Origin: Sandaracinus amylolyticus
GTDB taxonomy: Bacteria > Myxococcota_A > Polyangia > Polyangiales > Sandaracinaceae
NCBI RefSeq assembly: GCF_000737325.1
Contig: NZ_CP011125.1
Span: 2,294,001-2,358,000, forward strand
Length of the DNA: 64,000 nt
Reading direction: 5' to 3'
Numbering within the stretch: the first letter of the stretch is position 1; each line of letters begins with the position of its first letter. Shown here in pieces: positions 1 through 64,000 of this stretch. The translations under genes and the position numbers were made by a program. Under the pieces are notes generated by a model. It worked only from the letters and a program-made list of their open reading frames with translations, was not told the DNA's origin and searched no databases.

Positions 1-651
1 CGCGATCCCCGCACGCGCCTCGGCCGCACCTTCCTGCGCCGCAACACGCCGCGCCTCGATCCGCAGGAGACCGCGCTCGCGCACGTCGAGCGGCTCGGCT
101 TCCGGCGCGAGGACGTGCGGCACGTCATCCCCACGCATCTCGATCTCGATCACGTCGGCGGGCTCGGCGACTTCCCGGACGCGCAGGTGCACGTGCTCGG
201 CGACGAGCACGACGCCGCGCTCGGCGCGAGGCGGCGCGCGGGCTACCGGCCGCTGCAGTGGGCGCACGGCCCGCGCTGGACGCGCTACGCCGTCGACGGC
301 GATCGCTGGCGCGGGTTCGAGGCGGTGCGCGTCGTCCCGGGGCTCGATGCGGAGATCCTCCTCGTGCCGCTGGTCGGACACACCGAGGGTCACTGCGGTG
401 TCGCGGTGAAGGACGGCGACGGATGGCTGCTCCACGCGGGCGACGCGTACTTCAGCCACCGCGAGATCGATCCCGTGGCGCCGCGCGCGCCCCTCGGGCT
501 CGCGCTCTTCCAGAAGCTGAACTCCGCGGACGACGCGGCGCGCCGCGCGAACCAGGAGCGCCTCCGCGCGCTCGCTCGCGACCACGCGCGCGACGTGCGC
601 GTGTTCTCCGCGCACTGCGCGGTGGAGATGGCGCGCTTCGGAGCGGTCTGA
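1..651 (+). CDS. MBL-fold metallo-hydrolase, C-terminal part (gene starts before the window)
   Basis: The frame is open from base 1, so the gene begins upstream. The first metal motif reads T-H-L-D-L-D-H-V-G-G near bases 130-160, the HxHxDH signature of metallo-beta-lactamase-fold hydrolases with the second His replaced by Asp. Later ligand positions are visible in V-G-H-T-E-G-H (about 385-402), in the aspartate of H-A-G-D-A-Y (about 434-450) and in the final S-A-H-C (about 610-618). This family hydrolyses ester, lactone or thioester bonds with a di-metal centre. The substrate cannot be read from sequence; lactonase-like members share the T-H-L-D-x-D-H form. No signal peptide can be judged because the N-terminus is missing. 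The family is clear; the specific function is unknown. Confidence 0.85.
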   Translation, partial: RDPRTRLGRTFLRRNTPRLDPQETALAHVERLGFRREDVRHVIPTHLDLDHVGGLGDFPDAQVHVLGDEHDAALGARRRAGYRPLQWAHGPRWTRYAVDGDRWRGFEAVRVVPGLDAEILLVPLVGHTEGHCGVAVKDGDGWLLHAGDAYFSHREIDPVAPRAPLGLALFQKLNSADDAARRANQERLRALARDHARDVRVFSAHCAVEMARFGAV

Positions 652-750
652 GGTCGCGGCTGGCTCGGCCCTCCGGGGACCTGGGCGAACGTGCGACGCG
701 CTCCGATCGTGGCGGTGTGAGCAGCAGGATCAGGGGTTATCTGCGCCGCC

Positions 751-1467
751 ATGCGCGTCCTCATGGTGCTCACGTCGCACGCCACGCTCGGGAACACTGG
801 GAGACGGACGGGCTTCTGGCTCGAGGAGCTCGCCGCGCCGTACTACGTGTTCCGCGACGCGGGCGCGACGATCGATCTCGCGTCGCCGCAAGGGGGCGAG
901 CCTCCGCTCGATCCGAAGAGCGACGCGCCCGACGCACAGACCGAGCACACGCGCCGGTTCCGCAACGATCCGGCCGCGCAGCGCGCGCTCGCGACGACCA
1001 AGAAGCTCGCGAGCGTCTCGGGCTCCGACTACGACGCCGTGTTCTATCCGGGCGGACACGGCCCGCTGTGGGATCTCGCGAAAGACCCCGCGTCGATCGA
1101 GCTGATCGAGAAGACGTTCGCCGCGGGCCGTCCGCTCGCGGCCGTGTGCCACGCGCCCGGCGCGCTGCGCGATGCGCGCGCGCCCGACGGCACGCCGCTG
1201 GTGCGCGGTCGTGAGGTCACGGGGTTCACCAACGAAGAGGAGGCCGCGGTCGGGCTCACCGACGTGGTTCCCTTCCTCCTCGAGGACGCGCTCCAGGACA
1301 AGGGCGCGCGCTTCTCGAAGGGCCCGATGTGGAAGCCCTACGTGTGCGTCGATCGTCACTTGATCACCGGGCAGAACCCGGCCTCGTCCGCCGATGCCGC
1401 GCGCGCGGTGCTCGCGCTGCTCACGAAGCGACGCCCCGAGGCCACGCGCGCGAGCGCGCCGACCTGA
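751..1467 (+). CDS. DJ-1/PfpI family type 1 glutamine amidotransferase-like protein
   Basis: A 238-residue protein of the DJ-1/PfpI superfamily, closest in layout to the Hsp31/YajL-like class I amidotransferase-fold proteins. The nucleophile elbow is A-V-C-H-A-P-G, with Cys at about residue 133, preceded by a Y-P-G-G-H-G-P loop that supplies the oxyanion region. Family members act as glyoxalases, deglycases or chaperones in the cytoplasm, and no signal peptide is present here. The ATG at 751 directly follows a short untranslated stretch containing TTATCT, so the leader may be very short. It stands alone on the plus strand. The family is certain; the choice among the listed activities is not. 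Confidence 0.9.
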   Translation: MRVLMVLTSHATLGNTGRRTGFWLEELAAPYYVFRDAGATIDLASPQGGEPPLDPKSDAPDAQTEHTRRFRNDPAAQRALATTKKLASVSGSDYDAVFYPGGHGPLWDLAKDPASIELIEKTFAAGRPLAAVCHAPGALRDARAPDGTPLVRGREVTGFTNEEEAAVGLTDVVPFLLEDALQDKGARFSKGPMWKPYVCVDRHLITGQNPASSADAARAVLALLTKRRPEATRASAPT

Positions 1468-3001
1468 GAGCTTCACGCGCGTGGTGGGCAGTCCCGTCCG
1501 CCGCGCGCCAGGGAGGGGAGATCATCGATGGGCGACAAGTCCCCGAAGCAGCAGAACCGGAACGCTCAGCAGAAGAAGAACGAGAAGACGGCGAAGGAGG
1601 AGGCGCGCAGGGCGCGCACGCCGCAGCCCACGGGCGACATGCAGGCGAAGCCGAAGAAGTGATCGTGGAGAGGCCGGCCCGCGCAACGCGGGTCGGCTTC
1701 TTCTCGCGTCGCCCGCGACGGCGCGAGCCGATCAGCGACGCCGCCCCTCGAGCTCCGCGAGCGTGCGCGGCAGCGGGCCGCTCGGATCCGAGCGACGCGA
1801 GCCGCGCCTCGAGCGCGCGCGCGATCGGGTCGGCCGGATCGAGCCGACGGCTCTCCGCGACCGAGGCGCGTGCACCACGCAGATCACCGGCCAGCACCTC
1901 GCACACTGCGCGGTTGCACCAGAGCTTCGAGTCAGCCGGCAAGCGCGCCGTCGCGTCACGGTTCACCGCGAGCGCCTCGTCGACGAGGTCGCGCTCCAGT
2001 AGCGCGAGGGCGTGCTCGCGCACGATGTCCCCCACGTCGGGGTGCGCGCGCCACGCCGCTCGCCAGAGCTCGATCGCGCGTGCCTCGTCGAGGGCGGCGC
2101 TGCCCTTGGCGGCCATCCACTTCGACTGCCAGTGCGCGGGGTGCGCCGCCGCGTAGGCCTCGAGCGTCGCGACCGCCGCCACGATCCGCGATCGCGCGGC
2201 GGGCTCGATCGCACGGTGCGCCTCGCCCTGCAGTCGCATGTACGGACGCAGCATGGCCGCTGCGTCGCCGAACACGTGGCGCTCCTCGTCGAGATAGGCG
2301 GTGATCTCGTCGACGCGCGCGCGCTGCTCGGGAGCGAGCGCGAGGTTGCGGCAGGCGTCGAGCGCGTCGCGCGCCCGCGCGAACGCGCGCTCCTCGACCG
2401 CGATCTCCGCGAGCGCGATCCGCGCGATGGCGGTCATCCTCGCCGCTTCCTCGGGGGGCTCGCCGGACGCGGCCCGGAACGCCGCGACGTACGCCTCGCG
2501 CGCGCTCTCTCGCAGCTTCGCCACCCGCGCGGGGTCCTGCTCACGCGCTGCCCGCGCGCGTAGCGCCTGCGCGAGATCGAGGTATCCCGCCACCCAGGTG
2601 GGCCAGTCCCACGTGATGCGGGTGAACCACCACTCCGCCTCGCGCGGACGTCCCTCGCGCGCGAGCGCCGCGCCGCGATGGCCGAGCGCGGTGATCTGGT
2701 CCGGCGTCATCGGCCGCGGATAACGCAGCACGCCGCACGGCTCGCAGACCCATCCGTCGACCGCGACCGGTGCACGCTCCCACGCGTCGTCGTCCGCGTC
2801 GTCGCTCGGCAACGCCGACGTGATCACGCGCTCCTCGAACGCGCGCCCGCATCGGCAAGGGCCGATCTCGACTGGTCCCCACACCGGCGCATCGGGCTTC
2901 TGCATGCGCGCCGCGTACGCCGCGTCGGGCACGAGGTACGCGAGGTCCTCACCGATGCGGATGCGCCCACGCGCGCGGTCGAGGAGGGCTCGCCAGATCA
3001 T
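1421..3001 (-). CDS. Tetratricopeptide-like protein with N-terminal Cys motifs; probable frameshift near its 3' end
   Basis: The ATG at 3001 opens a protein whose N-terminus carries C-R-C and C-E-P-C pairs (residues about 49-85), possibly a zinc ribbon. Alpha-helical repeats typical of TPR proteins follow, with a last clear repeat containing S-K-L-W-C-N-R-A and a following R-L-D-P-A-D-P. The open frame runs to 1421, but after about base 1790 the translation looks like antisense noise and crosses the small gene at 1528-1662 and the 3' end of the PfpI gene. In the neighbouring frame the protein continues sensibly (S-D-P-S-G-P-L-P-R-T-L-A-E-L-E-G) and stops at 1732-1734. I therefore think the true product ends at 1732 after a one-base frameshift, either genuine or a sequence error. 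The function is unknown; it is probably a cytoplasmic protein-interaction scaffold. Confidence 0.6.
   Translation of the reverse strand: MIWRALLDRARGRIRIGEDLAYLVPDAAYAARMQKPDAPVWGPVEIGPCRCGRAFEERVITSALPSDDADDDAWERAPVAVDGWVCEPCGVLRYPRPMTPDQITALGHRGAALAREGRPREAEWWFTRITWDWPTWVAGYLDLAQALRARAAREQDPARVAKLRESAREAYVAAFRAASGEPPEEAARMTAIARIALAEIAVEERAFARARDALDACRNLALAPEQRARVDEITAYLDEERHVFGDAAAMLRPYMRLQGEAHRAIEPAARSRIVAAVATLEAYAAAHPAHWQSKWMAAKGSAALDEARAIELWRAAWRAHPDVGDIVREHALALLERDLVDEALAVNRDATARLPADSKLWCNRAVCEVLAGDLRGARASVAESRRLDPADPIARALEARLASLGSERPAAAHARGARGAASLIGSRRRGRREKKPTRVARAGLSTITSSASPACRPWAAACAPCAPPPSPSSRSSSAERSGSAASGTCRPSMISPPWRAADGTAHHAREALRSARSRAWPRGVAS
1528..1662 (+). CDS. Small lysine-rich protein (44 aa)
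   Basis: A short open frame beginning M-G-D-K-S-P-K-Q-Q-N and rich in Lys, Gln, Asn and Ala. A strong ribosome binding site (GGGAGGGGAG) lies about 7 bases before the ATG, and a GC hairpin follows the stop. Small basic proteins beginning M-G-D-K-S-P-K occur in many bacteria without known function. The codon composition, with many AAG codons, differs from antisense noise in this genome. It lies inside the doubtful 3' extension of the minus-strand gene at 1421-3001, and the two cannot both be fully coding. I favour this small gene being real. Confidence 0.6.
   Translation: MGDKSPKQQNRNAQQKKNEKTAKEEARRARTPQPTGDMQAKPKK
1671..1703 (+). terminator. Hairpin terminator after the 44-aa gene
   Basis: Arms 1671-1683 and 1687-1699 pair along 13 positions, with two G-T pairs and a CAA loop, and are followed by a weak pyrimidine run (TCTTCTC). 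It starts nine bases after the stop at 1662, as expected for an intrinsic terminator of the small gene. It would read as an internal hairpin if the minus-strand frame really extends this far. Confidence 0.55.
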
Positions 3002-3117
3002 CCCGACCGTCTATCACGCGCGCACACTCCGGCACGCGCAGCGTGCCGGGGGTTCACGCCGTGCCCGCGCTTCCGCGCGAGAGTGCCGCAGGCACGCTTC
3101 CCGCACATGTCGCACGC

Positions 3118-4002
3118 ATGCTTCGCTTCACGCTCGTCCTCGTCGCGCTCGTCGCGTCCGGATGCACGACCCACGTCGTCCGCCAGTCGACGCTCTTCAC
3201 GCCCCCGAGCGCGGGCCTCCCGCAGACCTCGCACGGGCGCGCCGACGTCATGCTCGGCGGCTCGGGCACGACCTTCATCGAGACGCACTCGCGCCCAGCG
3301 TCGGAGGACGGCGGCGCTTGGCTCACCCGCGGCCAGCTCGACGGTCAGGTCGCGGTGCGCATCAACCGCTTCGTGTCGGTGCGCGCCGCGGGGTTCCTCG
3401 GCATCCCCGAGGGCGCGATCGCGTCCGACCCGACGACGCTCGAGCGCCCGGGCCGCGTCGCGTGGGGCGCGGGCCCGATCGCCACGTTCGGATACGCGTC
3501 GGAGGACGAGCCCTTCTTCACGCGCGCCGAGCTCGGCGTGCTCGTCGGCTTCTTCCCGTCGGTGCTCCTCGTCACGTCGATCGAGCCGTGTCCGTGCACG
3601 ACCGCGCGCGAGGAGCACGAGAGCTTCATGCCGATCGTCCACGGCGGTCTCGCCGCGGGCTACTGGGCGACCGACTTCCTCGCCGTCTCCGCGGGGCTCG
3701 TGCTGCGCAACCAGCCGTCGACGTCGTTCGACGTCGAATTCGGCGTCGTCGACGAGGGCCACGCGGCGATCCGCTTCGGCGAGCTCGCCGCGATCCCGTG
3801 GATGGCCGTCGAGCTCGAGATCGAGCACGCCGTCGGCATCGTCGTGCAGGCGCAGCTGCCGATCCTCGGCGAGATCGCGTTCGGCCCGACGCTCTCGCTC
3901 GGCGTGCGTGCGCTCATCGGCGACGGTCCGACGACGACGCCCCGCGCTCGCGAGACGGATCGCGAGCGCCGCGACCAAGTCCCCGTCGAGAGCGACATCT
4001 GA
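3118..4002 (+). CDS. Predicted outer-membrane-associated lipoprotein, unknown function
   Basis: The chosen ATG gives a signal peptide (M-L-R-F-T-L-V-L-V-A-L-V-A-S-G-C) ending in a lipobox with Cys at residue 16. The upstream ATG at 3043 would bury this signal, so it was rejected. The mature part, about 278 residues, alternates short amphipathic strands (for example V-A-V-R-I-N-R-F-V-S-V-R-A-A-G-F-L-G), as in small beta-barrel proteins. No family motif was recognised. A similar barrel-like secreted protein lies at 26339. It is followed by a VWA-like lipoprotein on the same strand 73 bases downstream. Confidence 0.75.
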   Translation: MLRFTLVLVALVASGCTTHVVRQSTLFTPPSAGLPQTSHGRADVMLGGSGTTFIETHSRPASEDGGAWLTRGQLDGQVAVRINRFVSVRAAGFLGIPEGAIASDPTTLERPGRVAWGAGPIATFGYASEDEPFFTRAELGVLVGFFPSVLLVTSIEPCPCTTAREEHESFMPIVHGGLAAGYWATDFLAVSAGLVLRNQPSTSFDVEFGVVDEGHAAIRFGELAAIPWMAVELEIEHAVGIVVQAQLPILGEIAFGPTLSLGVRALIGDGPTTTPRARETDRERRDQVPVESDI

Positions 4003-4075
4003 AGGAACGTTAGGGAGAACGTAGGAAGCGGAGACGCGCCGAGACCCTCACGTTCCCGTCGCTCGGAGGGACGTG

Positions 4076-5173
4076 ATGGACGAACGCTCGAAGGCTCGGC
4101 TCGCGATCGTGGTGCTCGTGATGGCGCTCGCAGGGTGCAACCCGACGCGCGGTGCGATCGTGATCGACGGTGGTCCGACGACGCCGCCCACCGATGCCGC
4201 GATGGGCGGGCAGGACGCGAGCGAGCCGCCGCCGTGCACCTTGGTCGAGCTCGATCCCGCGCCCGCCGACGTGCTCTGGGTCGTCGACACCACCGACTCG
4301 TGGGAGACCCGTGCGGATCGCTACGCGGGCGCGGTCGACGGGATGATCGACGGCGTCGATGCGTGGGCCGACGCCGAGCACGCGCTCACCGTGTTCCCGC
4401 GCTTCGTGCCAGACCCGGAGGCGATCGTCGCGTCCTGCGAGACGTCGGACTACGAGAGCGCCGACGTCGCGTTCGGCGCGAGCGGACAGTCGATGCGCGA
4501 CGAGCTCGCGCTCCACACGTTCGACGGTGAGAGCCCGCTCGGTCCCGCGCTCGAGGGCGCGATCGCGATCGCGCGTGATCGCGCGGCCGAGTCGCGCTGG
4601 CGCTCGACGCACGTCGTCCTCGTGACGGACGCGTCACCGGGCACCGACGAGGCATGCGACGCGACCTGGGAAGAGGTCGCCGACATCGCCGAGGCCGGCT
4701 TCGACGATGGCCGCCGCGGCGCCGCGCGCGTCCACGTGATGAGCGTGATCGGCTCCGCGATCGCCCCCGATCACATCGAGCGCATCTTCGACATCGCGAA
4801 CGGGGGCGGCGGGTACTCCGCGATCGTCAACGGCGGCCGCGAGGACGTCGAGCGCCAGGCGCGCGCGATGGTCCAGGACCTCGAGGATCGCGCGACGGTC
4901 TGCACGCGCATGCTGCCCCCCGGCGCCGACGCGCCCGACACGATCACGCTCCGCTATCCCGACGACAGCACGCGCACCGCGACGCGCGTCGCCGACGCGA
5001 GCGCGTGCCGCGACGCGGCGTGGGGCTTCTACGTCGACGACCTCGAGGACCCGACGACCATCACGCTCTGCAGCGGGCCCGCCGGCGTCGGCGGCTTCTG
5101 CGAGGTCACGTACGTCGAAGCGCGCACGCGCGGCGCGCCGCGCTTCGAGCTCGACGGTGTGTGCGTGCGCTGA
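4076..5173 (+). CDS. Lipoprotein with a von Willebrand factor A-like domain
   Basis: The signal peptide ends L-V-M-A-L-A-G-C, so a lipid anchor is expected. A linker of Asp, Thr and Pro follows, then D-V-L-W-V-V-D-T-T-D-S-W at about residues 64-75, which resembles the beta-1 strand and MIDAS start (DxSxS) of VWA domains but with altered metal residues. A second strand, H-V-V-L-V-T-D-A-S-P-G, matches the VWA beta-4 region. Many such lipoproteins occur in myxobacteria, usually without known ligand. Start: GTG at 4073 and ATG at 4076 are both possible; the purine stretch CGGAGGGA just upstream fits the ATG. Paired Cys near the C-terminus suggest disulfides. Confidence 0.75.
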   Translation: MDERSKARLAIVVLVMALAGCNPTRGAIVIDGGPTTPPTDAAMGGQDASEPPPCTLVELDPAPADVLWVVDTTDSWETRADRYAGAVDGMIDGVDAWADAEHALTVFPRFVPDPEAIVASCETSDYESADVAFGASGQSMRDELALHTFDGESPLGPALEGAIAIARDRAAESRWRSTHVVLVTDASPGTDEACDATWEEVADIAEAGFDDGRRGAARVHVMSVIGSAIAPDHIERIFDIANGGGGYSAIVNGGREDVERQARAMVQDLEDRATVCTRMLPPGADAPDTITLRYPDDSTRTATRVADASACRDAAWGFYVDDLEDPTTITLCSGPAGVGGFCEVTYVEARTRGAPRFELDGVCVR

Positions 5174-5242
5174 TCGTCACACGGAAACCCCGTGAGGCGG
5201 CCGCGCCCGGCGTGATACAAGGACCGGTCGCGGACCGCCATC

Positions 5243-6652
5243 ATGCCGATCTGGCTCAGCCGTCTCCTCCCGATCGCGATCCTCCTCGCGGTCATCACGA
5301 TCGTCGTCGCGCGCCTCCCGAAGGTCGACCTCGGGCACAGCAAGGCGTTCACGACGCGCCGCTTCCTCAACTGGTTCCCGCTCGGGCTCACCTACGCGTT
5401 CCTCTACATGGCCCGCTACAACCTGGCGGCCGCGAAGAACGACCTCGGTGACCTGATCACGAACGAGGACTTCGGCACGATCAAAGCGGCGGGCACCGTC
5501 GTCTACGGCGTCTCGTTCCTGATCAACGGGCCGCTCACCGATCGCATCGGCGGGCGCGCGACGATGCTCCTCGCCGCGCTCGGCGCCGCGCTCGCGAACT
5601 TCGCGATGGGCGGCCTGCTCCTCAGCGGCACGCGCGATCACGTCGTCGAGCTCTTCATGCTGCTCTACGCGGCGAACATGTACTTCCAGAGCTTCGGCGC
5701 GGTCTCGATCGTCAAGGTCAACGCGGCGTGGTTCCACCTGCGCGAGCGCGGCACGTTCGGCGGCATCTTCGGGATCCTGATCTCGCTCGGCCTCTACTTC
5801 GCGTTCGACTGGTGCGCGTTCATCGCGGACGCGGCGCCGACCGAGTGGGTCTTCTTCGTGCCCGCCTCGGTGCTGCTCGTGTTCTTCGTGATCGACTGGT
5901 TCCTCGTGCGCGACACGCCGGGCCAGGCGGGCCAGGCCGACTTCGAGACCGGCGACGCGACGTGGGGCGACGACGCGGCGCAGGCGCCGGGCATCCGCGG
6001 AACCGTCGCGGGCGTGGTCAAGGTCGGCCGCATGATGCTCTCGCAGCCGGTGATCCTGATCATCGCCGCGATCGAGTTCTGCAGCGGGTTCCTGCGCTCG
6101 GCGCTGATGGACTGGTACGCGCTCTTCACGCGTCAGACCCACGTCAGCGGCGACTTCGTCGCCGACAACTGGGGGATGATGCAGTGCATCGCCGGCATCC
6201 TCGGCGGTGTCGTCGCGGGCGTGATCAGCGATCGCGTGTTCGGCTCGCGGCGCGGCCCGGTCGCGTCGATCCTCTACGGCGTGATGCTCGGCGGCGCGAT
6301 CGTGATGACGTTCTCGCTCGAGACGACGCCGCTGCTGAGCGGCGTCGTGGTCGTGATGATGCTCGCGATCATCGGCGTGCACGGCATGCTCTCGGGCGCC
6401 GCGAGCATGGACTTCGGCGGCAAGAAGAACGTGGGCGTCGTCGTCGGCATCATCGACGGGCTCGTCTACCTGGGGCAGGGCGTGCAGTACATGACGCTCG
6501 GCCACGCGCTGCCGAGCGAGGCGCCGGCGAACGAGGTCCCGTCGAACTGGATCGCGTGGCCGATCTGGATGATCCCGGTGTCGCTGCTCGGTCTCGCGCT
6601 CGCGACGCGCGTGTGGAACGCGCGCCCGAAGGGCGCTGCCGCCGGGCACTGA
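5243..6652 (+). CDS. MFS transporter, organophosphate:phosphate antiporter (GlpT/UhpC/PgtP-like)
   Basis: A 469-residue polytopic membrane protein. After a first helix, the segment R-R-F-L-N-W-F-P-L-G-L-T-Y-A-F-L-Y-M-A-R-Y-N matches the first core helix of the organophosphate:phosphate antiporters, which exchange sugar phosphates, glycerol-3-phosphate or phosphoglycerate for phosphate. The MFS loop D-R-I-G-G-R-A lies between helices 2 and 3, and the long central loop carries acidic residues. The substrate cannot be assigned; lack of neighbouring catabolic genes gives no hint. The gene is followed after 11 bases by a lipoprotein gene, possibly on the same transcript. Confidence 0.85.
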   Translation: MPIWLSRLLPIAILLAVITIVVARLPKVDLGHSKAFTTRRFLNWFPLGLTYAFLYMARYNLAAAKNDLGDLITNEDFGTIKAAGTVVYGVSFLINGPLTDRIGGRATMLLAALGAALANFAMGGLLLSGTRDHVVELFMLLYAANMYFQSFGAVSIVKVNAAWFHLRERGTFGGIFGILISLGLYFAFDWCAFIADAAPTEWVFFVPASVLLVFFVIDWFLVRDTPGQAGQADFETGDATWGDDAAQAPGIRGTVAGVVKVGRMMLSQPVILIIAAIEFCSGFLRSALMDWYALFTRQTHVSGDFVADNWGMMQCIAGILGGVVAGVISDRVFGSRRGPVASILYGVMLGGAIVMTFSLETTPLLSGVVVVMMLAIIGVHGMLSGAASMDFGGKKNVGVVVGIIDGLVYLGQGVQYMTLGHALPSEAPANEVPSNWIAWPIWMIPVSLLGLALATRVWNARPKGAAAGH

Positions 6653-6663
6653 CGAGGACGCGC

Positions 6664-7782
6664 GTGAGGATCGGGCTCGCGGTGCTCTCGGTGGTGCTCG
6701 CGAGCTGCGCGAGCGCGCCGCGCGCGGCGGTGGTCGTCGACTCCGAGCCCGCGCCCGAGGCCGAGCCCGAGACGGAGATCGCGACGCCGGCGATCGAGCC
6801 CGCGATCACGACGCCTCCGATCACGACGCCTCCGATCACGACGCCTCCGACCACGACGCCGCCGAGCTCCGCGACGCTGGTCGATCACGCGTCGACGCCG
6901 TGCTCCGCCGATCCGCACGATGCGCGCTTCGAGACCGAGAGCCAGCATCCCGGCAGCTCGTTCCACATCAGGGTGCGCTCCTCGCATCGCGCCGACGCGC
7001 GCACCGGTGAAGTGCGCGCGCGACCCGGCGACGTCGTGCGCTTCGACGTCGCGATCACGAACGCCGCGACCGTCCCGCTCGCGCTCTCCGCGTACGACGT
7101 GGAGCGACTCCAGCGCGCGTCCGTGATGGGCCTGAGCGCGAGCTGGACGATGCCGCTCGCGCTCGCGAACGGCGCGCTCCGCGAAGGCGACACGCTCGCG
7201 CCGGGCGCGATGTTGCGCCTCTGTCTCGCATTCGACGTCGGGCGCGAGCCCGTCGACGCCGCGCCGCCTTCGGCCGCGTCGCAGCACGTCTACAACGTCG
7301 ACTTCCCGTCGTTCCACCACCAGGGGCTCGGCGCGAGCGGCGGCTACGTCGGGCTCGTGCGGCGGACGATCGTCGTGCGCTTCCCGCGCGATCGACGACC
7401 GTCGCTCCGCGAGCCCGACTCGTGGGGCGGCGTGATCGCGCTCGAGCTCGCGGCAGGCGCGGACGTCGTCGCCATCGCGCGCGCGTCCGGGATGCGCGTC
7501 GGCAGCGGCGTCCGACCCTTCACGCCGATCGACGACGACGCGCGCGACCCGCGCACCTACGTCGAGGCACCACCGCACCTCCGCGTGCGCGACGCGGCCG
7601 CTGCGCTCGACGCGCGCGACGACGTGCTCCGCGCGACGCCGCTCCTCCGCGGCGATCCCGGCACCGAGGGCTGCAGCGAATTCAGCCCCTGCGCGCGCGG
7701 CGAGCTGTGTTGCTACATGTGCGGGATCCCCGGCTGCCCCCACGGCTGCTACGCGGGCCGCTCGTGTCCGCACCTGCCCTGA
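6664..7782 (+). CDS. Lipoprotein with Thr-Pro repeats and Cys-rich C-terminus
   Basis: A GTG start 11 bases after the transporter gives a signal peptide with lipobox L-A-S-C (Cys at residue 16). A spacer with repeated I-T-T-P-P units (about residues 45-65) follows, encoded by near-identical ACGACGCCTCCGATC repeats. A globular domain comes next, ending in a compact Cys-rich tail (about residues 342-370) with nine Cys, including C-C-Y-M-C and C-P-H-G-C. The tail looks like a small disulfide-stabilised or metal-binding knot. No family was recognised. The short DNA repeats make the Thr-Pro spacer prone to length change by slippage. Confidence 0.75.
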   Translation: MRIGLAVLSVVLASCASAPRAAVVVDSEPAPEAEPETEIATPAIEPAITTPPITTPPITTPPTTTPPSSATLVDHASTPCSADPHDARFETESQHPGSSFHIRVRSSHRADARTGEVRARPGDVVRFDVAITNAATVPLALSAYDVERLQRASVMGLSASWTMPLALANGALREGDTLAPGAMLRLCLAFDVGREPVDAAPPSAASQHVYNVDFPSFHHQGLGASGGYVGLVRRTIVVRFPRDRRPSLREPDSWGGVIALELAAGADVVAIARASGMRVGSGVRPFTPIDDDARDPRTYVEAPPHLRVRDAAAALDARDDVLRATPLLRGDPGTEGCSEFSPCARGELCCYMCGIPGCPHGCYAGRSCPHLP

Positions 7783-7808
7783 GCCCCGTTGCGCGATCCC
7801 GCCGCGCG

Positions 7809-8048
7809 GTGAGACGTTCGCCGAACCATGACCCGACGTCTCGCCCTCGCGACGACCTTCGGCTCGCGTTCGTGATCGGCACCGCGGACGAGAGCCGGCG
7901 GCGGGACGGGATCCGGCGCGCGTTCGAGCGCGCGCGAGACGCGCACGTCGCCGCCGAGCTCTTCGAGTTCTCGGGGAGCCATCAGCTCCCCGACGAGGCG
8001 ACGTACCTCCGCGCGATCGCGTTCATGCTCGATGCAGCCCCGCGCTGA
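7809..8048 (+). pseudogene. C-terminal remnant of an alpha/beta-hydrolase-like protein
   Basis: The frame from GTG 7809 encodes L-A-F-V-I-G-T-A-D-E-S and then E-L-F-E-F-S-G-S-H-Q-L-P-D-E-A-T-Y. This matches the last strands of alpha/beta hydrolases, where the Asp and the final His of the catalytic triad sit (GTADE and GSHQLPD). The nucleophile half of the fold is absent: the upstream gene is an unrelated lipoprotein in the same frame class. It is most simply a 5'-truncated gene. It could still be expressed as a 79-residue protein, but it would lack the nucleophile and be inactive as a hydrolase. Confidence 0.45.
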
Positions 8049-8055
8049 GCCGCGC

Positions 8056-9630
8056 TCACAGCGGCGCGAGCGTCGGCCACGCGAGCTCCACGCCGCGCCT
8101 CACGAGCAGCGACTGGAGCTCGTCGAGGCGCGCGGGCGTGTTGCGCACCGCGCGCGGAGACACGCCGCGCTCGAGGCAGAACGCGGCGAGCGTCCCCGCG
8201 GCCTCGCCGACGCTCCACTCCACCGGGTGCACGCGGTACGCGCCGTTCGCGATGTGGCTCACGCCGAGGTTCTTCCCGCCGGGCAAGAGGTTCTCGACGC
8301 GGATCGGGATCAGCGCGCCGAGCGGGATCTGGAACGGCCAGCAGCCGAGATCGAGATAGCCGCGCCCGCTCGTGCTCGGGTGCAGATCGATGCGGTAGCA
8401 GCCGATGCCCACCGAGTCCGCGAAGCGCTCGGGCCCGTCGGGACGCAGCGGGTGCGCGATGTGGTGCTCGACGACCGTCAGCTCCGCGCGGATGCGCCGC
8501 GACTCGCGGATGTACGGCGCGGGCGCGAGGCCGTCCGCCGTGCCGCCGACCACGTCGCCGCGCAGGCGCAGGCCCGGATAGCCGACGCCGCCGTCGGGAC
8601 GCGGCGCCTCGGTCTGCAGCCAGTAGAGCCAGCTCAGGCTCAGCTCGCGCGCGGCCTCGAGGTTGCGCGCGCGCTCGGCCGCGTCGACGCCGCAGATCGG
8701 CCCGACCCAGTAGTCGTTCTGCGGCCAGTTCACGACCGTCACGTCGCTCGCCGCGAACCCCGGCTCGAAGCGCGTGTGATCGAGGATGCGCCGGAACGTC
8801 CACCACGGCTTGCCGTCGTCGGACTCGAAGAGACCGCGCTCGAGCACCTCGTGCGTCTCCGGCCTCACCGTCGTGAGCGAGAGCTGCGAGCCGGGCCATC
8901 CCTCGGGCCGCAGCGCGCGCCACACGTCGTACTGGCGAGGGCGCTCGATCACGTGATGCTCGCCGGCGCGGTGCTCCATCGCGAAGCACACCGTGATCGC
9001 CTGCTGGTCGTGCGGATCGGCGTGCTCGGGCGCGTGCGGCTCGCCGGTCTCGGCGCGCGACTCCGCGCCGATCACGTGCTCCACGCCCGCGAGCGCGAGC
9101 AGCTCGCCCTCCGGCGTCGCGTCGATGAAGTACGGCGCTTCGATCAGCACCTCGCGCCCCGACTGCAGCCCGCGCACGACCACGCCCACGACGCGATCAC
9201 CCTCGGTCCACGCGCTGATCGGCTCGTGCATCCGCAGCACGAAGAGCCGACCTCCGAGCGCGTGCGGCGCGAGCATCTGGTTCAGCGCGGCGACCGCGAC
9301 GCGCGGGTCGTGGCAGAGCCGGCTGACCCAGCCGTTGCCCGGGTTCAGCTGCGCGTCCTCGCGCGCGGCGCGCGTGAGCGGCAGGTGCGATCGGTAGTAC
9401 GCGCGGATCTCCTCGCGCAGGCGCCGATACGACGCCGTCGCGCCCATCTGCTCGATCCACGGGTGCTCGTCGGGCGGGACCGCCTGGTTCGTCAGCTGCC
9501 CGCCGTGCCAGAGCGTCGCCTCGGTCAGCACGACGCGCTTGCCGAGGCTCGCTGCCGCGAGCGCCGCGGCGCACGCGCCGAGCCCGCCGCCGATGATCGC
9601 GACGTCGGTGCGGATCACGTCGAGCGTCAT
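8056..9630 (-). CDS. FAD-dependent oxidoreductase
   Basis: The N-terminal Rossmann motif D-V-A-I-I-G-G-G-L-G-A-C-A-A-A-L-A-A-A (residues about 8-26) binds the FAD dinucleotide and is followed by the acidic V-V-L-T-E strand end. The overall length (524 residues) and the G-G-Q-L-T-N-Q-A-V-P motif fit the FAD-dependent oxidoreductases of the FAD_oxidored type (PF12831). No secretion signal is present. The start was placed at 9630 because this ATG overlaps the stop of the polysaccharide pyruvyl transferase gene (TGATG), indicating translational coupling; the longer open frame lacks coding character. The substrate is unknown. The coupling suggests it acts in the same pathway as the transferase. 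Confidence 0.88.
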   Translation of the reverse strand: MTLDVIRTDVAIIGGGLGACAAALAAASLGKRVVLTEATLWHGGQLTNQAVPPDEHPWIEQMGATASYRRLREEIRAYYRSHLPLTRAAREDAQLNPGNGWVSRLCHDPRVAVAALNQMLAPHALGGRLFVLRMHEPISAWTEGDRVVGVVVRGLQSGREVLIEAPYFIDATPEGELLALAGVEHVIGAESRAETGEPHAPEHADPHDQQAITVCFAMEHRAGEHHVIERPRQYDVWRALRPEGWPGSQLSLTTVRPETHEVLERGLFESDDGKPWWTFRRILDHTRFEPGFAASDVTVVNWPQNDYWVGPICGVDAAERARNLEAARELSLSWLYWLQTEAPRPDGGVGYPGLRLRGDVVGGTADGLAPAPYIRESRRIRAELTVVEHHIAHPLRPDGPERFADSVGIGCYRIDLHPSTSGRGYLDLGCWPFQIPLGALIPIRVENLLPGGKNLGVSHIANGAYRVHPVEWSVGEAAGTLAAFCLERGVSPRAVRNTPARLDELQSLLVRRGVELAWPTLAPL

Positions 9631-10781
9631 CACGCCACCCCGATCTGGTCGAGCGTCGTGCGCGCAGGCGCGTGCTGCAGCAGCCCGAGGAGGTGCTCGT
9701 TCGTGCGCATCGCGCGCGCGCGCAGCCCGCGGATGCGCTCTTCGATCGTCCCGCGGATCTCGCCGCGGCGATCCCACGAGCGATCGATCCGCGCGAGGAG
9801 CTGGCCGATCCCCGTCTCGCCGAGCGGAGAGGCGTCCATCCCGAGATCGTCGAGCAGGCCGCTCACCTTCGACGCGTAGGGCAGGGCCATGAACGGCGTG
9901 CCGCGGAGCGCCGCGAAGATCAGGAAGTGCAGGCGCATGCCGATCGCGAAGTCGAAGCGCCCGAGCAGATCGAGCACCTGCCCCGGCGAGTAGCGGCGGC
10001 GCAGGATCTCCGCGCGCTCGGCGTTCTTCATGTGCGCGACCACGCCGTGGCTGTGGGTGACGTCGGTCGTCTCCATCGCGACGAACACGACGTCCGCGTC
10101 GTATCGCTCCACCACGAAGTCCGCCGCGTTCGCCAGGAGCGCGTAGTACTCGTCGGGATCGATGTCGGGCGCTGCCGGGCCGGGCTCGCGCACCGAGAAG
10201 CCGACGAGGTGGCGATCGAAGTCGACGCCTTCGGCCAGGAGCGCGTCACGCGGCAGCGGCTCCGGCTCGAGCAGCAGCGCAGGATCGGCGGTCAGGTGGA
10301 TCGGCCTCGTCACGCCGACGTCCTCGAGCAGGCGCAGCGCGAGCCGATCGCGCACCGTGATCGCCTGCACGCGGTCGAGCGCGGCCCTCACGGCGTGCAT
10401 CGACGACGCGGTGACGAGCGGCCCCGCGCTGATCGCGTAGAGCATCACCGGCACGCCGAGCTCGTGCGCGACGAACACCTCGCGCAGGTACGCCTCGGCG
10501 TCGCGGTCGTAGAGGATCCCGCCGCCTCCGAGCACGAGCACGTCGAGCCGGCGGATCTCGGGGACGATCTCCGCCCGCGTCAGCTGCCGCACCGGCACCG
10601 CGCGGTCCACCGCGTGGCGCGCGAGCGTGTCCGCGACGTTCCGGGTGAACACCGTGATCTCCGCGGAAGCGCTCGCGCGCAGCTGCGAGACGATGCCGGC
10701 GAGGATCGCCTCGTCGCCCAGGTTCATACCTCCGTAGGATCCGGAGATCCCGATCCGCACGTTCGCGTCGTTCTTGTCCAT
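9630..10781 (-). CDS. Polysaccharide pyruvyl transferase family protein
   Basis: A 383-residue protein with the N-terminal pattern I-G-I-S-G-S-Y-G-G-M-N-L-G-D-E-A-I-L, the G-x-x-G-x-x-N-x-G-D-E signature of the CsaB/WcaK family (PF04230). It also has D-V-L-V-L-G-G-G-G-I-L-Y-D and the C-terminal M-R-L-H-F-L-I-F-A-A sugar-nucleotide region. The family transfers pyruvyl groups from phosphoenolpyruvate to cell-surface polysaccharides, forming ketals, though many members are uncharacterised transferases. The ATG at 10781 was chosen over an upstream start because homology begins directly after it. It is coupled to the FAD oxidoreductase downstream. The hairpin at 10844-10877 lies in its leader. Confidence 0.88.
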   Translation of the reverse strand: MDKNDANVRIGISGSYGGMNLGDEAILAGIVSQLRASASAEITVFTRNVADTLARHAVDRAVPVRQLTRAEIVPEIRRLDVLVLGGGGILYDRDAEAYLREVFVAHELGVPVMLYAISAGPLVTASSMHAVRAALDRVQAITVRDRLALRLLEDVGVTRPIHLTADPALLLEPEPLPRDALLAEGVDFDRHLVGFSVREPGPAAPDIDPDEYYALLANAADFVVERYDADVVFVAMETTDVTHSHGVVAHMKNAERAEILRRRYSPGQVLDLLGRFDFAIGMRLHFLIFAALRGTPFMALPYASKVSGLLDDLGMDASPLGETGIGQLLARIDRSWDRRGEIRGTIEERIRGLRARAMRTNEHLLGLLQHAPARTTLDQIGVA

Positions 10782-10843
10782 GGCAGGGCGAGCACCACTC
10801 CGACATGGGTCTCGCGCCGCGCGCCGACCAACAGATGATCTGC

Positions 10844-10877
10844 GCGCCAGCCATAGCATCGCTCTATGGCTCGGCGC
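10844..10877 (-). terminator. Inverted repeat spanning the stop codon of the LysR gene
   Basis: Arms 10844-10856 and 10864-10877 are complementary (AGCCATAG/CTATGGCT extended by GCGCC/GGCGC with one bulged base) around a 7-base loop. The TAG stop of the regulator gene lies inside the arm. No T-run follows. It could end the regulator transcript or act as an attenuator or operator before the pyruvyl transferase gene; I cannot separate these. Confidence 0.4.
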
Positions 10878-11790
10878 GCCGCGCGAAGAGCTTCGAGCGC
10901 GCGCTCTCCGTGAGCGCGCGGACCGCCGGGTGACGGATGCGTCGCTCGACCGTGAGCGCGTAGTAGCGCTGCCGCAGGCCCTCGAGCGTGCCGACGCGCT
11001 CGACGTCGTACTGCGCGCAGACCTCGTGCGCGATCACGAGCGGAGCGGCGAACACGCCGAGCCCGGTGCGTCCGAACGCGCCGAGGAGCGCGCTGTCCTG
11101 GAGCTCGGCGCGGATCACCGGCCGCACCTCGTGCTCGTCGAACCACGTCGCGAGCACGCCGCGCGTGATCGTGTTCTCGATCGGCACGAGCAAGGGCATG
11201 CCGTCGAGCGACCCAGGGAAGTCTCGGCGGAGCCGCTTCGCGAGCGCAGCCGCGCCGAAGATCGCGATCTCGGACTCGCCGAGCAGGTGGCTGTGCGCAC
11301 GCACCGGCGCGTCGGCGGGCACCGGCGCCTCCGCGATGACCACGTCGATCGAGTGCGTCGCGAGATCCGCGAGCAGTCGATCCTGGCGGTCCTCGTAGCA
11401 GATCAAGCGCACCGGACCGGGCAGCTCCGTCGCCGGCTGCAGCAGCACCTGGACGATCAGCTTCGGCACCTCGTCGGCGACGCCGACCACGAGGCGCGGT
11501 CCACGCGTCGCCGCCTTCCCGGCGAGCGAGTCCTGCAGCTCGCGGCCGAGCGTGAAGATCTCGTCGGCGTAGCGATAGACGTGGGCGCCCGTCTCGGTGA
11601 GCACCAGCCGCCCGCGCTCGCGATGGAAGAGCTCCACGCCGAGCGCCTCCTCGAGCGCGCGCAGCTGGCTGCTCACCGTCGGCTGCGCGAGGCGCAGCTT
11701 GCGGCTCGCGGCGGAGATCCCGCCCTCTCGGACGATCGTCCAGAAGTAGAGGAGGTGGTGGTAGTTCAGCCAGGGCTGCACCGACGGCAC
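10864..11790 (-). CDS. LysR-family regulator, NhaR-like
   Basis: A 308-residue LysR-type regulator. The winged helix-turn-helix is at residues about 8-67, with the W-L-N-Y-H-H-L-L-Y-F-W start and the A-A-S-R-K-L-R-L-A-Q-P-T-V-S-S-Q-L recognition region. That N-terminus is characteristic of the NhaR subgroup, whose E. coli member responds to sodium. The C-terminal part is the periplasmic-binding-protein-like effector domain. The start is GTG. It is transcribed toward the pyruvyl transferase/FAD oxidoreductase pair, only 82 bases away, and may regulate them, although no Na+/H+ antiporter gene is in the window. Confidence 0.88.
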   Translation of the reverse strand: MPSVQPWLNYHHLLYFWTIVREGGISAASRKLRLAQPTVSSQLRALEEALGVELFHRERGRLVLTETGAHVYRYADEIFTLGRELQDSLAGKAATRGPRLVVGVADEVPKLIVQVLLQPATELPGPVRLICYEDRQDRLLADLATHSIDVVIAEAPVPADAPVRAHSHLLGESEIAIFGAAALAKRLRRDFPGSLDGMPLLVPIENTITRGVLATWFDEHEVRPVIRAELQDSALLGAFGRTGLGVFAAPLVIAHEVCAQYDVERVGTLEGLRQRYYALTVERRIRHPAVRALTESARSKLFARRAEP

Positions 11791-11824
11791 ATGAGCGCAC
11801 CGCCAGTCGGTTCACGCGGCGCGC

Positions 11825-13630
11825 TCAGTGCGCGCCCCACGCCTGCAGCATCGCCATCTGGATCGCGCCGTCGAAGTGGAAGCGCGTCGTGCCGTCCGCC
11901 TGCGGATCGGCGCCGAGCGTCGCGGGCACGTCGTTGTTCGCGACCTCGCCGGTCGTGGTCACCACCGTCACCGCGGTGTCGTCGTTGTCGATCCACATGC
12001 GCACGCCGCCGTCGCCGTCGTACGCGCACGTGACGAAGTGCGCGCGCGTCGTCGTGATCGCGCTCGCGGGCGCGCTCGCGTACTGGTACGCGCCGCCGAC
12101 GTACGCGCCGAAGCGCAGCACGGTGCCCGGCTCGCCCGCCGCGTCGAACAGCTCGAGCGCCCACGCGCCGGTGTCGCTCTTCGCGATCACGCTCGTCGTC
12201 GTCCCATCGGCGATCGTCGTCCTGGCGAAGCGCACCACCGTCGCGAGCAGCACGCCCTCGCCCGCGCGCGCATCGGCGTCGTAGAGCGGCGCCGCGCGCG
12301 TCGCGCTCGACTCGAACACGAGGTGCCCGAACGCGAGCGGATCGCTCGACGCCCCGATCCGCAGCAGCGGCGCGCCGTCCCGGCCGACCGCGAGCGCGTG
12401 CTCCGTCGTGTCGGCGCGGTACCACGGGATCGTCGTGGTGCTCGCATCGCTCGCGCGCGACGCGTCGACGAAGAAGAGCGCGTTGTCGTCCTCGACGACC
12501 GCGCGCGCCGACGCGACCGGATAGTCCACCGTGATCGCGTCGACACGCTCGCGCGCGTTCGCCACGAACACCTCGCCGAACGCGACCGGCACGGTGAAGA
12601 CGTTCACGCCGAGCCCGAGCGCGCGCGCCCGCACCACGTGCGTCATCAGCTCGCGCGTCGTGTGCTCGAGCTCGACCATGTCGTACCCGCTGCTCGCCGC
12701 CGCGCTCACGAGCTCGGCCGTCGCCGCGTTGCGCTCGAACAACACGCTCAGCCGCACGTAGGGCCGCAGCAGCGCGTACTCGTCGGAGTCGAGCAGCGCG
12801 CGCGCCGTGTCGAGGTGCGCGCGCACCGAGTGGAACGCGCGCACCACCACGTGCCGCCCGGCGCGCGCGAAGTCCGCGCGCTGGGCCGCGATCACGTCGA
12901 GCAACCTGCGCACGAAGGGCTCGCTCGCGGTGCGCTCCTTGATCTCGAGGAAGAGCACTTGGTCGCCCTCGCGCAGCGCCGCGTCGTCGAGCACGTCGGC
13001 GAGCGACGCGCGCGCGGTCGCGCCGGTGTCGTCGTGATCGATCAGGACGAGCTCTCCACCGTCGACGAGATCGAGCTCGACGAGATCCGCGCCCGCGTCC
13101 TGCGCCGCGTGCATGCGCGCGAGCGTGGCCGTGAGGTTCTCCTCCGCGGTCGCGAGCCCGTCCTCGTACGCGTTGTGCGCCGAGATCGCGGCGACGTGGC
13201 CGTACGGCGTCGTCGCCATCGCGCGATCCTGGCGCCACCACCCGCCGCCCTCGCGCACCGCGACGTCGGTCTCGAACCTGCCCGACGGGCCGTACGCGCC
13301 CATCGCGTCGCGCGCCTGCACCTCGAACGTGTGCCGGCCGTCGACGAGATCGGTGATCGCCGTGTAGGTCGTCGTCGCGACCGGCACGTCGCCCCAGAGG
13401 CCGCCGTCGATGCGCAGCCGGAACGCGGTCGCGCCCTCGGGCACCGACCACGTCCAGCTCGGACGGCGATGATCGGCGCGCGGCTCGCCTTCGACGATCG
13501 GCGCGTCGATCGAGCTCGACGCGGGCGCGTCCTCCTCGCCGGCCCCGGAGTCGGTGCGCTCTCCGCCGCCGCTCGCGCAGGCGACCGAGAGCACCAGCAC
13601 GAGCGCGAGCGGAGAGCGATGCGTGTGCAC
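11825..13630 (-). CDS. Lipoprotein with glycerophosphodiester phosphodiesterase-like domain and C-terminal jelly-roll-like domain
   Basis: The signal peptide ends L-V-L-S-V-A-C, a plausible lipobox. Residues about 55-125 look like a fibronectin-type fold (F-R-L-R-I-D-G to T-F-E-V-Q-A-R-D). The middle domain has the GDPD/PI-PLC TIM-barrel pattern: S-A-H-N-A-Y-E, D-L-V-E-L-D-L and V-L-I-D-H-D-D, giving the His, Glu/Asp and His expected at the metal site, followed by L-F-L-E-I-K-E. The C-terminal 200 residues resemble a LamG/concanavalin-like sandwich ending near R-M-W-I-D-N-D-D. Expected role: extracytoplasmic hydrolysis of glycerophosphodiesters or related phosphodiesters. The GTG start precedes the signal peptide. 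Confidence 0.8.
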   Translation of the reverse strand: MHTHRSPLALVLVLSVACASGGGERTDSGAGEEDAPASSSIDAPIVEGEPRADHRRPSWTWSVPEGATAFRLRIDGGLWGDVPVATTTYTAITDLVDGRHTFEVQARDAMGAYGPSGRFETDVAVREGGGWWRQDRAMATTPYGHVAAISAHNAYEDGLATAEENLTATLARMHAAQDAGADLVELDLVDGGELVLIDHDDTGATARASLADVLDDAALREGDQVLFLEIKERTASEPFVRRLLDVIAAQRADFARAGRHVVVRAFHSVRAHLDTARALLDSDEYALLRPYVRLSVLFERNAATAELVSAAASSGYDMVELEHTTRELMTHVVRARALGLGVNVFTVPVAFGEVFVANARERVDAITVDYPVASARAVVEDDNALFFVDASRASDASTTTIPWYRADTTEHALAVGRDGAPLLRIGASSDPLAFGHLVFESSATRAAPLYDADARAGEGVLLATVVRFARTTIADGTTTSVIAKSDTGAWALELFDAAGEPGTVLRFGAYVGGAYQYASAPASAITTTRAHFVTCAYDGDGGVRMWIDNDDTAVTVVTTTGEVANNDVPATLGADPQADGTTRFHFDGAIQMAMLQAWGAH

Positions 13631-13708
13631 ACCGAACGGTTGCCGCGCGCGGCCGCGCCGTCAACGGCCCTTGCGCGAGCGAGCACGACGGTGGAGGTTC
13701 CGCGCGCC

Positions 13709-14245
13709 ATGACCCGTCGCTTCGTGCTCGCGCTCTGCGCGCTCCTCGTGATCCCCACGTTCGCGCTCGCGCAGGACACCTCGATCCCCGAGCACAACCG
13801 CGCCGAGCTGACCGAGCCTCCGCCGCGCCCGGGGCCGGGCGACGTCGACGAGCGGGCGCGCCGCTTGGTGCAGGCGATCGCGCAGGACCAGCCCTCGCTC
13901 GCGCACGACTTCTTCCTCTCGCGCGAAGCGTTCCGCGCGATCAAGGGCATCGCCGATCCCGACGGGCTCTACGACCGCATCTTCCGGATGTACGAGGACG
14001 ACATCCACGAGCTGCACGCGCAGCTCGGCGCCGACGCGTCACGCGCGGAGTTCGTGCGCTTCGAATTCTCGCGCCGTCGCGCGTGGGTCCGACTGCGCGA
14101 GGAGTCCAATCGCCTCCCGTACTGGGCGCAGCGCCACAACTGGCTCGTCTATCGCGTGGGCGACGAAGAGCGCCGCATCGAGGTGCGCACGATGATCGCG
14201 TGGGACGACCGCTGGTACATCACGCACCTCAGCGAGTTCCGCTGA
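13709..14245 (+). CDS. Secreted protein of unknown function
   Basis: 178 residues with a clear Sec signal peptide (M-T-R-R-F-V-L-A-L-C-A-L-L-V-I-P, cleavage likely after A-L-A-Q). The mature part is charged and mostly helical, with R-R-L-V-Q-A-I-A-Q-D-Q-P near its beginning and a strand-rich end (R-R-I-E-V-R-T-M-I-A-W-D-D-R-W-Y-I-T-H-L). That ending resembles the substrate-facing sheet of small NTF2-like or periplasmic binding domains, but I assign no family. The ribosome binding site GGAGG lies eight to ten bases before the ATG. A tandem repeat array begins about 100 bases after its stop. Confidence 0.75.
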   Translation: MTRRFVLALCALLVIPTFALAQDTSIPEHNRAELTEPPPRPGPGDVDERARRLVQAIAQDQPSLAHDFFLSREAFRAIKGIADPDGLYDRIFRMYEDDIHELHAQLGADASRAEFVRFEFSRRRAWVRLREESNRLPYWAQRHNWLVYRVGDEERRIEVRTMIAWDDRWYITHLSEFR

Positions 14246-14350
14246 TCACGAGCTTTCCCCGACGAGCCGCGCCTGGATCGCGCGACGTGCCCGGGACGAT
14301 CGCGAGCACGCCTCGTGGGCTCCCGCGTCGACCCTGGAGCCCGCCCAGAC

Positions 14351-14599
14351 GTGTCCGAGACACGCGTCCCGATCTGGAAATCGGCGCGCCTGTCTCGCTC
14401 ACGCCGGCGCCGATTCCAGAATCGACGTGTGGGGTCGCTGAGACCCAACGATCGATTCTGAAATCGATGTCCGGGGTCGCTGAGACCCAACGATCGATTC
14501 TGAAATCGATATCCGGGGTCGCTGAGACCCAACGATCGATTCTGAAATCGACCTCGGGGGTCGCCGACACCCAGCGATCGATTCGAGAATCGATCGACC
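14351..14599. repeat. 42-bp tandem array of paired palindromes
   Basis: Four head-to-tail units (14431-14472, 14473-14514, 14515-14556 and the diverged 14557-14598) are preceded by two decayed copies (14351-14430). Each intact unit holds two inverted repeats: GGGTC/GACCC around GCTGA, and ATCGATT/AATCGAT around CTGA. The last unit is diverged but keeps a longer perfect pair, CGATCGATTC/GAATCGATCG. The decayed copies also keep pairing (GTGTC/GACAC; CGATT/AATCG), although their bases differ. The array fills the gap between two convergent genes and touches the stop codon of the downstream one. Both strands are open in some frames, with a 14-residue period, but there is no start context, so I treat it as non-coding. 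Confidence 0.9.
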
Positions 14600-15856
14600 T
14601 CACTCGCCGCGCGACGTCGACCACGGATCCGCGAGCGCGGGGTCCGTGAGGAACGACTCGTCGGTCAGGCTCTCGAGGAACGCGATCAGATCACGGCGCT
14701 CGTCGGGCGTGAGCTCGAACCCGACGACGAGCCCGCTCTTGAGCGGGCTCGCGCTCCCCACGCCCGCGTACGGACCCTCCGCGATGGTGCGCCCGCCCGC
14801 GGCGTAGTGATCGATCACCTCGTCGAGCGTCGCGATGCTCCCGTCGTGCATGTACGGCGCGGTCACCGCGATGTTGCGCAGCGTCGGCGCGCGGAAGCGG
14901 CCCATGTCGTCGGCGCGCCCGCTGATCTCGTGCACGCCGGTGCCGCCCTCGGGGTACGCGCCGGTCCCGCCGACGTTGTAGAGCCCCGTGTTGTGGAAGC
15001 GGACCTCGCGCGAGCCGCTGCCTTCCCACATCACCGCGTCGGCGAAGTTGAAGCCCTGGTGGCAGTGGAAGCACTCGAGGCGCTCCGAGCTGAACAGCGC
15101 CAGCCCGCGCCGCGCGCTCTCGGAGAGCGCGTCGGGCTCGCCGCCGTAGAGGAAGCGATCGTACGCCGAGCGACCCGAGACGAGCGTGCGCTGGAAGGCC
15201 GCGAGCGCGCGCGTGACGTTCGCGACGGTGAACGGGTCCGACTCGTCGGGGAACGCGAGCGGGAAGAGCTCCCGATAGCGCGCCTCCGCGCGCAGCCGCT
15301 CGAGCAGCTCGCGCTCCATCCCCGCGAGCCCGAGCTCGACGGGCTCGCGCCCGAAGAGCGGCACGAGCGCCTGCGCCTCGAGCTCCAGCAAGAGCGGGTT
15401 CGCCCACGTCAGCGTCGTCGCGTACGCGACGTTCGCGAGCGTCATCGAGCTGCGCGGCGTGCGCTCTCCGGTCGAGCCGATCGAGAACGCGCGCCCGTCG
15501 GTGAAGGCGCGCGCCTGCTCGTGGCACGACGCGCACGACTGCGTCCGGTTCCCGCTCAGGCGCGTGTCGTAGAAGAGGTGCCGCCCGAGCTCGACCTTCG
15601 AGGCCGACATCGGATTGTCCTCGGGCACCCGCGGGACCGGCAGCCCGCGCGGCAAGCGCCAGACCCAGCCCTGCGGGCCCGCGTCGATCGCGGCCGCGTC
15701 GATCTCGGGACCGCCATCGAGCGGCTCGACGGGGATCTCGCCGTGATCGTGGTCGTGATGCCCGTGCGACGCGTCGACCGTCCCGCGCGACGGCTGACAC
15801 GCGCCGAGCGCGCAGCACATCACGATCGCCCACCTCGATGCGCTCGTGCGTCGCAT
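14600..15856 (-). CDS. mbnH: MbnH-type di-heme enzyme (cytochrome c peroxidase family), lipoprotein
   Basis: 418 residues: a lipobox (C-A-L-G-A-C), a His-rich stretch (H-G-H-H-D-H-D-H-G, residues 31-39), then a di-heme peroxidase fold with two C-x-x-C-H sites (Cys108-His112 and Cys262-His266). This is the MauG/bacterial cytochrome c peroxidase superfamily. The gene follows its MbnP-type partner by only four bases, which identifies it as MbnH, the enzyme known in methanotrophs to convert a tryptophan of MbnP to kynurenine through a bis-Fe(IV) state. It acts outside the cytoplasm. No methanobactin genes are nearby. The His-rich segment could bind copper or zinc. Confidence 0.9.
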   Translation of the reverse strand: MRRTSASRWAIVMCCALGACQPSRGTVDASHGHHDHDHGEIPVEPLDGGPEIDAAAIDAGPQGWVWRLPRGLPVPRVPEDNPMSASKVELGRHLFYDTRLSGNRTQSCASCHEQARAFTDGRAFSIGSTGERTPRSSMTLANVAYATTLTWANPLLLELEAQALVPLFGREPVELGLAGMERELLERLRAEARYRELFPLAFPDESDPFTVANVTRALAAFQRTLVSGRSAYDRFLYGGEPDALSESARRGLALFSSERLECFHCHQGFNFADAVMWEGSGSREVRFHNTGLYNVGGTGAYPEGGTGVHEISGRADDMGRFRAPTLRNIAVTAPYMHDGSIATLDEVIDHYAAGGRTIAEGPYAGVGSASPLKSGLVVGFELTPDERRDLIAFLESLTDESFLTDPALADPWSTSRGE

Positions 15857-15860
15857 CGGC

Positions 15861-16916
15861 TCACTCCACGCGGAAGACGGTCTGCGTGCTCGGCGTCTCG
15901 CTGCCCGTCGACCAGTTCAGCCCGAGCGCGTCGAACGGGAACGCGCACGCGTCGGTGAACGAGTGGCAGCCGGCGCCGGTCGCGACGTCGACGTCCGCCT
16001 TCACCTCCGCGAGATCGACGATGATCGCGTCGCTCTCGGGATCGAATCCGTCGAGGTCGATGCTCGGACGGTTGGGCCGCGCGCAGCCCGTCACCGGCAT
16101 GCCCATCGCGGGATCGCCGCTGCACATCGTCGAGCCGACGTGCGTGAAGTGCGTGTTCGGTGCGTCCCCGGCCGTGCGCGTCACGCCCGAGAAGAAGAGG
16201 TGCCCGCCGCGCCAGCTCCAGAAGAGGCTCGTGCGGTTCAGCGGCGAAGGGAGCGACGTGAGGTCGGCGTGGTTCAGCGCGAACGGCACGCCGATGCGGA
16301 AGCGGAGGCCGACGTAGTCGCCCGCGGGCACGGTGCCGCGGATCGTGTCGCGCGTCTCGGCGTCGCCGCTGTCACACGTGCCGGTCGCGTCCTCGAAGTC
16401 GATCAGCGCGACGCCCATGTGCTGGAAGTCGTCCTCGGACATCGCGAGCGCGACCTCCTCGCCGCGCGCGTCGACGAGCCGCACGTCGTGCACGTAGAAG
16501 CGGAAGTCGACGGGGCTCGCGAGCACCGCGGGCGAGCCCATCGTGTACGTCGACTCGCAGTCGAACGCCTCGCTGCCCACGCGCGGGACGAAGCGCACGA
16601 CGACGTCCCGAGGCCCCGCATCGCTCGGCACGTACGCGTCGGTCGGAGCGCCCGCATCGCCCGAGCCGGCGTCGGTCTGCGGCGCGCAGAGCGCGAGGCA
16701 CGACGCGAGGCGCGCCTCGCACGCGGTGACGACGCCCGCGTGCCCGAGCTCGTCGCACTCGGCGATCGCCGGGTCACCGGGCGCGACGTCGTGACAGGCC
16801 TCGGAGACGAAGTCGCACGCGTTGCGATCCGCGGGCGCGTCGTCGCCGCACGCTGCGGTGGTGATCGTGACGAGGAGCGCGGAGAGGAGCCGTGGACGAA
16901 GGAAGCGGTCGTGCAT
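15861..16916 (-). CDS. mbnP: MbnP-family copper-binding protein partner (metallo-mystery pair), lipoprotein
   Basis: The signal peptide ends T-I-T-T-A-A-C, a lipobox. After a Cys-rich low-complexity spacer comes the conserved MbnP domain: F-R-F-Y-V-H-D-V-R-L-V, then F-A-L-N-H-A-D-L, then S-L-F-W-S-W-R-G-G-H-L-F-F, with several Cys placed as in the four-Cys motif of the family. The family is always paired with an MbnH di-heme enzyme; in the characterised pair, MbnH oxidises a Trp of MbnP to kynurenine and MbnP binds copper. Here the pair is a tight two-gene operon with MbnP first. A copper-handling role at the cell surface is inferred from the family. Confidence 0.88.
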   Translation of the reverse strand: MHDRFLRPRLLSALLVTITTAACGDDAPADRNACDFVSEACHDVAPGDPAIAECDELGHAGVVTACEARLASCLALCAPQTDAGSGDAGAPTDAYVPSDAGPRDVVVRFVPRVGSEAFDCESTYTMGSPAVLASPVDFRFYVHDVRLVDARGEEVALAMSEDDFQHMGVALIDFEDATGTCDSGDAETRDTIRGTVPAGDYVGLRFRIGVPFALNHADLTSLPSPLNRTSLFWSWRGGHLFFSGVTRTAGDAPNTHFTHVGSTMCSGDPAMGMPVTGCARPNRPSIDLDGFDPESDAIIVDLAEVKADVDVATGAGCHSFTDACAFPFDALGLNWSTGSETPSTQTVFRVE

Positions 16917-17036
16917 GCGCGCTTGGTACGACGCGCTCCGAGCCGAGGTAATGCGGCATCTCGTCGCACGGCACGACCGTCACGCGCTCGCGCGCCACCA
17001 GCCGGACGAGACCCCAGCGTGGATCCGACGCGCGCG

Positions 17037-17783
17037 CTAGCCGATGCGGAAGTCGCTCACGAACTCGACGTCGGGCGCGGGATCCGGCGCGTACGGCACC
17101 TTCTGCGTCTCGAGCAGCACCACCGTGCAGTCGGGGTACATCGCCTTCGCGAGGTTGCAGTTCGCCGGCTCGTTGTCGAAGAACGCGACCAGGTCGCCCA
17201 GCCGGTCGAGCGTGGGCAGCGCGCCGCGCTTGAACGCCTCGTCGGGCAGGTTCGCGTCGGGCTTGAGCACCAGCTCGGTCCCCGCGATGCCGATCGGAAA
17301 GCCCGAGTCGCGCAGGCTCGCCACCGTCCCGAGGAACATCCCGGGGATGTCGCGCCCGGTGAGGTAGACGATGATGCCCCCCGCCTCGTGGCAGGCGCGC
17401 ACGTACTCGGCCGCCCCGTCGAGGGGCGTGTCGTGCTGCAGGTAGTCGTCGGTGAAGAAGCGGTCGTGCCAGTACCGCGTGACGTCGGCGACGACGCTCG
17501 CCGCGGTGATGCCGCAGCCGCGCAGGGTGTCGCTCAACAGATACTCGATGCGCTCGCTCGACAGGGTCGCGAGCGCGTCGGCGACCTCGGGCTCCGACTC
17601 GACGACCTCTTCTCGATACTCCATCAGGATCTCGAGCGTTCGCGGGCGGTTGTCGTAGAGGGTCGCGTCGAGATCGAACACCACGACGGGCGTGCGCGCG
17701 CCCTCGATCTCACTCCACCCGGCGACGCGCTCGAGCGCGGCGCGGAGGACGTTCGTCTGATGGGGAAGGGGGGGCGGTCGCAC
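17037..17783 (-). CDS. HAD-superfamily hydrolase
   Basis: About 248 residues from a GTG at 17783. Motif I is V-V-V-F-D-L-D-A-T-L-Y (DxDxT, nucleophile Asp), motif II is I-V-Y-L-T-G-R-D, and the late acidic motif is L-V-A-F-F-D-N-E-P. These define a HAD phosphatase-type enzyme with a helical cap between motifs I and II. The substrate is unknown; the L-T-G-R and D-N-E-P forms recall nucleotidase and polynucleotide-phosphatase-like HADs. The longer upstream open frame has no coding character. A -35/-10 pair at 17791-17820 places the transcript start within a base or two of the GTG, so the message may be leaderless. Confidence 0.85.
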   Translation of the reverse strand: MRPPPLPHQTNVLRAALERVAGWSEIEGARTPVVVFDLDATLYDNRPRTLEILMEYREEVVESEPEVADALATLSSERIEYLLSDTLRGCGITAASVVADVTRYWHDRFFTDDYLQHDTPLDGAAEYVRACHEAGGIIVYLTGRDIPGMFLGTVASLRDSGFPIGIAGTELVLKPDANLPDEAFKRGALPTLDRLGDLVAFFDNEPANCNLAKAMYPDCTVVLLETQKVPYAPDPAPDVEFVSDFRIG

Positions 17784-17790
17784 GGGCGCG

Positions 17791-17820
17791 AGATTAGCTT
17801 GCGCGTGACGACGCGGGCAA
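17791..17820 (-). promoter_or_regulatory. Promoter of the HAD hydrolase gene
   Basis: On the minus strand TTGCCC (17820-17815) and TAATCT (17796-17791) are separated by 18 bases. Only seven bases separate the -10 box from the GTG start at 17783, so transcription would begin at or next to the start codon. The geometry matches the promoter at 26303-26332. Confidence 0.5.
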
Positions 17821-18109
17821 CGACGCGTTGCGTTCCGGGGACGCGGCCCCATATGCGTTGCGGCTCGGCCCTGGGCCTCGCATACTCGGCTCCACTCAGC
17901 GTTATTGGGCCAGGCCGACAGGCCTCCGAAGCCGTGATTCCCGTGGCTTTCCACCACGCACACGGCGCCTTCTCCAGGGGGGAGGAGGAGGAGGGGGTCG
18001 GTCGACCCGAGACGTTCTCCGCAGCGTTCCTCGAGAGCTGCACCGTTCCTCGAGAGCTGCATCCTTTTTCCGGCGAACCCAGCCGTTCTCTCCGGAAGAG
18101 ACCCGAACG
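17821..18109 (+). promoter_or_regulatory. Intergenic control region before the response regulator, with 19-bp spaced direct repeats
   Basis: About 290 bases without a convincing gene. The most notable content is a perfect 18-base direct repeat, CGTTCCTCGAGAGCTGCA, at 18025-18042 and 18044-18061. Each copy carries a CTCGAG palindrome and the two are offset by 19 bases. A third partial match lies near 18083-18097. Tandem sites at about two helical turns are typical of operators for dimeric regulators. They lie 50-85 bases before the ATG at 18110. The rest is mixed G-rich sequence with no clear core promoter. Confidence 0.45.
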
Positions 18110-18658
18110 ATGGCCGACACGCGCGAGATCGATCTCCAGCTCGAAGCACCCGAAGACGTCGTGACCGCTCCGTCGGTCGCGGACAGGTTGGTCGCGGACG
18201 AGGCCGTCACGGCCGAGGTGGTCGCCAAAATGCCGCGCGAGAGCGGCGTCCTGGTGGTCGAGGACGACCCCGACACCCAATGGCGCCTCGCGAGGATGCT
18301 GACGGTGCACGGCGCGCGCGTCGTGGGCACCAGCTCCGGCGAGGCCGCGCTCGCGGTGATCGCGCAGTGGCCTGCGGACCTCGTGCTGATCGATCAGGGG
18401 CTGCCCGGCATCAGCGGGCTCGAGGTCGCGCGACGCATCCGCCAGGAGCACCCCGGCATCCCGGTCGTGCTGATGAGCAGCGAGGAGAGCCACGACCTGC
18501 GGCTCGCCGCGAAGGTCGCGGGCGCGGCGCTGATGTTGATCAAGCCGTTCCGCGTCGAGGTCCTGTTCGAGCTGCTGCAGCGGCTGACGAGCGCGGGCGC
18601 GGAGCTGGTGGAAGAGCTGGTCGACGGCGGCGACGGCGAGCTCGCCCCCGCCGAGTGA
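18110..18658 (+). CDS. Single-domain response regulator with N-terminal extension
   Basis: 182 residues. An acidic N-terminal extension of about 40 residues precedes a CheY-like receiver domain: V-L-V-V-E-D-D-P-D (acidic pocket), D-L-V-L-I-D-Q-G-L-P-G (phosphoacceptor Asp), V-L-M-S-S-E-E (Ser switch residue) and M-L-I-K-P-F (invariant Lys-Pro). There is no DNA-binding or enzymatic output domain; the C-terminal tail is acidic. Such proteins act by protein contact in phosphorelays. No histidine kinase is adjacent. It has its own upstream control region and terminator, so it is probably monocistronic. Confidence 0.9.
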   Translation: MADTREIDLQLEAPEDVVTAPSVADRLVADEAVTAEVVAKMPRESGVLVVEDDPDTQWRLARMLTVHGARVVGTSSGEAALAVIAQWPADLVLIDQGLPGISGLEVARRIRQEHPGIPVVLMSSEESHDLRLAAKVAGAALMLIKPFRVEVLFELLQRLTSAGAELVEELVDGGDGELAPAE

Positions 18659-18678
18659 TACACACGATGCGATGACGC

Positions 18679-18717
18679 GAGCCCCGCCGCCGAGAGGCGC
18701 GGGGCTCACTGCGTTTT
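18679..18717 (+). terminator. Intrinsic terminator after the response regulator gene
   Basis: A perfect 9-bp stem, GAGCCCCGC (18679-18687) with GCGGGGCTC (18699-18707), an 11-base loop, and a short T-run (GTTTTC) a few bases after it. It lies 20 bases past the stop of the response regulator gene. Confidence 0.7.
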
Positions 18718-18791
18718 CGCGCTCGCGGACTCGCTGAACGACCGGGGCGCTGCGAGCTTCGCTCGCGACGCTCTGTTACAGTCGGCGCGAC

Positions 18792-20735
18792 GTGGGAGCC
18801 TCCTCGCTTCGCCCCGCGCGTGCAGTGTCGTTGCGCCGCGCCCTGACGGTCCTCTTCACTGCGCTCGCGCTCGTCTGCGCGGCCACGGTGCTGTCCGACG
18901 CGCCGATCGCGATCGGTCAGCTGCGCGGTGCGGGCGCGGCGATCATGGAGGTCTCGGAGGTGCGCCCGGGCATGCGCGGGTACGGGCTCACCGTGTTCCG
19001 CGGCACGCAGCCGGAGCGCTTCGAGGTCGAGGTCATCGACGTCCTGCACGACTTCCGGCCCGATCAGGACCTCATCCTCGTCCGCACGATCCATCCGATC
19101 CTCGAAGAGGCGCCGACCGTCGGCGGGATGAGCGGCAGCCCGATCTACCTCGAGGATCGGCTCGTCGGTGCGTACGCGTACGGATGGCCCTACGGGCGCC
19201 AGCCCGTCGCCGGCGTCACGCCGATCCGCAGCATGCTCGCCGAGATCGATCGGCCGGTGCGCCCCGACTCGTTCCCCGGCGCGGTGCCGATGCCGGCGAC
19301 GAGCGGCGCGCGTCCGGCGCGCCGTCCCGAGCTCCGCGGCGCACGACCCTATCTCGGCACCGAGCCGCGCGGCGCGCTCGCGGCGCTCGAAGAGCAGTCG
19401 CGCCGTCTCGCGATCCCGCGCACCGCCGGCACCAGCGGGGCGTCGATGATCCCCGCGTCGACGCCGCTGCTCGTCGGCGGGCTCGAGCCCTCGGTGGTCG
19501 CGATGCTCAGCGAGCACCTCGCGCCGTTCGGGCTCGACGTGCTGCAGGCGGGCGGCGGCGGGGCGAGGGCGGCGACCACGAGCGGTCCGCCGGCGCGCTT
19601 CGTCGACGGCGGCGGGCTCGCGGTCACGCTCGCGCGCGGCGACATCGCGTCGAACGTCGTCGGCACCGTCACCCACGTGCAGGGGGATCGCCTCGTCGCG
19701 TTCGGGCACCCGATGCTCGAGGCGGGCGAGACCGGACTGCCCACGGCGGTCGCGCGCGTGCTGCACATCCTCGCGAGCTTCCAGCGCTCGTTCAAGATCG
19801 CCGAGCCCGTCGCGCCGGTCGGCGCGCTCGTGCAGGATCGACAGGCGACGATCGTCGTCGATCAGCAGCTGCAGCCCGCGATGATCCCGGTGCGCCTGCG
19901 CTTGACCGGCGTGCCCGACGCACAGCGCAGCGAGTGGAATTTCGAGGTCGCGTCGCACCGCGCGCTCACGCCGCTGCTCGTCTTCACGAGCATCACGAAC
20001 GCGGTGAAGTCGGTCGCGGCCGATCACGCCGACGTGATGTTCGATGCGACGAGCCGCGTGTGGATCGACGGGCGCGGCGCGCCGGTCGAGGTGCACGACA
20101 CCGGCTTCGCGGCGACCGGTCCCGCGTCGTCGAGCGCGCTGCAGCAGCTGCGAGGCTTCGATCTCGTCGAGCTCGCGTTCGTGAACCCGTTCGTCGTCAC
20201 GCGCCCGACGCGCATCGAGATCGAGCTCGCGATGCGCTTCGCGCACGAGACTGCGGAGATCGTCGACGCGTCGGTCGCGAGCACCGAGGTCGATCCCGGC
20301 GAGCGCGTGAACGTGCGCGTGGTGCTGCGGCGCTACGGCATGCCCGAGGAAGTGCGCATGGTGCCGGTCGACGTGCCGGAGAGCGCGGCCGGGCAGAGCA
20401 TCTCGGTCATGGTGCAGCCGGGCTCCGAGGTGGAGCTCGAGCGGCCCGAGCCGCGCACGCTCGATCACGCGATCGACGCGGTGCGCGAGCGCTACCCGCG
20501 CACGTCGCTCGTCGTCTCGACGCGGCTGCCGGGCTCGCGCGGATTGCGCATGGCGGGCCACGTGGTGCGCTCGCTGCCGGGCTCGGCGCTCGATGCGCTG
20601 CAGCAGGCGGGCGACTCGGATCGCGCGCGTGCGTTCGTCACGCATCGGCGCGCCGAGGTCCCGATGGATGTCGTGCTGAGCGGTGGAGCACGGGTGGAGC
20701 TGAGCGTGCGTCGCGTCGCGCGCGCGGCGGACTGA
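18792..20735 (+). CDS. SpoIVB-type peptidase S55 domain protein, exported
   Basis: 647 residues with an N-terminal signal or anchor helix (about 15-35). Residues about 50-260 carry the S55 pattern: V-R-P-G-M-R-G-Y-G-L-T-V-F, then T-V-G-G-M-S-G-S-P-I-Y (residues 109-119, with the active-site Ser), then G-H-P-M-L further on. SpoIVB is the self-cleaving PDZ-containing serine peptidase that triggers sigma-K activation in Bacillus sporulation. In myxobacteria this domain occurs in exported proteins of unknown target. The remainder has Ig-like strands. The GTG start lies nine bases after TTACAGT. The next gene follows after 16 bases and is probably cotranscribed. Confidence 0.85.
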   Translation: MGASSLRPARAVSLRRALTVLFTALALVCAATVLSDAPIAIGQLRGAGAAIMEVSEVRPGMRGYGLTVFRGTQPERFEVEVIDVLHDFRPDQDLILVRTIHPILEEAPTVGGMSGSPIYLEDRLVGAYAYGWPYGRQPVAGVTPIRSMLAEIDRPVRPDSFPGAVPMPATSGARPARRPELRGARPYLGTEPRGALAALEEQSRRLAIPRTAGTSGASMIPASTPLLVGGLEPSVVAMLSEHLAPFGLDVLQAGGGGARAATTSGPPARFVDGGGLAVTLARGDIASNVVGTVTHVQGDRLVAFGHPMLEAGETGLPTAVARVLHILASFQRSFKIAEPVAPVGALVQDRQATIVVDQQLQPAMIPVRLRLTGVPDAQRSEWNFEVASHRALTPLLVFTSITNAVKSVAADHADVMFDATSRVWIDGRGAPVEVHDTGFAATGPASSSALQQLRGFDLVELAFVNPFVVTRPTRIEIELAMRFAHETAEIVDASVASTEVDPGERVNVRVVLRRYGMPEEVRMVPVDVPESAAGQSISVMVQPGSEVELERPEPRTLDHAIDAVRERYPRTSLVVSTRLPGSRGLRMAGHVVRSLPGSALDALQQAGDSDRARAFVTHRRAEVPMDVVLSGGARVELSVRRVARAAD

Positions 20736-20751
20736 AGAACGAACGACACGA

Positions 20752-22881
20752 ATGAAGACCCGAGCCCGCGTCCTCCTCCTCACCGCTCTCTCTCTCGTGT
20801 CGTCGAGCATCGTGGTCGGGCTCGGCGCCTCGAGCGCGGGCGCGGTGGCGACACGCTCGTTCGATCTCGACGACGCGACGTCGCTCGCGGCCGGTGAGCT
20901 GCAACGCACCGCGGTGTACTCCGACGGGCGTGTGACGCCCGGGCTCGAGCTGCGCCGGCTCGGTCTGCCCGACGACGTCGCGCTCGTGTGGTCCTCGGCG
21001 CGCGCCGCCGACGGCACCGTGTATCTCGGCACCGGCAACGACGGGCGGGTGTTCCGGATGCGCGGCGACGCGGTCGAGCAGTTCGCGCAGACGGGTCAGC
21101 TGCTCGTGAGCGCGCTCGCGATCGGTGACGGCGGCGTCGTCTATGCGGGCACGCTCCCCGAGGGGCGCATCTACGCGATCGACGCGAGCGGCGCGGTGCG
21201 CGAGCTCGCGCGGCCCGACGCGACCGAGCACGTGTGGAGCCTCGTGTGGGACGCGCGCCGTCGCGTGCTCTTCGCGGCGACGGGGCCCGAGGGACGCATC
21301 TACGCGATCGCGCCCGATGGGTCCGTGCAGACGTGGTGGGACTCGAGCGCGACGCACGTGATGAGCCTCGCGCTCGCCGACGATGGCGCGCTCTACGCGG
21401 GGACGAGCGACGATGCGATCGTCGTGCGCAGCACCGCGCCCGGTCGCGTCGAGGTCGTGCACGACTTCCCGGGCAACGAGATCACGTCGCTCTCGTGGCG
21501 CGCGGGGCGTCTCGCGGTCGCGGCGAACGAGTTCCCCGAAGCGCCCGCGGTGTCGTCGGGCGGTGCGACGAAGCACAGCGCGACGAGCGCGCGCGCATCG
21601 CGCCCGCGCCCCGGCAAGGCGCGCGTGTGGACGGTCGGCACCGATGGTCGCGCCGAGCGCGTCTGGGGCCAGGAAGAGGGCCACGTCACGCAGCTGCAGA
21701 TCGCGGACGACGGCACCGTCTTCGCGGCGATCGGACACGACGGGCGCGTCGTGCGCATCGCGCCCGATCGCACGAGCGCGGTGTGGGTCGACGTCGACGA
21801 GCGACAGGTGCTCTCGCTCGATCTGCTCGGGGCGCAGCCGTATCTCACGACCGGCGACGGCGCGGCCGTGTACCGCGTGCTCGCCGAGCGGCCGCAGCAG
21901 GCGATCTGGCAGAGCAAGGTGCTCGACGCGGACTTCCCCGCGCGCTGGGGCCAGCTCACGTGGCGCGGCCGTGGACCGATCGAATTCCAGACGCGCAGCG
22001 GCAACACCGAGCGCCCCGACGCGTCGTGGAGCGAGTGGAGCTCGAGCCTCTCCGCGCCGGGCCCGATCCGCAGCCCGGCCGCGCGATTCCTGCAGATCCG
22101 CGCGATCTTCGGCAACGATCCGAGCGCGACGCTGCGTGCGGTGACCGCGTATTACCTCCCGCAGAACCAGCGCCCGGTCGTGACCGACGTCGGCACGAAG
22201 GCGCGCACGAAGCGCGGCGCGTCGAGCACGACCGAGGGCACGTCGAGCGCGCCGACCGTCCCCGCGGTGCGCGACCTCGACGCGCTCCCGTCGCCGTCGC
22301 CGAACGTCGGGCTCACGTGGCGCGTCGACAACCCGGACTCCGATCGCATCCGCTATCGACTGCGCTATCGCGAGGAGAGCCAGCGCACGTGGCGCGACAT
22401 CCTCCGCGAGCACGAGACGCTGAGCGCGACCGAGTACACGTGGAACACGAGCGCGGTGCCCGACGGCTGGTACGTGATCCAGGTCGAGGCGAGCGACGAG
22501 CTCGGCAACCCGGCGTCGCTCGCGCTGCGCTCGACGTTCGAGTCGGAGCCGATCCTCGTCGACAACCACGCGCCCGTGATCGAGCCGCTCGGCGCGAACG
22601 GCGCGCGCGTGACCGGTCGCGCGGTGGACACCGTGGGTCCCATCGCGCGCCTCGAGCACGCGGTCGACGGCGGTGAGTGGCTCGTCTTCTTCCCGGTCGA
22701 CGATCTGCTCGACACCCGCGACGAGCGCTTCGAGCTCGACCTCTCGTCGCTCGCGCCCGGCTCGCACATCGTCGCGGTGCGCGCGACCGACGCAGGCGGC
22801 AACGTCGGCTCCGCGGAGATCGAGATCACCGTGCCGGGCGCGGCGGCCACCACGACGACGCCGCGTCGTCGCACGCGGTGA
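20752..22881 (+). CDS. Secreted beta-propeller protein with C-terminal Ig/FnIII-like domain
   Basis: 709 residues. The signal peptide runs about 1-30 (cleavage near G-A-V-A). Residues about 60-400 contain repeated blades of the form D-G-x-V-Y-L/A-G-T-x-x-x-G-R-I/V-Y-A/R (G-T-V-Y-L-G-T-G-N-D-G-R-V-F, V-V-Y-A-G-T-L-P-E-G-R-I-Y, L-Y-A-G-T-S-D-D-A-I), a propeller like NHL or PQQ families. The C-terminal third has fibronectin-like features (Y-R-L-R-Y-R-E-E-S, Y-V-I-Q-V-E-A-S-D-E-L-G-N). It is probably an extracellular binding protein. It follows the S55 peptidase gene closely, so it may be its substrate or partner, which is an inference. It overlaps the next gene by four bases (GTGA). Confidence 0.8.
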   Translation: MKTRARVLLLTALSLVSSSIVVGLGASSAGAVATRSFDLDDATSLAAGELQRTAVYSDGRVTPGLELRRLGLPDDVALVWSSARAADGTVYLGTGNDGRVFRMRGDAVEQFAQTGQLLVSALAIGDGGVVYAGTLPEGRIYAIDASGAVRELARPDATEHVWSLVWDARRRVLFAATGPEGRIYAIAPDGSVQTWWDSSATHVMSLALADDGALYAGTSDDAIVVRSTAPGRVEVVHDFPGNEITSLSWRAGRLAVAANEFPEAPAVSSGGATKHSATSARASRPRPGKARVWTVGTDGRAERVWGQEEGHVTQLQIADDGTVFAAIGHDGRVVRIAPDRTSAVWVDVDERQVLSLDLLGAQPYLTTGDGAAVYRVLAERPQQAIWQSKVLDADFPARWGQLTWRGRGPIEFQTRSGNTERPDASWSEWSSSLSAPGPIRSPAARFLQIRAIFGNDPSATLRAVTAYYLPQNQRPVVTDVGTKARTKRGASSTTEGTSSAPTVPAVRDLDALPSPSPNVGLTWRVDNPDSDRIRYRLRYREESQRTWRDILREHETLSATEYTWNTSAVPDGWYVIQVEASDELGNPASLALRSTFESEPILVDNHAPVIEPLGANGARVTGRAVDTVGPIARLEHAVDGGEWLVFFPVDDLLDTRDERFELDLSSLAPGSHIVAVRATDAGGNVGSAEIEITVPGAAATTTTPRRRTR

Positions 22882-24014
22882 GCGCGCCGACCGAGCCCGG
22901 CGCGCGCCAGCGCCCCATCGACGCGCTCCGAGGCTGGGCGCTGGTCGGCATCGCGCTGGTGAACGTGCCGTGGATCGGGTTCCGCGAGTCGCTGCTCTCG
23001 CTGCTGCGCGATCCCGATGCGCTCGCGCCGATCGATCGCGTCGCGGCGTTCGCCGTCGAGGGGCTCTGCGAGGGGCGCTTCTATCCGATCTTCAGCGCGC
23101 TGTTCGGCTTCGGCACCGGGCTCCTGCTCGATCGCGGCGCGGCGATCTACGCGCGCCGGATCGTCGCGCTGCTGATCTTCGGTGTGCTGCACGCGACGTT
23201 CGGGTGGTGGGGCGACGTGCTGCTCAACTACGCGTTCGCCGGGATCGTGCTCGCGCTGATGGCGCGGCTCGGACCGCGCGCGCTCTTCGCGCTGGCGTTC
23301 GTCTACTTCGCGCTCGCGCAGGGCCTCTCGATCCAGTTCGACACGTGGATGTTCGAGGCCGACGACGCCGCGTCGCTCGCCGAGCAGGCCGCGTACGTCG
23401 AGCGCGAGATGCGCGTCTATCACGACGGCACGTTCGTCTCGATCTCGCAGCATCGATGGAACGAGATGCTGTCGTACTTCGCGACCTACAACCTCAGCTA
23501 CCGCGCGAACGTGCTCGCGATGGCGACCCTGGGGCTCGCCATCGAGCGCAGCGGGATCCACACGCGGCTCCACGAGCACCGCGCGCGCATCGGCGTGCTC
23601 GCGCTCGTCGCGATCGCGCTCGGGATCGGGCTCGGCGTCGCGGTGATGCTCGTCTCGCCGGTGCTCTATCTCGCGTCGGGCGACGTGATGGCGATCGGCT
23701 ACGCGCTCGGGTTCCTGTGGCTCGCGCTGCGCGATCCGAGCGCGCGCTGGCTCGCGCCGTTCGCCGCGGTCGGGCGCACGTCGCTCACCTGCTATCTGGT
23801 GCAGACCCTCTGCTTCACGCTGTTCTTCTACGGCTACGGGCTCGCGATGTACGGCGCGCTCGGGCCCGCCGCGGGCGTGCTCCTCGCGCTCGCGGTCTAC
23901 GCCTTCGAGGCGAGCATCGCGATGCTGTGGCTCCGGCGGTTCCAGCACGGCCCGTTCGAGTGGCTGTGGCGCGCGCTCACGTACCTCCGCGCGCCCGCGA
24001 TGCGACACGTTTGA
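22878..24014 (+). CDS. DUF418-family membrane protein
   Basis: 378 residues from a GTG that overlaps the previous stop (GTGA). The N-terminal R-P-I-D-A-L-R-G-W-A-L-V-G-I-A-L-V-N and the C-terminal G-R-T-S-L-T-C-Y-L-V-Q-T-L match the YeiB/DUF418 family, related to membrane acyltransferases. About ten hydrophobic helices are visible. The family's role is not settled; acyl transfer at the membrane is plausible. Coupling to the propeller gene suggests a common export or surface function. The stop codon sits inside a TTGACG sequence, but no matching -10 box was found 17-18 bases downstream. Confidence 0.85.
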   Translation: MSAPTEPGARQRPIDALRGWALVGIALVNVPWIGFRESLLSLLRDPDALAPIDRVAAFAVEGLCEGRFYPIFSALFGFGTGLLLDRGAAIYARRIVALLIFGVLHATFGWWGDVLLNYAFAGIVLALMARLGPRALFALAFVYFALAQGLSIQFDTWMFEADDAASLAEQAAYVEREMRVYHDGTFVSISQHRWNEMLSYFATYNLSYRANVLAMATLGLAIERSGIHTRLHEHRARIGVLALVAIALGIGLGVAVMLVSPVLYLASGDVMAIGYALGFLWLALRDPSARWLAPFAAVGRTSLTCYLVQTLCFTLFFYGYGLAMYGALGPAAGVLLALAVYAFEASIAMLWLRRFQHGPFEWLWRALTYLRAPAMRHV

Positions 24015-24083
24015 CGCACTGCGGCCACGAAGAAACGACGAAACCCGCCGCGGGAGTGCGTGCTACGCTCGCGCGCTGGGCTC

Positions 24084-25658
<1,575 letters not shown>

Positions 25659-25706
25659 CGATTCGGCTCTGGAAGCGCGGTCGATCCGCGCCCATGCTCT
25701 GGCCCC

Positions 25707-26306
25707 GTGACGATCGCCGATGCCCGCGAGCGCACCGATCCCGAGGATCCGCTGGGGATCCCCGCGGCGCCGATCATCGAGTGGTTCCGCGTCGATGCGA
25801 CGCGCCGCATCGCGAAGCTGCTCGCGATCGGCGCGACCGGGATGGTCGCGGGATCGTTCTCGATCGCGCGGCTCGTGATGACCGCGCCGCACGCCGTGCG
25901 CTACGCGACGCGCTCGCCCGCGCGGTATCCCATCCTGTGGCCCGAGAGCAGCGTCGCGCCGACCACGTTCCTCTGGGCCGCGCTCGGGTTCGCATTGGTC
26001 GTCGGCTGCGGGCTCGTCGCGATCCTCGGGCTGCGGCGGGTCCTCAGCGAGGAGAGCTACCTCGCGCTGCGCGTCGACGGAGTGCTCTTCGCGCACGGCG
26101 AAGCGCGTCGCTTCGTGCGCTGGGAGGACATCGACGACGTGCGGCACGACGCCGCGCGGGACGCGATCGTGTGGGTGCTCGACGGCGACGACCCGTGGGT
26201 CCTCGACGCGCGCTTCGCGGGCGGATCGAACGCGGAGATCGCGAAGAAGGCCGTCACGGTGCGACGCCGCGCGCTCTTCGGGCTCTATCCGCGCGCACGC
26301 GGTTGA
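25707..26306 (+). CDS. Membrane protein with two transmembrane helices and a PH-like tail
   Basis: 199 residues from GTG. Two hydrophobic segments (about 38-58, K-L-L-A-I-G-A-T-G-M-V; and about 85-110, F-L-W-A-A-L-G-F-A-L-V-V-G-C-G) are followed by a strand-rich cytoplasmic part (L-A-L-R-V-D-G-V-L-F-A to V-R-W-E-D-I-D-D-V), the pattern of bacterial PH-domain or YcxB-like tails. The function is unknown. It lies 48 bases after the kinase gene. Its stop codon overlaps the -35 box of the next gene. Confidence 0.7.
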   Translation: MTIADARERTDPEDPLGIPAAPIIEWFRVDATRRIAKLLAIGATGMVAGSFSIARLVMTAPHAVRYATRSPARYPILWPESSVAPTTFLWAALGFALVVGCGLVAILGLRRVLSEESYLALRVDGVLFAHGEARRFVRWEDIDDVRHDAARDAIVWVLDGDDPWVLDARFAGGSNAEIAKKAVTVRRRALFGLYPRARG

Positions 26307-26332
26307 CCCCTTCGCCGCGGGCTGGATACGCT
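26303..26332 (+). promoter_or_regulatory. Promoter for the gene at 26339, predicted leaderless
   Basis: TTGACC (26303-26308) and TACGCT (26327-26332) are spaced by 18 bases. The GTG start lies only six bases past the -10 box, where transcription should begin. The -35 box shares its TGA with the stop codon of the preceding gene. Confidence 0.65.
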
Positions 26333-26338
26333 CGCGGC

Positions 26339-27049
26339 GTGCGACGCACCACCGCTGCGTTCCTCGCGTCGTCGATGCTCTCGCTGCTCGTCGTTCCATC
26401 GATCGCCGGCGCGCAGACGACGCAGCCGTCCTCGACGACCGCGGAGCCCGAGGGGACCGGCGCGACGGTCGAGGAGCCCGATGCCACGCGCCTCGACGTC
26501 GAGCGACTGCCGCCCGAGGCGATCCAGATCACGCGCGACCTCTACGCGCACGGCTTCTTCATCGAGGCGTCGGTCGGCGGGCGCGGTTTCGTCGGAGGCA
26601 TCGGGCGCGTCTCGAGCCCCGGGCCGTTCGCGGCGATCGGCTTCGGCTACGAGCTCTTCGACTGGCTCTTCGTGCGCGCGATCGCCGACCTCTCGATCCA
26701 CGAGACCGCCGCGCCCGCGCCGCCCGACACCACGGTGTTCGAGCTCTTCTCCGCGCTCGGCGCGGTGAAGCTGCAGATCAACCCGACCGCGGAGTTCGCG
26801 ATGTGGCTCGAGGGCCAGGCGGGCATGATCATCGCGACCAACGACGTGCTCGTGCTCTACGGGCTGCAGGACGCCACGAGCGTCGGCTTCGCGTGGGGCG
26901 CGGACCTCGGCTTCGACGCGCATTTCCACAGCCGCCACTACTCGATCGGCGTGCACGGCGGCGTGCGCGGCGCGCCCTCGCTCGACGGCTTCGACGGCGA
27001 GATGGCGATCGGCGTCCAGGGAGCAGCGTACATCCGCTACGTGTTCTGA
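26339..27049 (+). CDS. Secreted small beta-barrel-like protein, unknown function
   Basis: 236 residues from GTG, with a signal peptide ending near I-A-G-A-Q. An acidic spacer is followed by alternating strands such as F-F-I-E-A-S-V-G-G-R-G-F-V-G-G and V-F-E-L-F-S-A-L-G-A-V-K-L-Q-I, ending in A-A-Y-I-R-Y-V-F. A terminal aromatic residue preceded by alternating hydrophobics is typical of outer-membrane barrels. No specific family was recognised. Leaderless transcription is suggested by the promoter geometry. The next gene starts five bases after its stop. Confidence 0.75.
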   Translation: MRRTTAAFLASSMLSLLVVPSIAGAQTTQPSSTTAEPEGTGATVEEPDATRLDVERLPPEAIQITRDLYAHGFFIEASVGGRGFVGGIGRVSSPGPFAAIGFGYELFDWLFVRAIADLSIHETAAPAPPDTTVFELFSALGAVKLQINPTAEFAMWLEGQAGMIIATNDVLVLYGLQDATSVGFAWGADLGFDAHFHSRHYSIGVHGGVRGAPSLDGFDGEMAIGVQGAAYIRYVF

Positions 27050-27054
27050 CGCGC

Positions 27055-27648
27055 ATGAGCGCCGTTCCCGTCCTCCTGGTCCATGGCATCTGGGATCGCG
27101 CGGCGGATCTCGACGTGCTGCAGCGTGGGCTCGAGCGGCGCGGCGTCGGCCCGGTGCGCGCGATGGACCTCGTTCCGAACGACGGTCGCGCGCCGATCCT
27201 CGCGCTCGCGGATCAGGTCGCGGCGGGCGCCGAGCAGCTGGCGCGCGCGCACGGCCATGATCGCGTCGACGTGGTCGGCTTCAGCATGGGCGCGCTCGTG
27301 ACGCGCACGTACGTGCAGCGTCTCGGAGGCAAGTCGCGCGTCCGCCGCTTCGTGTCGATCTCCGGGCCGCACCGCGGCACCGCGACGGCGTTCGCGCTGC
27401 CGTTCGCGGGAACGCGCGACATGCGCCCGGGGAGCGCGTTCCTCGCGCAGCTCGAGTCCGACACCGACCCGTGGGGCGATGTCGAGGTGCACGTGCTCTA
27501 CACGCCGTTCGACCTGATGATCGTCCCCGCGACGTCGAGCCGCCTGCGCGGCGCGCGCAGCGAGACCGCGATGAACGTGGCGCTGCACCGGTGGATGATC
27601 GAAGACGAGCGCGCGATCGCGAAGATCGCGTCGATCCTCCGCGCGTGA
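27055..27648 (+). CDS. Alpha/beta-hydrolase, triacylglycerol lipase-like
   Basis: 197 residues. V-P-V-L-L-V-H-G-I-W at the N-terminus holds the oxyanion strand of lipases. The nucleophile elbow is V-V-G-F-S-M-G-A-L-V (Ser at about residue 77), followed by S-I-S-G-P-H-R-G-T, the segment seen in LipA/EstA-type lipases. An Asp (P-F-D-L-M-I-V-P) and a final His (A-L-H-R-W) complete the triad. No signal peptide is seen, so it is likely cytoplasmic or the start is incomplete. It sits close behind the barrel-like gene and converges with the effector cassette on the opposite strand. Confidence 0.85.
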   Translation: MSAVPVLLVHGIWDRAADLDVLQRGLERRGVGPVRAMDLVPNDGRAPILALADQVAAGAEQLARAHGHDRVDVVGFSMGALVTRTYVQRLGGKSRVRRFVSISGPHRGTATAFALPFAGTRDMRPGSAFLAQLESDTDPWGDVEVHVLYTPFDLMIVPATSSRLRGARSETAMNVALHRWMIEDERAIAKIASILRA

Positions 27649-27654
27649 GCAGCG

Positions 27655-28308
27655 CTATTCACGCGACGCGTGCTCCCTGATCAGCGCACCGACGACATCG
27701 AGTACTTCCTCGACCATCGCGTCTCGGTCGCGGGGCGGAACTGCGCGAGCCATCAGCGGTATTGCCGTCATCGACGCCCAGAGGAGCGTCGTCATCGGGA
27801 CAGGAACGCACCAACGGAGCGCGACCATCGAGGTCACCACGTCCGCGACGGCGCACGCAACACCGAGCAGCACGTTGACGCGGAGCAGCGGGTGGACTTC
27901 GCGCGCTTCGAGCCGGACCCCTCCGGGGACCGCCTCGGCGCGGATGACGAGCGGAATGAAGTACGGACGATTCTGCCGCCCAGGATTTCGCGGGGGCCGC
28001 TCGCGCACAGTGAAGAGCCGTCGATCGACGACCGTCACGATCGCGTTCCATATGGGAAACGATTGCAACGGTAGATTCGGAAGCTCGAGCTCCGAGGCTC
28101 TCGGCGAGTCTCGATATCCGCCATTCGCCACGACGACACGCTGAATGCCGTCGAGCGAGACGTCTCGGACGAAACGCGGCGGTCGATTCCAGTCGACGTA
28201 GCGCAACGGGTTGGCGCTCACGCACATCGCCGTGATGATCTGCGCGGCGCCCGCGACCCCGGCGAGCAACGCCATACCGAGCGCGTAGAGCGACATTGCG
28301 TCCAGCAT
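27655..28308 (-). CDS. Small membrane protein, candidate immunity protein of the effector cassette
   Basis: 217 residues. An N-terminal hydrophobic helix (about 6-28, Y-A-L-G-M-A-L-L-A-G-V-A-G) is followed by a globular stretch, and then by two close helices (about 146-165 and 170-190, V-N-V-L-L-G-V-A-C-A-V and T-T-L-L-W-A-S-M-T-A-I-P-L-M). No family was recognised. It is the last gene of the four-gene minus-strand cassette, three bases after the 832-residue membrane-active protein. Multi-pass inner-membrane proteins in this position typically protect against pore-forming type VI effectors. That role is inferred from position and topology only. Base composition is less GC-extreme than in flanking genes. 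Confidence 0.65.
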   Translation of the reverse strand: MLDAMSLYALGMALLAGVAGAAQIITAMCVSANPLRYVDWNRPPRFVRDVSLDGIQRVVVANGGYRDSPRASELELPNLPLQSFPIWNAIVTVVDRRLFTVRERPPRNPGRQNRPYFIPLVIRAEAVPGGVRLEAREVHPLLRVNVLLGVACAVADVVTSMVALRWCVPVPMTTLLWASMTAIPLMARAVPPRDRDAMVEEVLDVVGALIREHASRE

Positions 28309-28311
28309 GCG

Positions 28312-30810
28312 TCAGCTCCCGAGCGCGCGAAGCGCGGTGCTCAACCGGCGCAGCCGGTCGAGCGTTCGCGGCTGGAGGTTCCGAAGCGACGTCTCGCGTT
28401 CGCCGCCGAAGAGCTCTGCGCGCTTTGCGTCGTAGTAGGCACTCTGAAGCTCCTCGAGGTGATCTGCGCCTCCGTTCGCGAGCAACGCGACGACGTCGAC
28501 CGCAACGACCGTGAGACCGAGAACGGCCGATGCGATTACCAACCACGGTCCGCTCGCGCCGGCGAGGGCCGCGACGAGCCCGCCTGTCTCTACGATCGCG
28601 GCCACGACGTAAATCCCGCCTCGCGTCCTCGCGGCCAGCGCTGCGACGTCGTCGCCGCGATCGAGCGCGTGTTGGAGATCGCCGGAGCGCGAGAAGAAGA
28701 TCATCGCGCCGTCATATGCCATCGCTCCGATCCCGAGCACCGTCGCGACGCGCCCGAGCCCGCTCGCAGCACGCGCGAGGGCCGCGCTCGGATGTGCACC
28801 GGGCATCCGCAACAGCCGCGAGACGGGCTCGTAATAGTCGTGGTGACGCGTGGCGATCACCGCGAGGAACGATGCGGCGCTCTCCATCGTGCCGAGGACG
28901 CCTTGTCCTAGGTCCACGCACGTCCGGACGTTCTGCGCAGAGAGCTCGGTCGTGACCTGCTGGAACGCCAGCGCGGTGGAGATGATCTGCGCGGTGGCCA
29001 CGACGCCGTGCAGCGCCGCGGGCACGTGCTCGAGCGAATAGCGCTCGTGCTCCACGATCCTCACTCGCTCGTCTCCGGTGTATCGGTGCCAGGTCGGTTC
29101 CGCTGGCGCTGCCGATGACGTCGCTCGTGGCCACGACTCGTCTCCTCCGGTCGTGAGGAACTCGAATGCGAGACTTCTGGAAGTCCCGGAGTCGATGTGA
29201 ACACGCCCCTCGGCGAGATCGACGATCAGCCTCGATTGCTCGAGCCCCGGGAGCTCGAGGCGCTGGCCCGTCATCGCACCGTGGTAGCCGTAGAACGTCC
29301 GCACGAAATCGCCCACGTCCGCGGCACGGATGTCCCTGATCGTCTCGATGTTTCGGCAGAACTGCTCGCAAGACGCCGAGAAGAGCTGGGCTCCGTTGTC
29401 CGCCGCCGAGGCGATCGCGCTCATCGCTCTGCGGAAAAGACCATCTTCGCCGATCTCGCTCGCGACGCGCCGATAGAAGTGATGACCCAGCTCGAGTCTC
29501 ACGGCCGAGCAGCGGTTCCACATCTCGAACGCGTCGTCGGCCGCCCGAGTGTGCTCCCAGAGGCGGATCCACAGCGGGGCTTCGGCGACGTGCGTCTCGA
29601 GAAGCGATGCACACCATGCGCGCAGGCGATCGAGCTCGCGCTCCTGATCTCCGATCACGCGCTGCGAAATGTCCGTCATGCCGGCGGCGCGCTCACGAAT
29701 CGCCAGTCGGTAGAAGTCGAAGTAGTGCACGAACATGTCGACGAACTGAGGGCCGATGACGATCTCGTCGCGTGTGAACCGCGCTGAGCCGCTTGCGTGA
29801 TCCGTCTCGCCGATCGACGACGGATGCACCGCTCGGCCGGCGCTCTGCGCGAGCACGCTCCGCGCGCCCGCTTCCGCCAAGCCCATTCCGCCGGTGATGG
29901 TGCTTCCGAGCGACTGGCAGAAGGCTCGCCGGTCGACGTCCGGAGAGCGCGCCGCCGCCAAGGCGTACTGGTGGTAGGCGGCATAGACGTCTGCGCGGGC
30001 GAAGCTTCGTTCGGGGTTGCCGACGATGTCGGGAGGCAGCCCACGACGCTCGATGTCGATCATTCGCACGACGTGCGCGAGCAGCGCCCACTCGGGCGCC
30101 GTGCTCGCGAGCAGCGCGGTCGCGTATGCCATCACGAACTCGGCGACGTACGTCGCGACGAACGGCATGCTGCGATCGATCAGCGCGTAGTGGTGATCGA
30201 CCTGCTCGACGATCACCGCGGACGAGCGCGGCCCGAAGCGTCGTCGGTGTCTCACGATGCCCATCGGGCCCGGGCGGACCGAAGCGAGCAACACTGCGAT
30301 CTGCGAGGGCAGCTCGTGCTCGCCGAGCAGCGGGAGCTCCAATTCGCCCACCGCCGTCTCGGGCGCGAACGTGAAGTGCTGGAATGCGCGCTCTCGGATC
30401 ACCGTGGTCGCGCGCTCCGGGTCGGCGAGCGCCTCGATCACCTCGTCGTAGATCTCCTGGTGATAGGTCCAGAACACCAGGTACTCGCTCGGCGCGAACA
30501 GCGGAGCGACTCCGTCCTCGAGGAGGATCGAGCCGCGATCATCCGTCGTCGCCTCGATTGCGCGCGCGGGGTCGGGTCGCGGTGAGCTCGACGCGCTCCC
30601 CCCGACGAGCGGGACGATCACGACCCTCGCGCTCTGCACCGGCTCGAGTCGGACCGATTCTGCGAAATCACGCGCCATGTCGCGCGGATCTCGCCCAGTG
30701 CGCGAGTCCGTCTCGCGTGGTGGCGGCGGAATCCGGAGCTGCACCAGCGAGAGTGGCATTCCGACGAGCGTGTTCGGTGCGCCCGCGCTGACTCGCGCGA
30801 TCTGCGTCAT
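28312..30810 (-). CDS. VasX-like pore-forming effector candidate (832 aa)
   Basis: A large protein, soluble for about 650 residues, with a cluster of hydrophobic helices near the C-terminus: L-G-R-V-A-T-V-L-G-I-G-A-M-A-Y-D (about 677-692), I-Y-V-V-A-A-I-V-E-T-G-G-L-V-A-A-L-A-G (about 728-746) and L-V-I-A-S-A-V-L-G-L-T-V-V-A-V-D-V-V-A-L-L (about 752-772). A charged tail follows (E-L-Q-S-A-Y-Y-D-A-K-R-A-E). This order, with an R-G-D-D-V-A-A-L-type linker between helices, is the architecture of VasX/BTH_I2691-type type VI effectors. ATG 30810 was chosen because it overlaps the upstream stop (ATGA). Pore formation in rivals is an inference. Confidence 0.7.
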   Translation of the reverse strand: MTQIARVSAGAPNTLVGMPLSLVQLRIPPPPRETDSRTGRDPRDMARDFAESVRLEPVQSARVVIVPLVGGSASSSPRPDPARAIEATTDDRGSILLEDGVAPLFAPSEYLVFWTYHQEIYDEVIEALADPERATTVIRERAFQHFTFAPETAVGELELPLLGEHELPSQIAVLLASVRPGPMGIVRHRRRFGPRSSAVIVEQVDHHYALIDRSMPFVATYVAEFVMAYATALLASTAPEWALLAHVVRMIDIERRGLPPDIVGNPERSFARADVYAAYHQYALAAARSPDVDRRAFCQSLGSTITGGMGLAEAGARSVLAQSAGRAVHPSSIGETDHASGSARFTRDEIVIGPQFVDMFVHYFDFYRLAIRERAAGMTDISQRVIGDQERELDRLRAWCASLLETHVAEAPLWIRLWEHTRAADDAFEMWNRCSAVRLELGHHFYRRVASEIGEDGLFRRAMSAIASAADNGAQLFSASCEQFCRNIETIRDIRAADVGDFVRTFYGYHGAMTGQRLELPGLEQSRLIVDLAEGRVHIDSGTSRSLAFEFLTTGGDESWPRATSSAAPAEPTWHRYTGDERVRIVEHERYSLEHVPAALHGVVATAQIISTALAFQQVTTELSAQNVRTCVDLGQGVLGTMESAASFLAVIATRHHDYYEPVSRLLRMPGAHPSAALARAASGLGRVATVLGIGAMAYDGAMIFFSRSGDLQHALDRGDDVAALAARTRGGIYVVAAIVETGGLVAALAGASGPWLVIASAVLGLTVVAVDVVALLANGGADHLEELQSAYYDAKRAELFGGERETSLRNLQPRTLDRLRRLSTALRALGS

Positions 30811-31487
30811 GTTCCGTGCTCCTCCATCAATCGATCCCAGGTCTCCTGGTCGAGATCTCCCGTCGGCTCGGTTCTTCCGAGCACTTCTCTCTGGAATTCC
30901 GACAGCGCGTGTCGTGTCTTCGGTCCGAGCTCGCCGTCGACACGCCCGCACATGAAACCGAGGTTGTTGAGGCGCGCCTGGATGCCAGTCAGCACCGGAG
31001 TCGACGTGTCCTCGTCGGCGTGCGGGTCGAGCGTGCCCACCGCGAGCTCCCAGCGCAGGCGTCGGCGCGGTAGCTCGATCATCGCGGCTCGGATGCGCGC
31101 CGGGAGGACCTCACGCAGCTCGCCGTCACCGGTGGTCGTCCCGTCGCGCGTCTGCTCGACGCCGCGATCGTGGAACACGAGCACGTACGGCTCGCTCCCG
31201 AGCGTGGTGCCGTCGGGAAGACGGAGTCGGAGATGCAGCTCGACCGTGCCGGTGCGGACCTCGAACCGGTGTCGCTGCCCCGTCGCACAGTCGACCCGCT
31301 TCTCGCGCGGAGGCGGGACCGACACCCGATCGCCCGGCAGGAGCACGTGCATGGAGCGGCGACGTGCACGCAGCGCCTCGTTCTCGGGCGCGTTCCAGAT
31401 CCGCGCGGGATCGGCGACGCCGTAGCGCGCCGCGATGCTCGGCACGTCCTCGCCCTGGCGGACGACGTGCACTCGGTCGGTCGTCAT
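30807..31487 (-). CDS. LysM and peptidoglycan-binding domain protein, effector-cassette accessory
   Basis: 226 residues. The N-terminal LysM (about 5-53) has H-V-V-R-Q-G-E-D-V-P-S-I-A-A-R-Y-G and ends L-L-P-G-D-R-V-S-V-P. The middle is a strand-rich domain (E-L-H-L-R-L-R-L-P-D-G). The C-terminal PG_binding_1 domain (about 165-220) contains L-N-N-L-G-F-M-C-G-R-V-D-G-E-L-G-P-K-T. There is no signal peptide, so it is not exported by Sec. Cytoplasmic LysM/PGBD proteins coupled to effector genes are common in type VI clusters, where they ride with the spike or aid delivery. It overlaps both neighbours by four bases (ATGA). Confidence 0.8.
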   Translation of the reverse strand: MTTDRVHVVRQGEDVPSIAARYGVADPARIWNAPENEALRARRRSMHVLLPGDRVSVPPPREKRVDCATGQRHRFEVRTGTVELHLRLRLPDGTTLGSEPYVLVFHDRGVEQTRDGTTTGDGELREVLPARIRAAMIELPRRRLRWELAVGTLDPHADEDTSTPVLTGIQARLNNLGFMCGRVDGELGPKTRHALSEFQREVLGRTEPTGDLDQETWDRLMEEHGT

Positions 31488-32050
31488 CGTGATCCTCCCC
31501 CGGGCACCCACGCGTCGCCGTCGAGATCGGGGAACGTCACGGAGCAGGTCCCGGGGACGAGCCCGGAGACCCTCGCGATCCCCGTCGAGTCCGTGATGCC
31601 TCGGCGCACGCGCCCGTCTTCGGAGCGCATCTCGAACCGGGCGCCCACCACGGGCGCGCCGGCGTCGTCGACGAGCTCGAGCTCGATCCAGCTCGTCTCG
31701 GGCGCGCAGTCCGCCGGCGCTTGCCGTCCGTGCTCCCCTCTGATCGTGGCGACCCGCTCGACGCGTCGCACCAGCGCGAGCCGTCCGGTCAACGACTCGA
31801 GCTCGACTCGCACCAGCGCCTCGAGCTCGCCCTCCCCGAAGCCCGCGACGTCGCCGCGCAGACGGGCGAGCACGTCGCGCAGCTCGGGGCGGATGCGATG
31901 CGCGAGGCGCCCGAGGACGTCCACCGCGCGGCGCTCGTCCAGGCGCTCCCACCCCGCTCCGCGATCGAGCCGACGCAGCTCGAATCGCTCTCCGAGCGCG
32001 TACACGAACCCCCCATCGCGGAACTGGCACCGCCACATGCGACGACCCAT
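31484..32050 (-). CDS. VgrG-extension-like carboxypeptidase-regulatory (Ig-like) domain protein
   Basis: 188 residues. The C-terminal half reads W-I-E-L-E-L-V-D-D-A-G-A-P-V-V-G-A-R-F then I-A-R-V-S-G-L-V-P-G-T and S-V-T-F-P-D-L-D-G-D-A-W. This is the short transthyretin/carboxypeptidase-regulatory-like domain found as an extension on type VI spike proteins or in genes next to them. The N-terminal half is helical and charged (L-R-D-V-L-A-R-L-R-G-D-V) and begins with an F-V-Y-A-L-G-E-R-F strand. It is the first gene of the cassette and overlaps the LysM gene (ATGA). The start could also be the ATG at 32038. The adaptor role is inferred from its neighbours. Confidence 0.72.
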   Translation of the reverse strand: MGRRMWRCQFRDGGFVYALGERFELRRLDRGAGWERLDERRAVDVLGRLAHRIRPELRDVLARLRGDVAGFGEGELEALVRVELESLTGRLALVRRVERVATIRGEHGRQAPADCAPETSWIELELVDDAGAPVVGARFEMRSEDGRVRRGITDSTGIARVSGLVPGTCSVTFPDLDGDAWVPGGGSR

Positions 32051-32275
32051 CGGACCGCGCCGCGCGCTGTTGCGCCGTTTCGTGCTGCGAGCGCGCGCGG
32101 GTGTGCACCGCACATCACGTCGTGAACGACGAAGCCCTGGGCGCGGCGTGGGCGGCGCATGGGCGTTCGCGCCGAAACCGTGTGCGTGCCGCGCGAATCT
32201 GGCTCGGCACGAACGCTGCTGAGAGGCGGCGCAGCGAGCGCGGGGGGTCGCGCGTCGCGCATCAGGAGCTTGACC
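32051..32275. promoter_or_regulatory. Divergent intergenic region between the effector cassette and a lipoprotein gene
   Basis: 225 bases separate the divergent starts at 32050 and 32276. I see no gene and no confident -35/-10 pair. A ribosome binding site AGGAG lies just before the GTG at 32276. Base composition shifts here from the less GC-biased cassette back to the normal pattern. Confidence 0.3.
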
Positions 32276-33238
32276 GTGAACATCGATCGTCTTCTTCGCC
32301 CTCGTCTCGCGCCCTGCTTCGGGCTCGCGCTCGCGCTCGCAGCCTGCGAAGGAGGTCCTCGCACCACTCCCCCGATGGGCGACGCGGGCATCGGCGCCGA
32401 CGACGCGGCGATCACACTCCGCGCGCTCCCCACGCTCGAGGATCCCGCCGCGCTCTTCGGCGCGTCGCCGCGCATCTTCGAGCAGGACCCCGAGCCGGTG
32501 CGCGCGCTCTTCGTCGAGGAGTCCGATCTCGCGCTCGGCCGCGCGTGGGACCCGTCGAGCCGCGCGCTCGGCGAGACGTGCCTGCGCGGCGCCGAGGTCC
32601 TCGTGCCGAGCCCCGCCGGTGGGGTCGCGAGCTGGGCGTCGAATCGCCCCGTCGACGCCGATGAGCTCGGGTTCGCCGCGATCCCGATCGGCCCCGAGAT
32701 GAGCGCGCCCGCGCAGCTCGACGAGGTGCTCGAGGGCATGCGCGTCGAGCTCGGGCTCACCGAGGATCTGCGCATCACCGAGCGCTGGGGCGAAGCGCGC
32801 ATCGCCGACGACGCCGAGCGCATCGACGCCCAGGGCTGCGACGGGCTGGTCGTCTCGCGCGTCGCGCTCGAGCAGCGTCGGTTCACGCGCCTGCGCCTCG
32901 CGTTCGCGTCGCGCGAGGATCACGACGCGTTCGTCGCGCGTCACCCCGGCGCGCGCCTGCTCGATCTCGTCGTGTCGGACGGCCAGGAGCGCGCGCAGCT
33001 CGAGCGCGAGCTCGCGGGCCGCGCGCGGCTCGAGGTCTGGCACGTCCAGGTCGGCGGCGATCGCCTCGCGACCGAGGCCGCGCTGCGACGCCACGCCTGC
33101 TCGGTCACCGAGCTCGCCGCGTGCGCCGCGCTGATGAGCGAGCTCGAAGAGCTCGCCGACGCGGAGCTCGCGCCGCCGCAGCCCGGCGCACGCGCGGGCT
33201 GGATCGCGACGCGCGGCGAGGCCGAGGCGAGCCGCTGA
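32276..33238 (+). CDS. Lipoprotein of unknown function
   Basis: 320 residues from a GTG preceded by AGGAG. The signal peptide ends L-A-L-A-L-A-A-C, a lipobox. The mature protein is acidic and Ala/Arg-rich, with a C-terminal coiled helix (L-M-S-E-L-E-E-L-A-D-A-E-L). Conserved-looking Cys are few (three in the mature part). No family was recognised. The longer upstream frame from 32159 was rejected because it would bury the signal peptide. It converges with the next lipoprotein gene; only three bases separate their stops. Confidence 0.72.
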   Translation: MNIDRLLRPRLAPCFGLALALAACEGGPRTTPPMGDAGIGADDAAITLRALPTLEDPAALFGASPRIFEQDPEPVRALFVEESDLALGRAWDPSSRALGETCLRGAEVLVPSPAGGVASWASNRPVDADELGFAAIPIGPEMSAPAQLDEVLEGMRVELGLTEDLRITERWGEARIADDAERIDAQGCDGLVVSRVALEQRRFTRLRLAFASREDHDAFVARHPGARLLDLVVSDGQERAQLERELAGRARLEVWHVQVGGDRLATEAALRRHACSVTELAACAALMSELEELADAELAPPQPGARAGWIATRGEAEASR

Positions 33239-33241
33239 TCG

Positions 33242-34141
33242 TCAGGGCCGACTGCCCGCGAGATCGTCGTCGCGCGCCGGCGTCTCGTCGCGGTGCAGCC
33301 GCGGCAGCCGCTCTCCGCGCCGCGCGGCGCCGCACATGCCGTCGGCGATCGCGAGCGCTTCCTCGAACAAGCGCTCGCGCCCGACGCCCTGCTGCATCGC
33401 GCGCCCGACCATGAACGCGACGTCGACCATGTCCGCCGCTGCTGCCGCCGCCGCCGCGCCGTGCAGCTCCGAGACGCCGTGCACCCGCGCGTACTCGGTC
33501 GCGTACTCCGCGAGCGCCTCCGCGATCGCCGCCTCGCCCTCGGGATCCACGTCGTAGCTGCGCTCGCGCGGCAGCCTCGCGAGCGCGTCGGTCAGCGGAT
33601 CGCTCGGCGGCGCGTCGCCCGCGTCGCTCGGCGCGGTCTCGCCGGCGGTCGGCACCATGCTCGGCTCGCGCGCGTCGATCCCGCGCCGCACCCGCTCCAG
33701 CGCGACCATCGCCTCGATCACCGCGAGCCGCTGCACCACGTCGGTGTCGCGGTTGAGGAGCGGAGGCAGCGCGCGCAGGCGCTGCGCGTGACGCGCGAGG
33801 ATCTCCGACCCCTCCGCCTCGAGCACCAGCGGCAGCACGCGACGGATCGCGTGATCGGCCGCGAGGAAGCGCAGCCGCTCCGAGTCGCCGCGCGCCGTGC
33901 CGCCCCAGTCGACCGCGTCGAGCGCGGCCTGCTCGTCGGCGCCCAGGAACGGCCGCAGCGACTCGCGGTACGCGAAGATCACCGGGTGCAGATCCGCGTC
34001 GGGCGCCGCGGGCTCGGGCGCGGGCTGCGGGCGCGGCGCCTCGATCAACCCCGCGCGCCGCGCGTTGCGCGGTCCGAGCAGCTCGACGCACCCGCTGCAC
34101 GCGACGATCGCGAGCAACACGAGCACACGCACGTCCGCCAT
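33242..34141 (-). CDS. Helical lipoprotein of unknown function
   Basis: 299 residues. ATG 34141 follows GGGAGGGGG and gives the signal peptide M-A-D-V-R-V-L-V-L-L-A-I-V-A-C-S-G-C. The mature part begins with a Pro/Ala spacer, then is almost wholly helical (for example L-L-N-R-D-T-D-V-V-Q-R-L-A-V-I-E-A-M-V-A-L), with an Ala-rich run of eight near residue 233. No family is recognised. Upstream starts to 34246 are open but lack signal-peptide logic. It is divergent from the GMC oxidoreductase gene across about 100 bases containing the palindrome GTCCGGAC. Confidence 0.7.
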   Translation of the reverse strand: MADVRVLVLLAIVACSGCVELLGPRNARRAGLIEAPRPQPAPEPAAPDADLHPVIFAYRESLRPFLGADEQAALDAVDWGGTARGDSERLRFLAADHAIRRVLPLVLEAEGSEILARHAQRLRALPPLLNRDTDVVQRLAVIEAMVALERVRRGIDAREPSMVPTAGETAPSDAGDAPPSDPLTDALARLPRERSYDVDPEGEAAIAEALAEYATEYARVHGVSELHGAAAAAAAADMVDVAFMVGRAMQQGVGRERLFEEALAIADGMCGAARRGERLPRLHRDETPARDDDLAGSRP

Positions 34142-34244
34142 GCCCCCTCCCATGCGTCCGTCCGGACAGAACATCGTATCAGCGCTCTGCTCGCGCTCAT
34201 ACGCGCTCGCTTCGACCCGGGTCCGGCACCAGAATGGCGACCGC

Positions 34245-35861
34245 ATGGACGAGCATTTCGACTGGATCGTGATCGGGTCGGGGTTCGGCGGCAGTGTCTC
34301 CGCGCTTCGTTTGAGCGAGAAGGGCTATCGCGTGCTGGTGCTCGAGAAGGGCAAGCGCTTCTCGCAGGCCGACTTCCCGAAGACCAACTGGGACGTGCGC
34401 CGCTGGCTCTGGCGCCCCGAGGTCGGCCTCCAGGGCATCTTCCAGATGTCGTTCCTCTCGCACGTCACGATCCTCCACGGCGTCGGCGTGGGCGGGGGAT
34501 CGCTCGTCTACGCGAACACGCTCCCGCAGCCGAAGGACGGCTTCTTCCAGAACGCGTCGTGGGCGCACCTCGCCGACTGGAAGAAGGAGCTGCTCCCGCA
34601 CTACGCGACCGCGAAGCGCATGCTCGGCGCGAGCACGAACCCGACGGTCACGCCCGGCGATCGCATCCTCAAGTCGATCGCGAAGGACATCGGCAAGGAG
34701 AAGGACTTCCACTCGACCGAGGTCGGTGTCTTCTTCGGCACGCCCGATCAGGAAGTGCCCGACCCGTACTTCGGCGGCGACGGCCCCGCGCGCGTCGGCT
34801 GCAACTACTGCGGCGCGTGCATGACCGGGTGCCGCGTCGGCGCGAAGAACACGCTCGATCGCAACTACCTCTACCTCGCGGAGAAGCGCGGCGCGAAGGT
34901 CGAGCCCGAGACCGAGGTCACCGCGGTGCGCCCGCGCGCGTCGGCCGATGGGAAGAGCGCCGGCTATCGCGTCGAGACCAAGCACACGTTCGGCAGCGCG
35001 ACGCGCACGTTCACCGCGGACAACGTCGTCTTCTCGGGCGGCGTGATGGGCACGATCCCGCTGCTGCTCAAGATGCGCGAGGACGCCGAGGGCCTGCCGA
35101 AGCTCAGCGAGCACGTCGGCGACTTCGTGCGCACGAACAGCGAGGCGCTCATCGGGATCATCGCGCCCGAGTGGAAGGAAGACTTCAGCAAGGGGATCGC
35201 GATCACGTCGATCCTCGAGACCGACGAGCACAGCCACATCGAGCCGGTGCGCTACGCCGAGGGCTCGGGCTTCTTCCGCACGATGGTGCTGCCGCACTCG
35301 CCGGGCTCGAACGTCTTCACGCGCATCGGCGGCTCGGTGCGCAGCTTCTTCCGCCAGCCCGCGCTCTGGCTCAAGGCGCTCACCGTCGGCGACTTCGCGA
35401 AGGCGAGCCAGATCCTGCTCTACATGCGCACGCTCGAGGGCACGCTCTCGCTGCGGCTCGGGCGCAGCGTGTACACCGGGTTCCAGCGCGGGCTCGTCAG
35501 CACGCTGAGCCCCGGCAGCGAGGCGCCCGCCGCGTTCATCGAGGAGGCGACGGATCTCGCGCGCCGCTTCGCGGAGAAGGTCGGCGGCGTCGCGATGACG
35601 ATGCTCACCGAGACGCTCGCGGGCACCCCGACGACCGCGCACATCCTCGGCGGCGCGTGCATGGGCCGCGACGCGAGCGAGGGCGTGATCGACAGCGAGC
35701 ATCGCGTCTTCGGCTACGACGGCCTCTACGTGATCGACGGCTCCGCGATCAGCGCGAACCCGGGCGTGAACCCCTCGCTCACGATCACCGCGCTCGCCGA
35801 GCGCGCGATGAGCAAGATCCCCGCGAAGCACGCGCACCGGGAGCTCGCGAAGAGCGCATGA
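34245..35861 (+). CDS. GMC-family oxidoreductase, cholesterol-oxidase-like
   Basis: 538 residues. The N-terminal FAD motif is D-W-I-V-I-G-S-G-F-G-G-S-V-S-A-L-R-L, and H-G-V-G-V-G-G-G-S-L-V-Y is the GMC signature near residue 80. The C-terminal F-G-Y-D-G-L-Y-V-I-D-G-S-A-I and N-P-G-V-N-P-S-L-T-I-T-A-L complete the FAD site. Between them, C-N-Y-C-G-A-C-M-T-G-C (about 186-196) forms a C-x2-C-x2-C-x3-C cluster. That cluster is shared by this cholesterol-oxidase-like branch and could hold an iron-sulfur centre. The likely substrate is a sterol or other alcohol. It is translationally coupled to a thioesterase gene (ATGA). Confidence 0.9.
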   Translation: MDEHFDWIVIGSGFGGSVSALRLSEKGYRVLVLEKGKRFSQADFPKTNWDVRRWLWRPEVGLQGIFQMSFLSHVTILHGVGVGGGSLVYANTLPQPKDGFFQNASWAHLADWKKELLPHYATAKRMLGASTNPTVTPGDRILKSIAKDIGKEKDFHSTEVGVFFGTPDQEVPDPYFGGDGPARVGCNYCGACMTGCRVGAKNTLDRNYLYLAEKRGAKVEPETEVTAVRPRASADGKSAGYRVETKHTFGSATRTFTADNVVFSGGVMGTIPLLLKMREDAEGLPKLSEHVGDFVRTNSEALIGIIAPEWKEDFSKGIAITSILETDEHSHIEPVRYAEGSGFFRTMVLPHSPGSNVFTRIGGSVRSFFRQPALWLKALTVGDFAKASQILLYMRTLEGTLSLRLGRSVYTGFQRGLVSTLSPGSEAPAAFIEEATDLARRFAEKVGGVAMTMLTETLAGTPTTAHILGGACMGRDASEGVIDSEHRVFGYDGLYVIDGSAISANPGVNPSLTITALAERAMSKIPAKHAHRELAKSA

Positions 35862-36253
35862 CGACCGCGACGTTCCCCGTGCAGATCTACTACGAGGACA
35901 CCGATCACTCGGGCCTCGTCTACCACGCGAACTACCTCAAGTACTTCGAGCGCGCGCGCGAGCACCTGCTCGGCGTCGAGGAGCTCGTGCGCCTGCTCCA
36001 CCAGGACGGCGTCGGCTTCGTCGTCTACAAGTGCGAGCTCACGTTCAAGCAGGGCGCGGTGTTCGGCGACACGCTCGAGATCCGCAGCACGCCGCGGATG
36101 GAGAGCGGCTTCCGCATCGTGTTCCAGCAGGACGTGTGGCGGCGCGGCGAGCTCCTCGTGCAAGGCGTCGTGCACATGGTCTGCGTCGACGCGAACAAGA
36201 AGCTCGTGCCGATCCCGAAGAGCGTGATCGATCGGGTGCAGGCGGGCGCGTGA
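35858..36253 (+). CDS. YbgC/4-hydroxybenzoyl-CoA thioesterase family acyl-CoA thioesterase
   Basis: 131 residues, a complete hotdog fold. The active-site motif is Y-Y-E-D-T-D-H-S-G-L-V-Y-H-A-N-Y-L-K-Y-F-E-R-A-R, where the first Asp of D-T-D is the catalytic position of the YbgC/4HBT family. It hydrolyses short or aromatic acyl-CoA esters in the cytoplasm. Its ATG overlaps the stop of the GMC oxidoreductase gene, so the two are made together and probably work in one lipid or sterol-related pathway. Confidence 0.92.
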   Translation: MTTATFPVQIYYEDTDHSGLVYHANYLKYFERAREHLLGVEELVRLLHQDGVGFVVYKCELTFKQGAVFGDTLEIRSTPRMESGFRIVFQQDVWRRGELLVQGVVHMVCVDANKKLVPIPKSVIDRVQAGA

Positions 36254-36280
36254 GCGCGCGCGCGCTACACCTCCGCGCGC

Positions 36281-37483
36281 GTGAGCAGCATCTGGACGCG
36301 CCCGTTCCTCGTCGCGTTCGCCGCGAACTTCCTGCACGGGCTCGGGGTGTTGCTGACGCTCCACCTGCCGGGCCTGCTCGAGCGGTGGGGCGAGCGCGCG
36401 CTGACCGTCGGGCTCGTCGTCGCGTCGGCGGGCGCGGGCGCGGTCGCGGTGCGCCCGTTCGCGGGGCGCGCGATGGACGGCGGCGCCGGGCGCCGCGGCG
36501 TGATGGTGCTCGGCGGGCTCGTGCACGCGATCGCGTGCGCGGGGTACCTCTTCGTCGATCACGTCGGGCCCCTCTTGTGGATCGTGCGCGTCGCGCATGG
36601 CCTCGGATCGGGCGCGGCGCTCGCGGCGCTCTTCACGTCGGCGACCGATCTCGTGCCCGCGGCGCGTCGCGTGGAAGGGCTCGCGACGTTCGGCGTGTCG
36701 GGCCTCATGCCGGTCGCGCTCGGCGGGCTGGTCGGCGATCTCGTGCTGCAGCACGCGGGGTTCACCGAGCTCTTCGTGCTGATGCTCGCGTGCTCGAGCC
36801 TCGGGCTCCTCGTCTCGCTCGCGCTGCCCGAGACCGGCGCGCGCCAGGGTCGCGACGCGGTCCACGTGCACGCGCGCGCGCAGCGCGGCTTCGTCGCGGT
36901 CGCGCTGCAGCGCGATCTGCTGCCGGTGTGGTTCATCGGGCTCGCGTTCGCGAGCGCGCTCGGCGCGACCTACGCGTTCCTCGCGACCTTCGTGCTCGAG
37001 GAGCACATCGGGTCGGTCGGGCTCTTCTACGGGTGGTACGCGGCGATGGCGATCCTGCTGCGCCTCACGGCGGGATGGGTCCCGGAGCGCGTCGGCCCGA
37101 AGCGCGTGCTCGCGCCTTCGCTCGTCGCGATCGCGATCGCGCTCGCCGCGCTCGCGCTGGCGCGCGACGCGTGGTCGATGGCGCTCGCGGGCGCGCTCGC
37201 CGGGCTCGGCCACTCGTTCGCGTTCCCGATCGTCAGCGGCATGACCGCGGGGCGCGCGCGCGACGAGGAGCGCGGCTCGGCGATGTCACTCTTCAGCGCG
37301 ATCTTCGACGCCGGGATCTTGTTCGCGAGCCCGATCTTCGGCGCGCTCGCGGACGCGACCTCGCTGCGCACGACGTTCGCCGCCGCGGCGGTGGTGCCGG
37401 TGATCGGGGGCGCGCTCTTCTTCGTGTGGGACGCCCGCGTGCTCCCGCGGCGGGTCGAAAACGCTGTGATTTCGCGGGACTGA
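36281..37483 (+). CDS. MFS transporter
   Basis: 400 residues with about 12 hydrophobic helices. The first is F-L-V-A-F-A-A-N-F-L-H-G-L-G-V-L-L-T-L-H-L-P. The MFS loop 2-3 is present as R-P-F-A-G-R-A-M-D-G-G-A-G-R-R-G, and the second half repeats it (R-L-T-A-G-W-V-P-E-R-V-G-P-K-R). This resembles sugar-efflux or drug-efflux type members. The substrate is unknown. The GTG start lies 27 bases after the thioesterase stop, probably in the same transcription unit. A 21-bp tandem array follows its stop. Confidence 0.85.
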   Translation: MSSIWTRPFLVAFAANFLHGLGVLLTLHLPGLLERWGERALTVGLVVASAGAGAVAVRPFAGRAMDGGAGRRGVMVLGGLVHAIACAGYLFVDHVGPLLWIVRVAHGLGSGAALAALFTSATDLVPAARRVEGLATFGVSGLMPVALGGLVGDLVLQHAGFTELFVLMLACSSLGLLVSLALPETGARQGRDAVHVHARAQRGFVAVALQRDLLPVWFIGLAFASALGATYAFLATFVLEEHIGSVGLFYGWYAAMAILLRLTAGWVPERVGPKRVLAPSLVAIAIALAALALARDAWSMALAGALAGLGHSFAFPIVSGMTAGRARDEERGSAMSLFSAIFDAGILFASPIFGALADATSLRTTFAAAAVVPVIGGALFFVWDARVLPRRVENAVISRD

Positions 37484-37536
37484 GCCCCCGCGGTCGGTCT
37501 CGTGCCCGCCGCGGTCGGCCACGTCGCCGCTGGGCG

Positions 37537-37803
37537 CCGTCTCGGTGCCGCTGCGCGCCGTCTCGGTGCCGCTGCGCGCGGTCTCGGTGCCGCTGTTCGT
37601 GCCAACGGTGCCGCCGTTCCGTGCAACGGTGCCGCCGATCGCGAAAACGGTGCCGCCGATCGCCAAAACGAGGGCGCCGATCGCGAAATCGAGGCCGGCA
37701 GTGGGGGCGCCGCACCCCACCGATCAGTTCCTCGGGGCCGCCGATCAGTTCCTCGGGGCCGCCGATCAGCTCCTCGGGGCCGCCGTCATGCTCCGCGGGG
37801 CCG
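37537..37803. repeat. Two blocks of 21-bp tandem repeats between convergent genes
   Basis: Block one (about 37537-37692) is a degenerate 21-base period that drifts from GCCGTCTCGGTGCCGCTGCG-type units to GCCGATCGCGAAAACGGTGC-type units. Block two (37721-37803) has three near-identical 21-base units beginning CGATCAGTTCCTCGGGGCCG and a decayed fourth that runs into the last codons of the methyltransferase gene. A 7-residue period appears in translation on both strands, but no start context supports a gene. The array sits between a plus-strand stop at 37483 and a minus-strand stop at 37786. Block-one units contain CGATCG-like sites, also seen in the 42-bp array. Confidence 0.85.
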
Positions 37804-39270
37804 CTGCGCGGCGCGGCGGACGATCAGCATCTTGATCCCACCGCGCGCGTCGACGCCGGGCTCGGTCACGAAGCCGGGCGGCAGCGTGCGCACGTCGAAG
37901 CTGCGCGGGAGCTTCAGCACGATCGCGCCCTCGAACGTCGCGATCAGCGGGCGCACGTCGAGCGCGAGATCCTCCGCGACGACACGCGCGCGATCGTAGT
38001 CGCGCCCGCCCCACGGCGGGTCGAGCACCAGCACGTCGGCGCGCTCGCGCGCGATCACGTCGTGCACGTCGCCGTGCACGAAGCGGATGCGCGACGCGAC
38101 GTCGTAGATGCGCGCGTTGTGCGCGGCCATCGCGAGGCGCGACGTGTCGAGGTCGACCGCGATCACCTCGCGCACCTCGGGCCGCCGCGCGAGCGCGATT
38201 GCGATCGATCCGATGCCGCACGTGCCGTCGATCACCACGCCGTGCGCGCCCTCGGCGATGCGATCGGCGAGCGCCTCGGGCGTCGCCGAGAAGAGCCCTT
38301 CGTCGTCGGCCTGGATGCCGCGATCCCACCGCGAGAAGAGCTCGCGTCGACGCTCGCTCCGCGGGCGCCAGGGCGGCGCGGCGCGACCGGCGCGCAGCGG
38401 AGGATCGACGTGCACCCGCACGATCTCGCCGCCGAGCGGCAGGCCGTCGAGCTCGCGCAGCGCCCAGCGCGCCTTCGCGGCGGGGATGTCTCCGCGCCAT
38501 CGCGAGGTGTCGAGCCACGCGGGGGCTTCCACGCGCACTCGCACCGCGCGCGCGGTGTCGCGCGGCATCAGTCGATCGACGACGTCGCGCGCGCGCTCGG
38601 CCGCGTCCTCCGCGTCGTCGCCGCGCGCGAGCGTCGCTTCGCGCGCGAGCGCGGCGAGCAGCGCGAGATCGTAGGCTGCGTCGTCGTCGTCGTCGCGCAG
38701 CGCGCCGAGCCCGAAGACCTCGGGCGCGACGAGATCGATCGCGCTCCAGCCCTCGTGCTGCGCGTGGCGCATCGAGAGCGACGCGACGCCTCCCTCCGCG
38801 CGCCGCAGCCACGCCGGGTGCACGCCGCCGAGGATCGGGCCCACGCGCGTCGTGACCCGCAGCGTGCGCGCGAGCAGGCGATCGGTGCGCGCCCGCCCCA
38901 CGATGCGCGCGAGCGCGCGCGGCACCGAGATCGGCGAGGCGATGCCCTCGAGGTGGGCGCGCACCGTCGCCTCGATCGTGCGCACCTCGCGCGGCGCCGA
39001 CGCGACGAGCGCCTCGAGCGCGTCCTCCGGCGCGTCGGGCGATGCCGCGAGCGCGATCGCCCGCGCGGTGTGCGCGACCACGCGCGGCGCGAGCGGATGC
39101 GCGGCGCCCCGCGCGAGCCCGGCGAGCTCGTCCCGTACCCGGGCCTCGCTCGCGCACCACGCGACGATCCCGTCGCCGATCCACCACGTGCGCGGACCGT
39201 CGAACGGCAGCGCGCTCGGCCGCGCCTCGAGCGGCATCCCGAGCTCCGCGATCACCTCGTCGTCGCGCAC
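37786..39270 (-). CDS. TGS1-like class I methyltransferase with large N-terminal domain
   Basis: 494 residues. The C-terminal third is a SAM-dependent Rossmann methyltransferase: V-V-I-D-G-T-C-G-I-G-S-I-A-I-A-L-A-R (motif I), V-I-A-V-D-L-D (acidic motif II), and V-L-V-L-D-P-P-W-G-G (motif IV). The D-P-P-W-G-G form is characteristic of the RNA cap guanine-N2 methyltransferase (TGS1) family, which has bacterial members acting on unknown RNAs. The N-terminal 300 residues are Ala/Arg-rich and not recognised. The GTG start is six bases after CAGACT, so a short or absent leader is possible. Confidence 0.78.
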   Translation of the reverse strand: MRDDEVIAELGMPLEARPSALPFDGPRTWWIGDGIVAWCASEARVRDELAGLARGAAHPLAPRVVAHTARAIALAASPDAPEDALEALVASAPREVRTIEATVRAHLEGIASPISVPRALARIVGRARTDRLLARTLRVTTRVGPILGGVHPAWLRRAEGGVASLSMRHAQHEGWSAIDLVAPEVFGLGALRDDDDDAAYDLALLAALAREATLARGDDAEDAAERARDVVDRLMPRDTARAVRVRVEAPAWLDTSRWRGDIPAAKARWALRELDGLPLGGEIVRVHVDPPLRAGRAAPPWRPRSERRRELFSRWDRGIQADDEGLFSATPEALADRIAEGAHGVVIDGTCGIGSIAIALARRPEVREVIAVDLDTSRLAMAAHNARIYDVASRIRFVHGDVHDVIARERADVLVLDPPWGGRDYDRARVVAEDLALDVRPLIATFEGAIVLKLPRSFDVRTLPPGFVTEPGVDARGGIKMLIVRRAAQRPRGA

Positions 39271-39327
39271 GGCGCGAGTCTGCCATGCTGCATCGCGCGC
39301 GTTCGCGCGGCATGCTCGTGCCCTCCG

Positions 39328-39537
39328 ATGACCGCCGCGCGCGATGTCGACGACGTGATCACCGACGCGCTGCGCGAGCTCGGCCTGCCCGAGGATCTGC
39401 GCGACGAGGTGCGCGCCCGGGTGGACGCGCCCGACGAGACGTGGCGCACCTGCTGCGGCGGGTTCTGCGATCCCTGCGTGACCGTGATCGCGCGCGCCGT
39501 CGACCGCGTGCGCGCGCTGCGCCGGGAGCGAGGGTGA
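39328..39537 (+). CDS. Small Cys-rich protein (69 aa)
   Basis: A 69-residue protein that is acidic at the N-terminus and contains T-C-C-G-G-F-C-D-P-C (about 41-50), four Cys in a CC-x3-C-x2-C arrangement able to bind a metal ion or redox-active disulfides. The ending is basic. Its gene is divergent from the methyltransferase gene across 57 bases. The family is not recognised. Codon positions keep the strong GC3 bias typical of real genes here. Confidence 0.6.
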   Translation: MTAARDVDDVITDALRELGLPEDLRDEVRARVDAPDETWRTCCGGFCDPCVTVIARAVDRVRALRRERG

Positions 39538-39550
39538 CCCCGCCGCGGGG

Positions 39551-39580
39551 TTGCTCGAACGCCCGCCGGTCTCCTACGCT
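39551..39580 (+). promoter_or_regulatory. Promoter for the gene at 39591
   Basis: TTGCTC (39551-39556) and TACGCT (39575-39580) are spaced by 18 bases. The ATG at 39591 is ten bases past the -10 box, leaving a leader of only about three or four bases and no room for a ribosome binding site. Confidence 0.55.
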
Positions 39581-39590
39581 TGGGCTCTCG

Positions 39591-40178
39591 ATGCGTGCTC
39601 TTCTTCCTGCGCTCGTGATCGCCCTCGCGGCGCTCGTTCCCGAGCCCGCTGCGGCGCAGGACGCACGCGGCGCCGTGGTGCTCGTCGTCGATCCCGGGCA
39701 CGCGCGCATCAACCCGGAGCGGCTGCGCCGCACCATCGCGAGCACGCTCGGTCGGGAGCTGGTGCGCATCACCGATCCCCAGGCCCACGGCGCGACCGGC
39801 ACGCTGACGATCGCGCACTCGGCGCGCGCGCGCTGGCTCGTGCGCTTCGACGCGACCGGCGGATCGGCGTCGACGGTCGCGGAGATCACGCGCCCCGGGC
39901 GCTACGACGAGACGATCGCGGACGCGGCGCGCCGCGTGATCGGCGAGGTCGAGGCCGCGACCGACGTGCGCTCGGCGCCGACCCGCCCCAACGCGCGCTC
40001 GGGCGCGGGCGCCGACATCTACGTCGTGTGGGTGGACGAGATCCTCGATCCGTTCGAGCACACGCCGCCTCCGCCGCGCCGCGAGATCGCGATCGCGTCC
40101 GAGGTGATCGATCCGTTCGCGCCGATCGCGGCGCGCCACCGCACGTTCTCCGAAGTGCTCGATCCTTGGGGACGCTGA
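39591..40178 (+). CDS. Secreted protein of unknown function
   Basis: 195 residues with a signal peptide (M-R-A-L-L-P-A-L-V-I-A-L-A-A-L-V, cleavage after A-A-A-Q). The mature N-terminus, A-V-V-L-V-V-D-P-G-H-A-R-I-N-P, looks like an amidase-3 start (D-P-G-H), but the remaining zinc ligands are not found and the length is too short. The strand A-R-W-L-V-R-F-D-A-T-G-G fits a generic sensor or binding fold. The C-terminal third is Pro-rich with repeated D-P-F/D-P-W turns. The function is unknown. It is followed within seven bases by the next gene. Confidence 0.7.
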   Translation: MRALLPALVIALAALVPEPAAAQDARGAVVLVVDPGHARINPERLRRTIASTLGRELVRITDPQAHGATGTLTIAHSARARWLVRFDATGGSASTVAEITRPGRYDETIADAARRVIGEVEAATDVRSAPTRPNARSGAGADIYVVWVDEILDPFEHTPPPPRREIAIASEVIDPFAPIAARHRTFSEVLDPWGR

Positions 40179-40185
40179 GCCGCGC

Positions 40186-40602
40186 ATGAGCCGCGCGCTC
40201 CGAATCGCCGGCGTGGGCTGCGGCCTGCTCGCGTTCGTCGCGACCTGCGCGACGTCGGTGGCCTGCTACGCGGTGCTGCCCGCGCCCGCGCGCGACGCGG
40301 CGCAGGGCTTCCTCGCGGACGTGCGCGCATCGCAGTGGCAGAGCGCGGTCCAGCGCACGAGCGCCGCGTACCAGCGCGATCACGACGCCGCGCGCCTGCA
40401 GCGCGAGGTCGAGCGACTGCCGCGCCTGGCGCGCCACACCGACGCGACGTTCATGAACGCGACGCTCGACGGCGAGACCGCGGTGCTCGACGGCGTGCTC
40501 GTCACGCCCGACGGCGAGGTGCCGATCGCGGTCGAGCTCGAGCACGACGCGGGCTATTGGTACGTGGACCTCGTCGTCGTACAGGGAGCTCCGCTCGAAT
40601 GA
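40186..40602 (+). CDS. Membrane-anchored protein with NTF2/DUF4878-like domain
   Basis: 138 residues. An N-terminal transmembrane helix (I-A-G-V-G-C-G-L-L-A-F-V-A-T-C-A) precedes a small alpha/beta domain starting A-A-Q-G-F-L-A-D-V-R-A-S-Q-W-Q-S-A-V and ending Y-W-Y-V-D-L-V-V-V, the outline of DUF4878/NTF2-like extracytoplasmic domains. The function is unknown. It is coupled to the next gene by an ATGA overlap and follows the secreted protein at 39591, so the three probably form one transcript. Confidence 0.72.
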   Translation: MSRALRIAGVGCGLLAFVATCATSVACYAVLPAPARDAAQGFLADVRASQWQSAVQRTSAAYQRDHDAARLQREVERLPRLARHTDATFMNATLDGETAVLDGVLVTPDGEVPIAVELEHDAGYWYVDLVVVQGAPLE

Positions 40603-41906
40603 TGATGCGCGTGTCGTCGATCGCGCTGCTGCTCGTCCTCGCGCTGGCCGCTCGCGCGTCGGCGCACGGTCGCGAGCCCTCGCTCGGCGCGGTGACCTTC
40701 CATCCGACCGATCGCGATCACGTCGTGGTGCGCGCCACCTGGGGCTTCATCACGACGCGCGACGGTGGCGAGACGTGGACGTGGCAGTGCGCGGACGCGG
40801 TGCCCTTCGATCGCACCAACGAGGATCCCGCGATCGTGATGTTCCCGTCGCGCGCCCTGGTCGCCGCGACGTTCGACGGCCTGCACCGGAGCGACGAGGC
40901 GCAGTGCGCGTGGTCGACGCCCGAGACCGCGCCCGACGACGAGTACGTCGTCGACGTCGTGCAGGACCCGAGCGAGCCCCGCACCGCGTGGCTGATCACG
41001 TCGACGGGCACGACGCCCGACGAGGTGCGCCGCAGCGAGGACGAAGGGCTCACCTGGTCGACGATCGCGATCCCGCACCCGACCGCGCTGACCGATCGCA
41101 TCCGCGTGGGGACGAGCGATCCGATGCGCGTGTACACGAGCGGCGCGATCCTGATGACCGACACCGAGCCGCGCCGCGGCGTGGTCCTGCGCAGCGACGA
41201 TCGCGCGGAGACGTTCCGCGCGATCGAGATCCCGCTGGTCGAGGGCGAGCGCATCGTGCACGTGCTCGGCGTCGATCCGACGAACGCGGATCGCCTGTTC
41301 GCGCGGATGGTGCGGCCGGTCGCCGACGAGGTCCCGGAGCGCCTCTTGATCAGCGAGGACGGCGGCGACACGTGGCGCACGGTGCTCGAGATGCTCGAGA
41401 TCGTCGGCTTCGCGATGAGCGCGGACGGCCGGACGGTGTGGGCGGGAAGCTGGGACGGCGGGCTCGCGCGCTCGACCGACGGCGGGCTCACGTTCGAGAT
41501 GCTCGATCCCGCGCTGCGCGTGCGCTGCCTCGCGCAGCGCGAGGGCGAGCTCTGGGTGTGCGCCGACGATCGCACGACGGGCTTCGCGCTCGCGCGCTCG
41601 AGCGATGGCGGCGAGACGCTCGACGCGCTCTGGAGCTACGACGACGTGCGCAACGACGTCGGCTGCAGCGCGGACACGCAGGTCGGCGAGCGGTGCCCGA
41701 TGTTCTGGCCCGACCTGGTGTTCGATCTCCAGGTCGACGCGGGCATCGTGCCCGACGCGGGCGTGACGACGATGGACGCGGGGAGCGGAGAGGGCGGCGG
41801 CGACGGGGGCTGCTCGTGCCGCGCCGGGCCGTCCACCCGCGCGCCGGGCGGGGCGCTCCTGCTCGGGCTCGCGCTGCTCGCGCTGCGTCGCGCCCGTCGC
41901 GTTTGA
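40599..41906 (+). CDS. Exported beta-propeller (BNR/sortilin-like) with MYXO-CTERM-like tail
   Basis: 435 residues; signal peptide about 1-23 (A-R-A-S-A-H). The body has repeated BNR-type blades with Asp boxes: T-T-R-D-G-G-E-T-W-T-W, R-S-E-D-E-G-L-T-W, I-S-E-D-G-G-D-T-W-R, R-S-T-D-G-G-L-T-F and R-S-S-D-G-G-E-T-L. It ends in C-S-C-R-A, then a hydrophobic helix (A-L-L-L-G-L-A-L-L-A-L) and R-R-A-R-R, the tripartite MYXO-CTERM type sorting tail of myxobacteria. It should be anchored at the cell surface. It has three consecutive ATG codons, the first overlapping the previous stop. Confidence 0.85.
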   Translation: MMMRVSSIALLLVLALAARASAHGREPSLGAVTFHPTDRDHVVVRATWGFITTRDGGETWTWQCADAVPFDRTNEDPAIVMFPSRALVAATFDGLHRSDEAQCAWSTPETAPDDEYVVDVVQDPSEPRTAWLITSTGTTPDEVRRSEDEGLTWSTIAIPHPTALTDRIRVGTSDPMRVYTSGAILMTDTEPRRGVVLRSDDRAETFRAIEIPLVEGERIVHVLGVDPTNADRLFARMVRPVADEVPERLLISEDGGDTWRTVLEMLEIVGFAMSADGRTVWAGSWDGGLARSTDGGLTFEMLDPALRVRCLAQREGELWVCADDRTTGFALARSSDGGETLDALWSYDDVRNDVGCSADTQVGERCPMFWPDLVFDLQVDAGIVPDAGVTTMDAGSGEGGGDGGCSCRAGPSTRAPGGALLLGLALLALRRARRV

Positions 41907-41932
41907 CGCGCGCCCGAGCGCGAACGTACCGT
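41903..41932 (+). promoter_or_regulatory. Promoter for the TPR/PEGA gene
   Basis: TTGACG (41903-41908) and TACCGT (41927-41932) are spaced by 18 bases. The -35 box contains the TGA stop of the preceding gene. Unlike the leaderless cases, the start at 41955 has a ribosome binding site (GGAGG, 41945-41949). Confidence 0.65.
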
Positions 41933-41954
41933 CGCCCTCTCGGTGGAGGTCTTC

Positions 41955-43061
41955 ATGCGTTCGCTCTCGCGCACCACGTTGGGTGCCCTCGTCGTCGCGC
42001 TCGTCGCGCTCGCGCTCGGGATCGCGAGCCCACGCGCCGCGGCGCAGGACGATCGCGAGCGTGCGCGCGTCGAGTTCCAGCGCGGCGTCGACGCGTACGG
42101 GCGCGCCGACTACCAGGTCGCGCTCGAGGCGTTCCAGGAGGCGTATCGCCTCGCGCCGCACCCGATGGTGCGCGTGAACATCGCGAACGCGTACGAGCAG
42201 CTCGATCGCCCGCTCGAGGCGCTGTTCCACTTCGAGCGCTTCCTCGCGGAGAGCACCGGCGCGTCGCGCGAGCAGCGCCGCGAGGTCGACGCGGCGGTGC
42301 GGCGGCTGCGCCAGCGCGTGGGCGAGCTCGATCTGCACGTCACGCCCGACGGCGCGGTGGTGACGATCGACGGCACCGAGCAGCGACGCGCGCCGATCGC
42401 CGAGCCGGTGCGGGTGGTCGCGGGCGATCACACGATCGACATCCAGCTCGACGGCTACCGCGCCGAGCGCCGCACCGTGACGGTCGCGGGCGGTCAGACC
42501 GCGCGCGTCGACGTGCGCCTCGCGCGCGCGGAGGCGGTCGTGGCGTCGGGCGTGGGCGCGTCTCCGGTCGAGGCGACGGGGACGGAGGCCGAGCCGGTCG
42601 TCGCGAGCACCGAGCCGGAGCCGGTCGTCGAGCCGATCGCGGAGCCCGAGCCGACGCCGCCGCCGAGCTCGGGCGGTGGGTTCCGGATCCTCGAGGGCGT
42701 GTGGGTCGCGGGCGCGATCACGATCGCGGCGGGCATCGCAGCGGGTGTGACCGGCGGGCTCGCGCTCGCGGCGAACGACGACTTCGAGCGCCACGTCGCG
42801 ACGTACGAGGACACGAGCCTGCCCGAGGCGGTGCGCGAGCAGGCGCGCGTCGACGGGCGCGAGGCGGCGGACAGCGCGAGCACGCTCGCGGTCGTCACCG
42901 ACGCGCTCCTGATCACGACGATCCTCGCGGCGGGCACGACCGCGTTCCTCCTGATCACGACGCAGGAGGGCGGGATGCTCGCCGACGAAGAGACCGACGT
43001 CGCCGTGGTCCCGATGGTCGGCGAGAGCGTCGCGGGCGCGATGGTGCTCGGCTCGTTCTGA
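41955..43061 (+). CDS. Exported TPR and PEGA domain protein
   Basis: 368 residues from the ATG that follows GGAGG. A signal peptide (ending A-A-A-Q) is followed by TPR-like helices (V-E-F-Q-R-G-V-D-A-Y-G-R-A-D-Y-Q-V-A-L-E-A-F-type repeats, about 28-100). A PEGA domain (L-D-L-H-V-T-P-D-G-A-V-V-T-I-D-G to V-A-G-D-H-T-I-D-I-Q-L-D-G-Y, about 115-160) and an acidic Pro/Glu linker come next, then two C-terminal hydrophobic helices. This architecture is common in myxobacterial envelope proteins and is thought to organise surface complexes. It has its own promoter and terminator. Confidence 0.82.
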   Translation: MRSLSRTTLGALVVALVALALGIASPRAAAQDDRERARVEFQRGVDAYGRADYQVALEAFQEAYRLAPHPMVRVNIANAYEQLDRPLEALFHFERFLAESTGASREQRREVDAAVRRLRQRVGELDLHVTPDGAVVTIDGTEQRRAPIAEPVRVVAGDHTIDIQLDGYRAERRTVTVAGGQTARVDVRLARAEAVVASGVGASPVEATGTEAEPVVASTEPEPVVEPIAEPEPTPPPSSGGGFRILEGVWVAGAITIAAGIAAGVTGGLALAANDDFERHVATYEDTSLPEAVREQARVDGREAADSASTLAVVTDALLITTILAAGTTAFLLITTQEGGMLADEETDVAVVPMVGESVAGAMVLGSF

Positions 43062-43092
43062 GCGATCCGCGGACCCGATCCGACGGAACGAG

Positions 43093-43116
43093 AACGGCCC
43101 CGCGAGGGGCCGTTTT
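43093..43116 (+). terminator. Intrinsic terminator after the TPR/PEGA gene
   Basis: A perfect 9-bp stem AACGGCCCC/GGGGCCGTT (43093-43101 and 43106-43114) with a GCGA tetraloop, followed by TT and further pyrimidines. It may also serve the convergent E2 gene, which ends at 43163. Confidence 0.8.
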
Positions 43117-43162
43117 CGTGCGTTGGGGAGGGGGTCTCCAAGACCCCTCCGACAACCACGGC

Positions 43163-44533
43163 TCAGATCTCGAACTCGCCCTTCTCGAGGAGCTCGTTCA
43201 CGCGGAACAGGAAGCCGTTCGCGACGACGCCGTCGACCACGCGGTGGTCGTACGAGAGCGCCATGTACATCACCGGGTGGATCGCGATCGTGTCCTGGCC
43301 GTCGTTCTCCACCACGACGACGCGCTTCTTGATCTCGCCGATGCGCAGGATGCCGACGTTCGGCTGCGAGATGATCGCGCCGCCGACGAGGTTGCCCTTG
43401 CGGCCCGGGTTCGAGATCGAGAACGTCTTGCCCGCGAGGTCGTCCGGCGTGAGCTTGCCGTCGCGCGACTTCGTCGCGATCTCGTCGATCGCGCGCGCGA
43501 TGCCGCGCACCCGCAGCTCGTCCGCCTTGCGGATCACCGGCACGACGAGGCCCTCGTCGGTCTCCACCGCGATGCCGAGGTTCACGTCGCGGTGCTGCAC
43601 GTACGCGTCCTCGAGCACGCGCGAGTTCATCACCGGGTACTCGCGCAGCGCGCGCGCGACCGCCGCCGTGACGAACGCGAGGAACGTGAGGCTCACGCCC
43701 TCCTTCTTCAGCGCGTCCTTGTGCTTGTCGCGGAGCGCCGAGGTCTTGTGCAGGTCGCACTCGGCGAACGTCACCACGTGGGGCGACGACAGCTTCGAGT
43801 AGACCATGTGGTCCGCGATGATCCGGCGGCGGCGCGAGAACGGGACGACCTTGTCGCCCGGCTGCTGCTGGTAGGGCGGGACCTTGAACGCGCTCTGTCC
43901 CGACAGGACGCGCAGCGCCTCGGCGAGACCGGCCGGCGCGGTGCCGGGGGCGGCGAGCACACCGGGCGACGTCGCCGCGGGACGCGGCGCGGGCGCGGGC
44001 GCGGCGACGGGCGCGGGGGGCGGCGGCGCGATCGCGGGCGCCGAGGGACGCGCGGGGGCCGCTGCGGGGCGCGCCGCGCTCGCGACGCGGAGCACGTCTT
44101 CGCGGGTGACGACGCCACCCTGGCCCGTGCCCTCGATCGAGCCGAGGTCGACGTCCATCTCGCGCGCGAGCTTGCGCACCGCGGGCGACGCGCGACCGGG
44201 CTCACCGCTGCTCGCCGGCTCCGCGACCGGCGCGGGCGCCGCGGGCGCGGCGGCAGGCGCCGGAGCCGCGGGGGCGGCCGCGACCGCGCCCGACGCGGTC
44301 TCGTCGATCTCGAGCAGGCGCGCGCCGATCGGCACGGTGTCGCCCTCGTTCACCAGCAGCTTCACGACCAGGCCGGACGCCGGCGCCGGGATCTCGCTGT
44401 CGGTCTTGTCGGTCAGGATCTCCACGACCGGCTGATCGCGCTCGACCCGCTGGCCTTCCTGGACCAGCCATTTTCCCACGGTCCCTTCGAGCACGCTCTC
44501 GCCGAGCGGAGGCATCACGACCGTCGTCGCCAT
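43163..44533 (-). CDS. 2-oxoacid dehydrogenase E2 component (dihydrolipoamide acyltransferase)
   Basis: 456 residues. The N-terminal lipoyl domain has E-I-L-T-D-K-T-D-S-E (lipoyl-Lys43). An Ala/Pro linker precedes the peripheral-subunit-binding domain (S-P-A-V-R-K-L-A-R-E-M-D-V-D-L, with G-T-G-Q-G-G-V-V-T-R-E-D-V). A second Ala/Pro linker follows, then the catalytic domain ending in S-Y-D-H-R-V-V-D-G with the active His. It forms the core of a pyruvate-, 2-oxoglutarate- or branched-chain-type complex. No E1 or E3 gene is adjacent, so the substrate is open. The ATG at 44533 is fixed by homology; the longer frame is rejected. Confidence 0.93.
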   Translation of the reverse strand: MATTVVMPPLGESVLEGTVGKWLVQEGQRVERDQPVVEILTDKTDSEIPAPASGLVVKLLVNEGDTVPIGARLLEIDETASGAVAAAPAAPAPAAAPAAPAPVAEPASSGEPGRASPAVRKLAREMDVDLGSIEGTGQGGVVTREDVLRVASAARPAAAPARPSAPAIAPPPPAPVAAPAPAPRPAATSPGVLAAPGTAPAGLAEALRVLSGQSAFKVPPYQQQPGDKVVPFSRRRRIIADHMVYSKLSSPHVVTFAECDLHKTSALRDKHKDALKKEGVSLTFLAFVTAAVARALREYPVMNSRVLEDAYVQHRDVNLGIAVETDEGLVVPVIRKADELRVRGIARAIDEIATKSRDGKLTPDDLAGKTFSISNPGRKGNLVGGAIISQPNVGILRIGEIKKRVVVVENDGQDTIAIHPVMYMALSYDHRVVDGVVANGFLFRVNELLEKGEFEI

Positions 44534-44708
44534 TCGAGCTCCTCCTGCGCGCGCCCGCGGAATTTCGCCGGGCGCGTCGCGAACACCGCGGAAGCCGCGG
44601 AAAAAGGTGCCTGTCACTACCAGACTGCCTGGGGGCTTTCAACCGAGATGCCCACTGCTCGTGGCACGGCTTTGCGGTGGCTCTCGCCCCGACGCATCAT
44701 CGCGCTCG

Positions 44709-44894
44709 ATGGCCGATCTCGAGGAGCACGCATTCCGGCGCGATCGACGCTTCCTGGTGCGCCTCGTGGTGCTGCTCGTGCTCGGTGCGGTGGGTGGGCT
44801 CTGGGCCGTGAGCCACCTGACGTCGCGCTCGTTCGCCGGATGTGCCGCGCGCACCTTCGGCGGCGCCGACGAGAGCGCGCCCGCCTCGCCCTGA
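44709..44894 (+). CDS. Small single-pass membrane protein
   Basis: 61 residues: a charged N-terminus (M-A-D-L-E-E-H-A-F-R-R-D-R-R), one transmembrane helix (F-L-V-R-L-V-V-L-L-V-L-G-A-V-G-G-L-W-A-V, about 16-35), and a short tail with a Cys. No family was recognised. The ATG was preferred to upstream starts because coding character and the positive-inside pattern begin there. It precedes the TerB-like gene by 39 bases. Confidence 0.55.
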   Translation: MADLEEHAFRRDRRFLVRLVVLLVLGAVGGLWAVSHLTSRSFAGCAARTFGGADESAPASP

Positions 44895-44933
44895 CGCCCG
44901 GTGTAGACTCGCCGCCTTTCCCCAGGAGGACAC

Positions 44934-45260
44934 GTGCTCGGCAACCTCGACAGCCAAGACCGCCTGCGTCTGATGAAGTTCGTGTGCTCCTTCGCGTGGG
45001 CCGATCTGCGGATCGCGGATCAGGAGCGCAGCTTCGTCCAGAAGATGATGCGCAAGCTCAAGCTGGACGACGCCGAGGCGAAGCAGGTCCAGCAGTGGCT
45101 CGAGCTCCCGCCGCGCGCGGACGAGGTCGATCCGAACGACATCCCGCGCGAGCACCGCGCGCTCTTCCTCGAGATGGCGAAGAGCATCGTCGGCGCGGAC
45201 GGCGAGATCAGCGAGGAGGAGCGCGAGAACCTGGCGCTCCTCGAGCAGCTCCTGTCCTGA
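44934..45260 (+). CDS. TerB-like (tellurite-resistance/DjlA N-terminal fold) protein
   Basis: 108 residues from a GTG preceded by AGGAGGA. The protein is all-helical with the TerB pattern: M-K-F-V-C-S-F-A-W-A-D-L-R-I-A-D-Q-E-R-S-F near residue 15 and the repeated S-I-V-G-A-D-G-E-I-S-E-E-E-R near residue 85. The acidic D-x-x-I-x-x-x-E motifs bind metal ions in the family. It is a cytoplasmic protein whose cellular role is unclear; TerB domains sit in stress and membrane-linked complexes. TAGACT lies about 20 bases before the start. Confidence 0.82.
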   Translation: MLGNLDSQDRLRLMKFVCSFAWADLRIADQERSFVQKMMRKLKLDDAEAKQVQQWLELPPRADEVDPNDIPREHRALFLEMAKSIVGADGEISEEERENLALLEQLLS

Positions 45261-45330
45261 TGCGGATCGCGTTCGCGCTCGCAGGGGCTCCGCGCGCAGC
45301 GCTCGAGACGGACGGCTTCGGAACACCGGC

Positions 45331-47214
45331 TTGAGCGCGCTCGATCCCGAGTCGATCGAGCGCGCGCTGCGCGCCGGGCGCGTCGAGCCGTTCGTGGTGC
45401 GGGCGGAGCGCGCCGAGGGCGTCGCGGCCCGCCGGTACGCGCGTGAGCTCGCGGCGCGCGCGTTCTCGCTCGCGGATCCGGGCAGCGTCGCGATCGCGCT
45501 GAGGGCGCGGGCCCGCGCCCTCGGGATCGAAGAGGCGGCGATCGGCGCGTGCGAGGAGACGCCTCCTCCCCACGCCGTGCGCGTGCCGCTCTTCGACGCG
45601 TCGGCGGGCGATGCGCTCGTGCGGATGCTGTGGATCGAGTTCGACCCTGCGGGCGGCGGCGGGGACCGACCGGCGCTGGGCGCGCGCGCGAGCGCGGCGT
45701 TCGCGGATGCGCTCGCGATGGCGGCCGAGCGGGCAGCGCCACCGCGCGCGATGGAACGCTTCCGGCTCGTCGCGGCGCGACCGCGCGCGCTCGAGGCCGT
45801 CGCGATCGACGGCGAGTCGCTCGGCGCGGCGGCGTTGGTGAGCGCGGTGTCGCTCTGGAGCGAGCGATCGACGCGCAGCGGGATCGCGGTGACCGGCGCG
45901 CTGCGCAGCGGCGTGATCGCGCGGGTGGGCGCGATCCCCGCGAAGGTGCGCGCGGCGCGCGAGGCGGGCTGCGACGTGATCGTGGTGCCCGCCGAGCAGG
46001 AGGACGAAGCGCGCGGCGCGGGCGCGGGCATCGAGGTGATCGCGGTGCGCACCGTCGAGGCGCTGCTCGACGCGACGCTCGTCGCGGTGCGCGCTCGTCG
46101 CGATCCCGAGCGCGCGGTGCGCGAGGCGCGTGCGCTCTTCGCCGAAGGATGGCGTGGATATCGCTGGCCCGCGATCGACGAGCGGCTCGCGCGCGTCGCC
46201 GGCACGCTGCCCGATGCGCGCCCCGACCTGCAGATCGAGACGCTCTCGCGCCTCGCTGCCGCGCGGCGTCACCTCGGCGATCCCGAGGGCAGCCTGCGCG
46301 TGCTCGAGAGCGCGCGCGTGATCGCGGAGAGCCAGGCCGACGCGGTCCCGGACGGGCCGCTCACCGCGCTCGAGCAGCAGCGCGCGATGACGGAGCTGAA
46401 GCTCTTCCGGTTCCGCGCCGCAGCCCAGGCGGCGCAGCGCGCGATCACGATCGCGCGCCGCGCGCGGCTGCGCGGTGAGCACATCAAGGCGCTCGGCTGC
46501 GCGGGGCTCGTCGAGATGGGGCGGCGGCGCGACGACGCGGCGCGCGCCTGCTTCGACGAAGCGCTCGCGCTCACGCTGCGTCACGCGCCCGAGGACGCGG
46601 CGCGCAGCCGGGTGTACCTGATGGAGGCGCTCGGTCGGCTCGGCCGCGACGCCGAAGCGCGCGCGATGTGGCGCGCCGCGATGCACGAGGTCGCGGAGGA
46701 CGAGCCCGGCGCGCGCGGCAAGAAGGAGAGCTGGGTGCGCACCGGATGGGGCGGCGCGCTGGTCGCGCTCGCTCGCTGGTCCGAGGCGCGCGAGGTGCTC
46801 GACGTGCCGGCGGTGCACGAGGCGCTTCACGAGCATCCGCTGCCCGGGCTGCGCGCTCGACGTCACCTCGGGCTCGCGCTCGCGCGAGGCGACGATCGCG
46901 ACGCGCGCGAGCGCGGGCTGCACCTGCTGGCGAGCTCGACGCTCGCGCACGGACGCGCGCTCGAGCCGGGGCTGCGCTCGCTGGCGCACGTCAACGTGCT
47001 CGTCGAGGCGGAGGTGCGCGTCGCGAGCGCACGGCTCGACGAGGACGCGACGGCGCGCACCCGCGCCGCGCTCGCGGCGCTGCCGACGTGGGGCGATGCG
47101 CCCCGATGGCTCGGCGCGGCCCGAGGGCGCGTGGAGCGAGCGCTGGCGAAGAGCAGCCCCGACGCGCTCGGCCGCGCGCTGCGCGAGCTCGTGGCGCGCT
47201 GCGAAGCGATCTGA
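45331..47214 (+). CDS. Lon-type (S16) peptidase-like domain fused to helical repeats
   Basis: 627 residues, start TTG. Residues about 150-250 match the Lon proteolytic fold: A-I-D-G-E-S-L-G-A-A-A-L-V-S-A-V-S (Ser163 at the nucleophile of DGxSxG), I-A-V-T-G-A-L-R-S-G-V-I-A-R-V-G, A-I-P-A-K-V-R-A-A-R-E-A-G (Lys205 at the dyad position) and D-V-I-V-V-P. No AAA+ ATPase domain is present. The C-terminal 370 residues are TPR-like helices (A-R-R-H-L-G-D-P-E-G-S-L-R-V-L-E and similar). It is probably a cytoplasmic protein-binding peptidase or pseudo-peptidase. It lies between a TerB-like gene and an ECF sigma gene. Confidence 0.75.
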   Translation: MSALDPESIERALRAGRVEPFVVRAERAEGVAARRYARELAARAFSLADPGSVAIALRARARALGIEEAAIGACEETPPPHAVRVPLFDASAGDALVRMLWIEFDPAGGGGDRPALGARASAAFADALAMAAERAAPPRAMERFRLVAARPRALEAVAIDGESLGAAALVSAVSLWSERSTRSGIAVTGALRSGVIARVGAIPAKVRAAREAGCDVIVVPAEQEDEARGAGAGIEVIAVRTVEALLDATLVAVRARRDPERAVREARALFAEGWRGYRWPAIDERLARVAGTLPDARPDLQIETLSRLAAARRHLGDPEGSLRVLESARVIAESQADAVPDGPLTALEQQRAMTELKLFRFRAAAQAAQRAITIARRARLRGEHIKALGCAGLVEMGRRRDDAARACFDEALALTLRHAPEDAARSRVYLMEALGRLGRDAEARAMWRAAMHEVAEDEPGARGKKESWVRTGWGGALVALARWSEAREVLDVPAVHEALHEHPLPGLRARRHLGLALARGDDRDARERGLHLLASSTLAHGRALEPGLRSLAHVNVLVEAEVRVASARLDEDATARTRAALAALPTWGDAPRWLGAARGRVERALAKSSPDALGRALRELVARCEAI

Positions 47215-47219
47215 CGGCA

Positions 47220-47248
47220 TTGAGTCCGGGGCTCGCATCGGGTAACTC
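47220..47248 (+). promoter_or_regulatory. Promoter for the sigma-factor-like gene at 47267
   Basis: TTGAGT (47220-47225) and TAACTC (47243-47248) are spaced by 17 bases, 18 bases before the ATG. Moderate match. Confidence 0.45.
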
Positions 47249-47266
47249 CCTCCGCTCGCGTCTCCG

Positions 47267-48025
47267 ATGTCCTCGCCCGACACGCTCTTCGCCGCTCTGA
47301 TCGCGCTCCGCGACGCCGAGGATCCCCTCGCGCGACGCCACGACGTGCACTGGCGCGCCGTGGACGCGTGGCTGCGCGAGACGTGGCCCGCGGGCGGCGC
47401 GGACGCCGACGAGGCGCGCCAGGAGACGCTGCTCGCGATTGCGCGCAACGTGCGGACGATGGAGGCCTCGGTCCCGCTGCAGGCCGCGAAGTGGGTCTCG
47501 ACGATCCACCGCCGCAAGAAGGTCGACGGCTTCCGGATGCGGAAGCGCGATCCGGTGCAGCGCGGGCTCGACCGCGGAAGCGAGAGCGAGGACGCGACGC
47601 CGCTGCTCGATCGCCTCGAGGGCGACGCGGGCGGCGATCTCGACGGCAACGCGCTGGAGCGCGTGCTCGCGACGATCGAGGATCACGTCGAGGCGGAGCT
47701 GCAGGCCACAGAGCCGAACGCGGCGAGCCGTCACCTCAAGCGCATGCAGGCGCGCGCGACGCTGCACCGCGCCGTGCTCGAGGCGGACTTCGACGCGATC
47801 GCCGCGGCGCTCGACGCGGGCGAGCCGCTCACGCGCGATCGCGTCTACAAGTGGGTCGAGCGCGGGCGGCCGTGGGTGCTCGCGGGACTCGATCGCTGGG
47901 TGCGCGAGTCGGGGGAAGGCTCGACCGCGTCCGACATCGCGGCGGCGGTGCGCGAGCTCGTGAGCGCGCGGCGCGCCGACGCGGGGAGGCCGCGGCCGTC
48001 GCGGCGACGCGGGGAGGGATCGTGA
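47267..48025 (+). CDS. ECF sigma-factor-like protein
   Basis: 252 residues. Residues about 25-85 resemble sigma-70 region 2: A-R-Q-E-T-L-L-A-I-A-R-N-V, then A-A-K-W-V-S-T-I-H-R-R-K-K-V-D-G-F-R, the core-binding and -10-recognition helix with the W-x-x-x-I-x-R/H pattern. A region 4-like helix-turn-helix is weak (L-T-R-D-R-V-Y-K-W-V-E-R-G-R). The tail is basic. The following gene at 48207 could encode its regulator. Assignment rests on pattern, not on a full match, so it is a sigma-like regulator with moderate confidence. Confidence 0.6.
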   Translation: MSSPDTLFAALIALRDAEDPLARRHDVHWRAVDAWLRETWPAGGADADEARQETLLAIARNVRTMEASVPLQAAKWVSTIHRRKKVDGFRMRKRDPVQRGLDRGSESEDATPLLDRLEGDAGGDLDGNALERVLATIEDHVEAELQATEPNAASRHLKRMQARATLHRAVLEADFDAIAAALDAGEPLTRDRVYKWVERGRPWVLAGLDRWVRESGEGSTASDIAAAVRELVSARRADAGRPRPSRRRGEGS

Positions 48026-48206
48026 GCGCGTCAGTCGCACCGCACCCGCGGCGTCGGGAGCGCGCCATGCACGCCGTCGCCGCTCCGAGAGCCGCTCGTT
48101 CGCCCCACGCACCGGGATCGCCGGGATCGCGGGCCGGCGCGTCTCGGTCGAGCCGAGGTCGAGCGCGCGGGTGCGACGATCTGGCTGCCATCGAGGGAGC
48201 TGCGCG

Positions 48207-48980
48207 ATGACGGACGAGCTGCAGCGAGCCTGGGAAGAGCGCGCGCGCACCGCCGCGGCGTGGCGAGAGGGAGACGCGATCGGGCCGGTGCTCGAGGCGC
48301 TCGCGCTCTCGGTCGCGCTCGAGGTGACGGGCGCGCTGCCCGACACGTCGCGCCGCGCGCGCGAAGATCTCCGCCGCGTAGGACAGCGCGCGCTGCTCCA
48401 TGCGGGCGCCGAGCGTCGCGACGACGAGGACGAAGAGGAAGCGCTGCGCATCGCGCTCACGCTGGCGCGGGACGGGCTCCGTGCGCTCGCCGGCCGTGCG
48501 CCGGATCCCGAAGCCGCGCCGCGCTCCGAGCCCTCGCCGCGAGACGTCTCGCGGCTCCTCTCGGGCCGTCTCGATCCGTTCGAGGCCGCGAGCATCGCGC
48601 GCCGGATCCGTGCTTCGGCGCGCGCGCGCGAGGAGCTCGCGTGGGCGCTGCGGACGTCGGCGCGCCCCGACGGGACGCGCGCACCGCTCGTGCTCGCTGC
48701 GGCGGACGGGGAGCCGATGCGTGATCCCGCGAGCGGCCGGCGGGTCGCGCAGGTCGAGGACGCGCGCACCGGCGCGGCGCGCGTCGAGGTGTACGCGTTC
48801 GACGACGGACAGCTGGCCGCCTACGCGACGACCGACGCGCCGCTGCGGCTCGAAGGAGTGGGGCTGCGGACCACGTCGATGCAGCCGGGCTACTGGTCGG
48901 GCCACGCCGAGGGCGAGGGGGAGCTCGCGATCGCGCTCTTCGTCGGCGAGGAGCGCTTCGACCTGCACGTCGAGCGCTGA
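48207..48980 (+). CDS. Possible anti-sigma-type partner protein
   Basis: 257 residues. The N-terminal half is helical (R-A-W-E-E-R-A-R-T-A-A-A-W). A segment with D-V-S-R-L-L-S-G-R-L-D-P-F-E-A-A-S-I-A-R-R-I resembles the helical part of anti-sigma or zf-HC2 proteins but lacks the Cys/His zinc ligands. The C-terminus is strand-rich with no transmembrane helix. It lies 181 bases after the sigma-like gene on the same strand; that gap shows no convincing gene. The role as a sigma regulator is inferred from context only. Confidence 0.5.
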   Translation: MTDELQRAWEERARTAAAWREGDAIGPVLEALALSVALEVTGALPDTSRRAREDLRRVGQRALLHAGAERRDDEDEEEALRIALTLARDGLRALAGRAPDPEAAPRSEPSPRDVSRLLSGRLDPFEAASIARRIRASARAREELAWALRTSARPDGTRAPLVLAAADGEPMRDPASGRRVAQVEDARTGAARVEVYAFDDGQLAAYATTDAPLRLEGVGLRTTSMQPGYWSGHAEGEGELAIALFVGEERFDLHVER

Positions 48981-49026
48981 AGGCGCGCTCGACGGCGCGC
49001 GGAGCGGCGTCCATGTTCACCGCCGA

Positions 49027-49572
49027 ATGCGCGTCAAGCTGCCCACCGTCTCCGCGCGATCCGAGGGCCTCGGCCTGCCGACGATCATGGACCGCGCGCT
49101 CGCGAGCCGGCACGGCGCGACCTACGTGCACCTCGCGGTGTTCGCGATCGACGTCGATCGCGTGCGCGACTCGCTCGACGACGTCGACTCGCCGCACCCG
49201 TTCGCGTGGGAGGTCTTCCTGCTCGAGCGCTACCTCGTCGATCGCCTCGATCCCGGCGACCCCGCGCACCGCGCGCTGATCGAGGACGCGGTGCTCGGCG
49301 TGCTCGAGGGCGAGCCCGGGGAGCCGGTGATGGGCTCGCAGCTCCCGTTCGCGGTGTGGGACGCGATCGCGCGCGGCGTGTGGCCCGACGACATGCGCGC
49401 GATGTTCCGCGGCTGGAAGGCGCGCCCGAAAGAGCTCGTCGCGGCGCTCGCGCCGCTCTGGGGCGACGCGGATCGCGTGACGCGCGAGCTCGCGCAGCTC
49501 TGCCTCGACACCCCGATGGAGCCGCCGCTCGCTCCGCCGACGCTCGAGACGCTGCGCGCGATGACCGGCTGA
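49027..49572 (+). CDS. Protein of unknown function (181 aa)
   Basis: 181 residues, soluble, starting M-R-V-K-L-P-T-V-S-A-R-S. It has F-A-I-D-V-D-R-V-R-D-S-L-D-D-V and a C-terminal all-helical part (W-D-A-I-A-R-G-V-W-P-D-D-M-R-A-M-F-R-G-W-K-A). No family was recognised. Third-position GC bias is strong, supporting coding. Its TGA stop and the stop of the convergent gene share the palindrome TGATCA, so the two genes abut without a gap. Confidence 0.65.
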   Translation: MRVKLPTVSARSEGLGLPTIMDRALASRHGATYVHLAVFAIDVDRVRDSLDDVDSPHPFAWEVFLLERYLVDRLDPGDPAHRALIEDAVLGVLEGEPGEPVMGSQLPFAVWDAIARGVWPDDMRAMFRGWKARPKELVAALAPLWGDADRVTRELAQLCLDTPMEPPLAPPTLETLRAMTG

Positions 49573-50097
49573 TCAGCGCGCGACCGGAGGACGCGACGAC
49601 GGGCGCCCCGTGCCCGGGAAGCGCGTCCCGATCGCCGGCGGACGGATCTCGTGCTCGCGCATCACGGCGACCGGATCGTGCGCGATCTCGACCTTCCTGC
49701 CCGCGACCATCGACGCGACGAGGTTCCCGGTCTCGACGGCCATGCGCAGCAGCGGGCTCGCCGCGGAGATCACCGTCACCGAGTGCCGGAGGTAGTCGCG
49801 CGGCCGCGCCCGCATCCGCGCGAGGTACGCCTTGCGCGCTTCGGTGTCGTAGGCCCGCACGCTGCGCCAGTCGTGGAAGATGAAGAGCCCGCCCGCCTCG
49901 GCGATCTCCTCCTTCCGATGGCGCAGCGCGAGGTCGATCCACGACTGCACGAGCTCGGCGTTCTCCGCGGTCGCCTGCTCCACGGTCGCCTGGAACACCA
50001 GCACCGCAGGATCGGTCCACCAACCGAGCCCGAAGCGCGCGTCGAACGCCTGCACCGGCCACGAATCGAGCGGTGCGCGTGGTGTCGGTGAAATCAT
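49573..50097 (-). CDS. Conserved-looking cytoplasmic protein of unknown function
   Basis: 174 residues. The pattern G-L-F-I-F-H-D-W-R-S-V-R-A-Y-D and R-D-Y-L-R-H-S-V-T-V-I-S-A-A-S-P-L-L-R-M-A-V resembles a STAS-like or SpoIIAA-like short fold found in myxobacterial hypothetical proteins, with strand-helix alternation over residues 30-130. No catalytic motif is seen and no signal peptide. It is divergent from the peroxiredoxin-glutaredoxin gene across about 93 bases. Confidence 0.65.
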   Translation of the reverse strand: MISPTPRAPLDSWPVQAFDARFGLGWWTDPAVLVFQATVEQATAENAELVQSWIDLALRHRKEEIAEAGGLFIFHDWRSVRAYDTEARKAYLARMRARPRDYLRHSVTVISAASPLLRMAVETGNLVASMVAGRKVEIAHDPVAVMREHEIRPPAIGTRFPGTGRPSSRPPVAR

Positions 50098-50190
50098 GAC
50101 TGTGCAGTCTCACATTTTGTCACGGGGTCCACCAGCCCCGCCTTGTCGCGCCCTTCCGAGGTCCCATGCGAGGGCGGAACGGAGGAGAGC

Positions 50191-50931
50191 ATGGAGCCGA
50201 TCGGCGAAGGTCAGCGCATCCCGGACCTCACGCTCCGCGTGCGCGAGAGCGGCCAGTGGAAGGACCTCACGACGCGCGAGCTGTTCGGCGGTCGCACCGT
50301 CGTCGTGTTCGGCCTGCCCGGCGCGTTCACGCCGACATGCTCGACGTCGCACGTGCCGCGCTACGAAGAGCTCGCGGGGGAGCTCGCGCAGCACGGCGTC
50401 GACGAGATCGTCTGCATCTCCGTGAACGACGCGTTCGTGATGGAGGCGTGGGGGCGCGATCAGGGCGTCGAGCGCGTGCGCCTCCTGCCCGACGGCAACG
50501 GGGATCTGACGCGCGCCCTGGGCTTCCTCGTCGACAAGCGCGAGCTCGGGTTCGGCCCGCGCAGCTGGCGCTACTCGATGCTCGTCGAGGACGGCGTCGT
50601 GAAGAAGCTGTTCGTCGAGAAGGAGATCGCGGGCGACCCCTACGACGTCTCCGACGCGGACACGATGCTGCGCTACGTCGCGCACGGCGCGTCGCCTTCG
50701 CCGCTCGACGTCGCGATGCTCACGAAGCCCGGCTGCACGCACTGCGCACGCGCGCGCGATCTGCTCACGAAGGCCGGGCTGCGATGGCAGGAGGTGCGCA
50801 GCACGCCGCGCCTGTTGCGCGCGATGGCGGGCGCCGCGACGACCCCGCAGATCTTCGTCGACGGCACGCGCATCGGGGGCGCGGATCAGCTCGAGCAGTG
50901 GCTCGCGAAGCGCGGGGAGCCCGCGGTGTAG
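50191..50931 (+). CDS. Peroxiredoxin-5/glutaredoxin fusion protein
   Basis: 246 residues. The N-terminal Prx5 domain has G-L-P-G-A-F-T-P-T-C-S with peroxidatic Cys50. The C-terminal glutaredoxin domain (about 172-246) begins V-A-M-L-T-K-P-G-C-T-H-C with redox Cys182 and Cys185, followed by T-P-Q-I-F-V-D-G. This is the hybrid Prx5-Grx enzyme known from Haemophilus and Neisseria, which reduces peroxides using glutathione through its own Grx domain. It is cytoplasmic. ATG 50191 was chosen because GGAGGAG lies just upstream. The Grx C-T-H-C differs from the usual CPYC. Confidence 0.93.
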   Translation: MEPIGEGQRIPDLTLRVRESGQWKDLTTRELFGGRTVVVFGLPGAFTPTCSTSHVPRYEELAGELAQHGVDEIVCISVNDAFVMEAWGRDQGVERVRLLPDGNGDLTRALGFLVDKRELGFGPRSWRYSMLVEDGVVKKLFVEKEIAGDPYDVSDADTMLRYVAHGASPSPLDVAMLTKPGCTHCARARDLLTKAGLRWQEVRSTPRLLRAMAGAATTPQIFVDGTRIGGADQLEQWLAKRGEPAV

Positions 50932-50949
50932 CTGCGTCGCGGCGAGCGC

Positions 50950-52866
50950 TCACTCGCTCCACGCGCTGAGCCACGCGCCCGTGTGTTCGGCGTGGTGTAC
51001 GAGCGCTGCGTAGTACGGATGCCGTGCGAGCGTCGCTGCGTCGCCGAGCACCAGCAGGAAGCGTCGCGCGCGCGTGACCGCCACGTTCGTGCGGCGCACG
51101 TCCTCGAGGAACCCGAGCTGCGCCTCGTCGTTGCTCCGCACGAGATCGACGACGATCGCGAGCTTCTCGCGCCCTTGGAAGCTGTCGACGGTCGCGATCT
51201 CGAGGCCTGCCGCGAGCTCGGGCTCGAGCGCGTCGCGCAGGAGGCGCACCTGCGCGTGATAGGGCGTGATCACACCGACGTCGCTCGGCGCGACACCGCG
51301 CGCGATCAGTCGACGCACTTCGTCGGCGATGCGCTCGGCGTTGCCGGGGTTGCGCGTGCTCGGGTCGTCGGCCTCGCGAACTTCTTCCCAGCCGCGCCCT
51401 GCGGTGTCGACCAGCACGAACGGGCCTTCGCGCGACGGGTCGGGCTCGATGCCCGGCAGCTCCTCGAGGCGCGCGGTGCGCACGTCCTCTGCCGTGATGA
51501 GCACGGCGCCGTAGGTCGCGTCGTTGGGGAACGCCATCAGCGCTTCGTGCATGCGGTGCTGCACACGCAGCGTCGTCACCACGCGCGCATCGCTCTGCGT
51601 CGCGGCGATGCGCTCGAAGAACGTCGACCCGAGCCCGAGATCGAGCGCCTCGCGTGCGATCACCGTCGGCGGCAGCTGGTGCGGATCGCCCGCGAGCGTC
51701 GCCTTCGGCGCGCGGAGCAGCGCGACGAGCGCGATCGGATCGGGCGCCTGCGTCGCTTCGTCGAGCACCACGCGATCGAACGCTTCATGTTCGAGCAGCC
51801 ACGCGTCCGCGCCCGCCGCGGTCGCGGCGATGACGCGCGCGCGAGAAAGGATCGTGCGCTGCGCGTCCTTCAGGTACTCGCGCGCATCGCGCATCAGCTG
51901 CCGCACCTCGCTCCACGCGGCGCGCTTCTCTTCGCCGCGCAGCGTGCCGCGCTGGGTGCGGTTCAGCGTGCGCCGGCGGAGATCCTCGGCCTCGCGCGTC
52001 CACCGGCGCGCGAGCTTCCACGCGTCGGTCTTCTCGAGCAGCGCGTCCAGGGTGCGCTCCTCCATCGCCGGCGAGACGCGCGCCGGGTGTCCGATGCGCA
52101 CCACGTTCTCGCCCGCGTCGACGAGCCGCTCCGCGAGGTTGTCGACCGCGGTGTGGCTCGCGGCGGTGACGAGCACGCGCTCACCGCGCGCGACCGCCTG
52201 GCGCACCAGCTCGGTCAGCGTTCGCGTCTTGCCGGTGCCCGGCGGTCCGAGCACCAACGAGAGATCCCGCGCCGCGAGCGCGCGCTGCACCGCGACGCGC
52301 TGATCGTCCTCGAGCGCCTCGTCGAATGCTTCGAGCTCCAACGATTTCGCGTCGAAGTCCGGGGCCCGCGCACCGAGCAGCGTCGCGACCGACTTCGCCT
52401 CGTCGCTGCCCTTCTTCGCGTGCTTCGCGCGCTCGATCGCGCGCGCACCGCGATCGAAGGTCACTTCGGGCGCTTCGCGATCGAGGCGGAACCCCTCGGT
52501 CCACAGCCACTCCGGCACCTCGCCGTCGATCGCGACCGCGAGCGCGTCGCTGCGGCGTCGCGAGACGATCGCGCGCACCACGTCGGGCCCCTCGGGATCG
52601 TCCTGCCAGAGCAGCACCGGATCGCCCTGGCCGATCCGCAGATCGCGCATCTCGCCGTCGCGCGGCGCGAGCCACAGGATCGTGCGCCCGCCGGGCGCCG
52701 CGTCGGTGTCGGTCACCGCGAGATCGCGCAGCGCGAGGCCGCGCTCCACGCGCTGCGCGAGCGTGAGCAGCCTGCGCTCCTCGCGGAAGCGGGCGCGCGC
52801 CCCGAGCCGCTCGGCGTGCAGCGCGCGCGCGAGCCGATCGAGCTCGGCTTCGACGTCGATCGTCAT
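50950..52866 (-). CDS. UPF1-like superfamily 1B helicase (IGHMBP2-type)
   Basis: 638 residues. After an N-terminal beta-rich domain, the helicase core shows L-V-L-G-P-P-G-T-G-K-T (Walker A), V-V-L-D-E-A-T-Q (motif II, DEAT), G-D-P-H-Q-L-P-P (motif III), T-T-L-R-V-Q-H-R-M-H (motif IV) and T-V-D-S-F-Q-G-R-E (motif V), with N-V-A-V-T-R-A-R-R (motif VI). This set fits the 5'-3' Upf1/IGHMBP2/Senataxin-like group, active on RNA or DNA. The start at 52866 (M-T-I-D-V) matches the conserved beginning. It stands alone on the minus strand. Confidence 0.92.
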   Translation of the reverse strand: MTIDVEAELDRLARALHAERLGARARFREERRLLTLAQRVERGLALRDLAVTDTDAAPGGRTILWLAPRDGEMRDLRIGQGDPVLLWQDDPEGPDVVRAIVSRRRSDALAVAIDGEVPEWLWTEGFRLDREAPEVTFDRGARAIERAKHAKKGSDEAKSVATLLGARAPDFDAKSLELEAFDEALEDDQRVAVQRALAARDLSLVLGPPGTGKTRTLTELVRQAVARGERVLVTAASHTAVDNLAERLVDAGENVVRIGHPARVSPAMEERTLDALLEKTDAWKLARRWTREAEDLRRRTLNRTQRGTLRGEEKRAAWSEVRQLMRDAREYLKDAQRTILSRARVIAATAAGADAWLLEHEAFDRVVLDEATQAPDPIALVALLRAPKATLAGDPHQLPPTVIAREALDLGLGSTFFERIAATQSDARVVTTLRVQHRMHEALMAFPNDATYGAVLITAEDVRTARLEELPGIEPDPSREGPFVLVDTAGRGWEEVREADDPSTRNPGNAERIADEVRRLIARGVAPSDVGVITPYHAQVRLLRDALEPELAAGLEIATVDSFQGREKLAIVVDLVRSNDEAQLGFLEDVRRTNVAVTRARRFLLVLGDAATLARHPYYAALVHHAEHTGAWLSAWSE

Positions 52867-52890
52867 CGCGCGCGAGCCTGACACGCATCG

Positions 52891-53433
52891 CTATTCCGAT
52901 CCCACGATCCCGTCGAGCGCCGAGCGCGTGGGCGCGCCGTCCGACCAGAGGCGCGCCGGCGGCGGCCCGTCCTCCTCGTAACGCGGCACGAACGTCCGGT
53001 GCGCGATGCGCCACTCGCCGTCCTCGCGCACCAGCTCGTCGGTGTACGTGCCCACCACGTGCACCGTCGCGCCGGTCTCGAGCACGCGGATGTGCTCGCT
53101 CATCGTCGAGCGCGCGGTCGCGTGCCCGGCATCGTGGAGCTCGATCGACGTCGCCGACACGGCGTAGAGCAGCACCTCGATGTGCTCCTCGTTGCCGGTG
53201 AGGAACGCGCGGATCGCCTCGCGTCCGTCGAGCCGCCAGGCATCCGACGAGCGTCGCTCCCACACGATGCGCGACGCGAACGTCGTCTCGAGGCGATCCC
53301 ACTCGTGGTGGTTGATCGCGTCGCTCGCGCGATCGAGCACCTCGCGGATCGCGAGCCGGTCCAACGCATCGGGGCGCGTCGCGACGCCCGCACATCCCGC
53401 GAGCACGCCGAGCAGCGCGACGAGCGCCCTCAC
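52891..53433 (-). CDS. SnoaL-like (NTF2-fold) lipoprotein
   Basis: 180 residues from GTG. The signal peptide V-R-A-L-V-A-L-L-G-V-L-A-G-C has a lipobox. The mature domain follows the SnoaL_4 outline: A-I-R-E-V-L-D-R-A-S-D-A-I-N-H-H-E-W-D-R-L (N-terminal helices), F-A-S-R-I-V-W-E, and W-R-I-A-H-R-T-F-V-P-R-Y. It could bind or isomerise a small hydrophobic molecule, but ligands in this family vary widely. The start overlaps the stop of the SDR gene by four bases (GTGA), so it is the second gene of that operon. Confidence 0.82.
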   Translation of the reverse strand: MRALVALLGVLAGCAGVATRPDALDRLAIREVLDRASDAINHHEWDRLETTFASRIVWERRSSDAWRLDGREAIRAFLTGNEEHIEVLLYAVSATSIELHDAGHATARSTMSEHIRVLETGATVHVVGTYTDELVREDGEWRIAHRTFVPRYEEDGPPPARLWSDGAPTRSALDGIVGSE

Positions 53434-54218
53434 GACGCACCTCCGACGCCCATGCCGCCGTCGACCGCGAGCACCGCGCCGGTCACGAACGCGGCCGCGT
53501 CCGACGCGAGGTACGCGACCGCGCTCGCGACGTCCTCCGCGCGACCCATACGCGGCAGGGGCTGCAGCGTGCCGATCGCGCGCGCGATCTCGGTGCGCGC
53601 CGCGTCCTCGGAGAGCCCCGCCGCCTGGAAGATCTCGGTCGGCACGAGCCCCGGCGAGACCACGTTCACGCGCACGCCGAGCGGCGCCCACTTCCGCGCC
53701 ATCCCCTGGCTCATCACCTCCACCGCGCCCTTGCTCGCGAGGTAGACGAGATCGATCGGCAGGTTCGCCGCCACGCCCGCGGAGCCGACGTTCACGATCG
53801 ATCCGCGCGTCGCGCGGAGGTGCGGCAGCGCATCGTGCGAGAGCCGGTACATCGCGCGCACGTTGAGCGCGAACGCGTCGTCGAACGCGTCGTCGGTGGC
53901 GACCTCCCAGGTCCCGCGATCGATTGCCGGCGTCGGCGCGCCCGCGTTGTTGACGAGGAGATCGAGACGTCCGGTGCGCGCCACGAGCGCGTCGACGACC
54001 TCCGCCGCGAACGCACGATCGCGCAGGTCACCCACGATCACGTGCGCGCGCCCGCCGCGCGTCTCGATGTCGCGCGCGAGCGCCTCGAGCCGATCGCGCC
54101 GTCGCGCCACCAGCCCGGCGATCCATCCCGACTGCGCCAGCCGCTCCGCGATCGCGCGCCCGAGCCCGGAGCTCGCGCCCGTGATCAACGCCACCTTCTG
54201 CTCACCTTCGTTGCTCAT
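53430..54218 (-). CDS. Short-chain dehydrogenase/reductase
   Basis: 262 residues, a classical SDR. The cofactor motif is V-A-L-I-T-G-A-S-S-G-L-G (TGxxxGxG), the N-N-A-G motif is present, the catalytic Ser lies in V-N-V-G-S-A-G, and the Tyr-Lys pair is in L-V-Y-L-A-S-K (YxxxK). The R-R-R at the end of strand 2 suggests NADP preference. It reduces or oxidises an unidentified carbonyl or alcohol. It is the first gene of a minus-strand operon with the SnoaL-like lipoprotein, divergent from a LysR regulator. Confidence 0.93.
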   Translation of the reverse strand: MSNEGEQKVALITGASSGLGRAIAERLAQSGWIAGLVARRRDRLEALARDIETRGGRAHVIVGDLRDRAFAAEVVDALVARTGRLDLLVNNAGAPTPAIDRGTWEVATDDAFDDAFALNVRAMYRLSHDALPHLRATRGSIVNVGSAGVAANLPIDLVYLASKGAVEVMSQGMARKWAPLGVRVNVVSPGLVPTEIFQAAGLSEDAARTEIARAIGTLQPLPRMGRAEDVASAVAYLASDAAAFVTGAVLAVDGGMGVGGAS

Positions 54219-54236
54219 GACGCGAACCTGGTGCGC

Positions 54237-54242
54237 TACCGT
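54237..54242 (+). promoter_or_regulatory. -10 box before the LysR gene
   Basis: TACCGT followed by CGCGGC and the GTG start: the same -10 to start distance of six bases as at 26339. No good -35 box is found at 17-18 bases; TTGCTC at 54211-54216 is 20 bases away. The 30-base gap between divergent genes means any regulator site would overlap both promoters. Confidence 0.4.
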
Positions 54243-54248
54243 CGCGGC

Positions 54249-55205
54249 GTGAATGCGAAGAATCCGGATGACACTCTGAAGCAGAGCGAAACAATCCGCG
54301 CGCCCGGGCTCGTGCAGCTCCCGGTGTTCCTCGAGGTCGCGCGGCGCCGCAGCTTCAGCGCCGCGGCGCGCGCGCTCGGGATGTCGCCCTCGGCGACGAG
54401 CCAGGCGATCGCGCGGCTCGAGGAGGAGCTCGGCGTCGCGCTGCTCGTGCGCACCACGCGCAGCGTGAACGTCACGCCCGCGGGCGAGCGCCTCCTCCGC
54501 GACGCAGGCCCGGCGATCACGACCGCGCAGACCGCGCTCGTCACCGCGCAGCGCGGTCGCGAGGAGCCTTCGGGCGTGCTGCGGCTGAGCGTTCCGCGCA
54601 TCGCGTGCCGCGTCGGTCTGCTGCCGGTGCTCGCGGAGTACGCGCGGCGCTTCCCCGCAGTGCGCACCGACGTCGTCGTCGACGACGCGAACGTCGACAT
54701 CGTTCGCGAAGGGTTCGACGCGGGCGTGCGACCCAAGCGCGCGCTCCAGGCGGACATGACGCGCGTGCAGCTGAGCGGACGGCTGCGGATGGTCGTGGTC
54801 GGCTCGCCGCGGTACGTCGGGACGCGCGGTCGACCTTTGCACCCGCGCGACCTCGTCGAGCACGCGTGCCTCACCTGGCGCCGCGACGACGGAGGCGAGC
54901 ATCGCTGGGCGCTGCGCGAGCGCGGTCGAGCGCTCGAGGTGAGCGTGCGAGGTCCGACGATCTCGGACGACGTCGAGCTGCTGCTCGCCGCGGCCGAAGA
55001 GGGGATGGGCCTCGCGTACGTCGCCGAGCCCGAGGCCGCGCGCGCCATCGCGGAGAAGCGCTTGGTCACCGTGCTCGACGCGTGCTCCGTCGAGCTCGAC
55101 GGCCTCTACCTCTACTACCCGCGCACCGCGCGCAGCGAGCCCAAGCTGCGCGCGCTCGTGTCGTGCGTGCGCGCCGTCGCGCGCCTGCCGGGTCGTACAG
55201 CTTGA
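54249..55205 (+). CDS. LysR-family transcriptional regulator of the divergent SDR operon
   Basis: 318 residues from GTG. The N-terminal winged helix (about 19-78) contains F-L-E-V-A-R-R-R-S-F-S-A-A-A-R-A-L-G-M-S-P-S-A-T-S-Q-type recognition sequence, close to the CrgA/DsdC-like subgroup in which A-T-S-Q-A-I-A-R-L-E is conserved. The C-terminal effector domain includes G-F-D-A-G-V-R and L-A-A-A-E-E-G-M-G-L-A. Being divergent from the SDR gene with only 30 bases between, it very likely controls that operon, the classic LysR arrangement. Confidence 0.92.
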   Translation: MNAKNPDDTLKQSETIRAPGLVQLPVFLEVARRRSFSAAARALGMSPSATSQAIARLEEELGVALLVRTTRSVNVTPAGERLLRDAGPAITTAQTALVTAQRGREEPSGVLRLSVPRIACRVGLLPVLAEYARRFPAVRTDVVVDDANVDIVREGFDAGVRPKRALQADMTRVQLSGRLRMVVVGSPRYVGTRGRPLHPRDLVEHACLTWRRDDGGEHRWALRERGRALEVSVRGPTISDDVELLLAAAEEGMGLAYVAEPEAARAIAEKRLVTVLDACSVELDGLYLYYPRTARSEPKLRALVSCVRAVARLPGRTA

Positions 55206-55240
55206 CGATCCCGTCACACGCGATGAAGAGTCGCCCCTCG

Positions 55241-56239
55241 ATGCATCCGATCTTGTTCGAGATCCCGACGCCCTGGGGGGCTCTGCCCATCTACTCCTAC
55301 GGCGTGATGCTCGGGACCTCGATGATCGTCGCCTGGTACGTGATCATGTGGCTGGGCGAGCGCGAGGGCGAAGGGCGCGAGACGCTGGCGAACACGTTCA
55401 TCGTCACCGCGGTCTCGGCGATCGTCGGCGCGCGTGCGCTCTACATCCTCACGAACCCCGGCGAGTTCGAGTCGTTCCAGGACCTCGTGAACCTCCGCGG
55501 CGGCGGGCTCGTCGCGTACGGCGGGTTCCTCGGCGGCTTCTTCGGCGCGCTCTTCTATCTGCGCTCGCAGAAGAGATCGCTGCTCTCGTTCGCCGACGTC
55601 GCCGCGCCGACGCTCGCGCTCGGTCTCGCGCTCACGCGGATCGGCTGTTACCTCTACGGCTGCGACTACGGCGCGCGCCTCGAGGACGACGCGCCCTCGT
55701 GGCTTCGCGCGCTCGGCACCTTCCCGCACTGGGCCGACGGCAACGGCTCGCCCGCATGGGCGCACCACGTCGCGGAGTACGACCTCGCGCACGACGCGGC
55801 GCACTCGTTCCCGGTGCACCCGACGCAGATCTACGAGTCGCTCGCGGGGTTCGTGCTGCTCGGCGTGACGCTGTTCATGTGGCGTCGTCGCTCGTTCCGC
55901 GGCGAGGTGCTGCTCGCGCTCACGATGTTCTACGGCGTGTGGCGCTTCGCGATCGAGTACGTGCGCGACGATCCCGAGCGCGGGTTCGCGTTCGGCTTCT
56001 CGACGTCGCAGCTCGTGTCGCTCGCGCTCGTGCCGATCGCGGGGTTCTTCTACTTCGAGGGCAAGAAGGCGCAGCAGCGCGCGCCGGTGCCGGTGATGCG
56101 CCTCGGCGCGCCCGAGACCTACGCGACGCCGACGACCGCCAAGCCCGCGCGAGAGAGCGCACCGAGCGAGGAGCTCGAGGCCGTCGCGCCCGAGGCGAAG
56201 AAGAGCGGCGCGAAGAAGAAGAAGGGCGCGAAGCGCTGA
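55241..56239 (+). CDS. lgt: Prolipoprotein diacylglyceryl transferase
   Basis: 332 residues. The family hallmarks are M-H-P-I-L-F-E-I-P at the start, Y-S-Y-G-V-M-L-G in the first helix, G-G-L-V-A-Y-G-G-F-L-G-G, R-I-G-C-Y-L-Y-G-C-D-Y-G (the signature in deltaproteobacterial form) and H-P-T-Q-I-Y-E. Seven transmembrane helices are seen. It attaches diacylglycerol to the lipobox Cys of prolipoproteins at the inner membrane, fitting a genome rich in lipoproteins. ATG 55223 is an alternative start. The C-terminal Lys/Ala-rich tail (K-K-S-G-A-K-K-K-K-G) is unusual for Lgt and may interact with acidic lipids or proteins. Confidence 0.93.
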   Translation: MHPILFEIPTPWGALPIYSYGVMLGTSMIVAWYVIMWLGEREGEGRETLANTFIVTAVSAIVGARALYILTNPGEFESFQDLVNLRGGGLVAYGGFLGGFFGALFYLRSQKRSLLSFADVAAPTLALGLALTRIGCYLYGCDYGARLEDDAPSWLRALGTFPHWADGNGSPAWAHHVAEYDLAHDAAHSFPVHPTQIYESLAGFVLLGVTLFMWRRRSFRGEVLLALTMFYGVWRFAIEYVRDDPERGFAFGFSTSQLVSLALVPIAGFFYFEGKKAQQRAPVPVMRLGAPETYATPTTAKPARESAPSEELEAVAPEAKKSGAKKKKGAKR

Positions 56240-56243
56240 CGCG

Positions 56244-57236
56244 TCAGGGCGCGGTCGCCGCGCCCGCGTCGGCGGCGCTCGTCGCGCCACCATCGCCCGC
56301 TGCCGCGCGTTGGGCGCGCGCCTGATCGAACGCGCGCATCACCGTCGGCGACGTCCGGCGCGAGTCGAGCTCGAGGTCCGGCTGTCGCTCGAGCGCCTCG
56401 CGGAACGCCTCGACCGCGAGGTCCTCGCGCGAGAGCGCGACGTACGCGACCGCGAGCGTGCGCTGGATCGTCACGACCTGGTTGCCCGTGAGCTCGCCTG
56501 CGCCGAGCAGTCGGTTGCCGAGCGAGACCGCCTCGGTGTAGCGACCGACGCGCACCTGGTCCTGCAGCTGCGGCAGCTGCTCGCCGATCAGCGCCTGTCG
56601 ATCGCGGACCTCGCCGTCGTTCGGCGTCACGCCGGTGCGCTCCGACACGATGCGACGGCCCTCCTCGGACAGCACGAGATCCGGGAGCGGAACGAGGATC
56701 ACCTGACCGCGCGAGAGCCGCAGCGTGCGCAGCGAGTTGAAGCGACGCAGCGTGCGCGAGCCGTCGGTCGTGCCGTAGTACGTCTGCGCGACGTGGTTGA
56801 GCGTGTCGCGCTGATCGGCGACGTGGCGCAGCGGGTAGGGGATGAGCAGCTCGGCGCCCTCGGGCGGCTGCGAGCCCTCGACCGCGGGGTTCGCCTCGAC
56901 GATCGCGTACGCGCGGCGCGCGTCGCCGTAGTGCACGTCCGCGATCTGCGCCCACGTCTCGCCGGCGCGCACGCGGTGGTAGTTCACCGTCGGCACCACG
57001 AGCCGCAGCCCGACGACGATCGCGCTGCCGCCCTGCGTCGTGAGCCCGTTCTCCGCGACGAGCACGCTCTCGCGGCGCGGATCGCCGTAGTAGCGCTGCG
57101 CGATCGACGCGAGCGTCTCGCCGTCGCGCACGACGTGCACGTACGCCGGGAAGTCCGCGCGCGCGACCTCCTGCGAGACCAGCAGGACGAGCGACACGAG
57201 CAGCACGAACGAGAGCGCGCGCAGCGGGCGCGTCAT
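56244..57236 (-). CDS. Exported multi-LysM protein coupled to a Ser/Thr kinase
   Basis: 330 residues. A signal peptide (L-L-V-S-L-V-L-L-V-S-Q-E-V-A-R-A-D) is followed by three LysM modules: V-H-V-V-R-D-G-E-T-L-A-S-I-A-Q-R-Y-Y-G-D, Y-H-R-V-R-A-G-E-T-W-A-Q-I-A-D-V-H-Y-G-D and the diverged R-D-T-L-N-H-V-A-Q-T-Y-Y-G. The C-terminal part is TPR-like (L-A-V-A-Y-V-A-L-S-R-E-D-L-A). It should bind peptidoglycan in the periplasm. The ATG overlaps the kinase stop, so sensor kinase and wall-binding protein are made together, suggesting envelope sensing. Confidence 0.85.
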   Translation of the reverse strand: MTRPLRALSFVLLVSLVLLVSQEVARADFPAYVHVVRDGETLASIAQRYYGDPRRESVLVAENGLTTQGGSAIVVGLRLVVPTVNYHRVRAGETWAQIADVHYGDARRAYAIVEANPAVEGSQPPEGAELLIPYPLRHVADQRDTLNHVAQTYYGTTDGSRTLRRFNSLRTLRLSRGQVILVPLPDLVLSEEGRRIVSERTGVTPNDGEVRDRQALIGEQLPQLQDQVRVGRYTEAVSLGNRLLGAGELTGNQVVTIQRTLAVAYVALSREDLAVEAFREALERQPDLELDSRRTSPTVMRAFDQARAQRAAAGDGGATSAADAGAATAP

Positions 57237-58651
57237 CCTGGACCGCCCCCCGTCGTGCTCGCCGAAGGCAGCGCGGTCGCTCCGTCGGCGCCCACCGCAG
57301 GGACCGCGCCGGGATCGAGCGGCGCGGGCGTCGTCGCGTGGCCGGGTTCTTCCTCGACCAGCGTCTCGTCGATCAGCTGCACCTCGCCCTCCTCGACCCA
57401 CACCTCGCGATCGATGCCGCGGAAGTACGGGTTGTGAAGGCGGAGGAAGTGGCGCCCCGGCGCGAGCGCGATGCGCTGCGCGCTCGGCGTCGTCAGCACG
57501 TGCTGCCCGTCGATGTACACCTCGGCCCACGGGTCGACGACGAAGCGCAGATAGCCAGCGCGTTGTGGCACCACCGGCGCGCCGCTCTCCGCGGCGAACT
57601 GATCGGGATCGCCGGCGAGCCTTCCGCTGAACGCCTGGATCGCGCCGCCGCCGCCGAGGATCGCGGCGAAGAGCGCGCCCTGCACCATCCAGTTGTGCAC
57701 GAGCAGCGTCCGGTCGCTCGCGCTGCGGCGCACGCGGTTGGGCGCGCTCGCGGCGAGGATCTCGTCGGCCTGCTCGTCGCTGATCGTGCCGACCTCGCGC
57801 AGGTACATGACGAGCCGCGCGTTGTGGTTGATCGGCACGCGCGACGCGAGGAAGTCCTGCAGGTCGTCGATCAGCGCCTGCGTGGTCGGATACCGGTTCG
57901 CCGGCATCTTCTCCATGCAGCGCGCCATGATGCGCTCGAGCGCGCGCGGCACCGTCGTGTTGATCTTCCGCGGCGACGTGTAGCGATCGAGCCGGATCTT
58001 CTGCATCACGGTGCGCGCGTCGTCCTCGACGAACGGCTTGCGCCCCGTGACCATCTGGTAGAGCACGATGCCGACCGAGAAGATGTCGCTGCGGAAGTCG
58101 AGCTTGTCGCCGAGGATCTGCTCGGGCGACATGTAGCTCGGCGTGCCGAGGCCCGTGCCCGTCTCGGTGAGATCGCTGAGCTTGTCGTCTCGCGCGATCC
58201 CGAAGTCCATCAGCTTCACCTCGCCGTGATGGCTGATCATCACGTTGGCGGGCTTGATGTCGCGGTGGATGATCCCGCGGAAGTGCGCGTAGTCGAGCGC
58301 GCGCGCGACCTGCAGCGCGATGATCGATGCGACCTCGACCGGGAGACGCGGCGTGATCTCGAGGAGGTCGTACAGGTCGATGCCCTGCACGTACTCCATG
58401 ACGATGTACATCGTCCCGCGTTCTTTGATGAAGTCGTAGACGTGGAGGATGTTCTCGTGCTGCAGCGAGGCCATGAAGTGGGCCTCGCGCTCGAAGCGCT
58501 TCGCGAACCCCGAGTCGACCGCGATGCTCGGCTTCAGCGCCTTGATCGCGACGAGGCGGCCGAGCGGCTCCTGCACCGCTTTGTAGACGACGGCCATGCC
58601 GCCGCTGCCGATCTCGCCGAGGATGCGGCAATTGCCGATGCGATCGACCAT
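57233..58651 (-). CDS. Membrane Ser/Thr protein kinase with PEGA-like domain
   Basis: 472 residues. The catalytic motifs are intact: I-G-S-G-G-M-A-V-V-Y-K, V-A-I-K-A-L-K, I-I-H-R-D-I-K-P-A-N, M-D-F-G-I-A-R and S-Y-M-S-P-E-Q (residues about 1-270). A hydrophobic helix near 345-360 (M-V-Q-G-A-L-F-A-A-I-L-G-G-G-G) leads to a PEGA-like C-terminal domain (V-D-P-W-A-E-V-Y-I-D-G-Q-H to G-R-H-F-L-R-L-H-N). The start at 58651 (M-V-D-R-I-G-N) is set by the kinase N-lobe; the longer frame is antisense noise. It is the first gene of a two-gene operon. Confidence 0.92.
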   Translation of the reverse strand: MVDRIGNCRILGEIGSGGMAVVYKAVQEPLGRLVAIKALKPSIAVDSGFAKRFEREAHFMASLQHENILHVYDFIKERGTMYIVMEYVQGIDLYDLLEITPRLPVEVASIIALQVARALDYAHFRGIIHRDIKPANVMISHHGEVKLMDFGIARDDKLSDLTETGTGLGTPSYMSPEQILGDKLDFRSDIFSVGIVLYQMVTGRKPFVEDDARTVMQKIRLDRYTSPRKINTTVPRALERIMARCMEKMPANRYPTTQALIDDLQDFLASRVPINHNARLVMYLREVGTISDEQADEILAASAPNRVRRSASDRTLLVHNWMVQGALFAAILGGGGAIQAFSGRLAGDPDQFAAESGAPVVPQRAGYLRFVVDPWAEVYIDGQHVLTTPSAQRIALAPGRHFLRLHNPYFRGIDREVWVEEGEVQLIDETLVEEEPGHATTPAPLDPGAVPAVGADGATALPSASTTGGGPG

Positions 58652-58777
58652 CAGGAGAGGCGCGATCGTGGCAGCGGAGTCGGGCACTGTCAACGAAACC
58701 CAGGTGTTTCCGCACCCTTCGCAACGCGCGCGCGGCGTTGACGGAAAGGGCTCCGCTCCCGCAGCATTCGAGTCTCG
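58652..58777. promoter_or_regulatory. Divergent promoter region, kinase operon and sigma/anti-sigma gene
   Basis: Toward the kinase, TTGACA (58693-58688) is followed after 18 bases by ACGATC. Toward the sigma-like gene, TTGACG (58738-58743) is followed after 18 bases by CAGCAT (58762-58767). Both -10 boxes are weak, but the -35 boxes and spacing match the other promoters in the window. Confidence 0.4.
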
Positions 58778-60259
58778 GTGACGTTGCCTCGTCCTTACTC
58801 CGAGTCGGACGACGAGGTCGTCGTGGACGGCTGTGTCCGCGGGGATCGCGACGCCTACGAGGTGCTCGAGGCGCGTCACGGACCGCTCGCCGAGGTCGTG
58901 ATGCTGCGCGAGCTCGGGACCGCCGCGGAGAGCGAGCGCGAGCTCGAGCAGATGCGCGACGCGCTGTGGGATCACCTCGCACGACACGGCGGCGCGGCGC
59001 TGCGCACGTGGACGCCGCGCGAGAGCTCGCTGCGCGCGTGGCTCTGCGTCGTCGCGCGCAACGTCGCGCGGAGGCAGGTCGAGTCGAGCACGACGCGCGC
59101 GTCGATCGTCGCGTTCTTCCCGACGCCGCCGGTCCTGCACATGCGCGACGTCGAGGCCGAGCAGAGCGCGATCCTCGTGCACGACCTGCTCGAGCGACTG
59201 CCGCCGACGTCGGGCGCGCTGGTGCGGCTGCGGCTTCGCGGGATGGATCGCGAGCAGATCGCGGGCGCGGTCGGGCAGGCGCAGGCGGTGATCGTCGCGA
59301 GCTTCGAGCGCATCGCGGCGCGCATCGGCGAGGAGGTCGAGAAGGGCGGCGAGAGCGCGGCGAAGCTCGCGACCGAGGCGTACCGCATCGTGCTCGGCGC
59401 AGCGGACGCGGCGGAGCGCACGCGCGCGGCCGTGCGCACCGAGGACGACGAGGCGTTCCGCGCAGCGCGCACGATGGCGGAGGCGACGTGGCGGAGCGTG
59501 CGCGCGCGCGTGCTCGGCAAGAACGCGTCGCACACGGCGCTATGCCTCGACGAGAAGGCGATCGCCGGTTTCGTCGACGGCACGATGCGCGGTGCGGCGC
59601 GCGCGCGCAGCGAGGGTCACGTCGGAGCGTGCGCGCGATGCGTCGACGAGGTCGCGACGCTCTCGACCGATCTGCGCATCGTGCCGGTGCTGCGCGACGC
59701 GGCGGGGCTCGATCGTGCGGTCGCGGTCGCGGCGGGATGTCTCGCGGCGACGCGCTTCGAGGCGGCGCGTCGGGTCGCGGCGCTCGTGCGCGGAGAAGAA
59801 GAGCGCGATCGTCGTGCGGCGCGCGACGTCGAGCGGCTCGCGCGCGCCGCGGCGTCGCTGCACGGCGGGCGTCCGCCTCCGACGAACGAGGTCTCGGGCC
59901 TCGTGGTGCGTGGGCTTCCCTCCGACGAAGAGGCGCCGCTCGTCGCGTTCGAGGCGCTCGCGCGCGACGACGCGCACGCGGCGCATCGCGCGATCGACGA
60001 TCACACCGCGCGTCATCCGGTCGCGGCGCGGCTGCGCCTGCTCGCGGCGGGCGCGGGCGAAGATCCGGTGCGCGCGCGCTCGCTCGCTCGGGACGTGACC
60101 GCGAGGCCCCGCGCCGATCGCGGCGCGCTCGAGGATGCGACGTGTGTGCTCGCGCTCGCCGAGGGCCGCGCGCTCCCTCGCGAGATCGTGGTCGAGCGAC
60201 TGCGCGACGTGCTGCCCGACGTCATCCGCGTGACGCTCGCGCGCGTCGCGCGCGGCTGA
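58778..60259 (+). CDS. ECF-type sigma factor domain fused to zinc-finger anti-sigma-like domain
   Basis: 493 residues, GTG start. Residues about 10-110 read as sigma region 2 (D-G-C-V-R-G-D-R-D-A-Y-E-V-L-E-A-R-H-G, then L-R-A-W-L-C-V-V-A-R-N-V-A-R-R). Residues about 130-185 read as region 4 (L-E-R-L-P-P-T-S-G-A-L-V-R-L-R, G-M-D-R-E-Q-I-A-G-A-V-G). After a helical linker, D-E-K-A-I-A-G-F-V-D-G-T-M, then E-G-H-V-G-A-C-A-R-C (about 280-289), gives the H-x3-C-x2-C of zf-HC2/ZAS anti-sigma domains. The remaining 200 residues are helical without a membrane helix. It may be a self-inhibited sigma factor. Confidence 0.7.
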   Translation: MTLPRPYSESDDEVVVDGCVRGDRDAYEVLEARHGPLAEVVMLRELGTAAESERELEQMRDALWDHLARHGGAALRTWTPRESSLRAWLCVVARNVARRQVESSTTRASIVAFFPTPPVLHMRDVEAEQSAILVHDLLERLPPTSGALVRLRLRGMDREQIAGAVGQAQAVIVASFERIAARIGEEVEKGGESAAKLATEAYRIVLGAADAAERTRAAVRTEDDEAFRAARTMAEATWRSVRARVLGKNASHTALCLDEKAIAGFVDGTMRGAARARSEGHVGACARCVDEVATLSTDLRIVPVLRDAAGLDRAVAVAAGCLAATRFEAARRVAALVRGEEERDRRAARDVERLARAAASLHGGRPPPTNEVSGLVVRGLPSDEEAPLVAFEALARDDAHAAHRAIDDHTARHPVAARLRLLAAGAGEDPVRARSLARDVTARPRADRGALEDATCVLALAEGRALPREIVVERLRDVLPDVIRVTLARVARG

Positions 60260-60276
60260 GAGTGTGTCCAACATCG

Positions 60277-60345
60277 GCTCGCCCGCTCAGGGCCCTCCCG
60301 TCGACGTGCTCCGCACGCTCGCGTGCGGTCCCTGAGCGGGCGAGC
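60277..60345. other. Nested perfect inverted repeat
   Basis: Outer arms of 16 bp (60277-60292 and 60330-60345, GCTCGCCCGCTCAGGG and its exact complement) enclose a second perfect hairpin, CCGCACG/CGTGCGG around CTCG (60311-60328). There is no T-run. It may be a strong bidirectional terminator after the sigma fusion gene or a small mobile repeat element. It lies 18 bases past the stop at 60259. Confidence 0.8.
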
Positions 60346-60393
60346 ACTCCAGCTGGACTGAGACGGATCTCGGGGCGCGCCTCCAAACACCGG

Positions 60394-60416
60394 ACGACGA
60401 CGCGTCGCGTCGTCGT
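60394..60416 (+). promoter_or_regulatory. Hairpin in the leader of the Cys-rich metalloprotease-like gene
   Basis: ACGACGACG/CGTCGTCGT arms (60394-60402 and 60408-60416) around CGTCG, ending just before GGGAGG and the ATG at 60432. When formed it would sit next to the ribosome binding site, so it could affect initiation; the role is not known. Confidence 0.4.
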
Positions 60417-60431
60417 GGGAGGTCGCAGCCG

Positions 60432-61796
60432 ATGCGAGGGCTCGAGGTCCGTCGTGCGTGGATCGGGGTGTTGTGCTCGCTGCTCGCCGTGGGCTGCTCG
60501 TGCGAGCCCAGCGCGCCGATGGAGGAGGAGGACGCGTCGGAGCCCGAGTGGGACGGCGCGTTCTTCCGCTGCGCGGGATCGCAGGACGACACGCCGACCG
60601 AGGAGACGCTCGCCGCCGCGATCGAGCGGATCGACGTGTGGGAGGACGGCGAGATCAGCGTGCCGCTCGGGCCGCTCGGGTGCGTGCGCTACGAGCGCGT
60701 GATCGAGGGCGGTGTGCTCGTCGAGAGCCGCGTCGTGCGCGAGATCGACGTCGAGTACGACCTCGAGCTCGAGGGCTTCGTGCCGGTGATCGTCACGCTC
60801 GCGGAGTGGACGCGCGGCAGCGACGGAGTGATGCGCGGGCGACTCCACGCGGACGACGAGGTCGAGCGCGACGACACCTTCTTCGAGATCGAGGAGACGA
60901 TCGGCGCGGGACGCCTCGAGCGTGTGTTCCGCAATCCGTCGAGCCGCGACGTCGAGGAGCGGACGATCATCGAGCGCCGTGCGGACGGCTCCGAGTGGCA
61001 GACGCGCGAGGAGCTCGTCGAGGGCGTGCTGACGACGGTGAGCGAGACCCGGATCACCGACGAGCACCTCGAGCAGGATGGCGGTGGCGGCGGTTCGTGC
61101 GACGTCGGCGACTGCGACGATGCGACGAGCGAGCGCCTCAATCGACTGATGCGCCAGGTGATCCAGCGCGGGTTCGACTGTCTGCTCAACCAGGGCGCGG
61201 ATCGCGGCGACGTGCGCGCGCGGAGCCTGATCGCGATCGGCCTCATGTGGAACAGCGCGCGCTCGTTCCAGTGCGCGACGGGCTCGGGCTGCGGCTACTA
61301 CGGGCGCTGGTGTCTCGCCTGTCAGCTCGAGGGCGAGACGCTGCAGATGACGCTGCTGATCGACGGGCGCACCGACGCGCAGCTCTCGGAGACGATCTTC
61401 CACGAGATCATGCACGGCGCGGTCGGCGTGCACGACGAGGACATGGTGCAGCTCGTCCGGCAGGACGGGGACACCGAGTACCAGATGCTGCGCTACACGG
61501 ATCCCGTCTACGCGTGCACCGAGTTCTGCTTCGGCAGCACGGCGTATCGGAACTCGTGCTCGTGCGCAGCCTGCTTCCGCGTGCGCACGTGCCACGACCT
61601 CTGCTCGAGCGCGGGTGGATGCGTCGCGCGCGACGCGATCACGCGCGAGGTCGTGATGAGCGAGGCGGTCGGCGCCGCGTGCCGCACCGAGGGCGAGCCC
61701 ACGACGTTCCACCGCACGATGGCGGCGTGCCAGGGCGCGTGCACCGGAGGCTCGTGCCGCAGCTACAGCCGGTCCTGTGATCCGACCTGCAAGTAG
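60432..61796 (+). CDS. Cys-rich lipoprotein with HExxH zinc-metallopeptidase motif
   Basis: 454 residues; signal peptide with lipobox (L-L-A-V-G-C). The N-terminal half is acidic and strand-rich. The zinc motif is F-H-E-I-M-H-G (His324, Glu325, His328), followed by acidic V-H-D-E-D that could supply a third ligand. The surrounding 150 residues contain about 20 Cys (C-S-C-A-A-C, C-H-D-L-C and a C-x-G-x-C-R end), which should form disulfides outside the cytoplasm. The Gly run G-G-G-G-G-S near residue 217 may be a linker. No peptidase family was recognised, so substrate and activity are open. Confidence 0.75.
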   Translation: MRGLEVRRAWIGVLCSLLAVGCSCEPSAPMEEEDASEPEWDGAFFRCAGSQDDTPTEETLAAAIERIDVWEDGEISVPLGPLGCVRYERVIEGGVLVESRVVREIDVEYDLELEGFVPVIVTLAEWTRGSDGVMRGRLHADDEVERDDTFFEIEETIGAGRLERVFRNPSSRDVEERTIIERRADGSEWQTREELVEGVLTTVSETRITDEHLEQDGGGGGSCDVGDCDDATSERLNRLMRQVIQRGFDCLLNQGADRGDVRARSLIAIGLMWNSARSFQCATGSGCGYYGRWCLACQLEGETLQMTLLIDGRTDAQLSETIFHEIMHGAVGVHDEDMVQLVRQDGDTEYQMLRYTDPVYACTEFCFGSTAYRNSCSCAACFRVRTCHDLCSSAGGCVARDAITREVVMSEAVGAACRTEGEPTTFHRTMAACQGACTGGSCRSYSRSCDPTCK

Positions 61797-63327
61797 CGCG
61801 GGCATCGCGGCGGTCGCGGCGGCGGCCGCGATCACCACGATGTTCGTGTACGCGCCGCTCGCGGATCTCTCGCTCGAGCGATATCAGCTGCCGAAGGAGC
61901 TCGCGCTGATCGCGGCGTCCGCGCTCGCGATCGGCGGGCTCGCGCGGCGCGTGCGCTGGGACGTGCTCGATGTCGCGATGGGGCTCGCCGCGATCGCCGC
62001 CATCGCGAGCGCTGCGTGCGCGACGAACGGGTGGATCGGCGCGCGTCTCGCGGCGCTGACGGTCGCGGGCGTCGCGCTCGCGATCGCGCTGCGCGAGGAG
62101 GACGACGACGCGCGGGATCGCGCGCGCGGTTGGGTGATCGCGGCGGCGGGCGCGCTCGCGGCGATCACGCTCGCGGAGACGTACGGCGCGATCGCCGGGA
62201 TGTCGTCGTACGGGCGCGCGCCGGGCGCGACGCTCGGGCAGCGCAACACCGTCGCGCACGTGCTCGCGATCGTCGTGCCCTTCGCGTGGCGCGCCTCGAT
62301 CGTGTCGTCGCGCGCGCGGTGGCGGGTCGCGGCGATGCTCGTCGTCGCGCTCGCGAGCGCGGCGATCGTCGTGACGCGGAGCCGCGCCGGCTGGCTCGCG
62401 CTGGGCATCGGGGCGATCGCGCTGGCGGTGTGGGCGGTGGTCGATCGTGGTCGTCGCGCGCGCCACCTCGGCAGCGCGCTCGCGATGACGAGCGGGATCG
62501 TCGCGGTCGCGACGACGCGACCGGCGCTCGCGTGGCGCAGCGCGCACCCGTATCGCGACACGCTCGAGCGGCTCGTCGACGCGAGCGGCGGGAGCGGCCA
62601 CGGGCGGCTCGTGCAGATCGACGCGTCGCGCGCGCTGATCCACGAGCATCCGTGGCTCGGCGTGGGCCCGGGGAATTGGGCCGTCGAGTATCCCGCGGTC
62701 AGCCCGTCCGGTGATCCCACGTTCTTCGCGGATGCGTGGGAGCACACGGGTCGGCTCCTCACGAGCGACGTGGCGGCGCTGGCGATCGAGCGCGGCGCGC
62801 TCGGCGTCGTCAGCGGGCTCGCGTGTGGGATCGCGCTGATCGTGGTGATCGCGCGGCTCGAGGATCGATCGCTTCGCGCGGTGTGCGCCGCGTGCCTCGG
62901 CGCGACGGTGCCGCTCGTGCTCTTCGACTCGGTGCTGCAGATCGCGGCGCCGCTCGCGGTGCTCGCGGTGTTGCTCGCGCCGCCCGTCGATCGCGAGGTG
63001 CGCGTGTGGGGCGCGCCGCGCTGGATCGGGATCGTGCTCGCGACGGGCTTGATGCTCGCGGCGACCCATCGTGCGATCGAGATCCAGGCGCTCGCGCTGC
63101 GGGCGCACGGCACTCCTGCCGCGCTCGCATCCGCGGCGCGGCTCGACCCCGGCGACTACACGTCGCGCGCGAGGCTCGCGGAGACGCTGCTCGCGGAGGG
63201 CGACTGCCCGCACGCGCTGCCGCTGCTCGACGAGATGGTCGCGCTGCGCCCGCGACACCGGCGCCCGCGCACGGAGCGCGAAGTGTGCGAGGCGCTCACG
63301 GCACCACGCACGCCACGCGCTCGCTGA
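61777..63327 (+). CDS. O-antigen ligase/polymerase-like membrane protein (Wzy/WaaL type)
   Basis: 516 residues with about ten hydrophobic helices. The central part has the ligase-type sequence: T-R-S-R-A-G-W-L-A-L-G, and then the periplasmic loop S-G-H-G-R-L-V-Q-I-D-A-S-R-A-L-I-H-E-H-P-W-L-G-V-G-P-G-N, with the conserved R-x-x-x-W/H pattern of the O-antigen ligase family (Wzy_C). The C-terminal tail holds a TPR-like segment (L-A-E-T-L-L-A-E-G-D-C-P-H-A-L-P-L-L-D). It joins or polymerises surface polysaccharide. The GTG overlaps the metallopeptidase gene by 20 bases. Confidence 0.85.
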   Translation: MIRPASSAGIAAVAAAAAITTMFVYAPLADLSLERYQLPKELALIAASALAIGGLARRVRWDVLDVAMGLAAIAAIASAACATNGWIGARLAALTVAGVALAIALREEDDDARDRARGWVIAAAGALAAITLAETYGAIAGMSSYGRAPGATLGQRNTVAHVLAIVVPFAWRASIVSSRARWRVAAMLVVALASAAIVVTRSRAGWLALGIGAIALAVWAVVDRGRRARHLGSALAMTSGIVAVATTRPALAWRSAHPYRDTLERLVDASGGSGHGRLVQIDASRALIHEHPWLGVGPGNWAVEYPAVSPSGDPTFFADAWEHTGRLLTSDVAALAIERGALGVVSGLACGIALIVVIARLEDRSLRAVCAACLGATVPLVLFDSVLQIAAPLAVLAVLLAPPVDREVRVWGAPRWIGIVLATGLMLAATHRAIEIQALALRAHGTPAALASAARLDPGDYTSRARLAETLLAEGDCPHALPLLDEMVALRPRHRRPRTEREVCEALTAPRTPRAR

Positions 63328-64000
63328 CGTCCACGCCGCCGCGGCCATCGCGCACCACCGCGGTGAACCGCACGAGCAGCCCGCTCTCGGGCACTTCGTC
63401 GATCTCGGGCAGCGCCCAGTCGATCTCGATCGCGGGGTCCTGCGTCGTCGTGTCGTCGACCGCGCTGAACGTGCGCTCGAAGCGGCCGGCCGTCGCGAAG
63501 TGCGAGATCTGCAGCACCTCGCGCTTGTCCACGTTCGCCGGAGGATCGCCCTCGACCGCGACGTACGTCTCGCGATCGGCGTCGCTCGCCGTGATCGTGA
63601 TCGTGCGGTCCGCGCGCTCGCTCGAATCGATCTGCGGGATCTCCAGCTCGGCGCATCCGTCGAGCGGCGGCTCGGCGCTCGGCGGATCCCAGGCGTCTCC
63701 CGCGAGCGTCCATGCCTCGTCGGCGATCGACGGATGTCGGTTCGCGGCTTCGCCCGTCGCGAGCGGGACGTTCAGCACGACGAGCTCCGCGCGCTCGCCC
63801 TCGGGCCCGCCCTCGCACTCGGGCACGTCGCCCGTGTCGACGAGCGCAGGCGTGCCGCCGCCGACGCACACCGCGCCGGTGATCAGCAGCTCGCGCCCCG
63901 CGCCCTCCGGCACCACCAGCTCGGTGCGCAGCGGCTCGATGCTCGGCGCGCGCGGCGGGAGCACGACGATCGTTCCCGGCGTGCACGCCGGCGCACCGGT
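63296..64000 (-). CDS. Hypothetical secreted protein, C-terminal part (gene begins beyond the window)
   Basis: The frame stays open to base 64000 (the first residues read T-G-A-P-A-C-T-P-G-T-I-V-V-L-P), so the start lies outside. The visible 234 residues are strand-rich with repeated acidic turns (G-D-V-P-E-C-E-G-G, D-W-A-L-P-E-I-D-E-V-P) and Ig-like features such as L-L-V-R-F-T-A-V-V-R-D-G-R-G-G-V. Several Cys are present. The 3' end overlaps the convergent ligase-like gene by 32 bases. No family was recognised. Confidence 0.6.
   Translation of the reverse strand, partial: TGAPACTPGTIVVLPPRAPSIEPLRTELVVPEGAGRELLITGAVCVGGGTPALVDTGDVPECEGGPEGERAELVVLNVPLATGEAANRHPSIADEAWTLAGDAWDPPSAEPPLDGCAELEIPQIDSSERADRTITITASDADRETYVAVEGDPPANVDKREVLQISHFATAGRFERTFSAVDDTTTQDPAIEIDWALPEIDEVPESGLLVRFTAVVRDGRGGVDVSERVACVVP

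Follow-up and report, generated by a model that had tools for sequence, protein, structure and literature searches.

The array at positions 14351–14599 of the window (the whole 64,000-nucleotide stretch of Sandaracinus amylolyticus DNA that was analysed, part of a single chromosome of 10,327,335 bp, or 10.33 Mb) is one of nine dispersed arrays in this chromosome, in every one of which two kinds of palindrome, termed the A and B dyads, alternate. The reading that best accounts for the arrays, to which we assign a probability of about 0.45, is that they are non-coding, RAYT-independent, BIME-like DNA elements whose phased dyads would seat a dimeric DNA-binding protein. A DNA-level element of the BIME-2 type is favored because of the constant core of the B dyad, the spacing of two helical turns, the symmetry that persists through changes of array type, and the absence of both a strand bias and a link to gene 3' ends.

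Palindromes whose arms change in a compensatory manner are commonly taken as proof of RNA structure. The Sandaracinus arrays combine symmetry without strand bias, five arm types, and in-register switches in a genome without a REP transposase. With about nine loci and orthologous full and empty sites, they constitute a small natural system in which the persistence of palindromes through a DNA-binding protein can be set against their re-perfecting during replication.

The window array and its chromosomal family

TRF resolved positions 14420–14593 into 4.1 copies of a 42-bp period, which, together with exact palindromes at the individual sites, bears out the tandem array with two palindromes per unit proposed in the preliminary description. 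The whole array is of type I, with A and B dyads alternating about 21 bp apart, and no strand is assigned to it or to its dyads. Its left part comprises a diverged A dyad, GTGTC-CGA-GACAC (GTGTCCGAGACAC, 14351–14363, centre 14357), a diverged B dyad CCGATCTGGAAATCGG (14369–14384, centre 14376.5), a decayed A position around 14397 (14392–14404), and a further diverged B dyad CGATTCCAGAATCG (14411–14424). The claim that these left copies keep their pairing holds for the sites beginning at 14351, 14369, and 14411, which are palindromic, but fails at the decayed A position, where 3 of 9 pairs are left and palindromy is gone. To the right, the A dyad GGGTCGCTGAGACCC occurs three times (14432–14446, 14474–14488, and 14516–14530), interleaved with two copies of the B dyad ATCGATTCTGAAATCGAT (14451–14468 and 14493–14510) and a third B copy, TCGATTCTGAAATCGA, shortened to TCGATT..AATCGA (14536–14551). 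The fourth A dyad, GGGTCGCCGACACCC, lies at 14557–14571, and the last B copy, CGATCGATTCGAGAATCGATCG (14575–14596), indeed has the extended arms ascribed to it. In a scan for dyads 20–22 bp apart, the window array gave a chain score of 12.7, and no chain scoring 7 or more occurred in 464 kb of Markov-resampled control sequence scanned for the same spacing.

Searches by BLAST, pattern, and covariance model located the nine arrays at 1.047, 2.308 (the window array), 2.514, 3.262, 3.609, 4.172, 4.830, 5.301, and 8.906 Mb, a count to which arrays of quite different sequence could add. The search of the genome and its relatives that had been proposed for the unit thus showed that the window array is not unique, and relatives carry arrays as well. 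The nine loci, all intergenic by ORF and codon-composition calls, hold roughly 120 palindromes altogether. No further array was found in a 400-kb random sample of the genome, and an unbiased dyad-chain scan of 644 kb returned the known arrays only. On a different chain score, suited to rough comparison only, the array L067 reached 14.2, not above its own 95% control level of 14.5, and is supported by other evidence. Covariance models trained on type I and on type II each detected arrays of the other type, indicating that the array types are related. The sequence CGATTCTGAAATCG, allowing up to two mismatches, occurs almost exclusively inside arrays; solitary near-exact B sites are essentially absent, so that the solitary operator copies belonging to an operator regulon of one dimeric regulator were not found. 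A coding repeat was rejected because the type II units measure 41 bp and shift the frame. Elsewhere in the window, at 37119–37804, lies a cluster of 21-bp tandem repeats with several different units, which is probably coding.

The window array is flanked on the left by an ORF without a Pfam family (13673–14245, plus strand) and on the right by a di-haem cytochrome c peroxidase gene (CCP_MauG, 14600–15856, minus strand), which is paired with a gene for an MbnP-family protein (15861–16916, minus strand). The 3' ends of both neighbors face the array, and its context is therefore convergent. Across the loci, convergent, tandem, and divergent contexts all occur with unrelated neighboring genes, among which no recombinase gene was seen. 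Three related copies of one gene, here called the X gene (L067:4968-5891; L074:5134-5979; and L088, at 5765329-5766146 of the congener genome G001), have an array close to their start codon, at the same place and with differing array types. The X family consists of proteins of about 300 aa without a Pfam match, with 6 hits in the window's genome, 8 in the congener, and 16 in a genome of another genus of the same family (G004). The X gene was rejected as a general partner of the arrays, other copies having no array. The L088 copy is read in two overlapping frames.

Phasing, constant core, and arm types

The preliminary description mentioned neither the other eight arrays nor the even phasing of the dyads. 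Dyad centers were traced through 17 arrays of three genomes. Neighboring centers lie 20.5 bp apart in 102 of 187 intervals and 20.5–21.5 bp apart in 171 of 187, a spacing of about two helical turns. Since the tracing permitted only 20–22 bp, the informative part of this result is the sharp mode at 20.5 and not the range. In clean type II arrays, where the dyads were located independently, the spacing is 20.5 or 21.0 bp nearly everywhere.

The B dyad retains the core GATT..AATC in every type as well as in the other genus, with a half-site spacing that varies between loops of 3 and 4. The pairs flanking this core are Watson–Crick in 62 of 69 cases (C-G 52, G-C 8, and A-T 2), where 46 were expected. 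The A dyad, by comparison, comes with at least five types of arm, each self-complementary: GGGTC/GACCC in type I; GAATC/GATTC in type II, with the arms CGAATCTC/GAGATTCG; CGGTA/TACCG in type III; AAGGGT/ACCCTT in type IV, which belongs to the other genus; and, in type V, GGGTC in a shifted form. In the small set of six A-type representatives, the fit of each arm to its own partner beats 718 of 720 reassignments.

The preliminary description had held that pairing is kept while the bases change. Between array types this stands, as the arm reassignments and the flanks of the B core attest, but it does not extend to the window's own subtype: pairing within type I is 84.4% versus 83.5% in shuffled columns, and its covariation score does not stand out from shuffles, 52 of 500 of which attain it. 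When type II was added to type I, covariation exceeded all shuffles, mainly through a single change of GG/CC to AA/TT. Mismatches of the G.T and A.C kinds are equally common (51 versus 45), so nothing points to an RNA on one strand.

Distribution, type switches, and empty sites

Among 289 genomes of the class, a pattern of two successive B dyads was found in three, namely the window's genome (G000), the congener (G001), and G004 (the Deltaproteobacteria MAG UWPOB_DELTA5), and reversed controls gave zero. Most relatives lack the arrays, which speaks against an essential role. The same pattern over 85,000 genomes matched 48 places. Most of these are GTAGGGGCGATTC..GAATCGCCCCTAC repeats, occurring in Clostridia, Methylotenera, Oscillatoria, and others, and L142 is the only true relative among the 48. 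Homologues in other phyla were rejected, most of these places being REPs with a GTAG head or, lacking the A–B alternation, unrelated repeats. No earlier description of the arrays was found in the open-access literature.

The congener has at least seven arrays, and five array places are common to both Sandaracinus genomes (L070/L119, L067/L087, L073/L086, L074/L085, and L071/L219). At the orthologous locus L074/L085, L074 is of type II and L085 of type I; at L071/L219, L071 passes from type III to type II in the same register and L219 is of type III. Type switches, whether at orthologous loci or inside one array, keep the register. Two further congener arrays, L120 and L121 (G001 10455120 and 9403113), are very short, with one or two units and half an A site at the end, and are possibly minimal or decaying copies.

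Four arrays (L069, L068, L072, and the window array) are missing at the matching sites of the congener, where, with two species compared, gain and loss are alike possible. The L069 site is a clean empty site, whereas at L068 and L072 the flanking genes are intact and another short sequence takes the place of the array. In the congener, window positions 14245 and 17039 lie almost side by side, so the window array is missing there together with two genes, as a 2.8-kb block (14246–17036, no strand assigned); the CCP_MauG/MbnP gene pair occurs elsewhere in that genome at 75% DNA identity. A 4.4-kb stretch at about 27651–32094 of the window also has no counterpart in the congener, where its flanks are directly joined. 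L068 (about 2513590–2513800 of the genome) contains a distinct repeat, about 190 bp long and bearing the motif CTCGCCCTTCGGGCATCGTGGAGCCGAATTTTCGG, which has related copies at a dozen or more places in the congener.

A proposed protein array, palindrome turnover, and other readings

Iteron and operator arrays for dimeric DNA-binding proteins resemble the Sandaracinus arrays in the even phasing of their dyads and in having a constant core. Unlike such systems, the Sandaracinus arrays come without a known cognate protein or solitary sites, and they consist of two alternating kinds of site with array-specific arms. In the favored reading, the array would act as double-stranded DNA, and each dyad would seat a putative dimeric DNA-binding protein, the B dyad through its constant GATT..AATC core and the A dyad through its array-specific arms. 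The bound proteins would be aligned on one face of the helix and could form a nucleoprotein array, by analogy with the BIME-2 arrays, which bind gyrase (PMC2817692). Growth of an array would proceed by unequal recombination or slippage, arrays may be overwritten by gene conversion between them via the common B sites, and spread to new places would depend on ordinary indels and rearrangements rather than on a dedicated transposase. Against the protein array stand the array-specific A arms and the variable B loop, which are hard to reconcile with a single sequence-specific dimer, as well as the consideration that the retained symmetry could be mutational and not selected. A bolder and rather unlikely version is a palindrome-lattice element in which selection would act on dyad symmetry and two-turn phasing instead of sequence, with B dyads as anchors and A dyads exchangeable, on which a putative family of dimeric proteins would form one-sided arrays in the Sandaracinaceae.

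The main rival, a serious contender of lesser probability, is a neutral or selfish palindrome array in which template switching re-perfects the palindromes and slippage and gene conversion multiply the copies without any function. This mutational cause was absent from the readings of the preliminary description. Perfect stems and double substitutions can arise and persist through template switching (PMC8794818), and the type I covariation that stays within shuffles, the strand-symmetric mismatches, the near-identity of neighboring copies, the rapid gain, loss, and type switching, and the lack of a conserved gene context are all consistent with it. Turnover alone, however, does not explain why the GATT..AATC core is constant from one genus to another, why the two-turn spacing is maintained through type switches, or why three related X-gene loci carry an array at the same place with differing type.

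The proposal that the arrays act at the RNA level, as serial hairpins in a transcript whose role would be to terminate, stabilize, or protect mRNA 3' ends, is improbable. The window array has convergent neighbors. It also folds far better than shuffles on either strand (z = −7.2 and −7.9 for RNA and −6.2 for DNA), as would any set of palindromes. The minimum-energy fold, however, joins distant copies and not local hairpins, and the innermost bases of the type II A dyad pair across a single base, an arrangement that RNA loops cannot use. Selection on structure, as suggested earlier, found no backing in the sense of a structured RNA or terminator either: no T-tailed GC-rich hairpin of the intrinsic terminator kind occurs in 14150–14750, G.U pairs are not in excess, as the G.T and A.C counts indicate, eight array loci gave no Rfam match apart from an unrelated tRNA, and divergent, convergent, and tandem contexts occur alike.

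Equally little probability attaches to the arrays being sites of recombination or rearrangement, whether for a recombinase or as break hotspots. Four of the nine arrays (the window array, L067, L073, and L074) abut indels or synteny breaks relative to the congener; a 20-kb stretch taken for comparison has about two large indels. These numbers are small, though, L070/L119, L069, and L072 lie in collinear DNA, and the neighboring genes do not include a recombinase.

That the arrays are true REP/BIME elements, GTAG- or CGTC-tagged and mobilized by a RAYT-type Y1 transposase, is very improbable: short intergenic palindromes with alternating units in tandem recall BIME-2 (PMC2817692), and GTAG-headed REPs elsewhere share a CGATTC..GAATCG stem, but the tag counts and the lack of the transposase already contradict this reading, and there are nine loci only. 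GTAG stands beside 0 of 177 sites, GTGG beside 14 (8 expected), and CGTC beside 16 of 177 (28 expected by chance), and a search for Y1_Tnp (RAYT, PF01797) gave no match in the window's genome while being positive in 5 of 14 control genomes. The earlier statement that the unit is not a known REP or BIME is accordingly upheld in the sense that it is not a tagged REP.

Comparison with the individual systems leads to the same view. The arrays share with REP/BIME elements their extragenic position and the regularly spaced tandem of alternating palindromes typical of BIME-2; what they lack is the GTAG/GTGG head, the RAYT, and the abundance, which is usually above 100 copies per genome versus nine loci here. 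Binding of gyrase or IHF is also among the criteria for GTAG REP/BIME. Like BIME-2 of E. coli, they are dispersed, intergenic, and tandem, with alternating palindromes and two kinds of linker (PMC2817692). Unlike BIME-2, they have neither GTAG-headed REP units nor a RAYT and are confined to nine loci, and their palindromes are shorter, their two-turn spacing is strict, and their arms switch between arrays. CGTC-tagged REPs such as dRS3 are palindromic repeats without a dedicated transposase (PMC3733652), as are the Sandaracinus arrays, but their stems of 8–9 bp, loops of 4–5, predominance of dimers, and rarity of clusters set them apart, and the CGTC tag that defines them is at or below chance in the arrays. 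The Sandaracinus arrays are a lineage-specific relative of the REP/BIME repeats of other bacteria in kind rather than by demonstrated descent. GTAG-tagged REPs resemble the arrays in their short stems, some families elsewhere having a CGATTC..GAATCG stem similar to the B dyad, and differ from them in the tag, the Y1 transposase, and families that are typically far more numerous. At L131–L178, in Clostridia, Methylotenera, Oscillatoria, and others, GTAG-headed palindromes GTAGGGGCGATTCACGAATCGCCC occur in pairs about 41–43 bp apart.
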